From the IMG/VR virus record IMGVR_UViG_3300042563_001995, positions 1-49,466 of that record: a stretch of 49,466 bases of DNA. One strand, given 5' to 3'. The translations under genes and the position numbers were made by a program. The stretch comes from a virus. This document shows, in pieces, positions 1-49,466 of the stretch. The notes under the pieces are model-generated. The model ran no database searches, had not been told where the DNA came from, and saw only the letters and a program-made list of their open reading frames with translations. Each line of letters begins with the position of its first letter. Position 1 is the stretch's first letter.

Positions 1-235
1 CTGTCTGTCTGTTAACATCCATGATTTTTCTGTCTGTTGCTTGAATCATTCTTTTTTCTGATTTCAATCCTTCAATTTTGATTTCTTTAATTATTTTAAC
101 TTCTAAAGTATCAACATTTTTCACTACTTTATCTACTCTACCATTAGTGGTACAAGTTTTAAAGAACACGATAATAATTAAGAAAAACATAATTCTGTTT
201 CCCCATACATCAATAAAATTTAATATTGCTTTCAT
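1..235 (-). CDS. Small membrane-anchored protein with charged coiled tail, 3' end outside window
   Basis: Reading the minus strand from the ATG at 235 gives 78 open codons that run off the left edge of the window, so the gene is partial. The start is MKAILNFIDVWGNRIMFF, followed by one hydrophobic helix (about residues 14-25) and then a charged, Lys/Glu-rich stretch that looks helical or coiled. The layout (short N-terminus, one membrane helix, long charged tail) suggests an inner-membrane protein with a cytoplasmic or periplasmic coiled domain. It could be a small phage membrane protein or a lysis accessory (i-spanin-like), but no family is recognised. It lies downstream of the sigma-factor terminator, so it probably has its own promoter. 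A plus-strand ORF over the same bases is a shadow. Confidence 0.6.
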   Translation of the reverse strand, partial: MKAILNFIDVWGNRIMFFLIIIVFFKTCTTNGRVDKVVKNVDTLEVKIIKEIKIEGLKSEKRMIQATDRKIMDVNRQT

Positions 236-268
236 AATTTTTGTTTTAGTTTTATCATAAAAGTAAAA

Positions 269-296
269 AACCTTCTATTATAATAAATAGAAGGTT
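269..296 (-). terminator. Rho-independent terminator after sigma factor gene
   Basis: CCTTCTATT at 271-279 pairs perfectly with AATAGAAGG at 286-294, and two flanking A-T pairs extend the stem. On the minus strand the hairpin is followed by TTTTTTACTTTT. It begins ten bases after the sigma factor stop codon, so it probably ends the long minus-strand transcript. Confidence 0.8.
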
Positions 297-305
297 CTAA
301 ACTTT

Positions 306-1106
306 TTACATATATTCATACAATATGGAACTATCATTCCTTAATTTTCGTAAGGCTTTCTCTTTGATTTGTCTAACACGTTCCTTTGTTAGATTAAAAT
401 CACCACCAATATCTTCAAGAGTTCTTGGTGTTCCGGTTAGACCATAATAGTCCTCAACAATAACTTTTTCTCTATCATCCAAGACATTCAATAATGAAAT
501 CAATTGTCTCTTAAGTTCATCTTTACTATTAAAGATTTCATCCGGCATCTCTGCTTGGTCGTTTTTAATAATATCCACAAGAGTGTCTCCATCTTCATTG
601 ATACTCATATCCAAGTCAATCATTGAAGGTAGGTTTTGAAACTTATCCTCTAACTTACCACCATTAGATTCAATTGCTTTCTTAGCTCTATGTAAATCTT
701 GAACTACATTAACTGGTAGTCGTATAGTACGAGCATTATCATTTAATGATTGGAGAATTGATTGTTTAACCCACCACACAGCGTAAGATATGAATCGAAG
801 ATTCTTTGACCAATCAAAATTTTGGATTGCTTTCATTAATCCTAAATTACCTTCAGAGATTAAATCAGGGAAATCTAACCCTTGATTTTGATATTGTTTA
901 GCAACAGTAATAACAAACCGTAAATTACCCTCTAATAATTCTTGGTTCACTTCGTTAACCTCTCTTGGTGTTAAAGTTCCGGAACTAATCATTTTAGATA
1001 GTTCTCGTTCTCTTTCAGGAGTCATTACTTTAATCTTACGAATATCCTTTAAATACAAGTTAATCTCTTCTTGATTAATTGGAATACCTGAGCTTTTTTC
1101 TTTCAT
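306..1106 (-). CDS. RpoD-like sigma-70 family RNA polymerase sigma factor
   Basis: This is a 266-residue sigma factor that should direct host RNA polymerase to particular promoters. Region 1.2-like sequence occupies about residues 10-40. Region 2 lies at about 60-130 and carries NLRFVITVAKQYQNQG, DLISEGNLGLMKAIQNFDW and FISYAVWWVKQSI, the core-binding and -10 recognition helices. A region 3 follows, and region 4 (about 205-260) has the helix-turn-helix TLEDIGGDFNLTKERVRQIK. The wording is very close to the short primary sigma factor of Bacteroidota rather than to T4 gp55, which is much shorter and diverged. The long acidic first part of region 1 is missing, as in Bacteroidota RpoD. It is the last gene before a terminator and starts one base after the previous stop. 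It most likely switches transcription to a set of phage promoters; capture of a host sigma gene is an inference. Confidence 0.95.
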   Translation of the reverse strand: MKEKSSGIPINQEEINLYLKDIRKIKVMTPERERELSKMISSGTLTPREVNEVNQELLEGNLRFVITVAKQYQNQGLDFPDLISEGNLGLMKAIQNFDWSKNLRFISYAVWWVKQSILQSLNDNARTIRLPVNVVQDLHRAKKAIESNGGKLEDKFQNLPSMIDLDMSINEDGDTLVDIIKNDQAEMPDEIFNSKDELKRQLISLLNVLDDREKVIVEDYYGLTGTPRTLEDIGGDFNLTKERVRQIKEKALRKLRNDSSILYEYM

Positions 1107-1107
1107 A

Positions 1108-1683
1108 TTAATTTGAGTATTTGTTTAGTTGTGATAATTCTTTTTCCGTCAGCGAATTTAACCCTTTTTCTTTTATTTTTTCGAGTAATTCATCTAAAGA
1201 TGGACTACGTTGTTTATTTTTAATTTCATCAATGTCTGACCACTCATCTTCATCGTAGTCAAAATCAAAATTATCAATGTTTAAATTAAAAGTGTCTCGA
1301 ATTTTGTCTTGTATCATTTTTCGTACCTCAAATTCTTCTGTGTACGAATTGTTTGGTTTTTCTGACATAAAGTCATTGATACCATCATTAAAAAGATGTT
1401 TAGATATTTTTTCAGGTAAACCATATGACAAATTGTCAGATGTATATGGTAGTAAGACATACATAATGTCTCCTACATCTAAAATCATATCAACATAGTC
1501 TTTTACATCCTGATGAGAATCTAATGTTGAGATTGTGAACACAGATGACTCTGGTCCGAAATAAAAATTAAGATTGGGTGTGTCTGAAATAACACATAAT
1601 TCTTCTGCGATTTGTTCTGTAAATTCTTTTGGGTTGTCGTTTTTTGCAAAGACAAATAAAATGTATTTGGTTAATCCAATCAT
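1108..1683 (-). CDS. Hypothetical protein with DUF6576-like C-terminal motif
   Basis: This 191-residue acidic protein has no recognised enzymatic motif. The N-terminal 90 residues look like a small alpha/beta domain, starting with a beta strand (KYILFVFAK). A low-complexity acidic stretch follows (DNFDFDYDEDEWSDIDE). The last 32 residues, SPSLDELLEKIKEKGLNSLT plus EKELSQL, match the short helical tail seen at the C-terminus of many Bacteroidota proteins, such as rhomboid-family proteins annotated with DUF6576; this comparison is from memory. The gene directly precedes the sigma factor with a one-base gap and has a good Bacteroidota-type promoter upstream, so the pair is probably co-transcribed and co-regulated. 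A role as an anti-sigma or accessory factor is possible but nothing in the sequence shows it. Confidence 0.85.
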   Translation of the reverse strand: MIGLTKYILFVFAKNDNPKEFTEQIAEELCVISDTPNLNFYFGPESSVFTISTLDSHQDVKDYVDMILDVGDIMYVLLPYTSDNLSYGLPEKISKHLFNDGINDFMSEKPNNSYTEEFEVRKMIQDKIRDTFNLNIDNFDFDYDEDEWSDIDEIKNKQRSPSLDELLEKIKEKGLNSLTEKELSQLNKYSN

Positions 1684-1714
1684 ATGTTATACGTTTAAGT
1701 TATAAATTATGTTA

Positions 1715-1746
1715 CAAATGTAGTGAAATTATTTAGATATACTCAA
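1715..1746 (-). promoter_or_regulatory. Bacteroidota-type promoter for the hypothetical/sigma pair
   Basis: On the minus strand TTG (1746-1744), a 21-base spacer and TACATTTG (1722-1715) fit the Bacteroidota consensus TTG-N17-23-TAnnTTTG. The predicted transcript would start about 25 bases before the ATG at 1683. A GTTATG-AGC-CATAAC inverted repeat at 1777-1791 lies about 30 bases upstream and could be an operator; that part is inference. Confidence 0.6.
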
Positions 1747-1801
1747 TAATTATATAAAATTTTTTTCTTCCATAGGGTTATGAGCCATAACAAATAAATT
1801 A

Positions 1802-2491
1802 TTATAAATAAGTATCTGAATTAAACACTCTAACTTTTTCTGAGGTATGTTTTGAAAACGATAATAAATCTTCTTTAGTATATGAATCACCATCAATTAA
1901 AACAAAAAATGATACGTTTTCATTAGGATTTGATTCACAAAATTTTAAAGATGACTTTAAAAATTGAACTATTTCGGATTTAGCACTATTTTGCCCCCCT
2001 CCTTGGTTAAAGGTTGTTTTTCCTAGCCCATAATCAATATGCCCATTTTCTTTTTCAACTTTATAATCAAAACTTCGAGAAGTTTCCCCTTCTATTTTTT
2101 CATACGTAAGTTTTGTCGAATTTTTACTGAATCTAGGTGCAATAGAATTACCCATTTTTTCAATTTCAACTCCCTTAGACTTTAAATGCTCTAATTGAAC
2201 TTTTTCACTGATATTTTGTCGGGTTATTTCAATGGCAAATTGAACGATTGCATATGTATCTTTAACAGTTGTAATATCTAATAAAACATCGTTTACTACT
2301 TTATCAAGGTAGTTTTTTTTAATGTAGTTTTCAATTTTTTTCAACAAGTTTTTTTGTGGTTTAGTTTTACCAATACCTCCGTTGTCCAATATTTGTTGAG
2401 ACCACTTTACAACATTTTTTTGGTTTTCTTTAACTTTTAATTTGTGGGTATTCCAATATCTATCGGAATGTGTCAATATTTCTGTCTTCAT
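1802..2491 (-). CDS. Probable type II restriction endonuclease (PD-(D/E)XK fold)
   Basis: This 229-residue protein follows a DNA methyltransferase gene by 32 bases on the same strand, the usual layout of a type II restriction-modification pair. In the C-terminal third the order FDY (141-143), a D at 153, FNQGGGQNSAKSE (161-173) and VSFFVLIDGDSY (193-204) recalls DpnII/MboI-like and other type II enzymes. Those have FD...IE-x-NFY-GGGSK-xE followed by an FIWITDG strand and a final helix. The canonical ExK triplet is not obvious: D153 is followed by YG, so the catalytic set may be diverged or the enzyme inactive. The N-terminal 130 residues are Lys-rich and helical, probably the DNA-binding part. 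The assignment rests on pattern and context, not on a search. The alternative is an unrelated phage nuclease. Confidence 0.55.
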   Translation of the reverse strand: MKTEILTHSDRYWNTHKLKVKENQKNVVKWSQQILDNGGIGKTKPQKNLLKKIENYIKKNYLDKVVNDVLLDITTVKDTYAIVQFAIEITRQNISEKVQLEHLKSKGVEIEKMGNSIAPRFSKNSTKLTYEKIEGETSRSFDYKVEKENGHIDYGLGKTTFNQGGGQNSAKSEIVQFLKSSLKFCESNPNENVSFFVLIDGDSYTKEDLLSFSKHTSEKVRVFNSDTYL

Positions 2492-2523
2492 CTCATTTTT
2501 TTTTAAAAAGTAAACAAATAAAA

Positions 2524-3402
2524 TTAAAGAGTCAAATTTTTTTTATTTAAACTCTCTTTTGTAATATATTCATTCAATATAGTTTCATTTTTTATAACAC
2601 CAACTAATCTTCTATCACAAATATCACAATAAGTTTCATCCAATTCAGAACCAATCCAATTTCTACCCAACTGTATTGATAACTTAGCCGTTGTTCCTGA
2701 ACCCATAAAAGGGTCGTAAACTAAATCATCTTCTTTAGTCCACGTAATAATATGTTTTGCGGCCAATTCTTCCGGAAAAATTGCAGGATGTTCAAACGCA
2801 ACAATATCTTTGGTAGACTTATTCATTCCATTTTTAATTAACCATATATTATTTTCAATACCATATTCATTAACCGGTTTACCATTAAACCCTGGTATCA
2901 TTTCACCGTCAGCGTTTCTGAATTTTCTTGAGTTCCTTACCGCTCCCGCTGTTACATTTTTCTTCATAATTGGGTTAAAAGTGTTTGGTTTACCCTTTGA
3001 GAATACAAACATATATTCAAATGTCTGATTATATCTAGTTTTTTGAGGAAAAGGTGTTCCAGTTTTTTGGTATATCATTGTGTCGTACAAATCAAACCCA
3101 CATTCTTTAAAGAAAAGTGCTTGTCTAAATGATGTTCCTGTTTCACTACCTTTATTTGTAGCGTCACCAACAACCCAAACAACTACACCACCTTTTTTAG
3201 TTATTCTAAATAATTCTTTTGCAATATCTTCAAATGGGAATGAATATCCGTTAAATTTTGTTTTATTCCCACTTAAATGAGCGTTATAAGTCCTTAAATC
3301 ATCATAAGGTGGCGATGTTAAAGTTAAATCTATTAAACCATCACTTATTTTAGACATTGTTATTAAACAGTCTTCATTATACATTCTATTATTCTCTACC
3401 AT
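2524..3402 (-). CDS. Site-specific DNA methyltransferase (N4-cytosine/N6-adenine, beta class)
   Basis: This 292-residue S-adenosylmethionine-dependent amino-methyltransferase has catalytic motif IV TSPPYDDL at residues 29-36. The S-adenosylmethionine motif I, DPFMGSGTTA, comes near the C-terminus at about 229-238. This order, with the target-recognition region between, defines the beta class. SPPY is compatible with either N4-cytosine or N6-adenine methylation. Motif X-like NRMYNEDCLITM precedes motif IV. It modifies DNA, either to shield the phage genome from host restriction or as the partner of the endonuclease-like gene that follows. The order, methyltransferase first, would protect DNA before the nuclease is made. 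A TTAGACAT motif touches the start codon at 3403-3410. A start at Met7 (3384) is also possible. The recognition site cannot be read from the sequence. Confidence 0.93.
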   Translation of the reverse strand: MVENNRMYNEDCLITMSKISDGLIDLTLTSPPYDDLRTYNAHLSGNKTKFNGYSFPFEDIAKELFRITKKGGVVVWVVGDATNKGSETGTSFRQALFFKECGFDLYDTMIYQKTGTPFPQKTRYNQTFEYMFVFSKGKPNTFNPIMKKNVTAGAVRNSRKFRNADGEMIPGFNGKPVNEYGIENNIWLIKNGMNKSTKDIVAFEHPAIFPEELAAKHIITWTKEDDLVYDPFMGSGTTAKLSIQLGRNWIGSELDETYCDICDRRLVGVIKNETILNEYITKESLNKKNLTL

Positions 3403-3440
3403 ATGTCTAACTATAATTAATTAATCTTAAAGTTTCCACA

Positions 3441-5810
3441 TTATTGGGAAACATAACTTATATTTTCTTCTTTTCTAATTCTTACCACGTTATCCGCCCA
3501 ATTTGTTACTAATGGGTTGTGTGTAATAACAAATATCTTCTCAAAGTATTCTTTAATCTTACTAAAGAATTCCGATACCATCTCCAAGTTGTCGTTGGAT
3601 ATCTTTCCGAACACCTCGTCGAATACAACAACGTTAGCTCTTGGTAATGAACATATCTTACTCAACACAGCTCTTAACGCTAGTGATGCAATAGTTCTTT
3701 CATACCCGGAACCGGAAGACATTGGTTTCTCAACTTGAGTGTTGTTATCAATCATAAGGAAGTCTACTTCATTTTTATCATTAATCTTAACCTCTAATCT
3801 GAAGTGACAACTATCCTCTAACAATCGTTGAAGTTCACTGTTGATAAGTGGCATCATCGTCTTCATTATAAGTTTAGTCACACCATTCTTACCAAATATT
3901 TCCAAATAGATTTTATAGATTCTTTCTCTCTCCGCCTCTTCAGCAATCTTTCTAATTGTTTCCAAGTTAGAAGTTATCTTAGTTGTTAGATTAGTTATCG
4001 TAAACTTATTGTTTGAGATACTAGTTTCAATAGTTTTCTTCTCACCCTCAAGTTCATCAATTCTGATTCCTGCTTTAATTAACAATCCATCTGTTTTGTT
4101 GTTTTCAATAATCTTATCCTGAACCTCAGAGTATCTTTCCAATTTGGTTTTCAACGCATCAATCATCAATTGGAAACGTTCGACACTTAATTCGTATTTT
4201 TCTTTGATAAGTTTGTTTTTCTCATACTCATCAAACTCTTTTTTAAGATTAACAAAACTTAACTCTTTGCTGGTTAAATCCTGCATTAACCCTTCTAATT
4301 CCCCTTTGTGCGTGATAAATCCGGCAAGTTCCCCAATTTTTGCATTGGTAATTGCCGCGTTCATCAGTTCAATACCACAGTGTTCACATTTGATTCCACC
4401 ATCAACAGAACTTTTAAGTTCTTCAATACTTTTAATCTTTGCGTTGTTCTCCGCTTGTTTGGTAATCAAATCCTTAATCTCTTGTTTTACCTCATCGTGT
4501 TTGTCCTCGTGGTAAAATTCAGATGGTTCAACAACCTTAACCCCATCTCTATCAGAAATAGATTTAGATTTTTGGGTCGACAACCCAATAATTTCTTCCT
4601 GAATCTTGTCCGGTGATACCGTCATCAATTCATTATCAATGTTGTGTTTGGATTTTAACAACCCATCACGATACTCCTGACCCTTAACAATTCTTGCTTT
4701 CGCATCTTCCAATTGAGTATCCAATGTGATATTACTCTCCGTTAGAGTATCAATTGTATCTTGACTAGTTTGGTTATCCGTTTTAAGTTCTTCAGAGTTA
4801 TAAATGTTTGACAACATTCCTTTGGAGAAGTCACTATAAATTTCTTTAGCAGCTTCTTCCTTTCGTTTAAGAAAATCCAACCCCATAAACCTTGAAAGAA
4901 CTTGACCCCTCGCCGTAGGTTTGGCATCAATTAGTTCTTCCAAGTTGGTGGCAGTGGTTAGGATGGTCATTAAGAAGTCCTCTTTGGTTCCGATAGATGT
5001 TTTGATAAACGCCTCGGTCTCTCTTCGTTGTTCTCCGGTGAAGTTCTGCAAACTACCATCAGACAATCTTTTGTAGAAGTCCAACTCGGTCTTAACCGTC
5101 CATTCATTTTTCTTTGATAACTTTCTCTCAATATTTCTCAATATGATATACTCCTCACCATCGATTGTAATCTCACCTTTTACGGCAACTTTGTTTCTCT
5201 CGGTAAACCTGTTAAATATTTCCTCCGCTTTGGATGTCTTGGTTGTCTCATTAAAGAATAAAAACATAAGTAAATCCACAGTCAAAACTGTTTTACCCCC
5301 AAAGTTAGGTGGGTTTGATTCAACAACCGTAATCCCATCACACTTCTCAAAATCTATCTTCTGATTCTCACCATAGGATAAAAAGTTTGAGAACTCAATA
5401 TTCCTAATATACCATCTCTTAAACGGAGTGGCGTCGGTTTGGTCCTGTAACAATTTATTATCCACAATACTGTTAAGTTGGTAGATATCGTCGTAGTGTT
5501 CCATATTCCCTTTTGACTCCAAGAATGAACGAACTAATTCTAATTGATAGTTCTCATCCAAGATGTTAAAGGATATGTCTACGGTATGTGTGGTGTCCTC
5601 AGCAACCTTTGTCTTTGTAATAACATTAACATTGGTTGTGTTGTACTTCTTTTGAAAGTAATGACGAACACTCTTTATTTTTTCTTGAGTAAAGTTTTCA
5701 GCATAATCCTCCCATACAATCTGTAAGTAAGGATTATCAAAACTTGTGATATCTAAATCTTTTATCATTATTGTGTAATTAAATTGAGGTGGGGGATTGA
5801 ATAAATCCAT
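3441..5810 (-). CDS. gp46: Rad50/SbcC-type recombination ATPase, T4 gp46-like
   Basis: This is the ATPase half of the Mre11-Rad50 (gp47-gp46) complex that processes double-strand ends for recombination and replication. Counting from an upstream TTG at 5828, the P-loop SNPPNFGGKT lies at about 171-180, the zinc hook CEHC at about 479-482 within long coiled coils, the signature SSGSGYERTIASL at about 706, Walker B VVVFDEVFGK at about 736, and the H-loop FVITHN after it. The ATG at 5810 (MDLFNPPPQ) is chosen over the TTG. Two oddities stand out. About 135 residues precede the usual start of the ATPase head. The first Gly of the Walker A consensus is Pro. The partner nuclease gp47 is at 7735-8520 in the same block. 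ATP-driven end processing is known for the family; the role of the extension is not known. Confidence 0.93.
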   Translation of the reverse strand: MDLFNPPPQFNYTIMIKDLDITSFDNPYLQIVWEDYAENFTQEKIKSVRHYFQKKYNTTNVNVITKTKVAEDTTHTVDISFNILDENYQLELVRSFLESKGNMEHYDDIYQLNSIVDNKLLQDQTDATPFKRWYIRNIEFSNFLSYGENQKIDFEKCDGITVVESNPPNFGGKTVLTVDLLMFLFFNETTKTSKAEEIFNRFTERNKVAVKGEITIDGEEYIILRNIERKLSKKNEWTVKTELDFYKRLSDGSLQNFTGEQRRETEAFIKTSIGTKEDFLMTILTTATNLEELIDAKPTARGQVLSRFMGLDFLKRKEEAAKEIYSDFSKGMLSNIYNSEELKTDNQTSQDTIDTLTESNITLDTQLEDAKARIVKGQEYRDGLLKSKHNIDNELMTVSPDKIQEEIIGLSTQKSKSISDRDGVKVVEPSEFYHEDKHDEVKQEIKDLITKQAENNAKIKSIEELKSSVDGGIKCEHCGIELMNAAITNAKIGELAGFITHKGELEGLMQDLTSKELSFVNLKKEFDEYEKNKLIKEKYELSVERFQLMIDALKTKLERYSEVQDKIIENNKTDGLLIKAGIRIDELEGEKKTIETSISNNKFTITNLTTKITSNLETIRKIAEEAERERIYKIYLEIFGKNGVTKLIMKTMMPLINSELQRLLEDSCHFRLEVKINDKNEVDFLMIDNNTQVEKPMSSGSGYERTIASLALRAVLSKICSLPRANVVVFDEVFGKISNDNLEMVSEFFSKIKEYFEKIFVITHNPLVTNWADNVVRIRKEENISYVSQ

Positions 5811-5817
5811 TTGATGA

Positions 5818-5857
5818 ATGTCTAACAAATGTCTAAACGATGTCTAAAAATGTCTAA
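5818..5857 (-). repeat. Four phased TTAGACAT motifs in front of the gp46-like gene
   Basis: TTAGACAT (ATGTCTAA on the plus strand) occurs at 5818-5825, 5829-5836, 5840-5847 and 5850-5857, with spacings of 11, 11 and 10 bases, close to one helical turn. The array fills the gap between the stop of the upstream 89-residue gene and the ATG at 5810. A fifth copy sits at 3403-3410 against the methyltransferase start codon. It could bind a repressor or be an RNA element controlling translation; which one is not known. Confidence 0.6.
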
Positions 5858-6123
5858 ACCGATTGTGGGGTTACAACCTCAGCATCTGTTACGTTAATTT
5901 CATTTGTTTCCCCAACAATTACATCACTAAGAACCTCAGCGTTTAATTCAGTTGTTTCACCATTTTCATTTTGGTATTGAGCTTTTAACTCCTCCATTTG
6001 TTTTTCAAACATTTCAGTATACTCCGCTTGAGCTTTTTTTCTTAATCCTCTAAGAGCATTGTTTCTTGTTGTTACTCTTGCTTTGTGAGCTTTTGCTCCA
6101 CCACGTAATTTTGACTTTGGCAT
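5854..6123 (-). CDS. Small hypothetical protein with basic N-terminus
   Basis: This 89-residue protein is not recognised. The first 33 residues are strongly basic (MPKSKLRGGAKAHKARVTTR followed by more Arg/Lys), which suggests nucleic acid binding. A helix of about 20 residues (AEYTEMFEKQMEELKAQYQN) and an acidic tail without aromatic residues follow. The charge split resembles small histone-like or ribosome-associated phage proteins, but no function is shown. It sits in the replication block, 16 bases after its neighbour, and its stop codon overlaps the last TTAGACAT repeat. Translation of this gene could therefore affect use of that element. Confidence 0.8.
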   Translation of the reverse strand: MPKSKLRGGAKAHKARVTTRNNALRGLRKKAQAEYTEMFEKQMEELKAQYQNENGETTELNAEVLSDVIVGETNEINVTDAEVVTPQSV

Positions 6124-6139
6124 AATTGTATTTATTTAT

Positions 6140-6664
6140 TTAATTGTTATTTAATTCGTTATTCATTTGTTCTCGTATTTCCTCTAATGTTATTCCAGGT
6201 TCATTATTAATTCGTTCTTTAACCTCACTAGTCAGTCTATCAATAATGTCTTGACCTAAGTTCTTATCTCTATCAGATAACCCCATATGATTAGGACTCT
6301 CACCACCTTCATCATCATTACGATAATAATCCAACCAATCCGGTCTTTCTTGAACTTTAATACTCTCAACTTTCTTAATCATTTTTTGAACTTCCGTTTC
6401 AGACCCTTTTAACATTTTAGATATCTGAACCTTTCGTTCAATATTTCTAAACCTATTATAATAATCATTAGTCTTCGCTCCGTGGAAGTTAATATCAGTT
6501 TTATTATCTTCCAAGTAATATATGATATCAACAATTTCATCACTGTCATCATTAATTCCCATATCATTTACCAACTGAAAGAAATCATCACATTTAATAA
6601 CCTTTCTAGTCTCAGTTTTATCTTTTAAAAACTTAATTACAAAATCACCTAATTTATTTTCCAT
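6140..6664 (-). CDS. Hypothetical acidic protein in the recombination block
   Basis: This 174-residue, highly charged and mostly helical protein has no recognised motif. Residues 1-60 (FVIKFLKDKTETRKVIKCDD and onward) look like a compact helical domain. Residues 75-110 are Lys/Glu-rich helix. The C-terminal 40 residues (DIIDRLTSEVKERINNEPGI) form another amphipathic helix. A disordered Gly/Asp segment (YRNDDEGGESPNHMG) links them. There is no signal peptide or membrane segment, so it should be cytoplasmic. It lies between the small membrane protein and the basic 89-residue protein, within three bases of the former, so it is probably translated from the same mRNA as the gp46/gp47 genes. A recombination accessory role is only suggested by position. 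Confidence 0.85.
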   Translation of the reverse strand: MENKLGDFVIKFLKDKTETRKVIKCDDFFQLVNDMGINDDSDEIVDIIYYLEDNKTDINFHGAKTNDYYNRFRNIERKVQISKMLKGSETEVQKMIKKVESIKVQERPDWLDYYRNDDEGGESPNHMGLSDRDKNLGQDIIDRLTSEVKERINNEPGITLEEIREQMNNELNNN

Positions 6665-6667
6665 ATC

Positions 6668-7021
6668 TTAATTTTTTGTTGGTCTATTTTCTTCAAACCA
6701 TTCCACGATTGAATTGATTGTCCACACTGAACCTGACGCTAACATACCATCAAAGAACCAAGAACACCAACTTGGAACTCCTAACATTTCGTGTACTGGT
6801 GAATATAAGAAAATCCCAAAAAAGAATCCAATCCATACTGATGCACACATCATACATTTAATCATATCACTCACAAATATAAAAAATCCTCGAAAAGGAA
6901 AATGTGGTGTGTTCGATGCTTTGTTAATTGAGTTTCTCGGTCCATTAAAGATACTTCCGTAAACGATTATGTTAGTCATACCGTAAGCCATAATCATCCA
7001 TAATAATAATTGTGTTATCAT
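6668..7021 (-). CDS. Small membrane protein, DUF1360-like
   Basis: This protein of about 117 residues has a hydrophobic N-terminus (MITQLLLWMIMAYGMTNIIV), a second segment with KCMMCASVWIGFFFGIFL, and a C-terminal helix. The CxxC-x-VWxGF pattern resembles the DUF1360 family of small phage and bacterial membrane proteins, which carry a CPYC-x-VWxG signature; this is from memory. It should sit in the cytoplasmic membrane, and its function is unknown. The start at 7021 leaves one base after the stop of the preceding gene. An ATG at 7036 (MKQCSM) would overlap that gene by 14 bases and is also possible. Two internal Cys residues at the membrane edge could be redox-active or bind metal. Confidence 0.75.
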   Translation of the reverse strand: MITQLLLWMIMAYGMTNIIVYGSIFNGPRNSINKASNTPHFPFRGFFIFVSDMIKCMMCASVWIGFFFGIFLYSPVHEMLGVPSWCSWFFDGMLASGSVWTINSIVEWFEENRPTKN

Positions 7022-7022
7022 A

Positions 7023-7745
7023 CTACATTGTTTCACTTATGTTGGAACCTTTTAAATAAACAGCTCCCTGTTCAACTCTTATCGATTCCAATTGTTTATT
7101 TATTTTTTCAAGGTCTTCAATCCTTGTGTTTTTTAAAGATAGTTCTTTTCTAAGTTTCTGTAAAGTTTCTTGGAGAAGTAATGTCTTATCATTTGATTTT
7201 TCTACCTCAACAACTTTTTCCACTTCAACTATCTTCTCAATTATCTTTTCTACCTCAACGATTCTTTCCACAATAGTTTCAACCGGAACTTCTTTGACGA
7301 CTTCCACAATTTTTTCAACAATTATTGGTTCAGGTTTGTCACAAATATTGTCTAAATTTGTTACAGGAACTTCTACTCTTACTTCTTTGATAACTTCTCT
7401 GTCAAGATATTTGATAACCTCAACTTCTTTGATGATCTCAACCGGAATCTCCTTAATAACTTCTTTAATAACCTCAACTTCTCGGATTATTTCTTTGATG
7501 ACCTCAACCTCTTTGATAACTTCAACCGGAACTTCAACCCGTATTTCACGGATTACCTCAATTTCTACCTGTTTTTCACCAAAAATACCTGTTTTTACTG
7601 AATCATCACCAAGAAGTCCATATTTCTTTATGTTAAACCCTTCGGTATAACATTTGGAAATAAACTTATCCACATCCTTAATATTGTTTAATTTACAATA
7701 TTCATTGACACTACTTAATTGACTACTTGTTAATTTAATTTCCAC
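7023..7745 (-). CDS. Repetitive VEVIKEV protein with C-terminal coiled coil
   Basis: This 240-residue protein is dominated by a repeat region (about 55-185) built from variations of VEVIKEV, VEVPVEV and VVEVEK. In these, hydrophobic Val/Ile alternate with Glu/Lys. Residues 1-50 are a small non-repetitive head with NEYCKLNNIKDVDKFISKCY, similar in feel to short phage regulatory or adaptor heads. The end (TLLLQETLQKLRKELSLK and the residues after it) is a typical coiled coil. Alternating V/E patterns can form an extended beta structure or a stiff stalk. The gene overlaps the gp47-like gene by 11 bases, which suggests translational coupling. No enzyme motif is seen. It could tether or oligomerise a partner, but this is not shown. 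Confidence 0.85.
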   Translation of the reverse strand: MEIKLTSSQLSSVNEYCKLNNIKDVDKFISKCYTEGFNIKKYGLLGDDSVKTGIFGEKQVEIEVIREIRVEVPVEVIKEVEVIKEIIREVEVIKEVIKEIPVEIIKEVEVIKYLDREVIKEVRVEVPVTNLDNICDKPEPIIVEKIVEVVKEVPVETIVERIVEVEKIIEKIVEVEKVVEVEKSNDKTLLLQETLQKLRKELSLKNTRIEDLEKINKQLESIRVEQGAVYLKGSNISETM

Positions 7746-8520
7746 TGTTAACTAATTTCTCAGTCCCATTTATAATATCATCAAATGATTTCATCTTAAA
7801 TGATAAGAAAGGTTTTGAATTATCCAAATCAACAAATGAATATTCATCTGATTCAAGATTGTATATCCCAAATCCGTGTTTAGTTATTGTCTCACCATAA
7901 TTCTGTTGAATTGTTGAACCAACCATATATGCTTTCTTTCCACCAGGTATGTTGAAGATTTGTCTTTTGTGAATATCACCACATAATACTAAATCACATC
8001 CGTTAAATTTATCCGTTTCAAATCCGGTTTCAAACTTATATCCGATGTCTGTAGTTAATCCTTGAACTGGTCCGTGAAATAATCCAATCTTTAATCTACC
8101 CGTTTTTTCAATCTCAGGTGGAATGTTATGGTCAAGTAATGAATACACCACCCAATCAACATTATCATCCTCGTATTCACCTCTGTTTTTCAAATAAACG
8201 ATGTTGTCGTTCTTTAATGAATCAATCACCGGTGTAAGGGCGTCTAACCTTGAAGAGTTTGATTCCAAAAAGTCGTGGTTTCCAATAATAACTATGGTTT
8301 TGGCAATCTGAGAACACTCCGTAAGAATCCAAGCAACGAACTCAATAAGTTCAGGCGTCATTTGGTTTTTAGAATGAACTAGGTCTCCGGTGAATACAAT
8401 CCTATCCGGAGCAATCTCTTTGAATTGTTTCAACATATTGACTAAAATACCACGATATAAGTCGTGGTCTTTAAATAATCGTATGTGTAAGTCACTAAAG
8501 TGAACTAATTTCTTTATCAT
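7735..8520 (-). CDS. gp47: Mre11/SbcD-type nuclease, T4 gp47-like
   Basis: This 261-residue calcineurin-like phosphoesterase is the nuclease partner of the gp46-like ATPase and trims double-strand DNA ends. The metal-binding motifs appear in order: FSDLH (residues 8-12), FTGDLVHS (43-50), IIGNHDF (79-84), LFHGP and CGDIHKRQ. These give the expected Asp, His and Asn ligands of the two-metal site. The protein is shorter than bacterial SbcD and near the size of T4 gp47, so it lacks a long capping region. The ATG at 8520 is chosen because it follows the previous stop by one base and places the first catalytic strand directly after MIKK. An in-frame ATG at 8550 would overlap the zinc-ribbon gene. 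The pair with gp46 supports recombination-dependent replication. Confidence 0.93.
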   Translation of the reverse strand: MIKKLVHFSDLHIRLFKDHDLYRGILVNMLKQFKEIAPDRIVFTGDLVHSKNQMTPELIEFVAWILTECSQIAKTIVIIGNHDFLESNSSRLDALTPVIDSLKNDNIVYLKNRGEYEDDNVDWVVYSLLDHNIPPEIEKTGRLKIGLFHGPVQGLTTDIGYKFETGFETDKFNGCDLVLCGDIHKRQIFNIPGGKKAYMVGSTIQQNYGETITKHGFGIYNLESDEYSFVDLDNSKPFLSFKMKSFDDIINGTEKLVNSGN

Positions 8521-8521
8521 C

Positions 8522-8737
8522 TTATTTATCAAATAATTTAAATTCCTCATTTACGTGACCACAATCGTCACATCTGTATGTTGGAAACGGGACTATAGTA
8601 TCTTCCTGACTTCCTGTTAACAATTTGTTAACTTTTTTAATTAACACAACTTCTTTGAAGTAGATGCTATCACATTCCTCACATATTAATGTAGGTTGTT
8701 TCTTTAAATCAATCTTTGGTTGTAATAAATCGTCCAT
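8522..8737 (-). CDS. Small zinc-ribbon protein
   Basis: This 71-residue protein has two CxxC knuckles, CEEC at about 19-22 and CDDC at about 56-59, separated by about 33 residues. They would form one zinc ribbon. The middle is basic (VLIKKVNKLLTGS) and the tail acidic. Ribbons of this form bind nucleic acid or act as protein adaptors. The gene lies directly in front of the gp47-like nuclease, with its stop one base before that gene's start, so an accessory role with the recombination proteins is plausible but unproven. A 31-base A/T-rich gap with a run of ten T's in the plus strand separates it from the upstream nuclease gene. Confidence 0.85.
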   Translation of the reverse strand: MDDLLQPKIDLKKQPTLICEECDSIYFKEVVLIKKVNKLLTGSQEDTIVPFPTYRCDDCGHVNEEFKLFDK

Positions 8738-8768
8738 ATTCTTTTTTTTTTATAAATTTAGTTTATTT

Positions 8769-9632
8769 TTACTTCTTAGTCAAATACTTTTTCACATCCA
8801 TTTCCAAGATAGTATCTTGAACTGACTTGGGAACACGGAACTCTTCATATTGTCCTATTTCCTTTACAAGAACAATAACACACCCATACAATTTAATGTT
8901 TTCGTATTTGGTTCCTTGTAACATTTTTATAAGAAGTTTTCCGTAAAACGGTAGTTGAGTGAAGTAGTGTCCCAACGCATTGTTTGGTAACTTATCAAAT
9001 GGGTAATACATTTTTTTAGTGAAGAATGATTCCTCAAAGTTTTTAGGCTTATTTGATTTCCAATCTGTTATCACCAAACCGAACTCTGTTTGTTCCTTAT
9101 TCATTATGAGCCATACCTTATCCGGTTGTCCGGTGTAAGCTAGTTCAGGGTCACCCAACACAATCTCCGTATCTAATAACACAGCTCCTCTTTCAACCAT
9201 AAGTTCTAAGTAAGCCGTTCCGGCAGATATCATACTATCCCCCTTTAAAATTTGTGTAAAGTCACATTCAAAGATGGGTTGTCTCACTTCTTTGTAATCC
9301 CCAAACATCTCAATGGTTTTCTTCTCTAACATATAGTGAACCCTACTTCCCATATTGGTTGAATAGTCACCGGCAGCTTTCCACTCATCTAATAATTGTT
9401 GTTGGACTTCAGTGTCACCTTTAGCTTTCTTTAGTGAGATACCTTCTGTATCAAACTCCTCGTAAAAGTATTTCATTACCTTACTAACAGAAGGGTAATC
9501 ACTTCTAATAACTCCGGTCTCATCCTTCATATAATAAGTGTGGGTGTCCTCAACGAATGTTAACTCAAGTTCCTCTCTTCGTTTATCCAATAACCCTCTA
9601 ATCTCTTTCGCAACCTCATTTAAATCTATCAT
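8769..9632 (-). CDS. PD-(D/E)XK nuclease, RecB/Cas4-like
   Basis: This 287-residue nuclease of the RecB/Cas4-type family has a conserved N-terminal GSRVHYMLE (95-103, His99). The core follows: DTEIVLGDPELAYTGQPDKV (154-173, Asp171), then VITDWKSNK (187-195, with Asp190 and Lys192). This is the H...D...DxK arrangement of two-metal exonucleases. No Cys cluster for an iron-sulphur site is seen. It may resect or degrade DNA, including host DNA, and works beside the gp46/gp47 pair and the primase. Its start follows the primase stop with no gap, so the two are probably coupled. Exonuclease rather than endonuclease activity is inferred from the family. Confidence 0.88.
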   Translation of the reverse strand: MIDLNEVAKEIRGLLDKRREELELTFVEDTHTYYMKDETGVIRSDYPSVSKVMKYFYEEFDTEGISLKKAKGDTEVQQQLLDEWKAAGDYSTNMGSRVHYMLEKKTIEMFGDYKEVRQPIFECDFTQILKGDSMISAGTAYLELMVERGAVLLDTEIVLGDPELAYTGQPDKVWLIMNKEQTEFGLVITDWKSNKPKNFEESFFTKKMYYPFDKLPNNALGHYFTQLPFYGKLLIKMLQGTKYENIKLYGCVIVLVKEIGQYEEFRVPKSVQDTILEMDVKKYLTKK

Positions 9633-10532
9633 TTATTTCATTTTATAAAAGTAATCACTGATGTCACCCCTTAAATCGGCAACATCGGCATCACCCGTTA
9701 ATTTTATTATTTTAACCTTACCATATAATCTACCACCATTTAAGTTGTGGAATAACTTAACAGCGTCTGCCCACGCATCTGCATCCAAACAAATAATTAT
9801 ATTACCATTCGCCTTTTCATATAATGTATTAAGTAGTAATTCAGACATATGTTTTCCCAACATAGAAATACTATTAGGTAGAAATATTGCGTCAAACGCT
9901 CCCTCACAAAGATGAATATCCGCATTCCAATTTATTGTACTCTCAAAGAAGATTATCTCATCTTTTGCCGCTTCCGGATTCTTATACTTAGCCCGACTAT
10001 TTGGGTCCCAACTTCGGGCAATAAAATAGTTTAACTCATCCTTACTATCATAAGAAGGAATTATTATTCTACCAGAGAATGCTCCCTTATCACAGAACCC
10101 TATACCATACTTCTCGATAATCTTATCTGTAATCCCACGTTGAGTTAGATAGTTGTACGCCTGACGACGAACCGGATAAACCAAACTACTATCTTTGAAC
10201 TTGGTAAATCCTTCAGGTAATCTTAATTTAGTAACTCGTTTCTCTTTTGGTTTGTGATTCTCCGGTTGAAGTAGATTGTAGATTTTTTTCTGTTTCTTAT
10301 TACCGAAATTATCTATAAGTTTACCAAGAGGACCTTTAGTATTGTTCTCATCACCGCAACTCCAACACTTATAGACGTGTTCAAAGTAGTTCACCTCCAT
10401 ATTTCCCTTATGTTGATCTTCATCGCATATTGGACAGTCAAAAGATATTTGACCTTTTGACTCATAGTGAAGTTTTTCATCACCTAAGATATCGTGTAGT
10501 ATCTCCAATAAAATTTCCGCATCATCTGACAT
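9633..10532 (-). CDS. DNA primase, DnaG/gp61-type with zinc finger and TOPRIM
   Basis: This 299-residue primase makes RNA primers at the replication fork. An N-terminal CHC2-like zinc module has Cys33, Cys36, Cys56 and Cys59 (CPIC...CWSC). The polymerase core includes GIGFCDKGAFSGRIIIPSYD (143-162). The TOPRIM part has CEGAFDAIF (209-217, Glu210) and ICLDADAW (247-254, Asp250 and Asp252), the catalytic acidic residues. It is close in size to T4 gp61 and lacks the helicase-binding C-terminal domain of cellular DnaG. Its helicase partner is probably the gp41/DnaB-like protein at 48193-49466. It is the first gene of the minus-strand block, with a strong promoter directly in front of the ATG. Confidence 0.93.
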   Translation of the reverse strand: MSDDAEILLEILHDILGDEKLHYESKGQISFDCPICDEDQHKGNMEVNYFEHVYKCWSCGDENNTKGPLGKLIDNFGNKKQKKIYNLLQPENHKPKEKRVTKLRLPEGFTKFKDSSLVYPVRRQAYNYLTQRGITDKIIEKYGIGFCDKGAFSGRIIIPSYDSKDELNYFIARSWDPNSRAKYKNPEAAKDEIIFFESTINWNADIHLCEGAFDAIFLPNSISMLGKHMSELLLNTLYEKANGNIIICLDADAWADAVKLFHNLNGGRLYGKVKIIKLTGDADVADLRGDISDYFYKMK

Positions 10533-10537
10533 ATAGG

Positions 10538-10567
10538 CAAAGATAGTGATAAAATTATTATTATCAA
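10538..10567 (-). promoter_or_regulatory. Bacteroidota-type promoter of the primase block, near-leaderless
   Basis: The minus strand reads TTTTG (10569-10565), a 19-base spacer and TATCTTTG (10545-10538), an excellent fit to TTTG-N19-TAnnTTTG. Only five bases (CCTAT) separate the -7 element from the ATG at 10532, so the transcript would start at or within a base or two of the start codon. Confidence 0.75.
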
Positions 10568-10620
10568 AACTTTATTAGTTTTTTAATCCTACTATATTTA
10601 TGATAATAACTTTTAATCAA

Positions 10621-11193
10621 ATGCCAACAAATATTAACATCAATAACATATCAGGAGCAACACCGTTTAATGTTTATCTATGTGACCAATCAAACGTCAC
10701 TTGCATTTATATAGACACAATTCCATCATCATCGTTACCTTATTATTTTCAGGTTCCCTCGATATTGGAAAACAATCCGTCTTATAACATAAAAGTTGTT
10801 GATAATAATGGTTGTACATCTTATCAAAATATTATTGCTGTACCAGTTACCCCAACACAAACACCTACACCAACTCAAACTCCAACACCGACACAAACAC
10901 AAACTCAAACACAAACTCAAACACAAACACCTACACCAACAAATACAATGACTCCGACTCAAACAATGACACCAACACCAACAATAACAGACACTCCGAC
11001 TCAAACTCCAACTCAAACTCAAACAAATACTGTAACACCTACATTAACTCCAACAAATACTGTAACACCTACACCAACCATAACGGAAACACCGACAATG
11101 ACTCCAACACCTACAGATACAACAAGTTATTTATTACAAGCGGATGGATTTAATATTTTACAGGCGGACGGATTTAAAATTATAATAACATAA
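10621..11193 (+). CDS. Fibre-like protein with Ig-like N-terminus and TP linker
   Basis: This 190-residue protein has three parts. Residues 1-72 are an Ig-like module (NISGATPFNVYLCD ... VVDNNGC) also found at the start of the 630-residue protein at 15164. Residues 75-170 are a Thr-Pro-rich linker of [10 protein letters not shown] type. The C-terminus ends in two copies of LQADGF(N/K)I. It probably forms a virion appendage or fibre stalk. The ATG at 10621 (MPTNI) is chosen because it aligns with the start of the homologous module; an in-frame ATG at 10600 adds seven residues. The element ACTATATTTAT at 10591-10601 lies just upstream. There is no signal peptide. The function is inferred from composition and from the neighbouring structural genes. 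Confidence 0.8.
   Translation: MPTNININNISGATPFNVYLCDQSNVTCIYIDTIPSSSLPYYFQVPSILENNPSYNIKVVDNNGCTSYQNIIAVPVTPTQTPTPTQTPTPTQTQTQTQTQTQTPTPTNTMTPTQTMTPTPTITDTPTQTPTQTQTNTVTPTLTPTNTVTPTPTITETPTMTPTPTDTTSYLLQADGFNILQADGFKIIIT
10847..11125 (+). repeat. Thr-Pro/Thr-Gln linker repeat
   Basis: Short degenerate repeats of ACNCCNACNCAR encode alternating TP, TQ, TM and TN dipeptides. No fixed long period is seen. This is coding, low-complexity DNA, not a CRISPR array. Confidence 0.85.
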
Positions 11194-11215
11194 ACTATTT
11201 ATTAATAAAAAAAAT

Positions 11216-11866
11216 ATGCCAAATTTACCAATATCCTCATTACCTGAATTAACCGCGATTACTTCTAACGCGGAATTTGTTATTGAACAATCAGGTACCA
11301 CGTATAAAGTTAAAAATTTATTATTTGAAACAACATACCTTCCAATAAGTGGTGGAACGGTAACCGGAACAACTAATTTTACAGGAGGTTTAAGTGCTAC
11401 CACAATTTCTGCAACGACTATTATAATTAGTGGTATTACTGTAAACCCAAAACAAACTATAGCTTTGTTTTTTGGTCACGATTCTATATCTCCAGGTGAT
11501 ACCCAAACTTATTATATTGGTAATTCAATAAATTTAACGACCCCAATAACAAGTTCAGACGGACGAAGAGTCATTATACCTAAAACAGGTAATATTGTTA
11601 GAGTAGATATTTGTCAAACTGTTGGTGGTACTTTAGGTACGTCAGAATCAGCAACTTTTACTGTTAACAATGTAACACAATCAACTTCAACTACTATTAC
11701 AACAACATACACTTACGATTCTTCAAGTGCTAATATTTCATATACTTTATTGTCACCGTTGGCGGTTACCGAAAATGATAAAATAGAAATCAGATGGATA
11801 ACACCGGCTTGGGTAACAAATCCAACAACAATAAGACAACAAATGAACGTTTATTTAGAATATTAA
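11216..11866 (+). CDS. Putative virion appendage protein with beta-sandwich C-terminus
   Basis: This 216-residue protein opens with ISSLPELTAITSNAEFVIEQ, a start commonly seen in phage fibre and appendage proteins, where it attaches to other virion parts; the recollection is general. A Thr/Ser-rich repetitive strand segment (residues 45-75, FTGGLSATTISATTIIISG) may be a trimeric beta-helix stalk. Residues 80-216 look like an all-beta globular head (FFGHDSISPGDTQTYYIG ... IRWITPAWVTNPTTIRQQMN) of a C1q- or jelly-roll-like kind. No enzyme motif is visible. It lies between the TP-linker proteins and the 52-residue gene, and its stop is two bases before that gene's start. It could be a tail fibre or a decoration protein. 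Confidence 0.8.
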   Translation: MPNLPISSLPELTAITSNAEFVIEQSGTTYKVKNLLFETTYLPISGGTVTGTTNFTGGLSATTISATTIIISGITVNPKQTIALFFGHDSISPGDTQTYYIGNSINLTTPITSSDGRRVIIPKTGNIVRVDICQTVGGTLGTSESATFTVNNVTQSTSTTITTTYTYDSSSANISYTLLSPLAVTENDKIEIRWITPAWVTNPTTIRQQMNVYLEY

Positions 11867-11868
11867 TT

Positions 11869-12027
11869 ATGGAACAAGGAACTTATATTATTGAAGATTA
11901 TGTTGTAATTCACCCAACTGCCGGTGAATTAACAAAACAAAAGATTACATATTACAATCAAAGAAATGAAATTGTTACTGTTGAATATTATGATGGAAGT
12001 ATTAGAGATGGTTATGTTTTAGGATAA
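11869..12027 (+). CDS. Small hypothetical protein of the fibre cluster
   Basis: This is a 52-residue protein starting at the ATG two bases after the previous stop; a longer frame beginning at 11794 overlaps the upstream gene and is not preferred. The sequence is beta-rich and acidic (EQGTYIIEDYVVIHPTAGEL, then YYNQRNEIVTVEYYDGSIRD), with no membrane segment or Cys. It may be a small structural component or a fibre chaperone. The tight spacing implies that it is co-translated with the 216-residue protein, but no family is recognised. Confidence 0.65.
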   Translation: MEQGTYIIEDYVVIHPTAGELTKQKITYYNQRNEIVTVEYYDGSIRDGYVLG

Positions 12028-12078
12028 CATATTATTTGTCTATAACCTATACAAAAAAATAATAAAATATAAAATAAT

Positions 12079-13659
12079 ATGCCTTGTAACTCAACATACT
12101 GTATAAGCAATACCGGATTAGTCGGTGCTGATGATAACTACATCACAGGTGGAACCTATAATGGTGATACCTATTGGACAGGTCAGACCAGCGGTTGGAC
12201 TATATATTACTCAACCGGAACAACTAATCAATGGTGTTTATCGGATACATTAGGTGGTACTTGTTATTTAACAGGTAAATCACCCTGTACCAGCACTTGT
12301 CCTGACTTATCAAGCGTGTATGTTTTTAGCGGTGCGTGTCCAACACCAACTCCAACACCAACTCAGAATTGTGAAGTATTTGATTTTACCGCAATATTTG
12401 ATTGTGATTTTATACCAACACCAACACCAACCCCAAGTTCAAGTGTTACACCAACACCTACGGTAACACCATCATCCACTAATTTTTGTTCAATAATTGG
12501 TATTGATGCTGTCGGATACACATACACATCAACACCCACCCCAACACCAACCGTAACACCAACAATGTATAACAACGCCAATAGATTGGCACGTTTACCT
12601 TTTTATTCAAAATTAATTGCCAGAGATTGTCCAATATCAGGATTCTATAGTTATTCAGCAATTACGGGACAAATTATTTGTCCTGGCACTTTAAAATTCC
12701 AAGATTGTTACGACACAAATCAATATTACTACACTAACGAAGTGACAGGAGTTCCAATAGGGACTCAATTTGAATTATATTCTGTATATTCAGCACTTGT
12801 TTATCATAATGGTAAAAATGAAGATAGATGTATTTCTTATTATGGTTATGATTATAATCACGGAAATATTAACACTATTCAAATTACAAACCCAATTTCA
12901 TACGGGTTTTCAACATCCGGTGATTGTGTCTATTGTCAAATAGCCATAACACCAACACCTACACCTACAATAACACCAACTAACACATCAACACCTGGTG
13001 CTAGCCCAACAAGAACACCAAAATTTACAACAACACCAACTAGAACTCAAACACAAACGCCAACAAACACTCCAACCCCAACAGAGACGCCTACTCAAAC
13101 ACCAACCCCAACAGAGACACCTACTAACACTCCAACAAACACTCCAACCCCTACAGAAACACCAACTAACACACCGACAAACACAATGACTCAAACACCA
13201 GGAATGACTCAAACACCTACAATGACTCAAACACCAGCAGTGACTCAAACACCAACAATGACTCAAACACCAGCAATGACTCAAACACCAACAATGACAT
13301 CCACACCAACTAAAACGCCAGCAATGACTCAAACACCTACAATGACTCAAACACCAGCAGTGACTCAAACACCAACAATGACTCAAACACCAGCAGTGAC
13401 TCAAACACCAACTAAAACACCAGCAATAACTCAAACACCTACAAAGACTCAAACACCAACACCAACATCAACTGACCCTCCAATATTAAATTGTTTGTAT
13501 ATGATTGATGTTCAGAATGAAAACTCAGGTAATTGTGAATATAAAATTGATGTTCAGAATACAAATTCAGGTAATTGTGATTATAAAATTGATGTTCAGA
13601 ATACTCCAGATACTTATTTATGTGACTATATAATTGACACTCAAATAACTCAACCTTAA
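12079..13659 (+). CDS. Long TP-linker fibre protein with C-terminal 14-residue repeats
   Basis: This 526-residue modular virion protein begins with a Cys-rich head (residues 1-90). Two short TP linkers with small Cys-containing segments follow (90-175), then a globular domain of about 120 residues ([20 protein letters not shown] and onward). A long TP/TQ/TM linker occupies 292-465. The C-terminus has four units of the form NCxYKIDVQNxNSG (about 470-526). Short Cys-anchored units like this often build a trimeric tip. The gene starts with the same MPxN-type opening as its neighbours and is preceded by an A/T-rich leader. It has no signal peptide. Its linker contains two 45-bp segments that are perfect inverted copies of one in the 1203-residue gene on the other strand. 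A receptor-binding role is inferred. Confidence 0.82.
13219..13263 (+). repeat. 45-bp inverted repeat, copy A1
   Basis: This 45-base segment, encoding [15 protein letters not shown] in frame, is identical to the reverse complement of 25821-25865. It is also present as a direct copy at 13339-13383. Confidence 0.9.
13339..13383 (+). repeat. 45-bp inverted repeat, copy A2
   Basis: This is a second identical copy of 13219-13263, 120 bases downstream and in the same frame of the same gene. Either copy could pair with 25821-25865. Confidence 0.9.
13489..13614 (+). repeat. Three 42-bp tandem units at the fibre C-terminus
   Basis: Units begin at 13489, 13531 and 13573 with AATTGTGAATATAAAATTGA-like sequence and encode 14-residue NCxYKIDVQN repeats. 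A fourth, shorter protein unit follows to the stop codon. Confidence 0.85.
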
Positions 13660-13666
13660 AATTTTT

Positions 13667-13694
13667 TAATAAATAACAAATAATAAATAACAAA
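13667..13694 (+). repeat. 14-bp tandem duplication upstream of the propeller gene
   Basis: TAATAAATAACAAA occurs twice back to back at 13667-13680 and 13681-13694, in the gap before the ATG at 13706. It may be a translation-enhancing A-rich leader or simple slippage. Confidence 0.6.
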
Positions 13695-13705
13695 CATATA
13701 AAATT

Positions 13706-15121
13706 ATGGACATAAGATTTACATTACAAGCAGAATACTCGTCACCCACATATACCGTGACTTTATTTAACCTATTTGGATACACTAGCGGTAACCCAAC
13801 AGCAAATTTATTAGCGTCAAACGTTACTAAATCTCAATTATTAGGAGGATTTATAGTTACAACCCCTTTAGCAATAGTTAGCGGATACGTACAACCTTTG
13901 GGAGTTTGTAGTGCGGCTCCTCCACAAACATACAGTTTAGTATTTTTACCAGGACCCATTATTGTTGGGAATTTCAGTAATTATTCCGGACAAACTAGTG
14001 TCGGTATAGTAAAATTAAATAATAATTTAACTCTTGACCAAACTTTCAATGTTGGTAGTGGATTTGGATTTTTGGGTGGTTTAAACAATGGACCACTGCA
14101 AATTGTTAAACAAGCTAATGGTAAAATAGTAGTTGCCGGTTCGTTTTTTTCTTACGATGGTATTAATGATTCAAACCGTTCAAGAATTATTCGGTTAAAT
14201 CCTGATGGTAGTAGAGATTACACTTTCAATTTTAATGGTGCGTTTTATAATAATAACACTATACTCTCAATTGATACCCAAACAGATGGTAAAATTTTAG
14301 TAGCTGGTGCAAATAATACTACTCTTACTCCTACAACAGCAGGTAGTGGGATGTTAATTAGATTAAACGTTGATGGGAGTCTTGATACAGCTTTTAACAA
14401 TAATGTCCCTTCATTAAATGGAACTGTTAGAGTTGTTTTATTTCTCCCAAACGATAATCAGAGTATATTGATTGCCGGAAACTTTAACTACGCAATTTAC
14501 AACGGAATGACAAAATTAAACAGTAATGGACAACAAAACTCGTTTGGACAAGCAGTCTTAAATCCTTCAGTAGATGGTTTAGGTAAAGTAAGTTGTATGA
14601 CTTTAGATAGTCAAAATAGAATTATGATTGGTGGTTCATTTACCCAAGCATTTGGACAAGCAATAATAAATCCTATAAGAATTAACTCCGCTGGCGTTAT
14701 GGATACGAATTGGTTCCCTAGATGTAATGGTGTTGTTAATTCTATGATAGAACTTCCTGGAACAGGAGGTGTAGTTGTTGCTGCCGGTATTTTTACAGGG
14801 GTTAATACATCACCACAGTACACAAGGAACGGTATTGTGAGATTACTCTCAACAGGTGTAGTTGATAATTCAATTGCAACTTGGGCCTCATTAACAGCAA
14901 CATATAACACAGACCCATCGTCATTTTGGTTCCCTGGACCTAAAGTTTCTTTATTGTCTGATGGAAATATTTTATTTTATGGTAACATAGCAAGCGTTAA
15001 CGGCTCAGCAACTTATACTAATATCGTGAAGATAGGAGCTGCCACCGGTCAACCAGTGACCGTCGGTATTACTTATGGTATATCTGAAGTCGCAAATTAT
15101 CGAGACGCGGTATCTATTTAA
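13706..15121 (+). CDS. Delta-60 repeat seven-bladed beta-propeller protein
   Basis: This 471-residue protein has, after a beta-rich head (residues 1-85, FTLQAEYSSPTYTVTLFNLF), seven consecutive units of the delta-60/DUF5122 type. The strand cores are PIIVGNF, KIVVAGSF, KILVAGAN, SILIAGNF, RIMIGGSF, VVVAAGIF and NILFYGNI. Several are followed by the RLNxDGSxDxxFN turn. Seven units would close a complete propeller. In bacteria such repeats occur in large secreted or surface proteins. Here the position among fibre genes suggests a ligand-binding or receptor-binding knob. No TP linker and few Cys residues are present, unlike its neighbours. Propeller structure is well supported by the repeats; the role is inferred. 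Confidence 0.85.
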   Translation: MDIRFTLQAEYSSPTYTVTLFNLFGYTSGNPTANLLASNVTKSQLLGGFIVTTPLAIVSGYVQPLGVCSAAPPQTYSLVFLPGPIIVGNFSNYSGQTSVGIVKLNNNLTLDQTFNVGSGFGFLGGLNNGPLQIVKQANGKIVVAGSFFSYDGINDSNRSRIIRLNPDGSRDYTFNFNGAFYNNNTILSIDTQTDGKILVAGANNTTLTPTTAGSGMLIRLNVDGSLDTAFNNNVPSLNGTVRVVLFLPNDNQSILIAGNFNYAIYNGMTKLNSNGQQNSFGQAVLNPSVDGLGKVSCMTLDSQNRIMIGGSFTQAFGQAIINPIRINSAGVMDTNWFPRCNGVVNSMIELPGTGGVVVAAGIFTGVNTSPQYTRNGIVRLLSTGVVDNSIATWASLTATYNTDPSSFWFPGPKVSLLSDGNILFYGNIASVNGSATYTNIVKIGAATGQPVTVGITYGISEVANYRDAVSI

Positions 15122-15163
15122 TAAATAAGATAATCGGTATCATTAAAATAAAAACTCAATAAT

Positions 15164-17056
15164 GTGACATCAATAACCTTAACCAATATTTCTGGTTTAA
15201 CTTACCCATACGACATTTACGTATGTGATGTCTATGGTAATAATTGTGGATATATTGTTCAGGTTGTTTCATCAATTCCACCAACGGTAGAAATTGTTTT
15301 ACCACCCCCATTTAATATGTCACCTGCGGTGGGTATTAAAATTATAACATCTGATGGTTGTGAAAGATTTAAAGTTATTGATTGTGTTAACATCACACCA
15401 ATTATCATTGACTGTTCTAGTTATATAACTACAGGAACCACAGATATATTTAAGTATAACATAGACACTAATGTTGTAACACATTTAACATTCCCATTAC
15501 AACCATTAATAAGTGATATAGCAAACAATACTAATAAATTTTGGATAACAGATATATATAACCCTCAACAACTTATAGAATATTATATTAATCCAACACC
15601 ATTTGTTGCAGTATATAATAGAACGTTATCACCGTCACAACCTTTATTGGGATTATGTGTTAAAGACGACAATACTTTAATTTCAACAATAACAGGAGTT
15701 ACTATTGGTGACTCATATATTATTGTTGAAGTAGATGTCTCAGGAAGTGTTCCTGTAATAACTAATCAATTTTCATTACCTGGAACGGGTAGGTCTCTTG
15801 GTGGTGACTTATTCTATTTTCCAACAACTGATAAATTATTCGTAGCAAATAATGGTTCAGGAAATTGGTATTTAACACAATACGATTATATTAGTGGTAC
15901 CCTTGAATATGATGTACAACTCAACCCATTAATTAGTGGTATTTTTGGTTTATCATCAAAAGATTATAGCCTTTACCTTTATGAATACTCAACAGGTGAT
16001 GTTTATCGTCTTGACGATATAACAATACCAACATTTACTTTAGTACAAACAACTATTACTGGCGTTAGTGCCGCATCATCTGACGTTAATTGTGTTATAC
16101 CTCCAACACCTACCCCAACACCAACTAATACGGAAACTCCGACTCAAACTCCAACACCAACCAATACTGAAACTCCGACTCAAACTCCAACACCAACCAA
16201 TACTGAAACTCCGACTCAAACTCCAACACCTACAAATACTGAAACTCCAACAAATACCCCTACACCTACAAATACTGAAACTCCAACAAATACTGCAACA
16301 CCAACATTAACTATAACCCCTACATTAACTGTAACACCTACATTAACTGTAACACCAACACTAACTAGTGCGATATGTCCCGGAAATTGTTACACCGCAG
16401 AAGTTTATATCTCACCTATTGATTTGTTAAGTGCTAGCGGTAATACTAACCCATCACTTGATGGTTTAGTTCAGATGGCATATTATGATTGTAATGGTGT
16501 ATTTACAACAACTAATTACACATCTTCCGGATATCAATATAGTCCTATTGTTTGTATAACAGGTTCAACAGCATTGATTTGGTTTAGATATGACGAAAAT
16601 GATGTTACTGTATATACAGTTTTATCAACATTAAACACTTCATTATATTGTTGCGGTTCAATACCCCCTTCACCTACACCAACACCAACATTAACACCAA
16701 CACCAACATTAACACCTACGTTAACAATAACACCAACAATAACTATAACGCCGACATTAACTATAACTCCAACTACAACATCTGTGAACCTAAATTGTTA
16801 TTATTATGATGTAACAATAAGCTCCATTGATATTGCGAATGCAACAGGTAATTCATTTAATCCTAATAACACAGTTTTCATTGTGTATACCGATTGTTCA
16901 GGTGGTATAGTTTCAACTCCTTACAATAGTGCGGGGACTTATGTTAATGATATTTGTGCCGATAATACACAATCAATTGTCGCTATGTATTATCAAAATG
17001 ATTCTGCTTTATTATCAACTAATAGTTTTGTGACTCAACAAGGTAATTGTCCGTAA
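15164..17056 (+). CDS. Modular fibre protein: Ig-like head, propeller-like domain, TP linkers, duplicated tip
   Basis: This 630-residue protein has an Ig-like module at 1-78 ([19 protein letters not shown] ... IITSDGC), like that at 10621. Residues 85-312 resemble an irregular beta-propeller of streptogramin-lyase or NHL style ([51 protein letters not shown]). A TP linker (315-405) with 12-residue units follows. Then comes a Cys-bounded domain (about 405-500), a second linker, and a second copy of that domain (about 545-630). The tip domains align as YYxVxISxID ... NxNxxxxV ... YYDC ... C, so they arose by duplication. The start is GTG at 15164; the ATG two bases earlier is followed at once by TGA. 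Virion fibre is inferred from modules and context. Confidence 0.82.
16127..16306 (+). repeat. Five 36-bp tandem units encoding NTETPTxTPTPT
   Basis: Units begin at 16127, 16163, 16199, 16235 and 16271. The first three are almost identical; the last two have CAAACT changed to CAAATA or similar, giving TN instead of TQ. The copy number is likely to vary between isolates. Confidence 0.9.
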
Positions 17057-17080
17057 TAATTAAGTAATAATATTTATCTT

Positions 17081-17266
17081 TCAATTCAAATTATTATCTT
17101 TTGGTTTTCTACCCAAGTTTTCATATATCCTCAGAAGTTTTAAGGATTCGTAGTAATTTTTTTCCAATCTATCAAGTTCCTTTTCAGGAACACCTTTGTC
17201 ACAAGCCTTTTCGTAAGCGTCTTTAGCTTCTGTAACAACATTTGATATTGTATTAATAAGTTTCAT
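17081..17266 (-). CDS. Small helical protein on the opposite strand of the fibre cluster
   Basis: This 61-residue frame runs against the surrounding fibre genes, beginning MKLINTISNVVTEAKDAYEK. It is amphipathic and helical, rich in Lys/Glu, with a single Cys and no membrane segment. This composition is unlike the random reverse frames of TP-repeat DNA and resembles a real cytoplasmic protein. TATTTATA lies three bases before the ATG. An upstream TTTG-N19-GACATTTG differs from a Bacteroidota promoter by one base in the -7 box. An in-frame ATG at 17293 would add nine hydrophobic residues (MVSWLIFIY). The function is unknown. It could be an early regulatory gene embedded in a late block, or chance. 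Confidence 0.55.
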   Translation of the reverse strand: MKLINTISNVVTEAKDAYEKACDKGVPEKELDRLEKNYYESLKLLRIYENLGRKPKDNNLN

Positions 17267-17369
17267 ATATATAAATATCAACCAACTCACCATTTATTAA
17301 CAACAAATGTCAATTATATTTTAATAAAATCAAACTTTAGATTATTTATAATAAAATAAAACTTGTATA

Positions 17370-18038
17370 ATGATATATTACTTTAAGTCGTGTTGTGGTG
17401 GTGTCGCACCATTTGGGGTCCCAAATAATTCTGACCCATTTGTTCCTTGGTATGGTTTCTTAGATACTGTTGGAACATCATACGGATTAGTTATTGGTTC
17501 TTATTCCGGGTGCGTCATATATAGTGGTAGTTCAGAAACTGTTATAACTAACCCACCAATCCCGTTAAAAAACGTGTCGTCAACACCTCCAATATTTTCA
17601 TCATATTCTTGTGATTTTTGTATGGAAAATATTTATCCGTGTTTTACTCCACCAATTGTTGAACCAGCAACCATCGTTGGATATAAAAATGAATGCGGTA
17701 TTATTACAATTCTACCTATGATTGTTGAATGTGAAATTTCTTTACCATCAGACTATGATATCAAAGATGGTGAAGTTTCCGTTTCAATAACAGGAGGAAC
17801 AGCTCCATACACCGTTACTTGGTTGAATAATGGAAATGTTTCACCAGCCATTGGTGGTGTTGGAATCGGTTCGTATACAGCAACAACAGTTGATTTTTGG
17901 GGAGATTATTCAGCAACAACAGTTTGTGAAGTTTCCGTTGAAAAAAATTGTTCATTCGGAGTTAGTATTGTAGAATACTTTTTAGACGAATGTCTCCCTA
18001 ACGACGCAATGTCAGGATACACCTTTGATATAACATAA
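17370..18038 (+). CDS. Structural protein with one SprB-like Ig repeat
   Basis: This 222-residue protein has a Cys-rich N-terminal half (CCGG ... CDFCMENIYPCF) with no recognised fold. The C-terminal half contains one SprB-like repeat at about 130-190: DGEVSVSITGGTAPYTVTWL, then a GSYTATTVDFWGDYSA strand pair and a final CEV. The GGTxPYxxxWxNG ... GxYTxTxxD pattern is the hallmark of repeats in the Flavobacterium gliding adhesin SprB and many Bacteroidota surface proteins. It is preceded by ATTATTTATAATA and an A-rich leader. Its stop is seven bases before the next ATG. It probably forms part of an adhesive tail appendage; the exact position in the virion is unknown. Confidence 0.8.
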   Translation: MIYYFKSCCGGVAPFGVPNNSDPFVPWYGFLDTVGTSYGLVIGSYSGCVIYSGSSETVITNPPIPLKNVSSTPPIFSSYSCDFCMENIYPCFTPPIVEPATIVGYKNECGIITILPMIVECEISLPSDYDIKDGEVSVSITGGTAPYTVTWLNNGNVSPAIGGVGIGSYTATTVDFWGDYSATTVCEVSVEKNCSFGVSIVEYFLDECLPNDAMSGYTFDIT

Positions 18039-18045
18039 TAAAAAT

Positions 18046-20259
18046 ATGCCAGCAACATTTTCAGCATCAACCTGTATAACGTCTAGTGTCACATCACCAG
18101 GACCTTTTGATATTTACTTAGATAGTGACTACACATCAACTCCACATATAACTAATGTTAGTATTAATAGTTTAACAGGGAATTCTTGCCCTTATATAAT
18201 TGTAGTCCCAACGGGAACAACTAGTTTAGGATTTAAAGATATTTTATTAGATTCTTGTACCACAATTTTAATTCAAGACAATAATATTTGTAGTAACTGT
18301 AACTTAGGATTATCAAATTATTCAGCATCAACAATAACAAGATTATCTTGTGGTGTTTTAACAGGTACTTGTCTAAATATTAACGATTACGTTATTAAAT
18401 GGTACGGACCTAATGATACAACAACATTAGCGTTTACATCAGGTGCAGGTAGTTTTCTTACCTTAGGTATGACTCCTCACCCATTTTTAGGTATTAACTC
18501 AATACCTCAACCTGAAGGTGTCTATACACCGGTTATATCAAAGATTAAATTAAGTGGTGTAACTTTCTCAAATACAGGTGGAACGAATAATGTATTATTT
18601 AGTGGTAATTGTTTACCTTCAACAACCATACTACCGTTATCTTGTAGTAATCAAACTAATTATTCAACACTTCCACCATATTCATCGTATAAACATTATA
18701 TTAATTACGAATTTCTTAACGGAAACGTGCCAACACCGGTTAATTTAACATATAAAGTCTCCACATCTACACAATTTTTTGCTTGGAGATTTAGGGGAAC
18801 CGATAACCCCGATAGAATAACAATTAAGTTTAGTGGTAGTTCATATGGGGGGAACGAATTTGGTTTAGATGATATTGTTGTTGGTGGAAATTTATTATCA
18901 AATAATTTTAATCCAACGGTATTCCCTAAATCAGCAGACACATTAGGTTATTTAACAAAATTAACTTGTTTAACGGGGTTAACTGTTAATAATGATGATA
19001 ATATATTAATAACAATAACACCAGCAACCTCTAATACGGTTTGGGATTTATATTCAACTTGTTTAACTAGTTATGATTGTAATAATTGTTTATTAACTAA
19101 CCCATATAAAATAATTGGTTCAACAATAACAGGTTTAACAACTAGTTGTTACTCCAATGTAAATTTTTCAATATCAGGATGTAATGAAACGACTTATAAT
19201 TCAAGTGATTTATATAAATATTATGTTAGTGATGTTGGATATCAACAACCAATAGTAAATGGACCTGTTGGTTCAAGTTTTGACCAACCATACAAAAACC
19301 CTAGTATTTTTTACAGCACCGATTTCTATAATAATCAAAATGTTTGTAATCAAACACAAGAATATAATGTAAATAGTAATTGTGCAACAGATACTAATAG
19401 TATAAAATATGAAAAAACTTTTGTAGGTGGTGTTGGGTCAAAAGGTATTTTTAATATAACAGGCTCATCAACAGTCATCTCCGCACACTACAATAGTTGG
19501 AATTATCTTAAAACTAATTATCCCGGAAGTTCATCACCAACTGACGTATCATATTATAGACTGTTTAAAGGTAAATTTCCAGGACCGTTAACATCTAATA
19601 ATTGTTTAGAAAATGTCTCAAATCAAATCTACAATTTCCACCCATCGTCAACAGTCTCAACAGGATTAACGAGTAATGGTAGTTATTATTTTAGACTAAC
19701 CGCCGAAACTATATCTAACAATTTTTCATCGGTAACATCTTGTGATATTAATTGTCTTCAAAATACTAATACTTATGTCGATGTAATTAACAACACATCA
19801 ACAGGTGCTACCATTAATTTTAATAGAGAATTTATATACACACCTGGCACATTAGATTTTGGAGTGTATTATACAATACCTTTTTATAATTGTTTTACAA
19901 TAACAAAATCAGTACAAAATCAGACATCGAACACCCTTGAGGGTGTTTTAGAAACTAATCAATGGACAACAAACACAATACCATATTCCGGAGTAAGTAA
20001 TACATTAATACCATCATTTTCAGGTACCGTATGTGACTATAATTTAACCGGTAGAGTAATTTCACAGTACAATAGTTTCTATAATAAAAAAGTTTTATAT
20101 TACTACTACATTATAAAACCAACACTTACCGATTTTGAAATATGGTCAGCACCTATAATTAATTATAGTGCAAACACAAATTTTAATGACGCAATTTTAG
20201 CATACAGATATTCAGGAGGAAGTGTTACATATTCATCATCAACATATATAATCGGATAA
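18046..20259 (+). CDS. Large Cys- and Asn-rich structural protein
   Basis: This 737-residue protein is rich in Ser, Thr, Asn, Tyr and Cys and lacks long TP linkers, enzyme motifs and membrane segments. The first 85 residues contain an Ig-like module related to those at 10621 and 15164 (SPGPFDIYLDSDYTSTPHIT ... LLDSCTTILI). The rest looks like several beta-sandwich domains bounded by Cys (CSNCNLGLSNYSASTITRLSC and CNNCLLTNPYKIIGSTITGL). Near residues 230-260 the segment FFAWRFRGTDNPDRITIKFS resembles a carbohydrate-binding-like strand pattern, though this is weak. The next gene starts three bases after its stop. It is most likely a virion surface or fibre protein. The high Cys content is notable for a protein folded in the cytoplasm. 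Confidence 0.75.
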   Translation: MPATFSASTCITSSVTSPGPFDIYLDSDYTSTPHITNVSINSLTGNSCPYIIVVPTGTTSLGFKDILLDSCTTILIQDNNICSNCNLGLSNYSASTITRLSCGVLTGTCLNINDYVIKWYGPNDTTTLAFTSGAGSFLTLGMTPHPFLGINSIPQPEGVYTPVISKIKLSGVTFSNTGGTNNVLFSGNCLPSTTILPLSCSNQTNYSTLPPYSSYKHYINYEFLNGNVPTPVNLTYKVSTSTQFFAWRFRGTDNPDRITIKFSGSSYGGNEFGLDDIVVGGNLLSNNFNPTVFPKSADTLGYLTKLTCLTGLTVNNDDNILITITPATSNTVWDLYSTCLTSYDCNNCLLTNPYKIIGSTITGLTTSCYSNVNFSISGCNETTYNSSDLYKYYVSDVGYQQPIVNGPVGSSFDQPYKNPSIFYSTDFYNNQNVCNQTQEYNVNSNCATDTNSIKYEKTFVGGVGSKGIFNITGSSTVISAHYNSWNYLKTNYPGSSSPTDVSYYRLFKGKFPGPLTSNNCLENVSNQIYNFHPSSTVSTGLTSNGSYYFRLTAETISNNFSSVTSCDINCLQNTNTYVDVINNTSTGATINFNREFIYTPGTLDFGVYYTIPFYNCFTITKSVQNQTSNTLEGVLETNQWTTNTIPYSGVSNTLIPSFSGTVCDYNLTGRVISQYNSFYNKKVLYYYYIIKPTLTDFEIWSAPIINYSANTNFNDAILAYRYSGGSVTYSSSTYIIG

Positions 20260-20261
20260 TT

Positions 20262-21542
20262 ATGAGCAAATACTATATAATAAAAATAACAGGAGGAACT
20301 TCACCAGGTAACTACGTGATTTATCTTAATCAAACACCACCGGCTGTAATCCCACCACAATACCCATCAGGGGGTTTGGCGGAAAATTTATCGTTAGCTA
20401 ACTTACAAGCAGGTATAACTGTTGAAGTTCCTGACGACACTACATCCATTATTGTTTATAACACATATTGTGATAATTTTGTATCTTTAATACCACCAAC
20501 AACAATTCTATATTCAGAGTTTTGTTTATCCGTATCATCAACACAAAATGGTGGACCATTAACAACAAATATTCATTTTATTTACAATTCTATAGACTCA
20601 AATAATAAACCAATTTGGGTAGACGCGTCAAATCCATTATCAAGCATTAGTTGGGACGGGTCTAAATGGTTATTAACCCCAACCTTACTATATGGTAATA
20701 CTATGTCATCAAATTCAACTCTAAGTTCATCAATTACATATCCAAATTTTTGGGTTGGAACTGGTGGTTCTCCATTAACGTCAATTAATACTAAAGAAGG
20801 TAGTTGTCTGTTAGAAAAAAAACAATTACCACCGATAAGTACCAACGACCCAACGTGTTTATGTGACGGTAGTATTATTTTTAACATAACATTAGATAAC
20901 CCCCCATTCAATTATTCTATTGATAATGGTGTTAGTTATTCATCATCACCAATTTTTACAGACCTTTGTAGTGGTATTTATAGTTTATCAGTGGTTGATT
21001 CATTAGGTGAAACCTATTCTAGTTCAGTTACATTAAAAAACCCTGAACAATCAATACCTTACACTCTTTCTTTGTTTACAACTAATACTACACCGGTTAT
21101 TAATAATGTATCAATTGTTAATTCTTATGAGACAACAATAGTTGTAACCCCACCACTACCTGATGGAGCAACAATCACATTTGATATAATACATAATAAT
21201 AGTTTTTATTCTTCACCAAATAGTGGAACATCAATATTAACTACATCAACAATTTTATACAAAAATAATAGTGAAATACTATTAACAAACACGTCAAACA
21301 GTACAAATCAATCGATTAATACAAATGCAGGTTGTCAAACAGAATACGTTTATCAATCAAACATTGATGACATTTGGGGTTCATTAATAATAACTAATAA
21401 TGATACAATAACTATCAGTACAACATCGAGAGTTGATAAAACAACATCAGGTGAATGTGTAGTTGGGTATAGCGCGGATAGTTACTCAATTAGTAATCCA
21501 GTTATTAGTGGATGTAATTGTTGTTCAATAAAAATTAACTAA
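20262..21542 (+). CDS. Structural protein with Ig-like head and one SprB-like repeat
   Basis: This 426-residue protein starts with MSKYYIIKITGGTSPGNYVI, an Ig-like module similar in position to the heads of its neighbours. A segment at about 200-268 (CLCDGSIIFNITLDNPPFNY, then LCSGIYSLSVVDSLGETYSS) fits the SprB-like repeat, with the DGSI strand, the PPFNY turn and a GIYSLSVVD strand. The remaining C-terminal 150 residues are beta-rich and end in CNCCSIKIN. There is no linker, enzyme motif or signal peptide. It is tightly packed after the 737-residue gene, which suggests one polycistronic mRNA and a shared appendage. A receptor-contact function is inferred. Confidence 0.78.
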   Translation: MSKYYIIKITGGTSPGNYVIYLNQTPPAVIPPQYPSGGLAENLSLANLQAGITVEVPDDTTSIIVYNTYCDNFVSLIPPTTILYSEFCLSVSSTQNGGPLTTNIHFIYNSIDSNNKPIWVDASNPLSSISWDGSKWLLTPTLLYGNTMSSNSTLSSSITYPNFWVGTGGSPLTSINTKEGSCLLEKKQLPPISTNDPTCLCDGSIIFNITLDNPPFNYSIDNGVSYSSSPIFTDLCSGIYSLSVVDSLGETYSSSVTLKNPEQSIPYTLSLFTTNTTPVINNVSIVNSYETTIVVTPPLPDGATITFDIIHNNSFYSSPNSGTSILTTSTILYKNNSEILLTNTSNSTNQSINTNAGCQTEYVYQSNIDDIWGSLIITNNDTITISTTSRVDKTTSGECVVGYSADSYSISNPVISGCNCCSIKIN

Positions 21543-21569
21543 TAATAAAACACGGAATATTTATACAGT

Positions 21570-23990
21570 ATGGCATATATAGTTAAAAACACATCAGCAC
21601 TAATTAATACAAGGTTAACCGACACAGCTAGACAAAAACTATCTGAGGGTAATTTTAATATTTCATATTTCCAAGTTGGAGATAGTGAATTGTCTTATAA
21701 TACATTAACAGGGACATCTTACAATCAATCTAGTAATAATATATTAGAACCTAATTTTAATTCACAAAATTCTGCTCCGGGACAAAGTAATAAACAAAAT
21801 GTTAAATACCCAATTTACGTAGACTCTAATAATAGTAGTACGTATGGTATACCATTTTCAGACCCACTTGTTTCACCAATATATAATAGAGCAACAATGA
21901 GAGGTTTTTTTAGTGGAAACACAACCACACCACCATCTAGTTGGAGTGCATTAACTGATAATGAATATGTTATTTATTCTAATTATGTTGTTGATATTTC
22001 AACATTTACCGGTGGAACAACAATTAAAGTAATCTATTCAGGATGTGATACAAACATTGTTAGATTACCAGCAAAAGGTGATTTAATTACAATATTTTTT
22101 GACGGTAATACAATTTCTTGTTCTAATGGACCTACACCAATAACTCCAACACCAACACGTACACCAACGCCTACACCATCATATGATGCTTGTAAATTAC
22201 CACCACCTACACCAACACCATCATCAACTTGTTGTATTCCAATACCTACGGGTTGTACTCCAACACCTGTTGTTAATTCTTTCGTAAATATTAGTAGTTG
22301 TTATGACATATTAACATATAGAATTGTTGATGTTTGTTTAAATGTTATAACATTAGATAGAATAACACCTAACTATTCATACATTCCATCAGGTTGTACA
22401 TATATTAGAACATTAGTATATCCACCAAATATGACAGATTTATACGATAGTATTACTCCGTCACAACATTGGAATCCTGATGTTATTAATTTTGAATCTA
22501 TTTGTAATACAGACGAATTTGATGTTAAAGTTTGGAATATGAATATTCCGTGGTCAGAAAATCCTGCCGGATTAATTCCAACAATATCTCAAGATTATAA
22601 AACATTCGGTTCTAAATCTTACATCGGAACTAAAGAATATTTAGGATATATGTCTGATAGTGGACAAACATTTGTTAATATGAATATGAATGTTGAAGAT
22701 TCAGTCTATTACTACGACTCATTTAGTAATAAAATTGTTGTAACACCTAAAGAACAAAAGGCGATTGCAATCATTCATTACACAAACCAATCAATTGATT
22801 TTTATTATGGTGAAAAATTCGCCCTTGAACAACCAATTAGCGGAACAATCCCTGAAGATATTACAGGAGACGCCAGAAACTTTAAGTTACATTTGCCTTG
22901 GTTAATGTGGCATAAAAACCCTGAATGTTGTCAAGGTGAAACATTTTATGTTAGTCCACCTGAAGATGAGGTGTTAATTGATGTATTTGAACCTCACTAT
23001 ATTAAATCAAACAAAAACTCAGATATGAATACACCGGGTATTCGTTATTACTTTTTATGGGACACTCATACTAATAATAGTAACGGACTACCTAACAGAG
23101 TTGGTAAAGTATTTCCTGACCAAAAAATAATTATAATTGATGACGAGGAATTAGTTGCCGCTTTATCATATAAATCAAATCGTAACTGGACTTTACCTGC
23201 AGCGACAACATCACTAATTGTACCAAATAGTTGTGAGTCAGAAGAATCATCATTTTTAGGAGTACTAACAGGAGCAAATGAAACTATGTATGTTAGTTAT
23301 TTATTAACAAACACATCTTCAGGAGCAACAAACTCATTACACTGTAATTATTATTCAAAAATTTCAGGACCAAACGTTGATTGTGGTACACCTGGTAGTC
23401 AAAACGTTGCTGTTAGATTTGGCGGAGAATTTAATTGTTTAAACCAAATAACTCAGAACACACTTGTTAGTGGTTATATTGCCAATAAATTTCAAATTAT
23501 TTGTCAAGTGGTTGAGGATGATAGTAGACCTCTTTCAAATGCTTGGAGAATAATTGATTTTACCCCTCAATTAAGTGCTTCAACTATAAACGGATATATA
23601 ACTCAAACAGGATTAACCGGAAACACATTTGTAATAACTCGAGATATGTATAATAGTGGTGTAGCAATTACGTATAATTTAAACAATTATATTTCATTAC
23701 CATCAGTTGGACAAACAGGTCAAACTCTTAATTTTGGTGATGAATATTATTTCTACGGGTCATTAGAAACCGATATTCAAGCAACCATTTATGAAATGAG
23801 ATATAAGATAAATCTTGGTCAAGCAGAATTCCAAAATTCATCAAACCCAAGTTGGTCTCAAGGTATCTCACCATATATTTCAGAAATTGGGCTTTACGAT
23901 GACAAAATGAATCTTATGATTGTATCAAAGCTACAATCTCCAGTACAAAGACAGGGTATTCAACAGTTTTTAGTTAAATTTGATTTCTAA
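21570..23990 (+). CDS. Large tail/appendage structural protein with short TP linker
   Basis: This 806-residue protein opens with MAYIVKNTSALINTRLTDTA, then RQKLSEGNFNISYFQVGDSE. This start is characteristic of phage tail proteins that attach fibres to the baseplate. It ends with ISEIGLYDDKMNLMIVSKLQ, then FLVKFDF. The ISEIGLYD-x-AKL ending is widely seen in phage collar or fibre attachment domains; here the N- and C-terminal parts may fold together around an insertion. A TP-rich, Cys-containing segment lies at about 187-232 (PTPITPTPTRTPTPTPSYDA, then CCIPIPTGCTP). TATTTATA at 21558-21565 sits four bases before the ATG. It is probably the anchor of the appendages encoded upstream. No enzyme motif was found. 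Confidence 0.82.
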   Translation: MAYIVKNTSALINTRLTDTARQKLSEGNFNISYFQVGDSELSYNTLTGTSYNQSSNNILEPNFNSQNSAPGQSNKQNVKYPIYVDSNNSSTYGIPFSDPLVSPIYNRATMRGFFSGNTTTPPSSWSALTDNEYVIYSNYVVDISTFTGGTTIKVIYSGCDTNIVRLPAKGDLITIFFDGNTISCSNGPTPITPTPTRTPTPTPSYDACKLPPPTPTPSSTCCIPIPTGCTPTPVVNSFVNISSCYDILTYRIVDVCLNVITLDRITPNYSYIPSGCTYIRTLVYPPNMTDLYDSITPSQHWNPDVINFESICNTDEFDVKVWNMNIPWSENPAGLIPTISQDYKTFGSKSYIGTKEYLGYMSDSGQTFVNMNMNVEDSVYYYDSFSNKIVVTPKEQKAIAIIHYTNQSIDFYYGEKFALEQPISGTIPEDITGDARNFKLHLPWLMWHKNPECCQGETFYVSPPEDEVLIDVFEPHYIKSNKNSDMNTPGIRYYFLWDTHTNNSNGLPNRVGKVFPDQKIIIIDDEELVAALSYKSNRNWTLPAATTSLIVPNSCESEESSFLGVLTGANETMYVSYLLTNTSSGATNSLHCNYYSKISGPNVDCGTPGSQNVAVRFGGEFNCLNQITQNTLVSGYIANKFQIICQVVEDDSRPLSNAWRIIDFTPQLSASTINGYITQTGLTGNTFVITRDMYNSGVAITYNLNNYISLPSVGQTGQTLNFGDEYYFYGSLETDIQATIYEMRYKINLGQAEFQNSSNPSWSQGISPYISEIGLYDDKMNLMIVSKLQSPVQRQGIQQFLVKFDF

Positions 23991-23998
23991 AAAAAAAT

Positions 23999-24598
23999 AT
24001 GAAAAAAACATTAAAAGAAAGCCCTAAAGTTTTAGGGCTTGATGTTTCAACCAAAACTATTGGTTGGGCATTATTTGACATACAAAGTAGAGAATTATTA
24101 GAACTAACCCACGTATCTCCAACACCAAAGCCAAAGGAAGAAAATAAGATAAAAGAATTACTTCTTAAAGGAGAAATATTTAGAACCAAACTTTTAGAAT
24201 ATAAAGATATGGGAATAACTAAAGTAATCATAGAAGAACCTTTATTAAACTCAAATAACGTCTATACCGTTCAAACACTACTAAGGTTTAACACTTTAGT
24301 CACAAAAGAAATTTACGATGTTTTAGGGGTGGTTCCTGACTTCATATCAACATACAATTCTCGTAAGTTTGCTTTTCCTGAATTAGTTAAGGAAAACGAC
24401 AAAGGTAAGTTTGTATTATTCGGTGGTTTACCAAAAGATATCGATAAGAAACTAATCATTTGGGAATTAATAGCTAAGAAAGAACCTCAAATTACTTGGC
24501 AATACACAAGAAACAACACCCTCAAAAAAGAGAACTTCGACCAAACAGACGCTTATTGTTGTGTCTTAGGTCATATGAGACAAGAAAATATTTGGTAA
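23999..24598 (+). CDS. RuvC-like Holliday junction resolvase
   Basis: This 199-residue protein has an RNase H-like fold with the RuvC pattern. The first strand is VLGLDVSTKTIGWALF (Asp15), the second catalytic region is KVIIEEPLL (Glu79/Glu80), and the C-terminal DQTDAYCC provides Asp181 and Asp184. It should cut branched DNA during recombination or before packaging, the job done by the unrelated gp49 in T4. It is the last plus-strand gene, nine bases after the 806-residue structural gene and just before a strong terminator, so it would be expressed late together with virion genes. That timing fits resolving replication intermediates for packaging. TAAATTTG at 23975-23982 looks like a -7 box but lacks a good -33 element. 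Confidence 0.88.
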   Translation: MKKTLKESPKVLGLDVSTKTIGWALFDIQSRELLELTHVSPTPKPKEENKIKELLLKGEIFRTKLLEYKDMGITKVIIEEPLLNSNNVYTVQTLLRFNTLVTKEIYDVLGVVPDFISTYNSRKFAFPELVKENDKGKFVLFGGLPKDIDKKLIIWELIAKKEPQITWQYTRNNTLKKENFDQTDAYCCVLGHMRQENIW

Positions 24599-24606
24599 AA
24601 AAAAAT

Positions 24607-24629
24607 AACCCCTCTTTAACGGAGGGGTT
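24607..24629 (+). terminator. Bidirectional Rho-independent terminator
   Basis: AACCCCTC (24607-24614) pairs with GAGGGGTT (24622-24629) around a seven-base loop. T-runs follow in both directions: TTTTTTATTT on the plus strand and TTATTTTTTTTT on the minus strand. It separates the convergent resolvase and 1203-residue genes. Confidence 0.92.
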
Positions 24630-24638
24630 TTTTATTTA

Positions 24639-27600
24639 TTAACATACCGGAGGGAAACAAGCCGCAGTAAAATTAGAATAATTACTCAATATTGTGCTTC
24701 CATTCACCAAATTAGCAGTTATTTGTATTCTATAATTATGAGGTGTACTTCCTGGAGGACAAGGTCCGTTCCAACCATTAGAGTTATCATTAAACCCAAA
24801 ATCTGTTGGTTGTACGTTACCACTAATCCAAGAACCATTAATACCTATAGTTAATTGATTTGGGTCAATATCAGTAACTCTCCAATGAATAAAATACCCA
24901 TCAGGACTATAACCAAACGCATCAATATCTTCACAAAGAATATCATAACTTAAAACATTTGAGGTATCAAATGAATTTAAAATCCACGTCATATCAGGAG
25001 AATTATTTGGTTGACCATACAATATATTTGAATAATATCCTGGAGGTATTGGTGCACCCTCAGTATATGAATTACTATATAACGTTATTGACGGTGTATT
25101 TTCTTTACACGTTGAGTAAATATCAATATAATGTTGGAAACTTTCAAAACATTTAACCTCATAAACAAACATTATTTCGTTTGTAGAATCTGTTGTTTGA
25201 GAATATGTCTCAGCATTATTGTAACCTACATTCAAGGTAACTATACTATTATTAACAGCTGGTGTTAATATTATTTTTACTATATCACCATTATTTATTT
25301 GTAATGTATCCAAATAAACATTAGCGTTAAACGTAGAATTAAATGAGTAAACAATGTTAGCATTAACATAAATAACCCCACTAGCATCCGATTCTTTACA
25401 ATCACTCCAATTTCTTAAATTAATAGTACAATCACCTTTAGGTGGTAAAATTATAATTTTATTTTTACACTCTTTACAAGGTTTTAGGTCATTATTACCA
25501 ACAAAAGGTGTTGGGAAAACATCAATAAAGTAATTATCAGATATTAATGTACCACCCCAAGTATTTTGTAATTGAGATTGGTTAACACCTATATCAACTA
25601 ATTCCCAACATTCATTTTTAGGTAAGTATAAAATAACATTACCTATTACATTACCCGGAATAGCTGGGAATGGTTGAATTATTATATCCCCTTCCTCCAC
25701 AAGGGTTCCACATAATTTATAAACATAAAACAGTCTTTCAGATTTTTTAGTTGGTGTCGGAGTCATTGTCGGCGTTGGTGTATTTGTTGGTGTTTTAGTC
25801 ATTGTTGGAGTCGGTGTTTTAGTCATTGTTGGTGTTTGAGTCACTGCTGGTGTTTGAGTCATTGTTTTTGTCGGTGTTGGTGTCATTGTTAGTGTTTTTG
25901 TAACAGTATTAGTTGGGGTTGGTGTGTTTGTTTGTGTCGGAGGTGGTGTTGACCCAATTGATGAAGTTGGTGTAGGCGTCATTGTATTTGTTGGAGTGTA
26001 TGTCGGTGTCATTGTGTTAGTTGGTGTCATTGTATTAGTTGGTGTTGGAGTATACGTTGGTGTCACGGTTGGTGTCATAGTATATGTAGGTGTCGGCGTA
26101 GGTGATGGGTCAGGACAAACACAATCAATTTCATATTCAATAAACATTTCCACTAAAACATTAGTGTTATGTAATGATTCAGGTTCACAATTTGTTGTAA
26201 TTGTAATTATTTGAGTAACTTCGTCAATATCAACATTTCCAATCTGAGGACACGACTCAATCAATGACGTTATTATTGAAAACCATTCTCCATCCGTAGG
26301 ATAGTCAAGTAATCCCGTACTTTGATAAAACATATTAGACTGAACACAATCACCAATAGTTACTATAGCAGTAAAATTTGCACCTGATAACAGACAATTA
26401 GTAAAGGTAGGTTCGGTTAATAATAATTCATCATAACCTTCATTTAAATATTGTTTAGGACCTGAATTAATTATAATAGGGTCGGTTAATTTACCACTAC
26501 AAACATTATAATAACCTGTCGAATTATATTCTTGATAACCTAAAATTGGTTTCTTTTTTAATTTTGAACACCCTGCACTATCAACGATTCTAACGTCATA
26601 ATCACCCGGAGGTAAATCCGGTATTGTCATAACAGTAGTTCCAACAGTATCCCCATTAAAATATAAAGTAAAAGGAGGAGTTCCATTAGTAATATACGCA
26701 GTTATTAAACCATCATTGTTAACTGATTCAACACCCAATAAATGAAAATCAATTGTATTTGATTCATCAATAGTGAATGGTTGTATTTGTTTACATAATA
26801 ACGCATCTGTAACACTAGCCACATAATTTCCACTTAATAAATTATTAAACGTATATGACGTTAACGACACATTCTTAATAGATTGTCCATCAATTTCATA
26901 TCTGTATGGTGGTGTCCCTCCACTTGTAATTAATAACATAACTGACCCATCTTCACCATTACACGTTGTTCCCGTTGTTGAAGTAAATAAATCAAATGTA
27001 ACAACATTATTAATAGTATACGCACTTGTAAACGAACAAGCTCCGTTATCCGTAATATCTAAACTATAATTTCCCGAAGATAAATTATTAAAAATCCAAC
27101 TTGATTCATAAACAGTATTTGAAGTTTGATTACCTAATGAATCGGTTAATGTAAACGTATACGGAGAAGTTCCCCCAAAAACAACAATAGGTCCGATAAC
27201 TCCAGATAAATCATTACACGTTGAATTTGTAATGTCCACTGAAATTATTGACATCCCCGCAGGTGTTAATAAAGTTGTTGAAGTCGTAAATGTACATAAA
27301 CCTGCATCCACAACTTGAATTGTAAAACCTCCCGGTCCTAATCCTGTAAAAATGACTGTTCTATCAAAAGTAATATTTGTAACACCATTAGAACCTAAAT
27401 AATAAAATGGTGCGGTACCACCAGTTATAATAATTTCAATTTCACCATCCGCAGTAAAACAAGTTGGTTGTGTTAAATAAATTGCTCCTAACCCAACAGG
27501 TGGTATAGTATAAACAATAGCGGTGTCACTAATTGAACAATTACTACTATCAGTAACTGTTACACTATAAGTACCCTCAGTTAGTCCTGTAATATTATCA

Positions 27601-28250
27601 TTACTACTACCATCAGACCATAAATAGGTGTATGGAGGAGTACCCGTTAATCCTGTAATAAATATCTTACCTGAATTCTCGGCACAACCAGCATTATCCA
27701 CAACATATAATCCAAAAGATAAATTTGATGAACTTTTAACAATAACACTCTCAGATTTTCCCGTACACCCTCCACCGTCATTAGCAATAACATAATATGT
27801 TCCAACAGATAAGTTATCAAAAAAATAAGTATTACTTGAGGTATAAAATGTTGATATTAACCCCGTTATCTCACTATATAACGAGAATGTTGCATTTCCA
27901 TAAGAATTACTAGTTTCAGTAACTAATGAACCATTATTTGCATCACATACTGTATTAGTTACATTTGTTATTGAAACACACGTTCCACTTGAGATATAAA
28001 TGTTTACAGGCTGAACCGTATTACCAGATATACAACTATCAATAATATTGAATGAGTATGTACCCGCCGATAAACTATTTTGAGTATATGCGGTAACACC
28101 TGCACCTAATGCCGTTGTCCCTGTGGTCGGAGATAACCACTGTATTGTATAGTCAGGAGCTTCACCAATGATATCAATGGTAAATGACCCTAAGTTAAGA
28201 TTAGTACAATCTCCTGTTATACTAGCGTTATATGATAAAAGACACGACAT
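24639..28250 (-). CDS. 1203-residue adhesin-like tail protein with seven SprB-type repeats
   Basis: The first 570 or so residues consist of seven Ig-like repeats of about 82 residues. The best are [20 protein letters not shown] with [33 protein letters not shown] with [13 protein letters not shown], and [20 protein letters not shown] with [13 protein letters not shown]. These match the repeats of the Flavobacterium gliding adhesin SprB. A Cys-rich domain (575-715) follows. A TP/TM/TN linker occupies about 715-836. The rest is several beta-rich domains with CKECKNK and a C-terminal domain related to secreted-protein modules ([20 protein letters not shown]). It is the last gene of the baseplate block and so is probably a tail tip, fibre or adhesin. 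Its linker carries one arm of the 45-bp inverted repeat. Binding to host surface glycans or the gliding machinery is an inference. Confidence 0.85.
25744..26108 (-). repeat. TP/TM/TN linker repeat on the minus strand
   Basis: This coding repeat of [12 protein letters not shown] type is the counterpart of the plus-strand linkers. At the DNA level it forms inverted repeats with 12949-13473. Confidence 0.85.
25821..25865 (-). repeat. 45-bp inverted repeat, copy B
   Basis: The reverse complement is identical to 13219-13263 and 13339-13383. It lies in frame in the 1203-residue gene (codon 796 onward), encoding the same [15 protein letters not shown]. Confidence 0.9.
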
Positions 28251-28303
28251 TTTTTATATTGAGCAAGTTATTGTAAAGTTTATTTTTCTATTTATTATTA
28301 TCA

Positions 28304-31300
28304 TTATTGACAAGCTATATTAAATTCTATACCCACGTTTATAGTGATAGGTTGGTTTGTCGGGTTTACTGAACAGTTTGTACCCCATATTCTAACTTTT
28401 GTTGGTGGTTCACCCATATCTTGACCACTACTATATTCATATCTATAATCATACCCTAATGAAATCAATTGTATTAAACAATCATCTAAAGCTGACGCCC
28501 AAGCCGAAACACAAGGTGAACTAACCGTAGATATTTGAGTAACAGGTTCAGTACCACACGTAAGTGAATTATACCCTTGTCCATTAAAGAATGGGTATTG
28601 AATAATATTAGTTCCATTTATATTTATGTCAACAAACCATTGACTCTGAATAGTACTATAATTACAATCTAAAGCTAATTGAATTCCAGGGGCAGGATTT
28701 AACCAATTATTAACTACAGTAGTTAACACATTATTAAAACTCCCAAATTCTAAAACAGTGTCGGGGTACCTTTCACATAAATGTGACCAAGCATTACAAT
28801 CGTGTTGATAAACACTTCCGGTGAATTTACAAGGGGTACAATAAATTGGGATTAACTCACAACCTCTTTGTCTTCTCCAAACAAATTTTTGTCTATGAAA
28901 AATAGAGTTTTCTAAATTAACACCAGTATTCCAAATTGTTGTAGCAGGAATCATTTGTTCAACTAATCTAATCCAATAATCTCCCATACCACTAACATAA
29001 TCAATCATTGTTTTGTATGTGAAGTTATCGTTTTGAATCCCCGCTAATGATTCTGATTCTAAATAATTCCAATATATTGATGATAGTGTTGGGTAACCAC
29101 TTGTTCCCCCATCAGTAGCGTATTGTCTATTTCTAACATTAATTGTGTTTTTCCAAAATGTTTGAGCAAACTCAAAAAATGTTTCTTTTCTTGGTTGAGG
29201 ATTTATTTTTGTTGAGTCAACACCTCCTCTATGAGGGTATGACGACACTGGGTTAGGATTACATCGTGTTGGTGCAATATACCCCAATCCTTCATTAGCT
29301 ATCGGGAAGTTATATTCTCTAGACATTGCCCATACATCATACGATAAACCTTGAGCCGGATTTAAAAATAAATCAATATTCTTAACGTTAATAACTAATC
29401 CTTCGTTCCCGACATTATATAACGCATCATATCCACCATCCAAATTAGACCTACTACCGATTTCTGTATCAACCCAAGTTTTATTATTATCAATAGCCGT
29501 TCTTATGTTATAACCTAAATCCGTAAATGGAAATGATTTGTATACATTCAAATATTCTTGTCCATAGGTAAATGGTGATAATTTTGTTTGATAATTAGGA
29601 TTTGAACCTGTAAAAACACTATTAGTTAAATCCGGTTGTTCCGGTGACCTATGTTTTGGTGTTGATTCAAACCAACCGGCACCCATCTGATAAAAATATG
29701 TTTCAGAATTAACCGGTGACATTGGATAACCATAATCGTTAATTGGATAATCCCCTTTACTAAAATCAACCTCTTGGAGAACTGTTGCTGTAGTGAAACC
29801 TGTATAACCACTTCCTTGAAATTGGTATACGTCTCCCCCATCTAATATTGGTAATGTTTTAGAATATGTACCTCCGGATATGTTAGCATATTGAGAATCA
29901 AATTCTAACATATTAATTCTTTGGTCAGCTAAACAAACATACTCATTAAACTCAATTAAAGCATCCGGAGCACCAATTAATCTCATTAAAGTTTCAATTG
30001 ATTTTCTAGTACCTTTTGATTTAAATAAATAAGCGGAATTAAGAACTAAATTTTTATAATATTGATAGTTTAACTCATCAGGAGTTTGAGATTGTCCAAC
30101 ACCACTAAAAGCAGATTTATCTACATTCTTTTGTCCAAAAACAGACCCTAAAAAGTCTTCATTAGTTATTGGTGACATATTTGTTGACCAACCCAATGTT
30201 TGTGATAAATTCTTTAATAATTGTGATGGAATATCATTACCTGTATTATAATTCACCGAATTCATATACGCTAAACCATTAATGAATTTTTTAGTTTCAT
30301 CAAAACTTCTACCGTAAATTTGTAATATTTTTTCAATTTTTTGGTCAGACGTATCAAATTCTTTAAGGGAATCCGTTGTTAAAAATCTTGATACAAGATT
30401 TGTTTGGTACCCATCAAAAGAAACACTAATATTATTTAATGTTGTTAAATAAGTTGTAAACGAATTTGTTAGTATATCTAAATTCCAATTACCATATAAA
30501 GGCCAAGTAACTAATTTATTTTGAATATAAAAAGTACCATCATCACTTTCATTAGGAACTTGGAAGGTTGCAGTATAAATTGGTGTAACATTTCTATTCA
30601 ATAAAAATCTTTGTACCTCATCCAAATCTTCATTAAAAACTCTATTAACCTGATAGTCATTTGGTCTAACGACTAAATCGTCATATGTTTCTGTTTGTCC
30701 CGGGAAAACCTCACCTTTAAGGTATATTTTAAGTGTTCCTGTTGTCAAAGATGTGGTTGGTTCAATATATGTAACATCGTAACCAATACCACCATAAAAT
30801 AAGGAGTATTTAGCAAATTGTGTTGTCATATTTCTCAACATAGAAACTTGAATTTCACGTAATTCTAAATTTCTAGTTGAATTAACTGTAAAATCTACAT
30901 CAAATGGATTCCTAATTCTTGAAACGTTTAAATCAATACTTGTTTCATCAGTTATTTGATTATAAGAAATATTAGTCGCAGTTGTTCCTGTCACATAATT
31001 TTCATCCATAAACGTAACTTCTAACGCCGCAGGAAATTTACTAATAATCATCTCAACAGATGTTGAGATTCTTTTAACCATTGACCCGTATGTTGTAAAA
31101 TTAGTTACCTCAGTTAAATCAAAATTTGGATAAACTTTAAAATTATTTTCAAAAATAGCCTTTGATTGAGCAACACTATTAACACCCATCCCATCCAAAT
31201 TAATAGGGTTTGAGAATACTCCTGTTGTAAAAGTTCTGTTTGATTTTTCCGTAACACCTCTTGTAAACTCAAAATTACCTTGCGTCATACCTCCTCCAGC

Positions 31301-31387
31301 AACAAGTTGGAACCCAACTAAATTATCTGAGAATGTACCAGCGCCGGAGGCTGTCTGTGGTGGACACGTAAATTTTTCTATAGCCAT
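28304..31387 (-). CDS. Large tail/baseplate protein with KSKGT motif
   Basis: This 1027-residue protein has no signal peptide or enzyme motif. Residues about 330-490 are helical and carry DQKIEKILQIYGRSFDETKK and then SAYLFKSKGTRKSIETLMRL. The KSKGTxxSIExLxRLxG pattern recurs in phage baseplate proteins related to P2 gpI, including large T4-like tail proteins of marine phages; this is from general knowledge. The remaining regions are beta-rich, with Cys in the last 200 residues (GCELIPIYCTPCKF ... CERYPDTVLEF). It follows the 302-residue gene with a one-base stop/start overlap. It probably forms part of the baseplate periphery and carries or contacts the 1203-residue adhesin-like protein. Confidence 0.82.
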   Translation of the reverse strand: MAIEKFTCPPQTASGAGTFSDNLVGFQLVAGGGMTQGNFEFTRGVTEKSNRTFTTGVFSNPINLDGMGVNSVAQSKAIFENNFKVYPNFDLTEVTNFTTYGSMVKRISTSVEMIISKFPAALEVTFMDENYVTGTTATNISYNQITDETSIDLNVSRIRNPFDVDFTVNSTRNLELREIQVSMLRNMTTQFAKYSLFYGGIGYDVTYIEPTTSLTTGTLKIYLKGEVFPGQTETYDDLVVRPNDYQVNRVFNEDLDEVQRFLLNRNVTPIYTATFQVPNESDDGTFYIQNKLVTWPLYGNWNLDILTNSFTTYLTTLNNISVSFDGYQTNLVSRFLTTDSLKEFDTSDQKIEKILQIYGRSFDETKKFINGLAYMNSVNYNTGNDIPSQLLKNLSQTLGWSTNMSPITNEDFLGSVFGQKNVDKSAFSGVGQSQTPDELNYQYYKNLVLNSAYLFKSKGTRKSIETLMRLIGAPDALIEFNEYVCLADQRINMLEFDSQYANISGGTYSKTLPILDGGDVYQFQGSGYTGFTTATVLQEVDFSKGDYPINDYGYPMSPVNSETYFYQMGAGWFESTPKHRSPEQPDLTNSVFTGSNPNYQTKLSPFTYGQEYLNVYKSFPFTDLGYNIRTAIDNNKTWVDTEIGSRSNLDGGYDALYNVGNEGLVINVKNIDLFLNPAQGLSYDVWAMSREYNFPIANEGLGYIAPTRCNPNPVSSYPHRGGVDSTKINPQPRKETFFEFAQTFWKNTINVRNRQYATDGGTSGYPTLSSIYWNYLESESLAGIQNDNFTYKTMIDYVSGMGDYWIRLVEQMIPATTIWNTGVNLENSIFHRQKFVWRRQRGCELIPIYCTPCKFTGSVYQHDCNAWSHLCERYPDTVLEFGSFNNVLTTVVNNWLNPAPGIQLALDCNYSTIQSQWFVDININGTNIIQYPFFNGQGYNSLTCGTEPVTQISTVSSPCVSAWASALDDCLIQLISLGYDYRYEYSSGQDMGEPPTKVRIWGTNCSVNPTNQPITINVGIEFNIACQ

Positions 31388-32295
31388 TATTGAGTTATAT
31401 TTGTGAAGTTTTTACTAAAATCAATATTATTTCCTCTATCTTGTCTAACTTCATATAGTAACTCATTAAATTGGTCTCTAATTTCATATAAGTTGTATTG
31501 TTTATATATGTTATTAGCGTTATCGTATAATGTGTAGATACCGTCATCCATAGATTTAGTTTGATTACCATAAAGAGCAATAGCCAATGTTGAAAAGTCG
31601 TGTTCAGCAATTTCAACATCCAAAGTTATTGGATTAAAGAATGTGTTTGAAATAATAACGTTTTGATTTGGTTGCCCAATATATGGTGTTGCTGTTGGCT
31701 TGTTTGTTGGTGCCGAAGACGGAGATAATGTACAGAACAATAAATTAGAGTTATTATCAGTATATTTATATCTTATCGCCTTTTGAGATGAATTGGTTAG
31801 ATTTTGAATAACAGGTTCACAAAAGAATGATGATGTAATAATTCTAAAAAAGTTTGGTATTTTTGTCCCATCAGAGTTCAAATATTCAATTCTAAAACCA
31901 ACTAATCCTTGACTAACAAACTTATTTCTATAAGTTGCTGGAACTTGATTTAAATCAAAAATTAAACCTTTAACATTAGGTAACGCAGATAAAACACCAC
32001 AATCTAATATTGTTGTTCTTATTTGAGCTGGTCTAATAAAAATAGTATATATACCAATTTGGTTAAATTGTTCTGCCGGTAATTTTAAATTATATAAACC
32101 ACCCAATATTTCAATACCATTATTAACCCCTGTGGTGTCATTATTATAGTAAGGTGTTAAAATAGATAACGCATCCAACTTTGTTAACACAAAGTTATCT
32201 GTCTCATCTCTTGATGGGGTATAATTTAAAATTATCTCAACATCAGCCGGACTTACGTCTGCCGATCTTATTGTTCCATATGTTCCTGTAGCCAT
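31387..32295 (-). CDS. Baseplate-associated structural protein
   Basis: This 302-residue protein is mainly beta-structured with a helical last 60 residues. It starts MATGTYGTIRSADVSPADVE and ends in a charged segment (NLYEIRDQFNELLYEVRQDR). There is no enzyme motif, TP linker or signal peptide; a short Pro/Thr stretch (SPSSAPTNKPTATPYIG) near residue 205 may be a flexible link. It is sandwiched between two virion genes, one base after the preceding stop on one side and with a one-base overlap on the other, so it is certainly co-transcribed. The likely role is a baseplate wedge or fibre-attachment subunit, with low certainty on the exact T4 counterpart. Confidence 0.78.
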   Translation of the reverse strand: MATGTYGTIRSADVSPADVEIILNYTPSRDETDNFVLTKLDALSILTPYYNNDTTGVNNGIEILGGLYNLKLPAEQFNQIGIYTIFIRPAQIRTTILDCGVLSALPNVKGLIFDLNQVPATYRNKFVSQGLVGFRIEYLNSDGTKIPNFFRIITSSFFCEPVIQNLTNSSQKAIRYKYTDNNSNLLFCTLSPSSAPTNKPTATPYIGQPNQNVIISNTFFNPITLDVEIAEHDFSTLAIALYGNQTKSMDDGIYTLYDNANNIYKQYNLYEIRDQFNELLYEVRQDRGNNIDFSKNFTNITQ

Positions 32296-32296
32296 A

Positions 32297-33529
32297 TTAT
32301 ATTTTAGTATTTACATTAAAAAATTTATATCCGTATTTGACTAAATCACCTACGTTATCAACCTCACCCAATCGTTCAACCCTTTCAAGTGCTGAGTTCT
32401 TCCCTCGTTCTATAAATATGTTGGATTGTACTTCTGCTTCATCAATTATCCCTAATAATAATTCATTTTTCACAATCGGTTCACAAACTATCATATCTGA
32501 GGTTAAACCTGAAGATTTTGCAACAAAAATTGTTGTCCCATCTACCAAATCAAAGTAATCTATATCATTAATTGTATAGGCGGTATATAAATCAGTTGTA
32601 CTAACACCTGAATATTTACCAATCATACCTGTATTACCCGTCACCCAAACATTTGGTTTATATTGAGTAGCACCATATTGTTTTAAATCACTTAATGATG
32701 ACGTTGTATAACCTGTTATAAGAAAAGGTATTGATTGTCCCGTAAATGGTGGGACATTACCTGTATTAAATAACCATATATCGTCGGTTGTTGTATCACA
32801 ACTTGAATCTCCACTGAATATATAATCATATGATAATAGAGTATTTACCCAATTACCACCCGCTGGCTTAAAATTTGCAGTACCTTTAGGGTTTGTTATT
32901 GTCACCCCCGTAAATGGTGTGTTAACAGTTTTTGTTATAATATTTGTTCCCCAAGGACTCATACCTGATAAAACAATGTTATAAGTTTTACCTGTTGTTA
33001 CAGTAGGATAAGGATGCGATAACGGTGATGTTGATGTCACAGGTTCAACCGGTGCACCATCACCCCAATCAACCATATATGTCGAAAATTCCAAATACTT
33101 TTTAAACTCCGTGTCTGAGGTATTATAAAAAGAACATTTATATGGGTCCGTACTATTACCTGAAAAAACAAAATTTAACATTGTATTTTGTTGTAACACC
33201 ATCCCATCAAATACAGAGTAATAACCAATATCCGTCACAGTTTCAGTTAATAAAATAGGGACCGTTAAACCAGTTAATAAAGAAGTACCTGATTTGGTTG
33301 TCGCCGATGAAATATTACTAGTGTTTGTTCCTCCTGACAATACTTCCGTCATTGACGAATACACGTAAGATGTCCCCGTTAAATTAATTTTAAAAGTTTG
33401 TGCAGGAATAATACAACACTTATTAACTATTCCGGAACCTGTTATAGTTCCAGCGTTATAAGTGACTTTAAAAATGTCTCCACTAATAAATTCAGGCGAT
33501 ATTTTAATATGATAATCTCTTTCTGTCAT
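32297..33529 (-). CDS. Structural protein with a PKD-like domain
   Basis: This 410-residue protein has a beta-rich N-terminal half. A segment at about 150-200 (YMVDWGDGAPVEPVTSTSPL, then GKTYNIVLSG) resembles the PKD fold, where WGDG is the signature turn. PKD domains mediate protein or sugar contacts in surface proteins. The final 70 residues (GIIDEAEVQSNIFIERGKNS, then LGEVDNVGDLVKYGYKFF) look like a short helix-strand docking piece. It lies between the 281- and 302-residue structural genes with one-base gaps. A baseplate or fibre component is likely; no enzyme motif is present. Confidence 0.78.
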   Translation of the reverse strand: MTERDYHIKISPEFISGDIFKVTYNAGTITGSGIVNKCCIIPAQTFKINLTGTSYVYSSMTEVLSGGTNTSNISSATTKSGTSLLTGLTVPILLTETVTDIGYYSVFDGMVLQQNTMLNFVFSGNSTDPYKCSFYNTSDTEFKKYLEFSTYMVDWGDGAPVEPVTSTSPLSHPYPTVTTGKTYNIVLSGMSPWGTNIITKTVNTPFTGVTITNPKGTANFKPAGGNWVNTLLSYDYIFSGDSSCDTTTDDIWLFNTGNVPPFTGQSIPFLITGYTTSSLSDLKQYGATQYKPNVWVTGNTGMIGKYSGVSTTDLYTAYTINDIDYFDLVDGTTIFVAKSSGLTSDMIVCEPIVKNELLLGIIDEAEVQSNIFIERGKNSALERVERLGEVDNVGDLVKYGYKFFNVNTKI

Positions 33530-33530
33530 A

Positions 33531-34376
33531 TTATGGATTTATATATTCATACCATTTTATTGGAACTGATGTTCCTCTTCTATTTGATGTCCCACTAATA
33601 TTGTCCCAAACTTCGTATGTTTTTTCCGTATAATTTAACCTAACTTCATAGTAGAAATAATCTTCAGGATTAAATTTAAATTTATTACCAACTAATGAAG
33701 ATTGTGGTCTATTCATCATTTTAACAAAAATCCCTAATCTAGCATCAAAGAATTTTGCTGTCATATAGAATTTACTAATATTTAAAAATTTTGTATTTCG
33801 TAACCAATATAAAAAGAACCCTTCTTTATCTCCCACATAATCCAATTTAAACGATGGTATTTTAATATTAATTGGTGGTTTATATGAACTAGTCAATCCG
33901 GTAACCGTAAACCCTTGTTGAACCGGTAATATTACCGTAAAATAATTTGTTTGTGTGATAGCGTCTGTACTATCATAAAAATCTAATTTAAAGAATGACT
34001 TGGTGAATGGTTTCACATAATAATATATTTCAATATTTGTAAAACCTTCAGGAATGTAACTAGTCACCCAATTATTAGCGGTAGACGTTAAAACTTGTGT
34101 CGATGGATTTGCCGGAACACCCCCATTAATACTAAAGAAATGAAAATCATATTTAATGTCTGTTTTAGTATCACTACTATAAGGCGCGTGAGCAAATCTT
34201 AATATCTCAAAATCACCAGGAAATCCAACAACCTGTTCAACCACATTCTGTTGATATTCTTCAACTGCGTCGTCTTGCCCAAGAAAATCCCATTTAATTT
34301 CAATCGGTATATTGATATATTTGTCGTCACCTTTTGGTAAGGTAAATTTATAACTGTTATTATTCACAATCGTCAT
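33531..34376 (-). CDS. Tail structural protein
   Basis: This 281-residue protein begins MTIVNNNSYKFTLPKGDDKY and has an all-beta pattern with many aromatics (FTNIEIYYYVKPFTKSFFKL). No motif, membrane helix or linker is seen. The gene overlaps the preceding 599-residue gene by 17 bases, suggesting translational coupling, and leads with a one-base gap into the PKD-containing gene. The even strand spacing is typical of baseplate wedge or fibre-collar proteins, but no family can be named. Cys is absent, in contrast to the fibre proteins on the plus strand. Confidence 0.75.
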   Translation of the reverse strand: MTIVNNNSYKFTLPKGDDKYINIPIEIKWDFLGQDDAVEEYQQNVVEQVVGFPGDFEILRFAHAPYSSDTKTDIKYDFHFFSINGGVPANPSTQVLTSTANNWVTSYIPEGFTNIEIYYYVKPFTKSFFKLDFYDSTDAITQTNYFTVILPVQQGFTVTGLTSSYKPPINIKIPSFKLDYVGDKEGFFLYWLRNTKFLNISKFYMTAKFFDARLGIFVKMMNRPQSSLVGNKFKFNPEDYFYYEVRLNYTEKTYEVWDNISGTSNRRGTSVPIKWYEYINP

Positions 34377-36159
34377 TTGTTGGTTGAGCTGCTCCGTAAA
34401 GAACCGCGTAATTATTTAAACTACTTTCTATATAATTAGTTCCTTCAGGTATTATTCTAAAAATAAAATTCCCATATGGGTAATGTTTTCCATTTAAAAA
34501 TGGATATTCAACACCATTCCCACTATTATCTTTAAACCCGTAGGAATACAAATCTCTCCAAATAAAAGAATTGTAAGTTGTCGAGAAATAAGAATAATCC
34601 GGAACATCCGCCATATCCTTAACACTTCCCGTTTCTATATAGTCAGAGTAATCTCTGAGTTTCATTTTATTATGTGGTTGATAATAATACCCTAATTGAT
34701 TTTGATTAGAATCTGTTGTACTAATATCAAAAACAAAAGAGTTAAAAGTAAATTTATGTGAAATGTCACTAATCATTCTTTCCTTTTGTTCATAATCATT
34801 CCATTCATAAATTCCACCATCAACAACATCCCCTTCCTTTAAAGATTGTAAATATTTAAAAACATATGAAGTAGGTGTTGCAGGCATAAAAGTACCTAAA
34901 GGGTATGGTTGATTATTTTCATTAACAAAATTGGATAGTGAATTAGTCGATAACCACCAACTACTTGGGAATTTAAGTGGTGATAAAGGTAAATTAAATT
35001 CATACCCTTGTTTTAAACCTGAATTACCTAACGTCAATCCAAAATAACCTTTCCATAATGTTGTAATATATAATTCAGTTATTGGTCTTTTTTGATTGTC
35101 TCTTAATGGACTAACATCAATATCTTTATTAAAAGATAAACTATAGGATTGAGCACCTTCTTTAATAGAAACTCTTTTATTATTATTTGGTGTATAAACA
35201 GGACTTTCAAATTTCTTTTTTGCTCCAAATATGTTTTGTTCAAAACCTGCATTAACCATAACAGCATCATTAACATTAGTTAATAATTTATGTTGTAATA
35301 CATAATACTTTGATGTTGTATCACCAGGATTTTCATAATTAATTATTCTCTTAAATGTCCCGTTATACCCTGAAACAAATTTTCCTGACGGATATCCAAT
35401 ATCATAAATGTTAAAAACATATTCGTCTGTTCCCGGCATACCATCACCTAACGCAAAGACTTGAAAGGTATCATTAGTAGTTATTGGTACACCTACTATT
35501 TTAATTTTAGCAAACTCACTAACTGATAATCCGTGTTTAACCGGACACACAAATCTTATAACTTTGTTACCATTAATAAATGTATTTGTTTTTTTAATCA
35601 CAAATGGAATACCATCTGACACAACCCATTGTTTTAATGTTGAACTCATCCCATCGTAATATTGTAATGTTTTACTATACGAATTTTTATAAGGGTAACT
35701 TACAAAAAAATTCCAATTGTATGTTGATGCACTTCTTGACACAAAATTTATATGATTACTTGGTGGTTGAGTATAACCACTAACATTATAATCACTACGA
35801 ACAAAATCAAACTCGTGATATTGGGGAAATCCTTGCCAGCTAATAGCTCCCGCACTTGCATTACATTGTTGTAACAATGATACATTTTCATTAATATAAT
35901 ATAAATTATTTTCTAATGGAGTGTAATTTGTTGACCCAGTGTACGCATTTTCATATAATAATTGGAATTTACAAACAGGTCTAAAGGTTGTTGATTTTTG
36001 TCTTTCATCATCATATAGTTGAGCAAGATTAACATCAATACTCCTATCAAACTCTTGTAAATTCTTTGAATTTTGAACTAAAGGTGTTGGTATAGACAAA
36101 TCAGTATCTGTCGATGTTTTGTATCTTAATGAACCTAAAACAATTCTAATATTATCCAT
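34360..36159 (-). CDS. Tail structural protein
   Basis: This 599-residue protein is rich in Tyr, Asn, Phe and Gly, with alternating beta strands throughout. It starts MDNIRIVLGSLRYKTSTDTD and ends with acidic residues (NDDCE). Segments such as FVCPVKHGLSVSEFAKIKI (about 205-225) and DEYVFNIYDIG resemble the immunoglobulin- or knob-like domains of baseplate wedge proteins. No catalytic motif is seen. The gene lies one base after the stop of the 1746-residue protein and overlaps the next gene by 17 bases. The tight packing with gp25- and gp6-like genes indicates a baseplate component, possibly in a wedge position comparable to T4 gp7 to gp10. Confidence in the exact role is low. Confidence 0.78.
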   Translation of the reverse strand: MDNIRIVLGSLRYKTSTDTDLSIPTPLVQNSKNLQEFDRSIDVNLAQLYDDERQKSTTFRPVCKFQLLYENAYTGSTNYTPLENNLYYINENVSLLQQCNASAGAISWQGFPQYHEFDFVRSDYNVSGYTQPPSNHINFVSRSASTYNWNFFVSYPYKNSYSKTLQYYDGMSSTLKQWVVSDGIPFVIKKTNTFINGNKVIRFVCPVKHGLSVSEFAKIKIVGVPITTNDTFQVFALGDGMPGTDEYVFNIYDIGYPSGKFVSGYNGTFKRIINYENPGDTTSKYYVLQHKLLTNVNDAVMVNAGFEQNIFGAKKKFESPVYTPNNNKRVSIKEGAQSYSLSFNKDIDVSPLRDNQKRPITELYITTLWKGYFGLTLGNSGLKQGYEFNLPLSPLKFPSSWWLSTNSLSNFVNENNQPYPLGTFMPATPTSYVFKYLQSLKEGDVVDGGIYEWNDYEQKERMISDISHKFTFNSFVFDISTTDSNQNQLGYYYQPHNKMKLRDYSDYIETGSVKDMADVPDYSYFSTTYNSFIWRDLYSYGFKDNSGNGVEYPFLNGKHYPYGNFIFRIIPEGTNYIESSLNNYAVLYGAAQPTNDDCE

Positions 36160-36160
36160 C

Positions 36161-39100
36161 TTAATTTACTACATTACTTGTGTTTATCCATTTGGTTCTA
36201 AATCTATCATAAGCCGAAGCTCCTCGTCTTAAACCAAAGTAAAAATGAAATGGTGCCCCTGTGGTAACTAATTGAGGGTCTACCGAGTTTTTATTCCAAC
36301 GAGCCGTTTCAGCACTTAGTTCCACACCATTAGGACCATTTTTAATCGCATATATATACCCTTTAAAATACTGAGTTTCTTGACTAACGTTATTTCTAAA
36401 ATATCTTGAACTTGGATTAACCCTATCTAATGATTGATATTTGTAAGAAAATATCTCACTTCCATTATAATCAAAAGCCCAATTATTTGATTGTAATCCA
36501 AATATATAACCTGTATCTCTAATAAGCCATTGTGACATTGGTACAACTTGTGAGTACACAGGGAAATTATTAAACGTACAATTACCCACTGATGTCCCTG
36601 AAGGATTTATAATAGTTCTTTTTGGTGTAATATAATCTCTTATTTGAGTGTCAGATGAAAAGAAAATACCTAAAACATTATCACAATCAAAAAAGATTGG
36701 ATTTTGTTGTCCGGCAGGACTATCGGGATAATTAGCAGATTGAAATGGTGCAACACCTAACTCTGAATTAATTGAAATTAATTGTGAATAATCAGCGTCG
36801 ATTTGTAAATTAGTTCCTTTTATACCATAGTCTCTTCTGTCATTAGTGAAATAAGTTAAAATATTAAGAGGTCCCATTAATGATTTTAAAGCGGTTTTAT
36901 TAATAAATCGACTAACAATAAATAAATTAAGTATATCATCAACAGTTCCATAAGACGATGTGTCTAATTTATTTACAACATACCCATCATATTCATCTGA
37001 CATAACTAATTCTTGTATATAGTCAGCTCTTGGACCTAAATCCATTATTGTTGTTGGGAATCCCATATTACCATTTGAATCGATTTTACTAAATTTATTT
37101 GTTGATGTATTATAAGGTGTTGCTCTATAATAAAAGTTTTTTGTTTTACTATAATATCGTATAGTATTGTAACAATGATTAAGTATCGGTTGATTTGGTG
37201 TTGCACTAGTTGGTGAAGAAAAAGTAATTCCATTTTTAAATGGAAATGCGTATAAAACTCCATTAATCCAATTATTACTAAACCTATGTGAGAATACATT
37301 TCGACAAGCACCAAGCATTACCATATTTCGAGCAATCCACTCAAACATTAATAACCAATCGTTTCCTAACGAAATAAAAATTGTTGTAATAAATTTATAA
37401 CACCCATATTCAAATATTGTTTTACCATTAAACTCTTGACAAGAATGTCCTTTAATTACTATAGAACCATTTGATGTTCCTGGTTGTGTAGCACAATCAT
37501 AACATTCTAAATTAACTGAACCTTCACAGGTAAATGAGTCAAATACCCTAGCAATACCTGGTGACCCGGCATTATCCGCCAAAGTATATGCTAAATCACC
37601 TGAACTAGCACTTCCGGTAGAAGATTCACTACTATTAATACCAATAACTCCATCATCAGGAATTAAAAACATTTGGAAATTATTATTTTTTTGTAAAACC
37701 ATACCATTACAACAATATTCTTCAACAGTTGTTGATGTTGGTAGTCTATCACTTCTCATAACAATTTGATTACCACCAATTCCTGACGAAAACTGTAATG
37801 TATTACCAGTTGTGTTATACATTGGTGTATAATACGTTGATGTAATTGAAAAAGGTTTTGCAGTGTCTGAAGTATTAAACTGTGTTATTGGAGCATCATC
37901 CCAATCATTCCAATAATTGTTATTACTATTTTGTAAATCTAAATTAGTATACATTATTGGACCCCCTTCAATTAATTCATATGGGAAATAACCTTGATTA
38001 TTACCCGTATTTGGAGTATATATAACAAATGAGTCTAAACGATTAATAGAAAATGGCCAAGCATTATCATATTTCCATTCCCAAATTCTCCAACTAAATC
38101 TGTTATCAGGACTAACATTTAAACCTCTACTTAGATTTTTACGAGCCACCGAATTATCAATAACTCCGTGTGTATTACCAAGAACACCCCCACAACTAGG
38201 TGTAAACTGTCCCCAAGAATTAGTATCCATACTTGAATAATAACTAATTAAATTGGAATTAAATCCTGAATAACCCGAATTTACAATACCTGTGTAAACA
38301 AATAATGTTCCACCAGTATAAGCACTTATTGGTCCAAAAGTATTATTAAGTTCCGGTTTATATGAAAATGAATTAAAATATAATTTTTGACTCGAATAAG
38401 AATCAGTACCAACATTACTGTTACTTAAATTAGAACTTAAATGACTAACATTTTTATAACTTCCTTGAATAGGGATATTCATATAATAAAACCCTCTTAC
38501 CTTTTTATCACCCTCATTAGGGTATCCAAACAATCTACCTAAACCATACTCAATTGGTACTTTAGGAGTATAAGGGTCAACCCCTCTATTTAATATTAAA
38601 ACACAAAGCTCGTTATGGTCTCTAACATAACTCATAGGTCTACTAACAAAATTATCCTCAATTAATATATTATAACCAAAAGCGTCTATCCCGTATTCTT
38701 GAGCAATTAATGTTGTATTATTTAAATAACGATTATTTAATGAATCGGGTCCAGATAATGAACTACATTGACCACTAAATTGACTATAAGTCATACCTGT
38801 AATTACTTGGAAATACTCAATATCAGTTGGGAATTTATGATAATTATTAGCTGTTGTTGCCGTTATATTAACTTGATATGATTGAGATGAAGTACCTAAA
38901 CCATTAGTGTTTGCATATGTAACATTTATATTAGTTAACCCTGTTGTAGTAAGGCCAGTAATTGCATTATTACCATAAACATTAAGTGTCCCACCTGTTA
39001 CATTAACATCTTTACTGACTGTTGGATTTTGAAACGTAATTATTGTACCTCCTGTTAAAGTTTGCACAGTAGCTTTATCACAAATAATTACAATAGTATT

Positions 39101-41401
39101 ATCTTTGTGAGTTTGTGATTGTTGAGGATTGAAATTAACTGAAATCCTATTTACCCCACCACCAGGATTGTTTGCGTCCTGATTAAAATATTTAGCTTTA
39201 ACATTAAATAAATTAATTCTATCGGGTAACGGTAAACTAGTTGTATATATGTATCTATTTAAAGCTGTGTCAGCATTTTGAGTTATAGTTAAATAAGGAG
39301 CCCCAATATTTTCTGAGGCGTATTGATTATCATACATTAACCCACCAAATTCTTGAGCATATATCTGTACACGTTCAGGGTAAATTCCGTTAAGGTTGTC
39401 AGGATTTCTTACCGGTAAATCATAAGCCCCAACATTAAACAGAGGAACTATACCAGGAGAAATATTTACGGATGTAACTGTAGTATCTGACTTTATCGAC
39501 GGACAAGGTTTTGATTGATTAGTTTGTGCCACAGCCGCTGCTCCCGACCCATCATCAGTCCCTTCGTCACCTGTTTCCGATTTAGGATTACATTTACATA
39601 ATTCACAATCAGGATAAGTTAAAATTGGAACTTTTATACCACTTAAATCAATTTTATCTAATTGTTTTTTTAACCATCTAAAAAATATCGCTAATCCAAG
39701 ATAAAACACCCCTAACAAAACGAAACCAACAATTAAACCTAACGCCGGATACGACGTTACGGATAAAACAAAAGCATTTGCTGATTGATATACCGCCCAA
39801 CCAATAAATATATATATTACAAATTCCCGTACTAACCAAATTACAAAATATAAAATGTGCATTAACAATATTAATGCAAAAAATACCGGTGTTAATATAA
39901 TACTAAAAAACATAAAAATGATATACAAAATATCAAATCTAAAATTACCATCATTTGTTGGAAATCTATTATTAAGCCCTATACAAGTTTCATCTAATAT
40001 ATTTTTAATACCAATATATCGTTCTATTCCAGTACCTTCTCTTCTACCACTAATAAATTGTGACACAGTGTAAACTTTATTATATTGCATTAAATAAAAT
40101 TTATCTCCACAATTAATCGCCTCTTGGACAATTTTTTGAGCCGTAACATTATCTGATGTTGACCCTGTATAGGCATAATCATTCCAATCAACACTAAAAG
40201 CGTACGATTGTTGTTGATTACTCCCATTATATTCTTTAATGTTTGGAACTAAAAAATTACCTCGTTTTACTGATTCACCTAAAGATGGTGATTGAGCCCA
40301 TTTAATTTTAAATCTATACTTTGCCTTAGTTGGGATTCCAATTTCAGGGTCGTTCGATAAAACTTGTTCACCAAACTCATTAGTTATATAATAATCAAGA
40401 TTCATTGGAACATCTATCATCCAAGTACCGTTTTCATCAATAACTTTACCACCATTTTCTAAAGTAAAGTTTTCTAAAATTGGTCTACCACTAGAATCTT
40501 GTTGGATTGTTTGTCTAATCGCCAAGATGTCTCCGGGGCCAACCGTTAAATTACATAAATGCCCCGACGAACTTGTTGGTCTACAACCTGTAGACAAAGC
40601 ACTACTATTAGGTCCTGATATTATTGAACCCATAAAAACTGAAGTGGGTTGTATATCAACATTTGCCTCACTACTTAAATCAAAATCAGTTCTTGTTATA
40701 CCTAAATTACAAACTTCAGGTTGACCCCATAACGGTTCTACTTCAATAGATTTACTAAGATTAATAATTTGTGGTAATTCACGTAAATTACTTGATGATT
40801 TAAAATTGGTTCCCGACACTTGATATTCAGTTGCCAACCCCATTCTAATTAAATCTTGAGGAGATAATGAGAATTCACCAATATCAGATAAATCAACGTC
40901 CATAACAATAGTATGAGAACCCACAGGAACACCAAATATCATATAATCACCACTATCATTAGTGGTTGCATTATATTTGTAATATTTGTCGTAAACTTCA
41001 ATTAAAATTGGGTCCGTTAAAACATCTTTTCTTGTAAAGAAAGTCCCAGTAGGAATGTGAGCACTATATGATTTAATATAAGGTAATAAATTATATCTAT
41101 ATCCATCATCATTATTATCTAACAATGTTTTATACGGATATAGTTCCGATATAATAGGGTCTTTTTGGTCTACACTATCAATAGGAATAAAGATAGAAAC
41201 TTTAGCGTTTGGAATACCAAAACCATTGTTAACACTAACACGTCCAACAATAACACCATAATCGGAGCATTGTCTTGTGTAGATATCACTTTGCAATATT
41301 TTTAAGGAGAGAATTTCTAAATGCTCGAATTCTTGTTCAATTAATACTTTCAAAGAAGTATCGACACCGACCTTCGTTCTTACTCTATATGACTTTGACA
41401 T
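36161..41401 (-). CDS. Giant 1746-residue baseplate-region protein with membrane segments
   Basis: This is the longest gene in the window. Residues 45-170 include a carboxypeptidase-regulatory-like beta module (VIVGRVSVNNGFGIPNAKVS ... YMIFGVPVGSHTIVMDVDLS). A striking hydrophobic cluster of four or five helices lies at about 483-580 (ILYIIFMFFSIILTPVFFAL and onward). It is followed by CELCKCN and an acidic Gly/Ala linker. The remaining 1100 residues are a long Asn/Tyr/Ser-rich beta region. The position after the gp6-like gene suggests a counterpart of the large wedge protein gp7. However, the length and the membrane segments are unusual for a baseplate protein. The segments could help penetrate or cross the host inner membrane, or could be buried in the virion until contraction. 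No enzyme motif is seen. Confidence 0.82.
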   Translation of the reverse strand: MSKSYRVRTKVGVDTSLKVLIEQEFEHLEILSLKILQSDIYTRQCSDYGVIVGRVSVNNGFGIPNAKVSIFIPIDSVDQKDPIISELYPYKTLLDNNDDGYRYNLLPYIKSYSAHIPTGTFFTRKDVLTDPILIEVYDKYYKYNATTNDSGDYMIFGVPVGSHTIVMDVDLSDIGEFSLSPQDLIRMGLATEYQVSGTNFKSSSNLRELPQIINLSKSIEVEPLWGQPEVCNLGITRTDFDLSSEANVDIQPTSVFMGSIISGPNSSALSTGCRPTSSSGHLCNLTVGPGDILAIRQTIQQDSSGRPILENFTLENGGKVIDENGTWMIDVPMNLDYYITNEFGEQVLSNDPEIGIPTKAKYRFKIKWAQSPSLGESVKRGNFLVPNIKEYNGSNQQQSYAFSVDWNDYAYTGSTSDNVTAQKIVQEAINCGDKFYLMQYNKVYTVSQFISGRREGTGIERYIGIKNILDETCIGLNNRFPTNDGNFRFDILYIIFMFFSIILTPVFFALILLMHILYFVIWLVREFVIYIFIGWAVYQSANAFVLSVTSYPALGLIVGFVLLGVFYLGLAIFFRWLKKQLDKIDLSGIKVPILTYPDCELCKCNPKSETGDEGTDDGSGAAAVAQTNQSKPCPSIKSDTTVTSVNISPGIVPLFNVGAYDLPVRNPDNLNGIYPERVQIYAQEFGGLMYDNQYASENIGAPYLTITQNADTALNRYIYTTSLPLPDRINLFNVKAKYFNQDANNPGGGVNRISVNFNPQQSQTHKDNTIVIICDKATVQTLTGGTIITFQNPTVSKDVNVTGGTLNVYGNNAITGLTTTGLTNINVTYANTNGLGTSSQSYQVNITATTANNYHKFPTDIEYFQVITGMTYSQFSGQCSSLSGPDSLNNRYLNNTTLIAQEYGIDAFGYNILIEDNFVSRPMSYVRDHNELCVLILNRGVDPYTPKVPIEYGLGRLFGYPNEGDKKVRGFYYMNIPIQGSYKNVSHLSSNLSNSNVGTDSYSSQKLYFNSFSYKPELNNTFGPISAYTGGTLFVYTGIVNSGYSGFNSNLISYYSSMDTNSWGQFTPSCGGVLGNTHGVIDNSVARKNLSRGLNVSPDNRFSWRIWEWKYDNAWPFSINRLDSFVIYTPNTGNNQGYFPYELIEGGPIMYTNLDLQNSNNNYWNDWDDAPITQFNTSDTAKPFSITSTYYTPMYNTTGNTLQFSSGIGGNQIVMRSDRLPTSTTVEEYCCNGMVLQKNNNFQMFLIPDDGVIGINSSESSTGSASSGDLAYTLADNAGSPGIARVFDSFTCEGSVNLECYDCATQPGTSNGSIVIKGHSCQEFNGKTIFEYGCYKFITTIFISLGNDWLLMFEWIARNMVMLGACRNVFSHRFSNNWINGVLYAFPFKNGITFSSPTSATPNQPILNHCYNTIRYYSKTKNFYYRATPYNTSTNKFSKIDSNGNMGFPTTIMDLGPRADYIQELVMSDEYDGYVVNKLDTSSYGTVDDILNLFIVSRFINKTALKSLMGPLNILTYFTNDRRDYGIKGTNLQIDADYSQLISINSELGVAPFQSANYPDSPAGQQNPIFFDCDNVLGIFFSSDTQIRDYITPKRTIINPSGTSVGNCTFNNFPVYSQVVPMSQWLIRDTGYIFGLQSNNWAFDYNGSEIFSYKYQSLDRVNPSSRYFRNNVSQETQYFKGYIYAIKNGPNGVELSAETARWNKNSVDPQLVTTGAPFHFYFGLRRGASAYDRFRTKWINTSNVVN

Positions 41402-41451
41402 TTTTTATCTTTTTAAATAAATAGTTTATACACTATTTTTAAAAGATAATT

Positions 41452-41475
41452 CATAATTTTTAAAAATAAATTATG
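41452..41475 (-). terminator. Possible weak terminator or RNA hairpin after the hydrolase gene
   Basis: CATAATTT (41452-41459) pairs perfectly with AAATTATG (41468-41475) just after the hydrolase stop codon. On the minus strand it is followed by AATTATCTTTTAAAAATAG, a poor T-run. The all A/T-rich stem is weak, so the call is tentative. Confidence 0.3.
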
Positions 41476-41476
41476 T

Positions 41477-42388
41477 TTAAAACTTATATTTTTTGGTGAA
41501 ATTAATTGGATTAGAGTTATTTTTTAAGTAATCGTAAATAATATTTGAGATATCATTCGGAATTTTATTATCAATACTTGTATGTGTTGTTTTAGGGATT
41601 TTTAAATTAAGGATATTGGTAACATTATTTTTTAAACCTCGACTAACCACCCCACCCGCATTGGTAAAGAAATAAAAATTATCAGCCCATTTTTGTGATG
41701 TAAAATTAATCACATATTTAACATTGGATTTAACTTTATAATCAAAATTATTATGTAATTTATCAGCGTTATCTAAAAATATCACTAAATCAACAGAAAC
41801 GTTATTAGTACTTAACTTATCTAAAACTTCCGTCAAACCATACCCACCAACACTATGCCCAACTAATATTATTTTACCTTTAGGTTTAAATAATCTATAA
41901 TAATAGACAGTTTCATACACGTCTTCAGGAGTTAAAGTATAACTATGAGTCCCAACATAAGTAATAACTTTAGTTGTTGAATTATTTAATTTGTTTTCAA
42001 TTAACCCTAACCCATCAATATCTCGGGACTTTGTAAAATCAACCTGTGTTTTATTATAATCAATTGCGTCAGTAAATGGGTTATTAGCGCCTTGCACCAC
42101 AATTATTAAATTTTCAGTGTTTTTGTTAAAATAAGATACTTCATTATGTAAAGTTTCCAATTTTCGTCTATCATAAAATAAACGACATTCGCTAATTATA
42201 AAAATAACAGAAATTAAAACTATTAAAGTTTCAAACGATTTTAATTTATTAAATTTTTTAAAAAAATAAATGAAAATAACTAAACCAATAATAAATCTAA
42301 TGTTTAAAATTAAACCATTAAATATTGATTGAGCCCACGTTCCATTGTTACCTTTAATAACTTCAAGAAAATCATATAATACATCCAT
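41477..42388 (-). CDS. Membrane-anchored alpha/beta serine hydrolase
   Basis: This 303-residue protein has two N-terminal membrane helices (about 25-44 and 52-70) followed by an alpha/beta-hydrolase-like domain. The nucleophile elbow is GHSVGGYG (177-184, Ser179) after strand KIILV. An acid candidate is Asp206 in VIFLDNAD, and the likely catalytic His is His269 in KTTHTSID. This spacing fits a lipase/esterase-type triad. The gene lies between the gp6-like and 1746-residue genes but shows no sign of being virion structural. It may act on host membrane lipids, for example in lysis (mycobacteriophage LysB is a phage esterase used there, though unrelated in detail), superinfection exclusion or defence. 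The substrate is unknown. Its A+T content seems higher than its neighbours', a possible sign of transfer. Confidence 0.78.
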   Translation of the reverse strand: MDVLYDFLEVIKGNNGTWAQSIFNGLILNIRFIIGLVIFIYFFKKFNKLKSFETLIVLISVIFIISECRLFYDRRKLETLHNEVSYFNKNTENLIIVVQGANNPFTDAIDYNKTQVDFTKSRDIDGLGLIENKLNNSTTKVITYVGTHSYTLTPEDVYETVYYYRLFKPKGKIILVGHSVGGYGLTEVLDKLSTNNVSVDLVIFLDNADKLHNNFDYKVKSNVKYVINFTSQKWADNFYFFTNAGGVVSRGLKNNVTNILNLKIPKTTHTSIDNKIPNDISNIIYDYLKNNSNPINFTKKYKF

Positions 42389-42419
42389 TCTCTAAAAATA
42401 AGTAACTAATATTACTCTA

Positions 42420-44258
42420 TCAAGAGAAGTTGACAGTTTTTAAATTTTTAACCCTAATGTTTATATCTTTATTAGGATATTTTATTTGATATGTTTGGTT
42501 TGGTTCCGCAAAAATTGTATCGTCAATCAATTCTATTTGATGTGTGGTACTATTCAAATATCGTTGAGATGTTTGAGACGATGAGTATTGTCCACCCACT
42601 TGATTAAACACTTGAATATCCGATAATGATATTACCCCATTTTCACTTTGTATTAATCTTCTTAATTCGGAAATATTAACATTTTCACCAAGTTGTCTAT
42701 TTAATGGGTCGAAATATTCTGACACAATTGTAATAATTTGTGAAATAACTGTTCCTTGGTTTTGAGTATTATCTAAAACAACATCAATATTAAAACTTAA
42801 ATCAATAACATTAGCACTTTGTATTGAAACATAATCATTTATCATACGATAGTTTGATAAATAATTTGCAACATTATTTTTTAATGTATTTGAAATTACT
42901 TCTGTTAATCTACCTGTTTCATCATAAGATAACATTTGAACCACTATTTTATTATTATTTTCTGTAATAGATACCTTAGCCGGTGCTCCAAATTGTGAAG
43001 GCATTGTTCTAATTATAGATTCATAATCATTAACAGTAACCGCTCTTTTTTGTGATGAGAAATTATACGAAACTAAATTCCTTACTTCCTCAGTTGTTGG
43101 AAAACTTGCACCTCCAATAGCTGCCGTTACATTTGTACATCTTAATGAATTTACTACAGTTGTGTTAATACTATCTGAAGGTCCATTAACAAAGAACGAG
43201 ACCGTACCTATTTGAGTAATAGCGTTAACACCAATATTACTACCAACACCACCACCAACTCTATATTGTATGAATAACGTTGTATTTGGTTTTAAAGTAC
43301 TACCTAACGCTAAGTTGTTAGAATACTTATATAGATTTAATTGATATCCATCTCTAGCAAATTCTCTTAACTGTTCATCAGCAGATTGAGAACCTCCACC
43401 AAAAGTTATTTTTAAAAATCCTTCAGGTGTAAATTCACTAATAAACTTAGTACTAGTTTGAATATACTTACCAACCTTAATTCCCGGAGAATCCGACACT
43501 TTTGTTGGGTCTTCAACAAACACTCTATCTTCCGCTAAAGCGTCCACTTCATACCATCTGTTATCTAATCCTAAGAACTCTTGTACTGACGGAATATTAG
43601 TATACTGAGTACTGTCTTTTAATAAAACACTAGTAATCCCCAAAACATTTTTATCAGGTAAGAATAAATCGTAAAAAGGTTTAACATCATTTGGTGTAAT
43701 TACCTTCTTAAATACTTTTGTTGTTCCATTCACAACAGTTTCTCGTTTAGTAATGGTATAATTTAATAATTTATTATTTGAATCAAAATTAGGTATTTTT
43801 AATCTATTAGGGAATCCCTCACCATTAATTGGTGATGCAAAATCAATATCATAAACCGTTTCAAATACTTGTCCCGCACCATTAACTTGTGACCCTCTTC
43901 TCAAAATTCCACAATATCTTAAATCTTCTTTATCACCAAACGCGGGAACTGTAATTGAAAAATCAACTAAAGCGACTGATGGTCTCATTCCCGGAACTTT
44001 TAATCCGTAAGTTTTTGCTATATTAAAAACTGATGACCTTTGTTGAGCATATTGAAGAACAGTTTCTTGTACACTTCTATCAATATTAAATTGTAAGTTG
44101 TCCGTTACAGCGGCATTTAAATCTAATAATACTGAAAATACAGAAGCATCATTAAAGTTTTGAATCGTATCAGGGTAATACGTTTTAGTAAAGTTAATTA
44201 ACTCTGTTCTAATTGATTGGAAATCCCTTGTAGTATAGGAAATTTTCTTATTTGCCAT
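42420..44258 (-). CDS. gp6: Baseplate wedge protein, gp6/J-like
   Basis: This 612-residue member of the baseplate J/gp6 family has the N-terminal KISYTTRDFQSIRTELINFT and NDASVFSVLLDLNAAVTDNL, typical of gp6 and P2 gpJ starts. The central repeat of beta domains includes KAFG-like segments, and the conserved end contains LRRLIQSENGVISLSDIQVF. T4 gp6 is 660 residues, so the length fits. gp6 forms the inner baseplate ring that rearranges when the tail contracts. It follows the gp25-like gene by four bases, the same order as in many contractile-tailed phages. The start MANKKISYTTRDF is well supported by the family pattern. Confidence 0.92.
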   Translation of the reverse strand: MANKKISYTTRDFQSIRTELINFTKTYYPDTIQNFNDASVFSVLLDLNAAVTDNLQFNIDRSVQETVLQYAQQRSSVFNIAKTYGLKVPGMRPSVALVDFSITVPAFGDKEDLRYCGILRRGSQVNGAGQVFETVYDIDFASPINGEGFPNRLKIPNFDSNNKLLNYTITKRETVVNGTTKVFKKVITPNDVKPFYDLFLPDKNVLGITSVLLKDSTQYTNIPSVQEFLGLDNRWYEVDALAEDRVFVEDPTKVSDSPGIKVGKYIQTSTKFISEFTPEGFLKITFGGGSQSADEQLREFARDGYQLNLYKYSNNLALGSTLKPNTTLFIQYRVGGGVGSNIGVNAITQIGTVSFFVNGPSDSINTTVVNSLRCTNVTAAIGGASFPTTEEVRNLVSYNFSSQKRAVTVNDYESIIRTMPSQFGAPAKVSITENNNKIVVQMLSYDETGRLTEVISNTLKNNVANYLSNYRMINDYVSIQSANVIDLSFNIDVVLDNTQNQGTVISQIITIVSEYFDPLNRQLGENVNISELRRLIQSENGVISLSDIQVFNQVGGQYSSSQTSQRYLNSTTHQIELIDDTIFAEPNQTYQIKYPNKDINIRVKNLKTVNFS

Positions 44259-44262
44259 AATT

Positions 44263-44721
44263 TTATATATTAATAATTACAAAGTCACTACTATTAAACA
44301 CATCATCGTTGATGGTATAATCAATCTTAACTTTTGCTGTATGTTCTTTATCCGACATATTTGGTACACGAAATATTCTTTCGTCATTATCATTAATGTA
44401 ACTACCCTTATCTTCATCACCATCTGAAGCCGCTTGAATACTAATATTAGTAATTCTTATTCCCGGTAGATATACTCCAGCAGATTCTCTTATTTCAGAT
44501 TCTATTTCTGAAAATGTTGGTCCATCCAATGGTTCAAAAATAAATTCATATAATCTTGTTCCAAAATCTGGTAAATAATATCTACTACCCTTTTTAGATA
44601 ATAAAAGGTGTACTAAATTAGACCGTATCTCTTGGTCATTATAATCCGATAAATCTAAATATTTTCCATCAAAAGAATCTCTAAAAGGAAAAGTTAAACC
44701 ATATGTTGTTCCGTCTGCCAT
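44263..44721 (-). CDS. gp25: Baseplate wedge protein gp25-like (lysozyme-like fold family)
   Basis: This 152-residue GPW/gp25 family protein carries FPFRDSFDGKYLDLSDYNDQ, SNLVHLLLSKKGSRYYLPDF and GTRLYEFIFEPLDG. This is the core pattern (LLxxxGxRxxxPxFGxxLxxxLFEP) of the family, which nucleates sheath assembly on the baseplate. T4 gp25 is 132 residues. The ATG at 44721 (MADGTTYGL) is chosen because an upstream ATG at 44778 would place 19 residues inside the nrdA terminator hairpin. TATTTATA sits three bases before this ATG. It precedes the gp6-like gene, as expected for the baseplate wedge genes. Confidence 0.94.
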   Translation of the reverse strand: MADGTTYGLTFPFRDSFDGKYLDLSDYNDQEIRSNLVHLLLSKKGSRYYLPDFGTRLYEFIFEPLDGPTFSEIESEIRESAGVYLPGIRITNISIQAASDGDEDKGSYINDNDERIFRVPNMSDKEHTAKVKIDYTINDDVFNSSDFVIINI

Positions 44722-44772
44722 AACTATAAATATAGTGTCGTCACCATTTTTTATAAATACCCTAAAATAAAA

Positions 44773-44794
44773 AATCACGACCGAAGTCGTGATT
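44773..44794 (-). terminator. Rho-independent terminator with UUCG loop after nrdA
   Basis: On the minus strand a nine-base stem (AATCACGAC/GTCGTGATT) closes an extra-stable C(TTCG)G loop and is followed by TTTTATTTTAGG. It lies 25 bases after the nrdA stop and separates the nucleotide-metabolism block from the baseplate block. Confidence 0.92.
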
Positions 44795-44818
44795 AATGTT
44801 ATTATTATTTTAATTCAA

Positions 44819-47233
44819 TTAAGAACCACATCCGAAACACTCAAACTCAGTATCTGTCGGTTTTTGGGTTAATTCAACTGTTGGTTTCTCAATTGGTTTT
44901 GGTTGACCTACTTTTGAGATGTCCACCGCCAAGTGTTTAGCTCCGGTTGATATCGCCTTTGTTCTAACATAATAACAAAGAGTTTTCAATCCTTTACCCC
45001 ACGAATGGAAGTGTGATGATGAAATCTTTGATAATGTTGGATTAGACATATATATATTCATTGATTGTGATTGGTCAATGAATGGTGCTCTGTCAGCCGC
45101 CATATCAATTAATTCTCTTTGAGATATTTCCCAAATTGTTTTGTATTTTGGAATTAAATGTTCAATTCTTTTAACTTTCTTGTTGTAATTTTTATCTTCT
45201 TGGTCAAGATAATTATTAAAGTTAATATTTTGAATTGACCCTTCATTCATAATGATTTCATTTTTCAAATCTTCAGACCAAATGCCTATTTTTTCAAAAT
45301 CACTAATTAAGTATTTGTTAACAATTAAGATTTCACCCCCAACTACACGACGATTAAATAATGCCGAGTGAGCCGGTTCTGTCATTTCAAATGAACCTGT
45401 AATCTTAGCTGAAGACGCAACTGGCATCTGAGCCGTGAATAACGAGTTACAAACCCCGTGGTTAGACACTTCTAACTTAAGTGAGTCCCAATCCCACATT
45501 CTTCCTAATCCTTCATAATCTAATCCCCACATATCAAATTGGAATATACCTTTTGACATTGGTGAACCTTTAAAGAATTTGTATGGTTTGTATTCACCTG
45601 ATTTACATAATTCCATACTTTCGGTGATTGCCGCAAAGTAGATGGTTTCAAAAATTTCTTTGTTTAATTGTTTCGCCTCTTCAGATGTGAAGATATAATC
45701 CATTAAGAAAAATACGTCAGCAAGACCTTGAGTTCCAATCGCAATTGCTCTTTGTTCTAAACCACCTTTTCTACCTTGTTCAGTTGAATAACTATTAATG
45801 TCAACAACTTTGTTAAGTGCTCTAACAACCTTTCTAACTTCACTATAAAGTAATTTGAAGTCAAACTCTCCTTTAACAATAAAGTTCTTCAATACCATAG
45901 ATGATAACGTACAGATTGCTGTAGTGGTTTCATCAGTATATTGGTAAATCTCATTACATAGGTTAGATTGTTTAATTACCCCAATGTTTTGATGATTTGT
46001 TTTTCTATTAGCACTATCTTTAGAACATAAGTAAGGAACTCCTGTTTCAACCTGAGATTCAATAATTTTATTCCAAATTGTCTGTGCCTTTACTTTTTTA
46101 CCAAGACCAAGTTCAACCGCTTTGTTGTAGTTTGATTCGTACTCATCACCATAAGCTTCTTGTAATGGTTTAATACCCGCTTTGATAATATCGTTAGGAC
46201 AAAACAAATACCAATCACTATTGTTCTTAACCGCATTCATAAAGTTGTCCGGTAACCAAATTGAAGTAAATAAATCTTTTGCTCTCAACTCTTCAGCTCC
46301 TGTATTCTTTTTGATTTCAAGTAAATCAATGATATCTTTATGCCAAGGTTCAATGTATATAGCAGCACTACCCGGTCTTCTCCCTTGTTGATTAAAGAAT
46401 CTTAATCCTTCGTTAACAATCTTTAGGTATTTTAATAAACCACCCGCAAATCCACCTGACGAGTTAATACGACTCTCTTTACTACGAATGTTAGACATAC
46501 ATAGACCAATACCAGCTGCGTCAGACGAATATGTTGAAATGTCGTTGAATGTTTGTAATAACCCTTCTCTTGAATCCCCGTGATTGTATTTCAATACACA
46601 AGACGCTAGTTGAGGTGTTTTAGTTCCCGCGTTAATCATAATTGGTGTTGCAGGAGATATAACTTGGTTTGATAATGATTGATAATACTCAACCGCCTGT
46701 TCAAATGATTTAGTAACCCATAAAGCCACTCTCATATACATATGTTGAGGTCTTTCAATCACTCTACCTTCAGGATTTTTTAACAAATACATTTCTTGTA
46801 ACGATTTCCACGCAAAATAATCAAAATTGTAATCATTCTCGTGATTTATTACAGAATCAATATTTTCAGCACCATATAGTTCAATAGTTTCCATTAACTT
46901 ATCGTTAATGATACCATCAACGTGTAATGTGTGCATTGTGTTACAAAAACTATCATCAGTTTCTTTGTGGTATGCAGAAATAGCCACAGAAGACGCCAAT
47001 CTTGAATAATCGTGGTGACTTCCGGTATAAGCCGCGGCAATCTCGTAAACCAATTTATCCAACTCTTTGGTTGTAATAACACCCTCTGTTGGAACCGAAG
47101 TAATCACCTTAATGAATACCTCATCCGCATTTACGTTTAATCCTCTTGCAGCACGTTTAACTCTATTATAAATTTTTTGGGGGTTGAACGAAACTTCGTC
47201 TCCCCCTCTTTTTCTTATCTTTAATGACATCAT
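44819..47233 (-). CDS. nrdA: Ribonucleoside-diphosphate reductase alpha subunit (class I)
   Basis: This 804-residue large subunit reduces ribonucleoside diphosphates to deoxy forms for phage DNA synthesis. An N-terminal ATP-cone (residues about 3-90, SLKIRKRGGDEVSFNPQKIY) gives allosteric control of overall activity. The active-site Cys pair is in TPQLASCVLKY and in TTTAICTLSSM, and the thiyl-radical Cys is in NLCNEIYQ. The radical-transfer Tyr pair is in LKTLCYYVRTKA. The C-terminus ends ECFGCGS, the CxxC-like redox tail that is reduced by thioredoxin or glutaredoxin. All key residues are present, so it should be active. It is directly preceded by nrdB with a one-base gap. An ATG one codon later (MSLKIR) is an equally good start. 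Confidence 0.97.
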   Translation of the reverse strand: MMSLKIRKRGGDEVSFNPQKIYNRVKRAARGLNVNADEVFIKVITSVPTEGVITTKELDKLVYEIAAAYTGSHHDYSRLASSVAISAYHKETDDSFCNTMHTLHVDGIINDKLMETIELYGAENIDSVINHENDYNFDYFAWKSLQEMYLLKNPEGRVIERPQHMYMRVALWVTKSFEQAVEYYQSLSNQVISPATPIMINAGTKTPQLASCVLKYNHGDSREGLLQTFNDISTYSSDAAGIGLCMSNIRSKESRINSSGGFAGGLLKYLKIVNEGLRFFNQQGRRPGSAAIYIEPWHKDIIDLLEIKKNTGAEELRAKDLFTSIWLPDNFMNAVKNNSDWYLFCPNDIIKAGIKPLQEAYGDEYESNYNKAVELGLGKKVKAQTIWNKIIESQVETGVPYLCSKDSANRKTNHQNIGVIKQSNLCNEIYQYTDETTTAICTLSSMVLKNFIVKGEFDFKLLYSEVRKVVRALNKVVDINSYSTEQGRKGGLEQRAIAIGTQGLADVFFLMDYIFTSEEAKQLNKEIFETIYFAAITESMELCKSGEYKPYKFFKGSPMSKGIFQFDMWGLDYEGLGRMWDWDSLKLEVSNHGVCNSLFTAQMPVASSAKITGSFEMTEPAHSALFNRRVVGGEILIVNKYLISDFEKIGIWSEDLKNEIIMNEGSIQNINFNNYLDQEDKNYNKKVKRIEHLIPKYKTIWEISQRELIDMAADRAPFIDQSQSMNIYMSNPTLSKISSSHFHSWGKGLKTLCYYVRTKAISTGAKHLAVDISKVGQPKPIEKPTVELTQKPTDTEFECFGCGS

Positions 47234-47234
47234 A

Positions 47235-48185
47235 TTAAAAATCGTCTGTAAATGTTAATGACTCACCCAATTTAGCCTTTTGGTACTCCATAGTTCTTGA
47301 TTCAAAGAAATTACCCTTTGTTTCAACAGCGATTTGTTCCATAAACTTAAATGGTTGTTCTACGTTAAATTGTTTTTTACAACCAAATTTAACTAATAAC
47401 CCGTCTGTTACGAATTCAAGATATTGTTTCATCAAGTTTGAATTCATACCAATTAAAGATACCGGTAATGATTCTGTTATAAATTCTTTTTCAATTTCTA
47501 ATGCAGATAGTAAGATTTCTTTAATTCTTTTTTCCGTTGGTTTGTTCTCAACGTGATTGTTAATCAAATGAATAGCAAAATCACAATGTAAGTTCTCATC
47601 TTTGAAGATTAATGAATTAGCATTACACAACCCTTGCATAATTCCTCTTGATTTCATCCAAAAGATTGAACAGAATGAACCGGAAAAGAAGATTCCTTCA
47701 ACCGCTGCGAAGGCAACTAATCTTTCTTGGAAAGAAGAATTCTCAATCCAATCAAGAGCCCATTTAGCTTTCTTTTGAACCGCTGGTAATCTATCTATCG
47801 CGTGAAAACATTCGTCTTTCTCTGTTTCATCAGAAACATAAGTGTCAATCAATAATGAATACATCAACGAGTGAATGTTTTCCATCATAATTTGAAATCC
47901 GTAGAAGAACTTCGCTTCAGCATATTGAACCTCTTTTAAGAAATTCTCAGCCAAGTTTTCATTTACAATACCATCAGACGCTGCGAAGAACGCTAATATA
48001 TTTTTAAGGAAATATCTTTCATTATCAGATAGGTTTTCCCAATCTCTAATATCGTTAGATAAATCTACTTCTTCTGCCGTCCAAAAAGCCGCTTGATGTT
48101 GTTTATAAAATTCCCATATATCATTATGTTCAATAGGGAAGATAACAAATCTATCATTATTTGGTTCTAATATTTTTTCTTTCAT
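47235..48185 (-). CDS. nrdB: Ribonucleoside-diphosphate reductase beta subunit (class I)
   Basis: This 316-residue small subunit holds the di-iron tyrosyl radical centre. The ligands can be followed: Asp41 in [11 protein letters not shown], Glu102 and His105 in [11 protein letters not shown], the Glu in [10 protein letters not shown], and the Glu and His in DENLHCDF. The radical Tyr is Tyr109. The sequence ([28 protein letters not shown]) is closer to the eukaryotic-type R2 pattern than to E. coli NrdB, as in many Bacteroidota. The C-terminal tail TFTDDF binds the alpha subunit. The order nrdB-nrdA, with a one-base gap, after the helicase forms one nucleotide-supply operon. The metal is taken as iron from the family. 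Confidence 0.97.
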
Positions 48186-48192
48186 TTTTAAA

Positions 48193-49466
48193 TTAATTTT
48201 GTGTTTGGTTTTTTTCTTTTCTTTTGTCTAACAAGTCTTTGATTCTTTGTCTATTTCTTTCTTCGGTTTGTTCTTCTAATCCTAAGAATGTTACTGAACT
48301 TTCTGTGTCAATCTCCAACATACCATTATCAAATTTACAATTTTCAAATACAACCCCATCATCACCAATACGTGATTTAGTAATTGCAATCGTCGCTAGT
48401 TTCATTTCTTTTTGTTGTAGAGATTTAGCCACGGAAATGATTACGTGTCCAACCTGTGCTTTTTTGATAGAACCACCCATTTGGTCAGTGGTTACAACAT
48501 CAGAAGATATTGAACTTCTATTCCCTTGAGTCGCTGTCCACCCTACCAAGTCAAGTTCGTGACACATAGATTCAAAACCTCTCATCACAGACCCTTCAGA
48601 TTTCCATTCATCCCCCAAGTTTTTATCCGGAACTACACAATCAATGTAGTCCAATAATACCATATCAACTTTGATTCCTTCCGAAATCATTTTTCTGATT
48701 TGATTTTTAATCTGCATCATTGTTACAGTGTCAGATGGAAGTTTTTTAAGTATCAATTCATTAGGCATTTTCTCCTTAATTTCTTGAACTTTAATCATTA
48801 CTTCATCTTTTCTTAAAGACAAATCATCCGGATGGATTTTTGTCCATAATGTAATGTGTTTACGTTGAATAATCTTTGGGTTATCCTCAAAGAATATTTG
48901 TAACACGTTGTATCCCAAATTAAATGCGTGATTCGCAATTTTTGTAAGTAATGTTGATTTACCTACACCTGTTGGGGCTAATACCACACCGATTTCACCT
49001 TTAGCAAGACCACCTTTTAAGAGTCTATCTATACCCGGAATACCCATTGGTATTGGGTGACGATAATCTTCGTTTAGAACATCATCTAAGTTACTAAAAA
49101 CACTTTCCGTCCCCTTATCGTGTTCTCCTACTTGTAATGCTTTACTAACCATCTCTTCTAATGTGTCATAACTCTCAAATTCGCCAGTGTCGATGATTTT
49201 TTGAGCTTTAACCATTACTTTCTGTAACTCCTGTTGTTTACAGAACTTCATCGATTTTTCTTGTACAAATTCAGCTCCTTCAAGCGTAGACTCCTTAACT
49301 TTTGTAAGAGTATCAATAATGATTTTAGCCGCTAGAGGTTGTTGTATCTCAGATTTTGTAATTTGTTCTAATGTGTCAAAGGTTGGTGTGTGTTCGTATT
49401 TTGTGTAATACTCTTTAATCATTTGAATGATTAATTTGAAATATTTATTCTCAAAATAACTTGTTT
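48193..49466 (-). CDS. gp41: Replicative DNA helicase, DnaB/gp41-like, 5' end outside window
   Basis: This hexameric 5'-3' helicase is open on the minus strand through the right edge of the window, with no stop codon before it. The codons upstream of the ATG at 49422 read [13 protein letters not shown] in frame, a typical part of the DnaB N-terminal domain, so the true start lies outside. Counting from 49422, Walker A is [11 protein letters not shown] (about 147-157), Walker B is VLLDYIDC (about 260), [10 protein letters not shown] follows, and the Arg finger region is TKSRIGD. At least 423 residues are present; T4 gp41 is 475. The partner is probably the primase at 9633-10532. Seven bases separate it from nrdB. 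Confidence 0.93.

What the first reader, a model, noticed from the sequence alone, without database searches (positions are those of the whole stretch)
1802..3402. Possible complete type II restriction-modification pair inside a T4-like replication block
A beta-class methyltransferase is followed by a nuclease-like gene with a FD...GGGQNSAKSE...FFVLIDGDSY pattern recalling DpnII/MboI-like endonucleases. A phage with its own restriction gene could exclude competitors or degrade host DNA while protecting its own. The endonuclease call is not certain, because the ExK triplet is unclear.
Basis: partly seen in the sequence, partly recalled or inferred. Interest (0 to 1): 0.65.

Follow-up and report, generated by a model that had tools for sequence, protein, structure and literature searches.

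The report
Phage-borne restriction-modification gene pair
This virus of bacteria carries what looks like its own DNA-cutting and DNA-protecting gene pair, placed in a spot of its genome where close relatives carry nothing or a different pair, which suggests that these viruses swap such weapons.

Summary
The two genes exist as described. 2524-3402(-) is a beta-class DNA methyltransferase. 1802-2491(-) matches no family model, but has relatives in several phages beside methyltransferases. Its predicted core (a-b-b-b-a-b) is that of PD-(D/E)XK nucleases; the best solved match is the restriction enzyme BstEII (E 6.4e-5, one model only). Remote cyanophage relatives are catalogued as 'restriction endonuclease II'. 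It is not DpnII/MboI-like, and the ExK is not canonical: the conserved set is D142, K158 and probably E173 from the next helix. The gene is under purifying selection. The pair fills the gap between an SbcC-like gene and a small gene before the sigma factor. In 45 of 68 readable relatives this gap is empty; in others it holds different cassettes, many with a methyltransferase plus a different nuclease. All 12 slot copies of this methyltransferase family have a partner gene. Most likely this is a real phage-borne Type II restriction-modification cassette in an exchange hotspot, used against unmodified host or rival-phage DNA. Cleavage, a shared recognition site and the biological target are not shown. 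The kind of system is known; the nuclease branch and the swap slot are the new parts.

The parts
2524..3402 (-). beta-class DNA methyltransferase (M), 292 aa; motif IV TSPPY before motif I DPFMGSGTT
   Evidence: Pfam PF01555 2.7e-43; PADLOC PDLC03714 1.5e-93; PDB beta-class MTases
1802..2491 (-). candidate Type II restriction endonuclease (R), 229 aa; conserved Q92, E/D96, R120, S/T140, D142, K158, G164-G165, E173, D200
   Evidence: AF2 model with abbb-a-b core; Foldseek BstEII E 6.4e-5, viral matches incl. S-RSM4 protein; profile match to S-RSM4 'restriction endonuclease II' 1.1e-9; alignment
1684..3440 (.). cassette slot between the stop of the SbcC-like gene and the start of the 191-aa gene; about 30-100 bp in most relatives, 1757 bp here
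   Evidence: slot census and empty sites
3441..5807 (-). left border gene: SbcC/gp46-like subunit
   Evidence: phrog_77 1.1e-38
1108..1683 (-). right border gene: 191-aa protein, DUF6576 at its end
   Evidence: Pfam PF20216 1.3e-8; promoter/leader before it kept in empty and filled slots
306..1106 (-). sigma-70-like factor, next gene beyond the slot
   Evidence: Pfam Sigma70_r2/r4; phrog_351 1.5e-55

Best explanation
The two genes are a phage-borne Type II restriction-modification cassette. M methylates a short site in phage DNA; R, a PD-(D/E)XK-fold endonuclease of a divergent, perhaps BstEII/Tsp45I-like, family with active-site residues D142, K158 and probably E173 (glutamate on the helix after the lysine strand), cuts the same site where it is not methylated. 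The cassette lies in an exchange slot of this phage clade and is traded as a unit or in parts. During infection it would destroy unmodified DNA, either that of a competing phage or the host chromosome. Shown from sequence: the MTase, the conserved family of R, its linkage to MTases, purifying selection, and the slot with other REase/MTase cassettes. Predicted: the nuclease fold and active site. Inferred: cleavage, shared specificity, and which DNA is the target.
For: MTase certain. Model of R has the PD-(D/E)XK core order; best PDB match BstEII with DNA, E 6.4e-5, with EcoO109I, PspGI, Ecl18kI further down. Six-member profile finds S-RSM4 CAR63393 at E 1.1e-9, which is PHROG 18366 'restriction endonuclease II'; the same protein is an independent structural match. 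A member in a 636-kb phage matches Pfam Tsp45I at E 6.4e-4. Linkage to MTases in all contexts examined: window, L001, L015, L016 (M just upstream); L070, L078 and cyanophages (Eco57I-like MTase downstream), P-SSM4 and P-SSM3 with two MTases. Slot: sister phages with SbcC 94-97% identical carry other pairs, with partners matching PADLOC REase_II (L020 4.4e-5; L132 1.1e-10 and L142 1.6e-10). Purifying selection on R.
Against: No direct family hit for the window R in Pfam, NCBIfam, PADLOC or PDB sequences. The canonical ExK is missing, and E173 is D or N in two of eleven members. The BstEII match came from one model (pLDDT 71.5); a model of the L016 member gave only weak REase matches, best E 0.065. 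M belongs to a family labelled orphan, and its relatives in other phages often stand without a recognisable nuclease. In L015 M is 87% identical while R is only 28%, which is odd if both must share one specificity.
Confidence: 0.74

Rival explanations
1. M is an orphan protective methyltransferase and R is a separate nuclease (host-DNA degrader) whose specificity is not matched to M; they share a slot by chance or because both are useful accessory genes.
For: M's best PADLOC family is 'orphan methyltransferase'; many relatives of M in other phages have no nuclease beside them; L015 shows M 87% but R 28% identical.
Against: All 12 slot copies of this M family have a partner gene, and several partners match REase_II or the R family; R homologs repeatedly sit next to MTases of two classes.
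Confidence: 0.14
2. R works mainly as a homing-type endonuclease: it cuts the empty slot of relatives and so spreads the cassette; the MTase protects the carrier.
For: Insertion at one fixed intergenic place, with empty sites in close relatives; R has lower dS (0.107) than M (0.467) and SbcC (0.69) between the two carriers, so it moved more recently.
Against: Unrelated cassettes with different nucleases use the same slot, and homologs of R lie in other genomic places; relatives are catalogued as Type II enzymes, not homing enzymes; the lack of essential sequence in an intergenic gap would also explain the hotspot.
Confidence: 0.07
3. R has lost catalysis and is a DNA-binding or regulatory partner of M.
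For: No ExK; E173 varies to D or N in two members.
Against: D142 and K158 are kept across deep divergence (D142 by eye in L078, whose aligned column is a gap); dN/dS 0.25; restriction enzymes with the acidic residue moved to the next helix are known (PspGI, Ecl18kI, general knowledge), and both are among the fold matches.
Confidence: 0.05

Closest known systems
PHROG 18366 'restriction endonuclease II' of marine T4-like cyanophages (S-RSM4, P-SSM4, P-SSM3, ACG-2014e, S-H38)
   Same: Profile-level homology to R (E 1.1e-9), same D/K/GG/E/D residues, same size, next to DNA methyltransferases
   Different: Very low pairwise identity; paired with an Eco57I-like MTase (plus a beta-class one in P-SSM4/3); the window has only the beta-class MTase at the slot, and no relative of the Eco57I-like MTase was found in L001's genome
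BstEII (PDB 9ibq, site GGTNACC) and Tsp45I (Pfam PF06300, GTSAC) restriction enzymes
   Same: Predicted fold of R matches BstEII best; one R homolog gives a sub-threshold Tsp45I match over the core region
   Different: Weak scores; the window protein itself does not match Tsp45I; the second model did not reproduce the BstEII match; recognition site unknown (GTNAC is not depleted in the window)
PADLOC oMTase PDLC03714 (orphan beta-class DNA methyltransferases)
   Same: M matches over nearly its whole length (E 1.5e-93)
   Different: Here, and in all 12 slot copies, M has a neighbouring partner gene
Chlorovirus restriction-modification systems (PMC7019647)
   Same: Virus-encoded MTase and restriction enzyme genes side by side; proposed to degrade host DNA
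   Different: Virus of a eukaryote; proteins not shown to be related here
DpnII/MboI restriction enzymes
   Same: General look of FD ... G-rich loop ... DG motif
   Different: No family match; no E-x-N/K at the expected place

Membership tests
Type II restriction-modification system | DNA methyltransferase gene next to the nuclease gene | tested here: met
   32 bp apart, same strand; linkage repeated in relatives
Type II restriction-modification system | Sequence-specific cleavage blocked by the partner's methylation | not testable with these tools
   needs enzymology
PD-(D/E)XK nuclease superfamily | alpha-beta-beta-beta-alpha-beta core | tested here: met
   predicted only: AF2 model, pLDDT 71.5, pTM 0.64; same order in a second member, pLDDT 76
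PD-(D/E)XK nuclease superfamily | canonical (D/E)-X-K on the third strand | tested here: not met
   the residues before K158 are L156 and G157; no acidic residue conserved at that place
PD-(D/E)XK nuclease, variant with migrated glutamate | D on strand 2, K on strand 3, E on the following helix | tested here: inconclusive
   D142 and K158 conserved; E173 in 9 of 11, D or N in the others; coordinates not available to measure distances
Tsp45I family (PF06300) | Pfam gathering score | tested here: not met
   no hit for window R; homolog P0006 19.8 bits versus cut-off 25
PHROG 18366 restriction endonuclease II | profile match | tested here: inconclusive
   window R not hit directly; R profile finds a member at E 1.1e-9; homolog P0005 E 0.0073
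DpnII/MboI family | family profile match | tested here: not met
   no such hit up to E 1 in Pfam or PADLOC
beta-class amino-methyltransferase | motif IV (SPPY) upstream of motif I (DPFxGSGTT) | tested here: met
   sequence; Pfam PF01555

The most novel reading that the evidence does not exclude
An uncultured clade of large T4-like phages keeps a dedicated exchange slot between its SbcC-like gene and the gene before its sigma factor, into which interchangeable restriction-modification cassettes are loaded and lost, so that closely related phages differ by which restriction specificity they carry, for use in phage-phage competition or host-DNA destruction.
Probability: 0.5. Interest if true: 0.75.

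Novelty: new member of a known kind. Interest (0 to 1): 0.57.

Why it matters
Phages are usually seen as targets of restriction and as carriers of protective methyltransferases only. A phage clade that swaps whole restriction pairs at one locus would make phage-phage competition by restriction directly testable, would offer a source of unknown restriction specificities, and gives a new remote branch of a poorly covered nuclease family.

Tried and rejected
DpnII/MboI membership: no profile support. Chance open reading frame: rejected by a 94% homolog, purifying selection and distant homologs. Bacterial or plasmid relatives of R: none found in PLSDB or in two GTDB pattern scans, but those scans only reach relatives carrying the chosen short patterns. 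PDB sequence search with profiles: only chance hits. Self-site avoidance by R: GATC and CATG are nearly absent from the window, but relatives with an empty slot lack GATC just as much, so R is not the cause; GTNAC is not depleted. A second Eco57I-like MTase elsewhere in L001's 208-kb genome: not found. Second structure model: fold order reproduced, BstEII match not. The Pfam Tsp45I family could not be used for a profile-profile test because no family sequences were within reach. L152 and L153 were counted as occupied by script, but hold only a divergent copy of the 191-aa gene, so they are probably empty.

Full report
What is there. On the minus strand, M (3402-2524, 292 aa) is followed after 32 bp by R (2491-1802, 229 aa). 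M is a beta-class DNA methyltransferase (PF01555, 2.7e-43; PADLOC oMTase, 1.5e-93). R has no direct family match in Pfam, PADLOC, NCBIfam or PDB sequences, and only a marginal PHROG hit (E 0.02).

Relatives of R. A 94% copy sits in the same place in a 208-kb phage. More distant relatives follow homologous methyltransferases in L016 (33% identity, E 7e-30) and L015 (28%). A further one (L070 and copies) lies between a broken beta-class MTase and an Eco57I-like MTase. A 636-kb phage, LR756504, has one beside an Eco57I-like MTase. A profile of these six finds a protein of Synechococcus phage S-RSM4 at E 1.1e-9. That protein and its relatives in P-SSM4, P-SSM3, ACG-2014e and S-H38 are labelled 'restriction endonuclease II' in RefSeq and PHROG 18366 and lie one or two genes from DNA methyltransferases. 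Across eleven members Q92, R120, K158, G164, G165 and D200 do not vary in the alignment, and position 96 is always acidic. D142 is present in all, allowing for one misaligned row (L078) where it is visible by eye. E173 is E in nine, D or N in two.

Fold. An AlphaFold2 model from five sequences (pLDDT 71.5, pTM 0.64) has the element order helix 91-105, strands 110-112, 143-146, 152-159, helix 167-187, strand 193-200, helix 206-215, strand 220-224. This is the PD-(D/E)XK order. Foldseek against the PDB gives BstEII bound to DNA first (E 6.4e-5, probability 1.00, TM 0.44 on the query), then other PD-(D/E)XK proteins including EcoO109I, PspGI and Ecl18kI. Against viral models the S-RSM4 protein comes second (E 4.1e-6); the first, M1HMH0 (E 5.2e-9), has no name in the tables. 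A model of the L016 member has the same order (pLDDT 76), but its PDB matches are weak: best E 0.065, with PspGI and EcoO109I in the list and BstEII not among the 50 shown. A Pfam Tsp45I match of the LR756504 member (E 6.4e-4, below the cut-off) points the same way, since Tsp45I and BstEII recognise related sites (general knowledge). The likeliest acidic partner is E173 on the next helix, as in the PspGI/Ecl18kI type (general knowledge; inference here).

Selection. Between the window and L001, R has 14.5 non-synonymous and 13.5 synonymous changes (dN/dS 0.25; chance of so many synonymous changes under neutrality about 0.001). R's dS (0.107) is below that of M (0.467) and of the SbcC-like gene (0.69), which fits recent exchange of this segment.

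The slot. I fetched 80 loci around relatives of the SbcC-like gene and read the gap between that gene and the 191-aa gene or sigma factor. Of 68 readable gaps 45 are empty (under 200 bp; 65 bp in most of the closest ones); 20 of these 45 have an SbcC at least 90% identical. The promoter-like leader before the 191-aa gene (TATCTTTGTAACATAAT...AAACGTATAACGT) is kept in filled and empty sites. Filled gaps hold at least ten different contents: this M+R; M with a divergent R (L015); a 231-aa partner plus M (L092, L115; PADLOC REase_II 4.4e-5); 226 aa plus M (L121); 158/150-aa partners plus M (L132, L142; REase_II about 1e-10); 178 aa plus M (L159, L163); three genes including M (L170); 171 aa plus another MTase (L128); 196 aa plus an Eco57I-like MTase (L114, L131); 818 aa with an Eco57I MTase domain (L110, L111); 813 aa of unknown kind (L099, L155); single small genes (L129, L168). 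In all 12 slot copies of this M family (window, L133, L092, L115, L117, L121, L132, L142, L159/L163, L165, L170, L015; L159 and L163 counted once) there is a partner gene. Elsewhere, relatives of M often lack a recognisable nuclease neighbour. Some phages in the set are near-duplicates, so counts are not independent events.

How it most likely works. M marks phage DNA; R cuts the same site when unmarked. Target options are the host chromosome, as proposed for chloroviruses (PMC7019647, read; there restriction enzymes were found not to cause mutual exclusion of viruses), or competing phages. The data do not decide. Cassette turnover between near-identical backbones suits a role in competition, but this is inference.

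What tempers it. No enzyme activity is known; shared specificity is untested; M's family is commonly orphan; in L015 M is 87% identical but R only 28%; the structural match to BstEII rests on one medium-confidence model. These lower the claim 'complete pair' more than the claim 'R is a restriction-type nuclease'.

Novelty. Phage- or virus-borne restriction pairs are known or annotated in cyanophages and chloroviruses. R is a divergent member of such a phage family, not named by current Pfam or PADLOC models. The exchange slot is, as far as I could find in the library searched, not described for this clade; the search was limited to open-licence papers.

Noticed in passing
window 1-49466; GATC at 7434, 10415, 32264; CATG at 20: Near-total avoidance of GATC (3, O/E 0.02) and CATG (1, O/E 0.01). 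GATC is zero (about 30-50 expected) in nearly all related loci tested, whether the slot is empty or filled; L015 and L159 are exceptions. Probably escape from host GATC/CATG restriction.
   Followed up: partly
window 3430-3460 and empty sites in L091, L093, L094 and others: The stop codon of the SbcC-like gene lies inside an inverted repeat (TATGTTTCCC...GGGAAACATA) that looks like a terminator; filled slots replace its right half and several bring their own hairpins.
   Followed up: partly
L070:1600-2522 (and L071, L072): The beta-class MTase upstream of the R homolog appears broken by a frameshift; the intact Eco57I-like MTase lies downstream.
   Followed up: no
L098, L110, L111, L114, L129, L131: A conserved 175-aa gene (MKQLTYNRKG...) sits between cassette and right border in several filled slots, alone in L098.
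   Followed up: no
L099:8416-10857, L155: 813-aa slot gene with no family match, found alone; perhaps a single-chain restriction-modification enzyme like the 818-aa gene of L110.
   Followed up: no
window 7023-7745 (-): Protein with many VEVIKEV-type repeats, probably a long coiled coil, beside the SbcCD-like genes.
   Followed up: no
L079:2102-3786: Two tandem beta-class MTases in the 636-kb phage LR756504, far from its R homolog.
   Followed up: no
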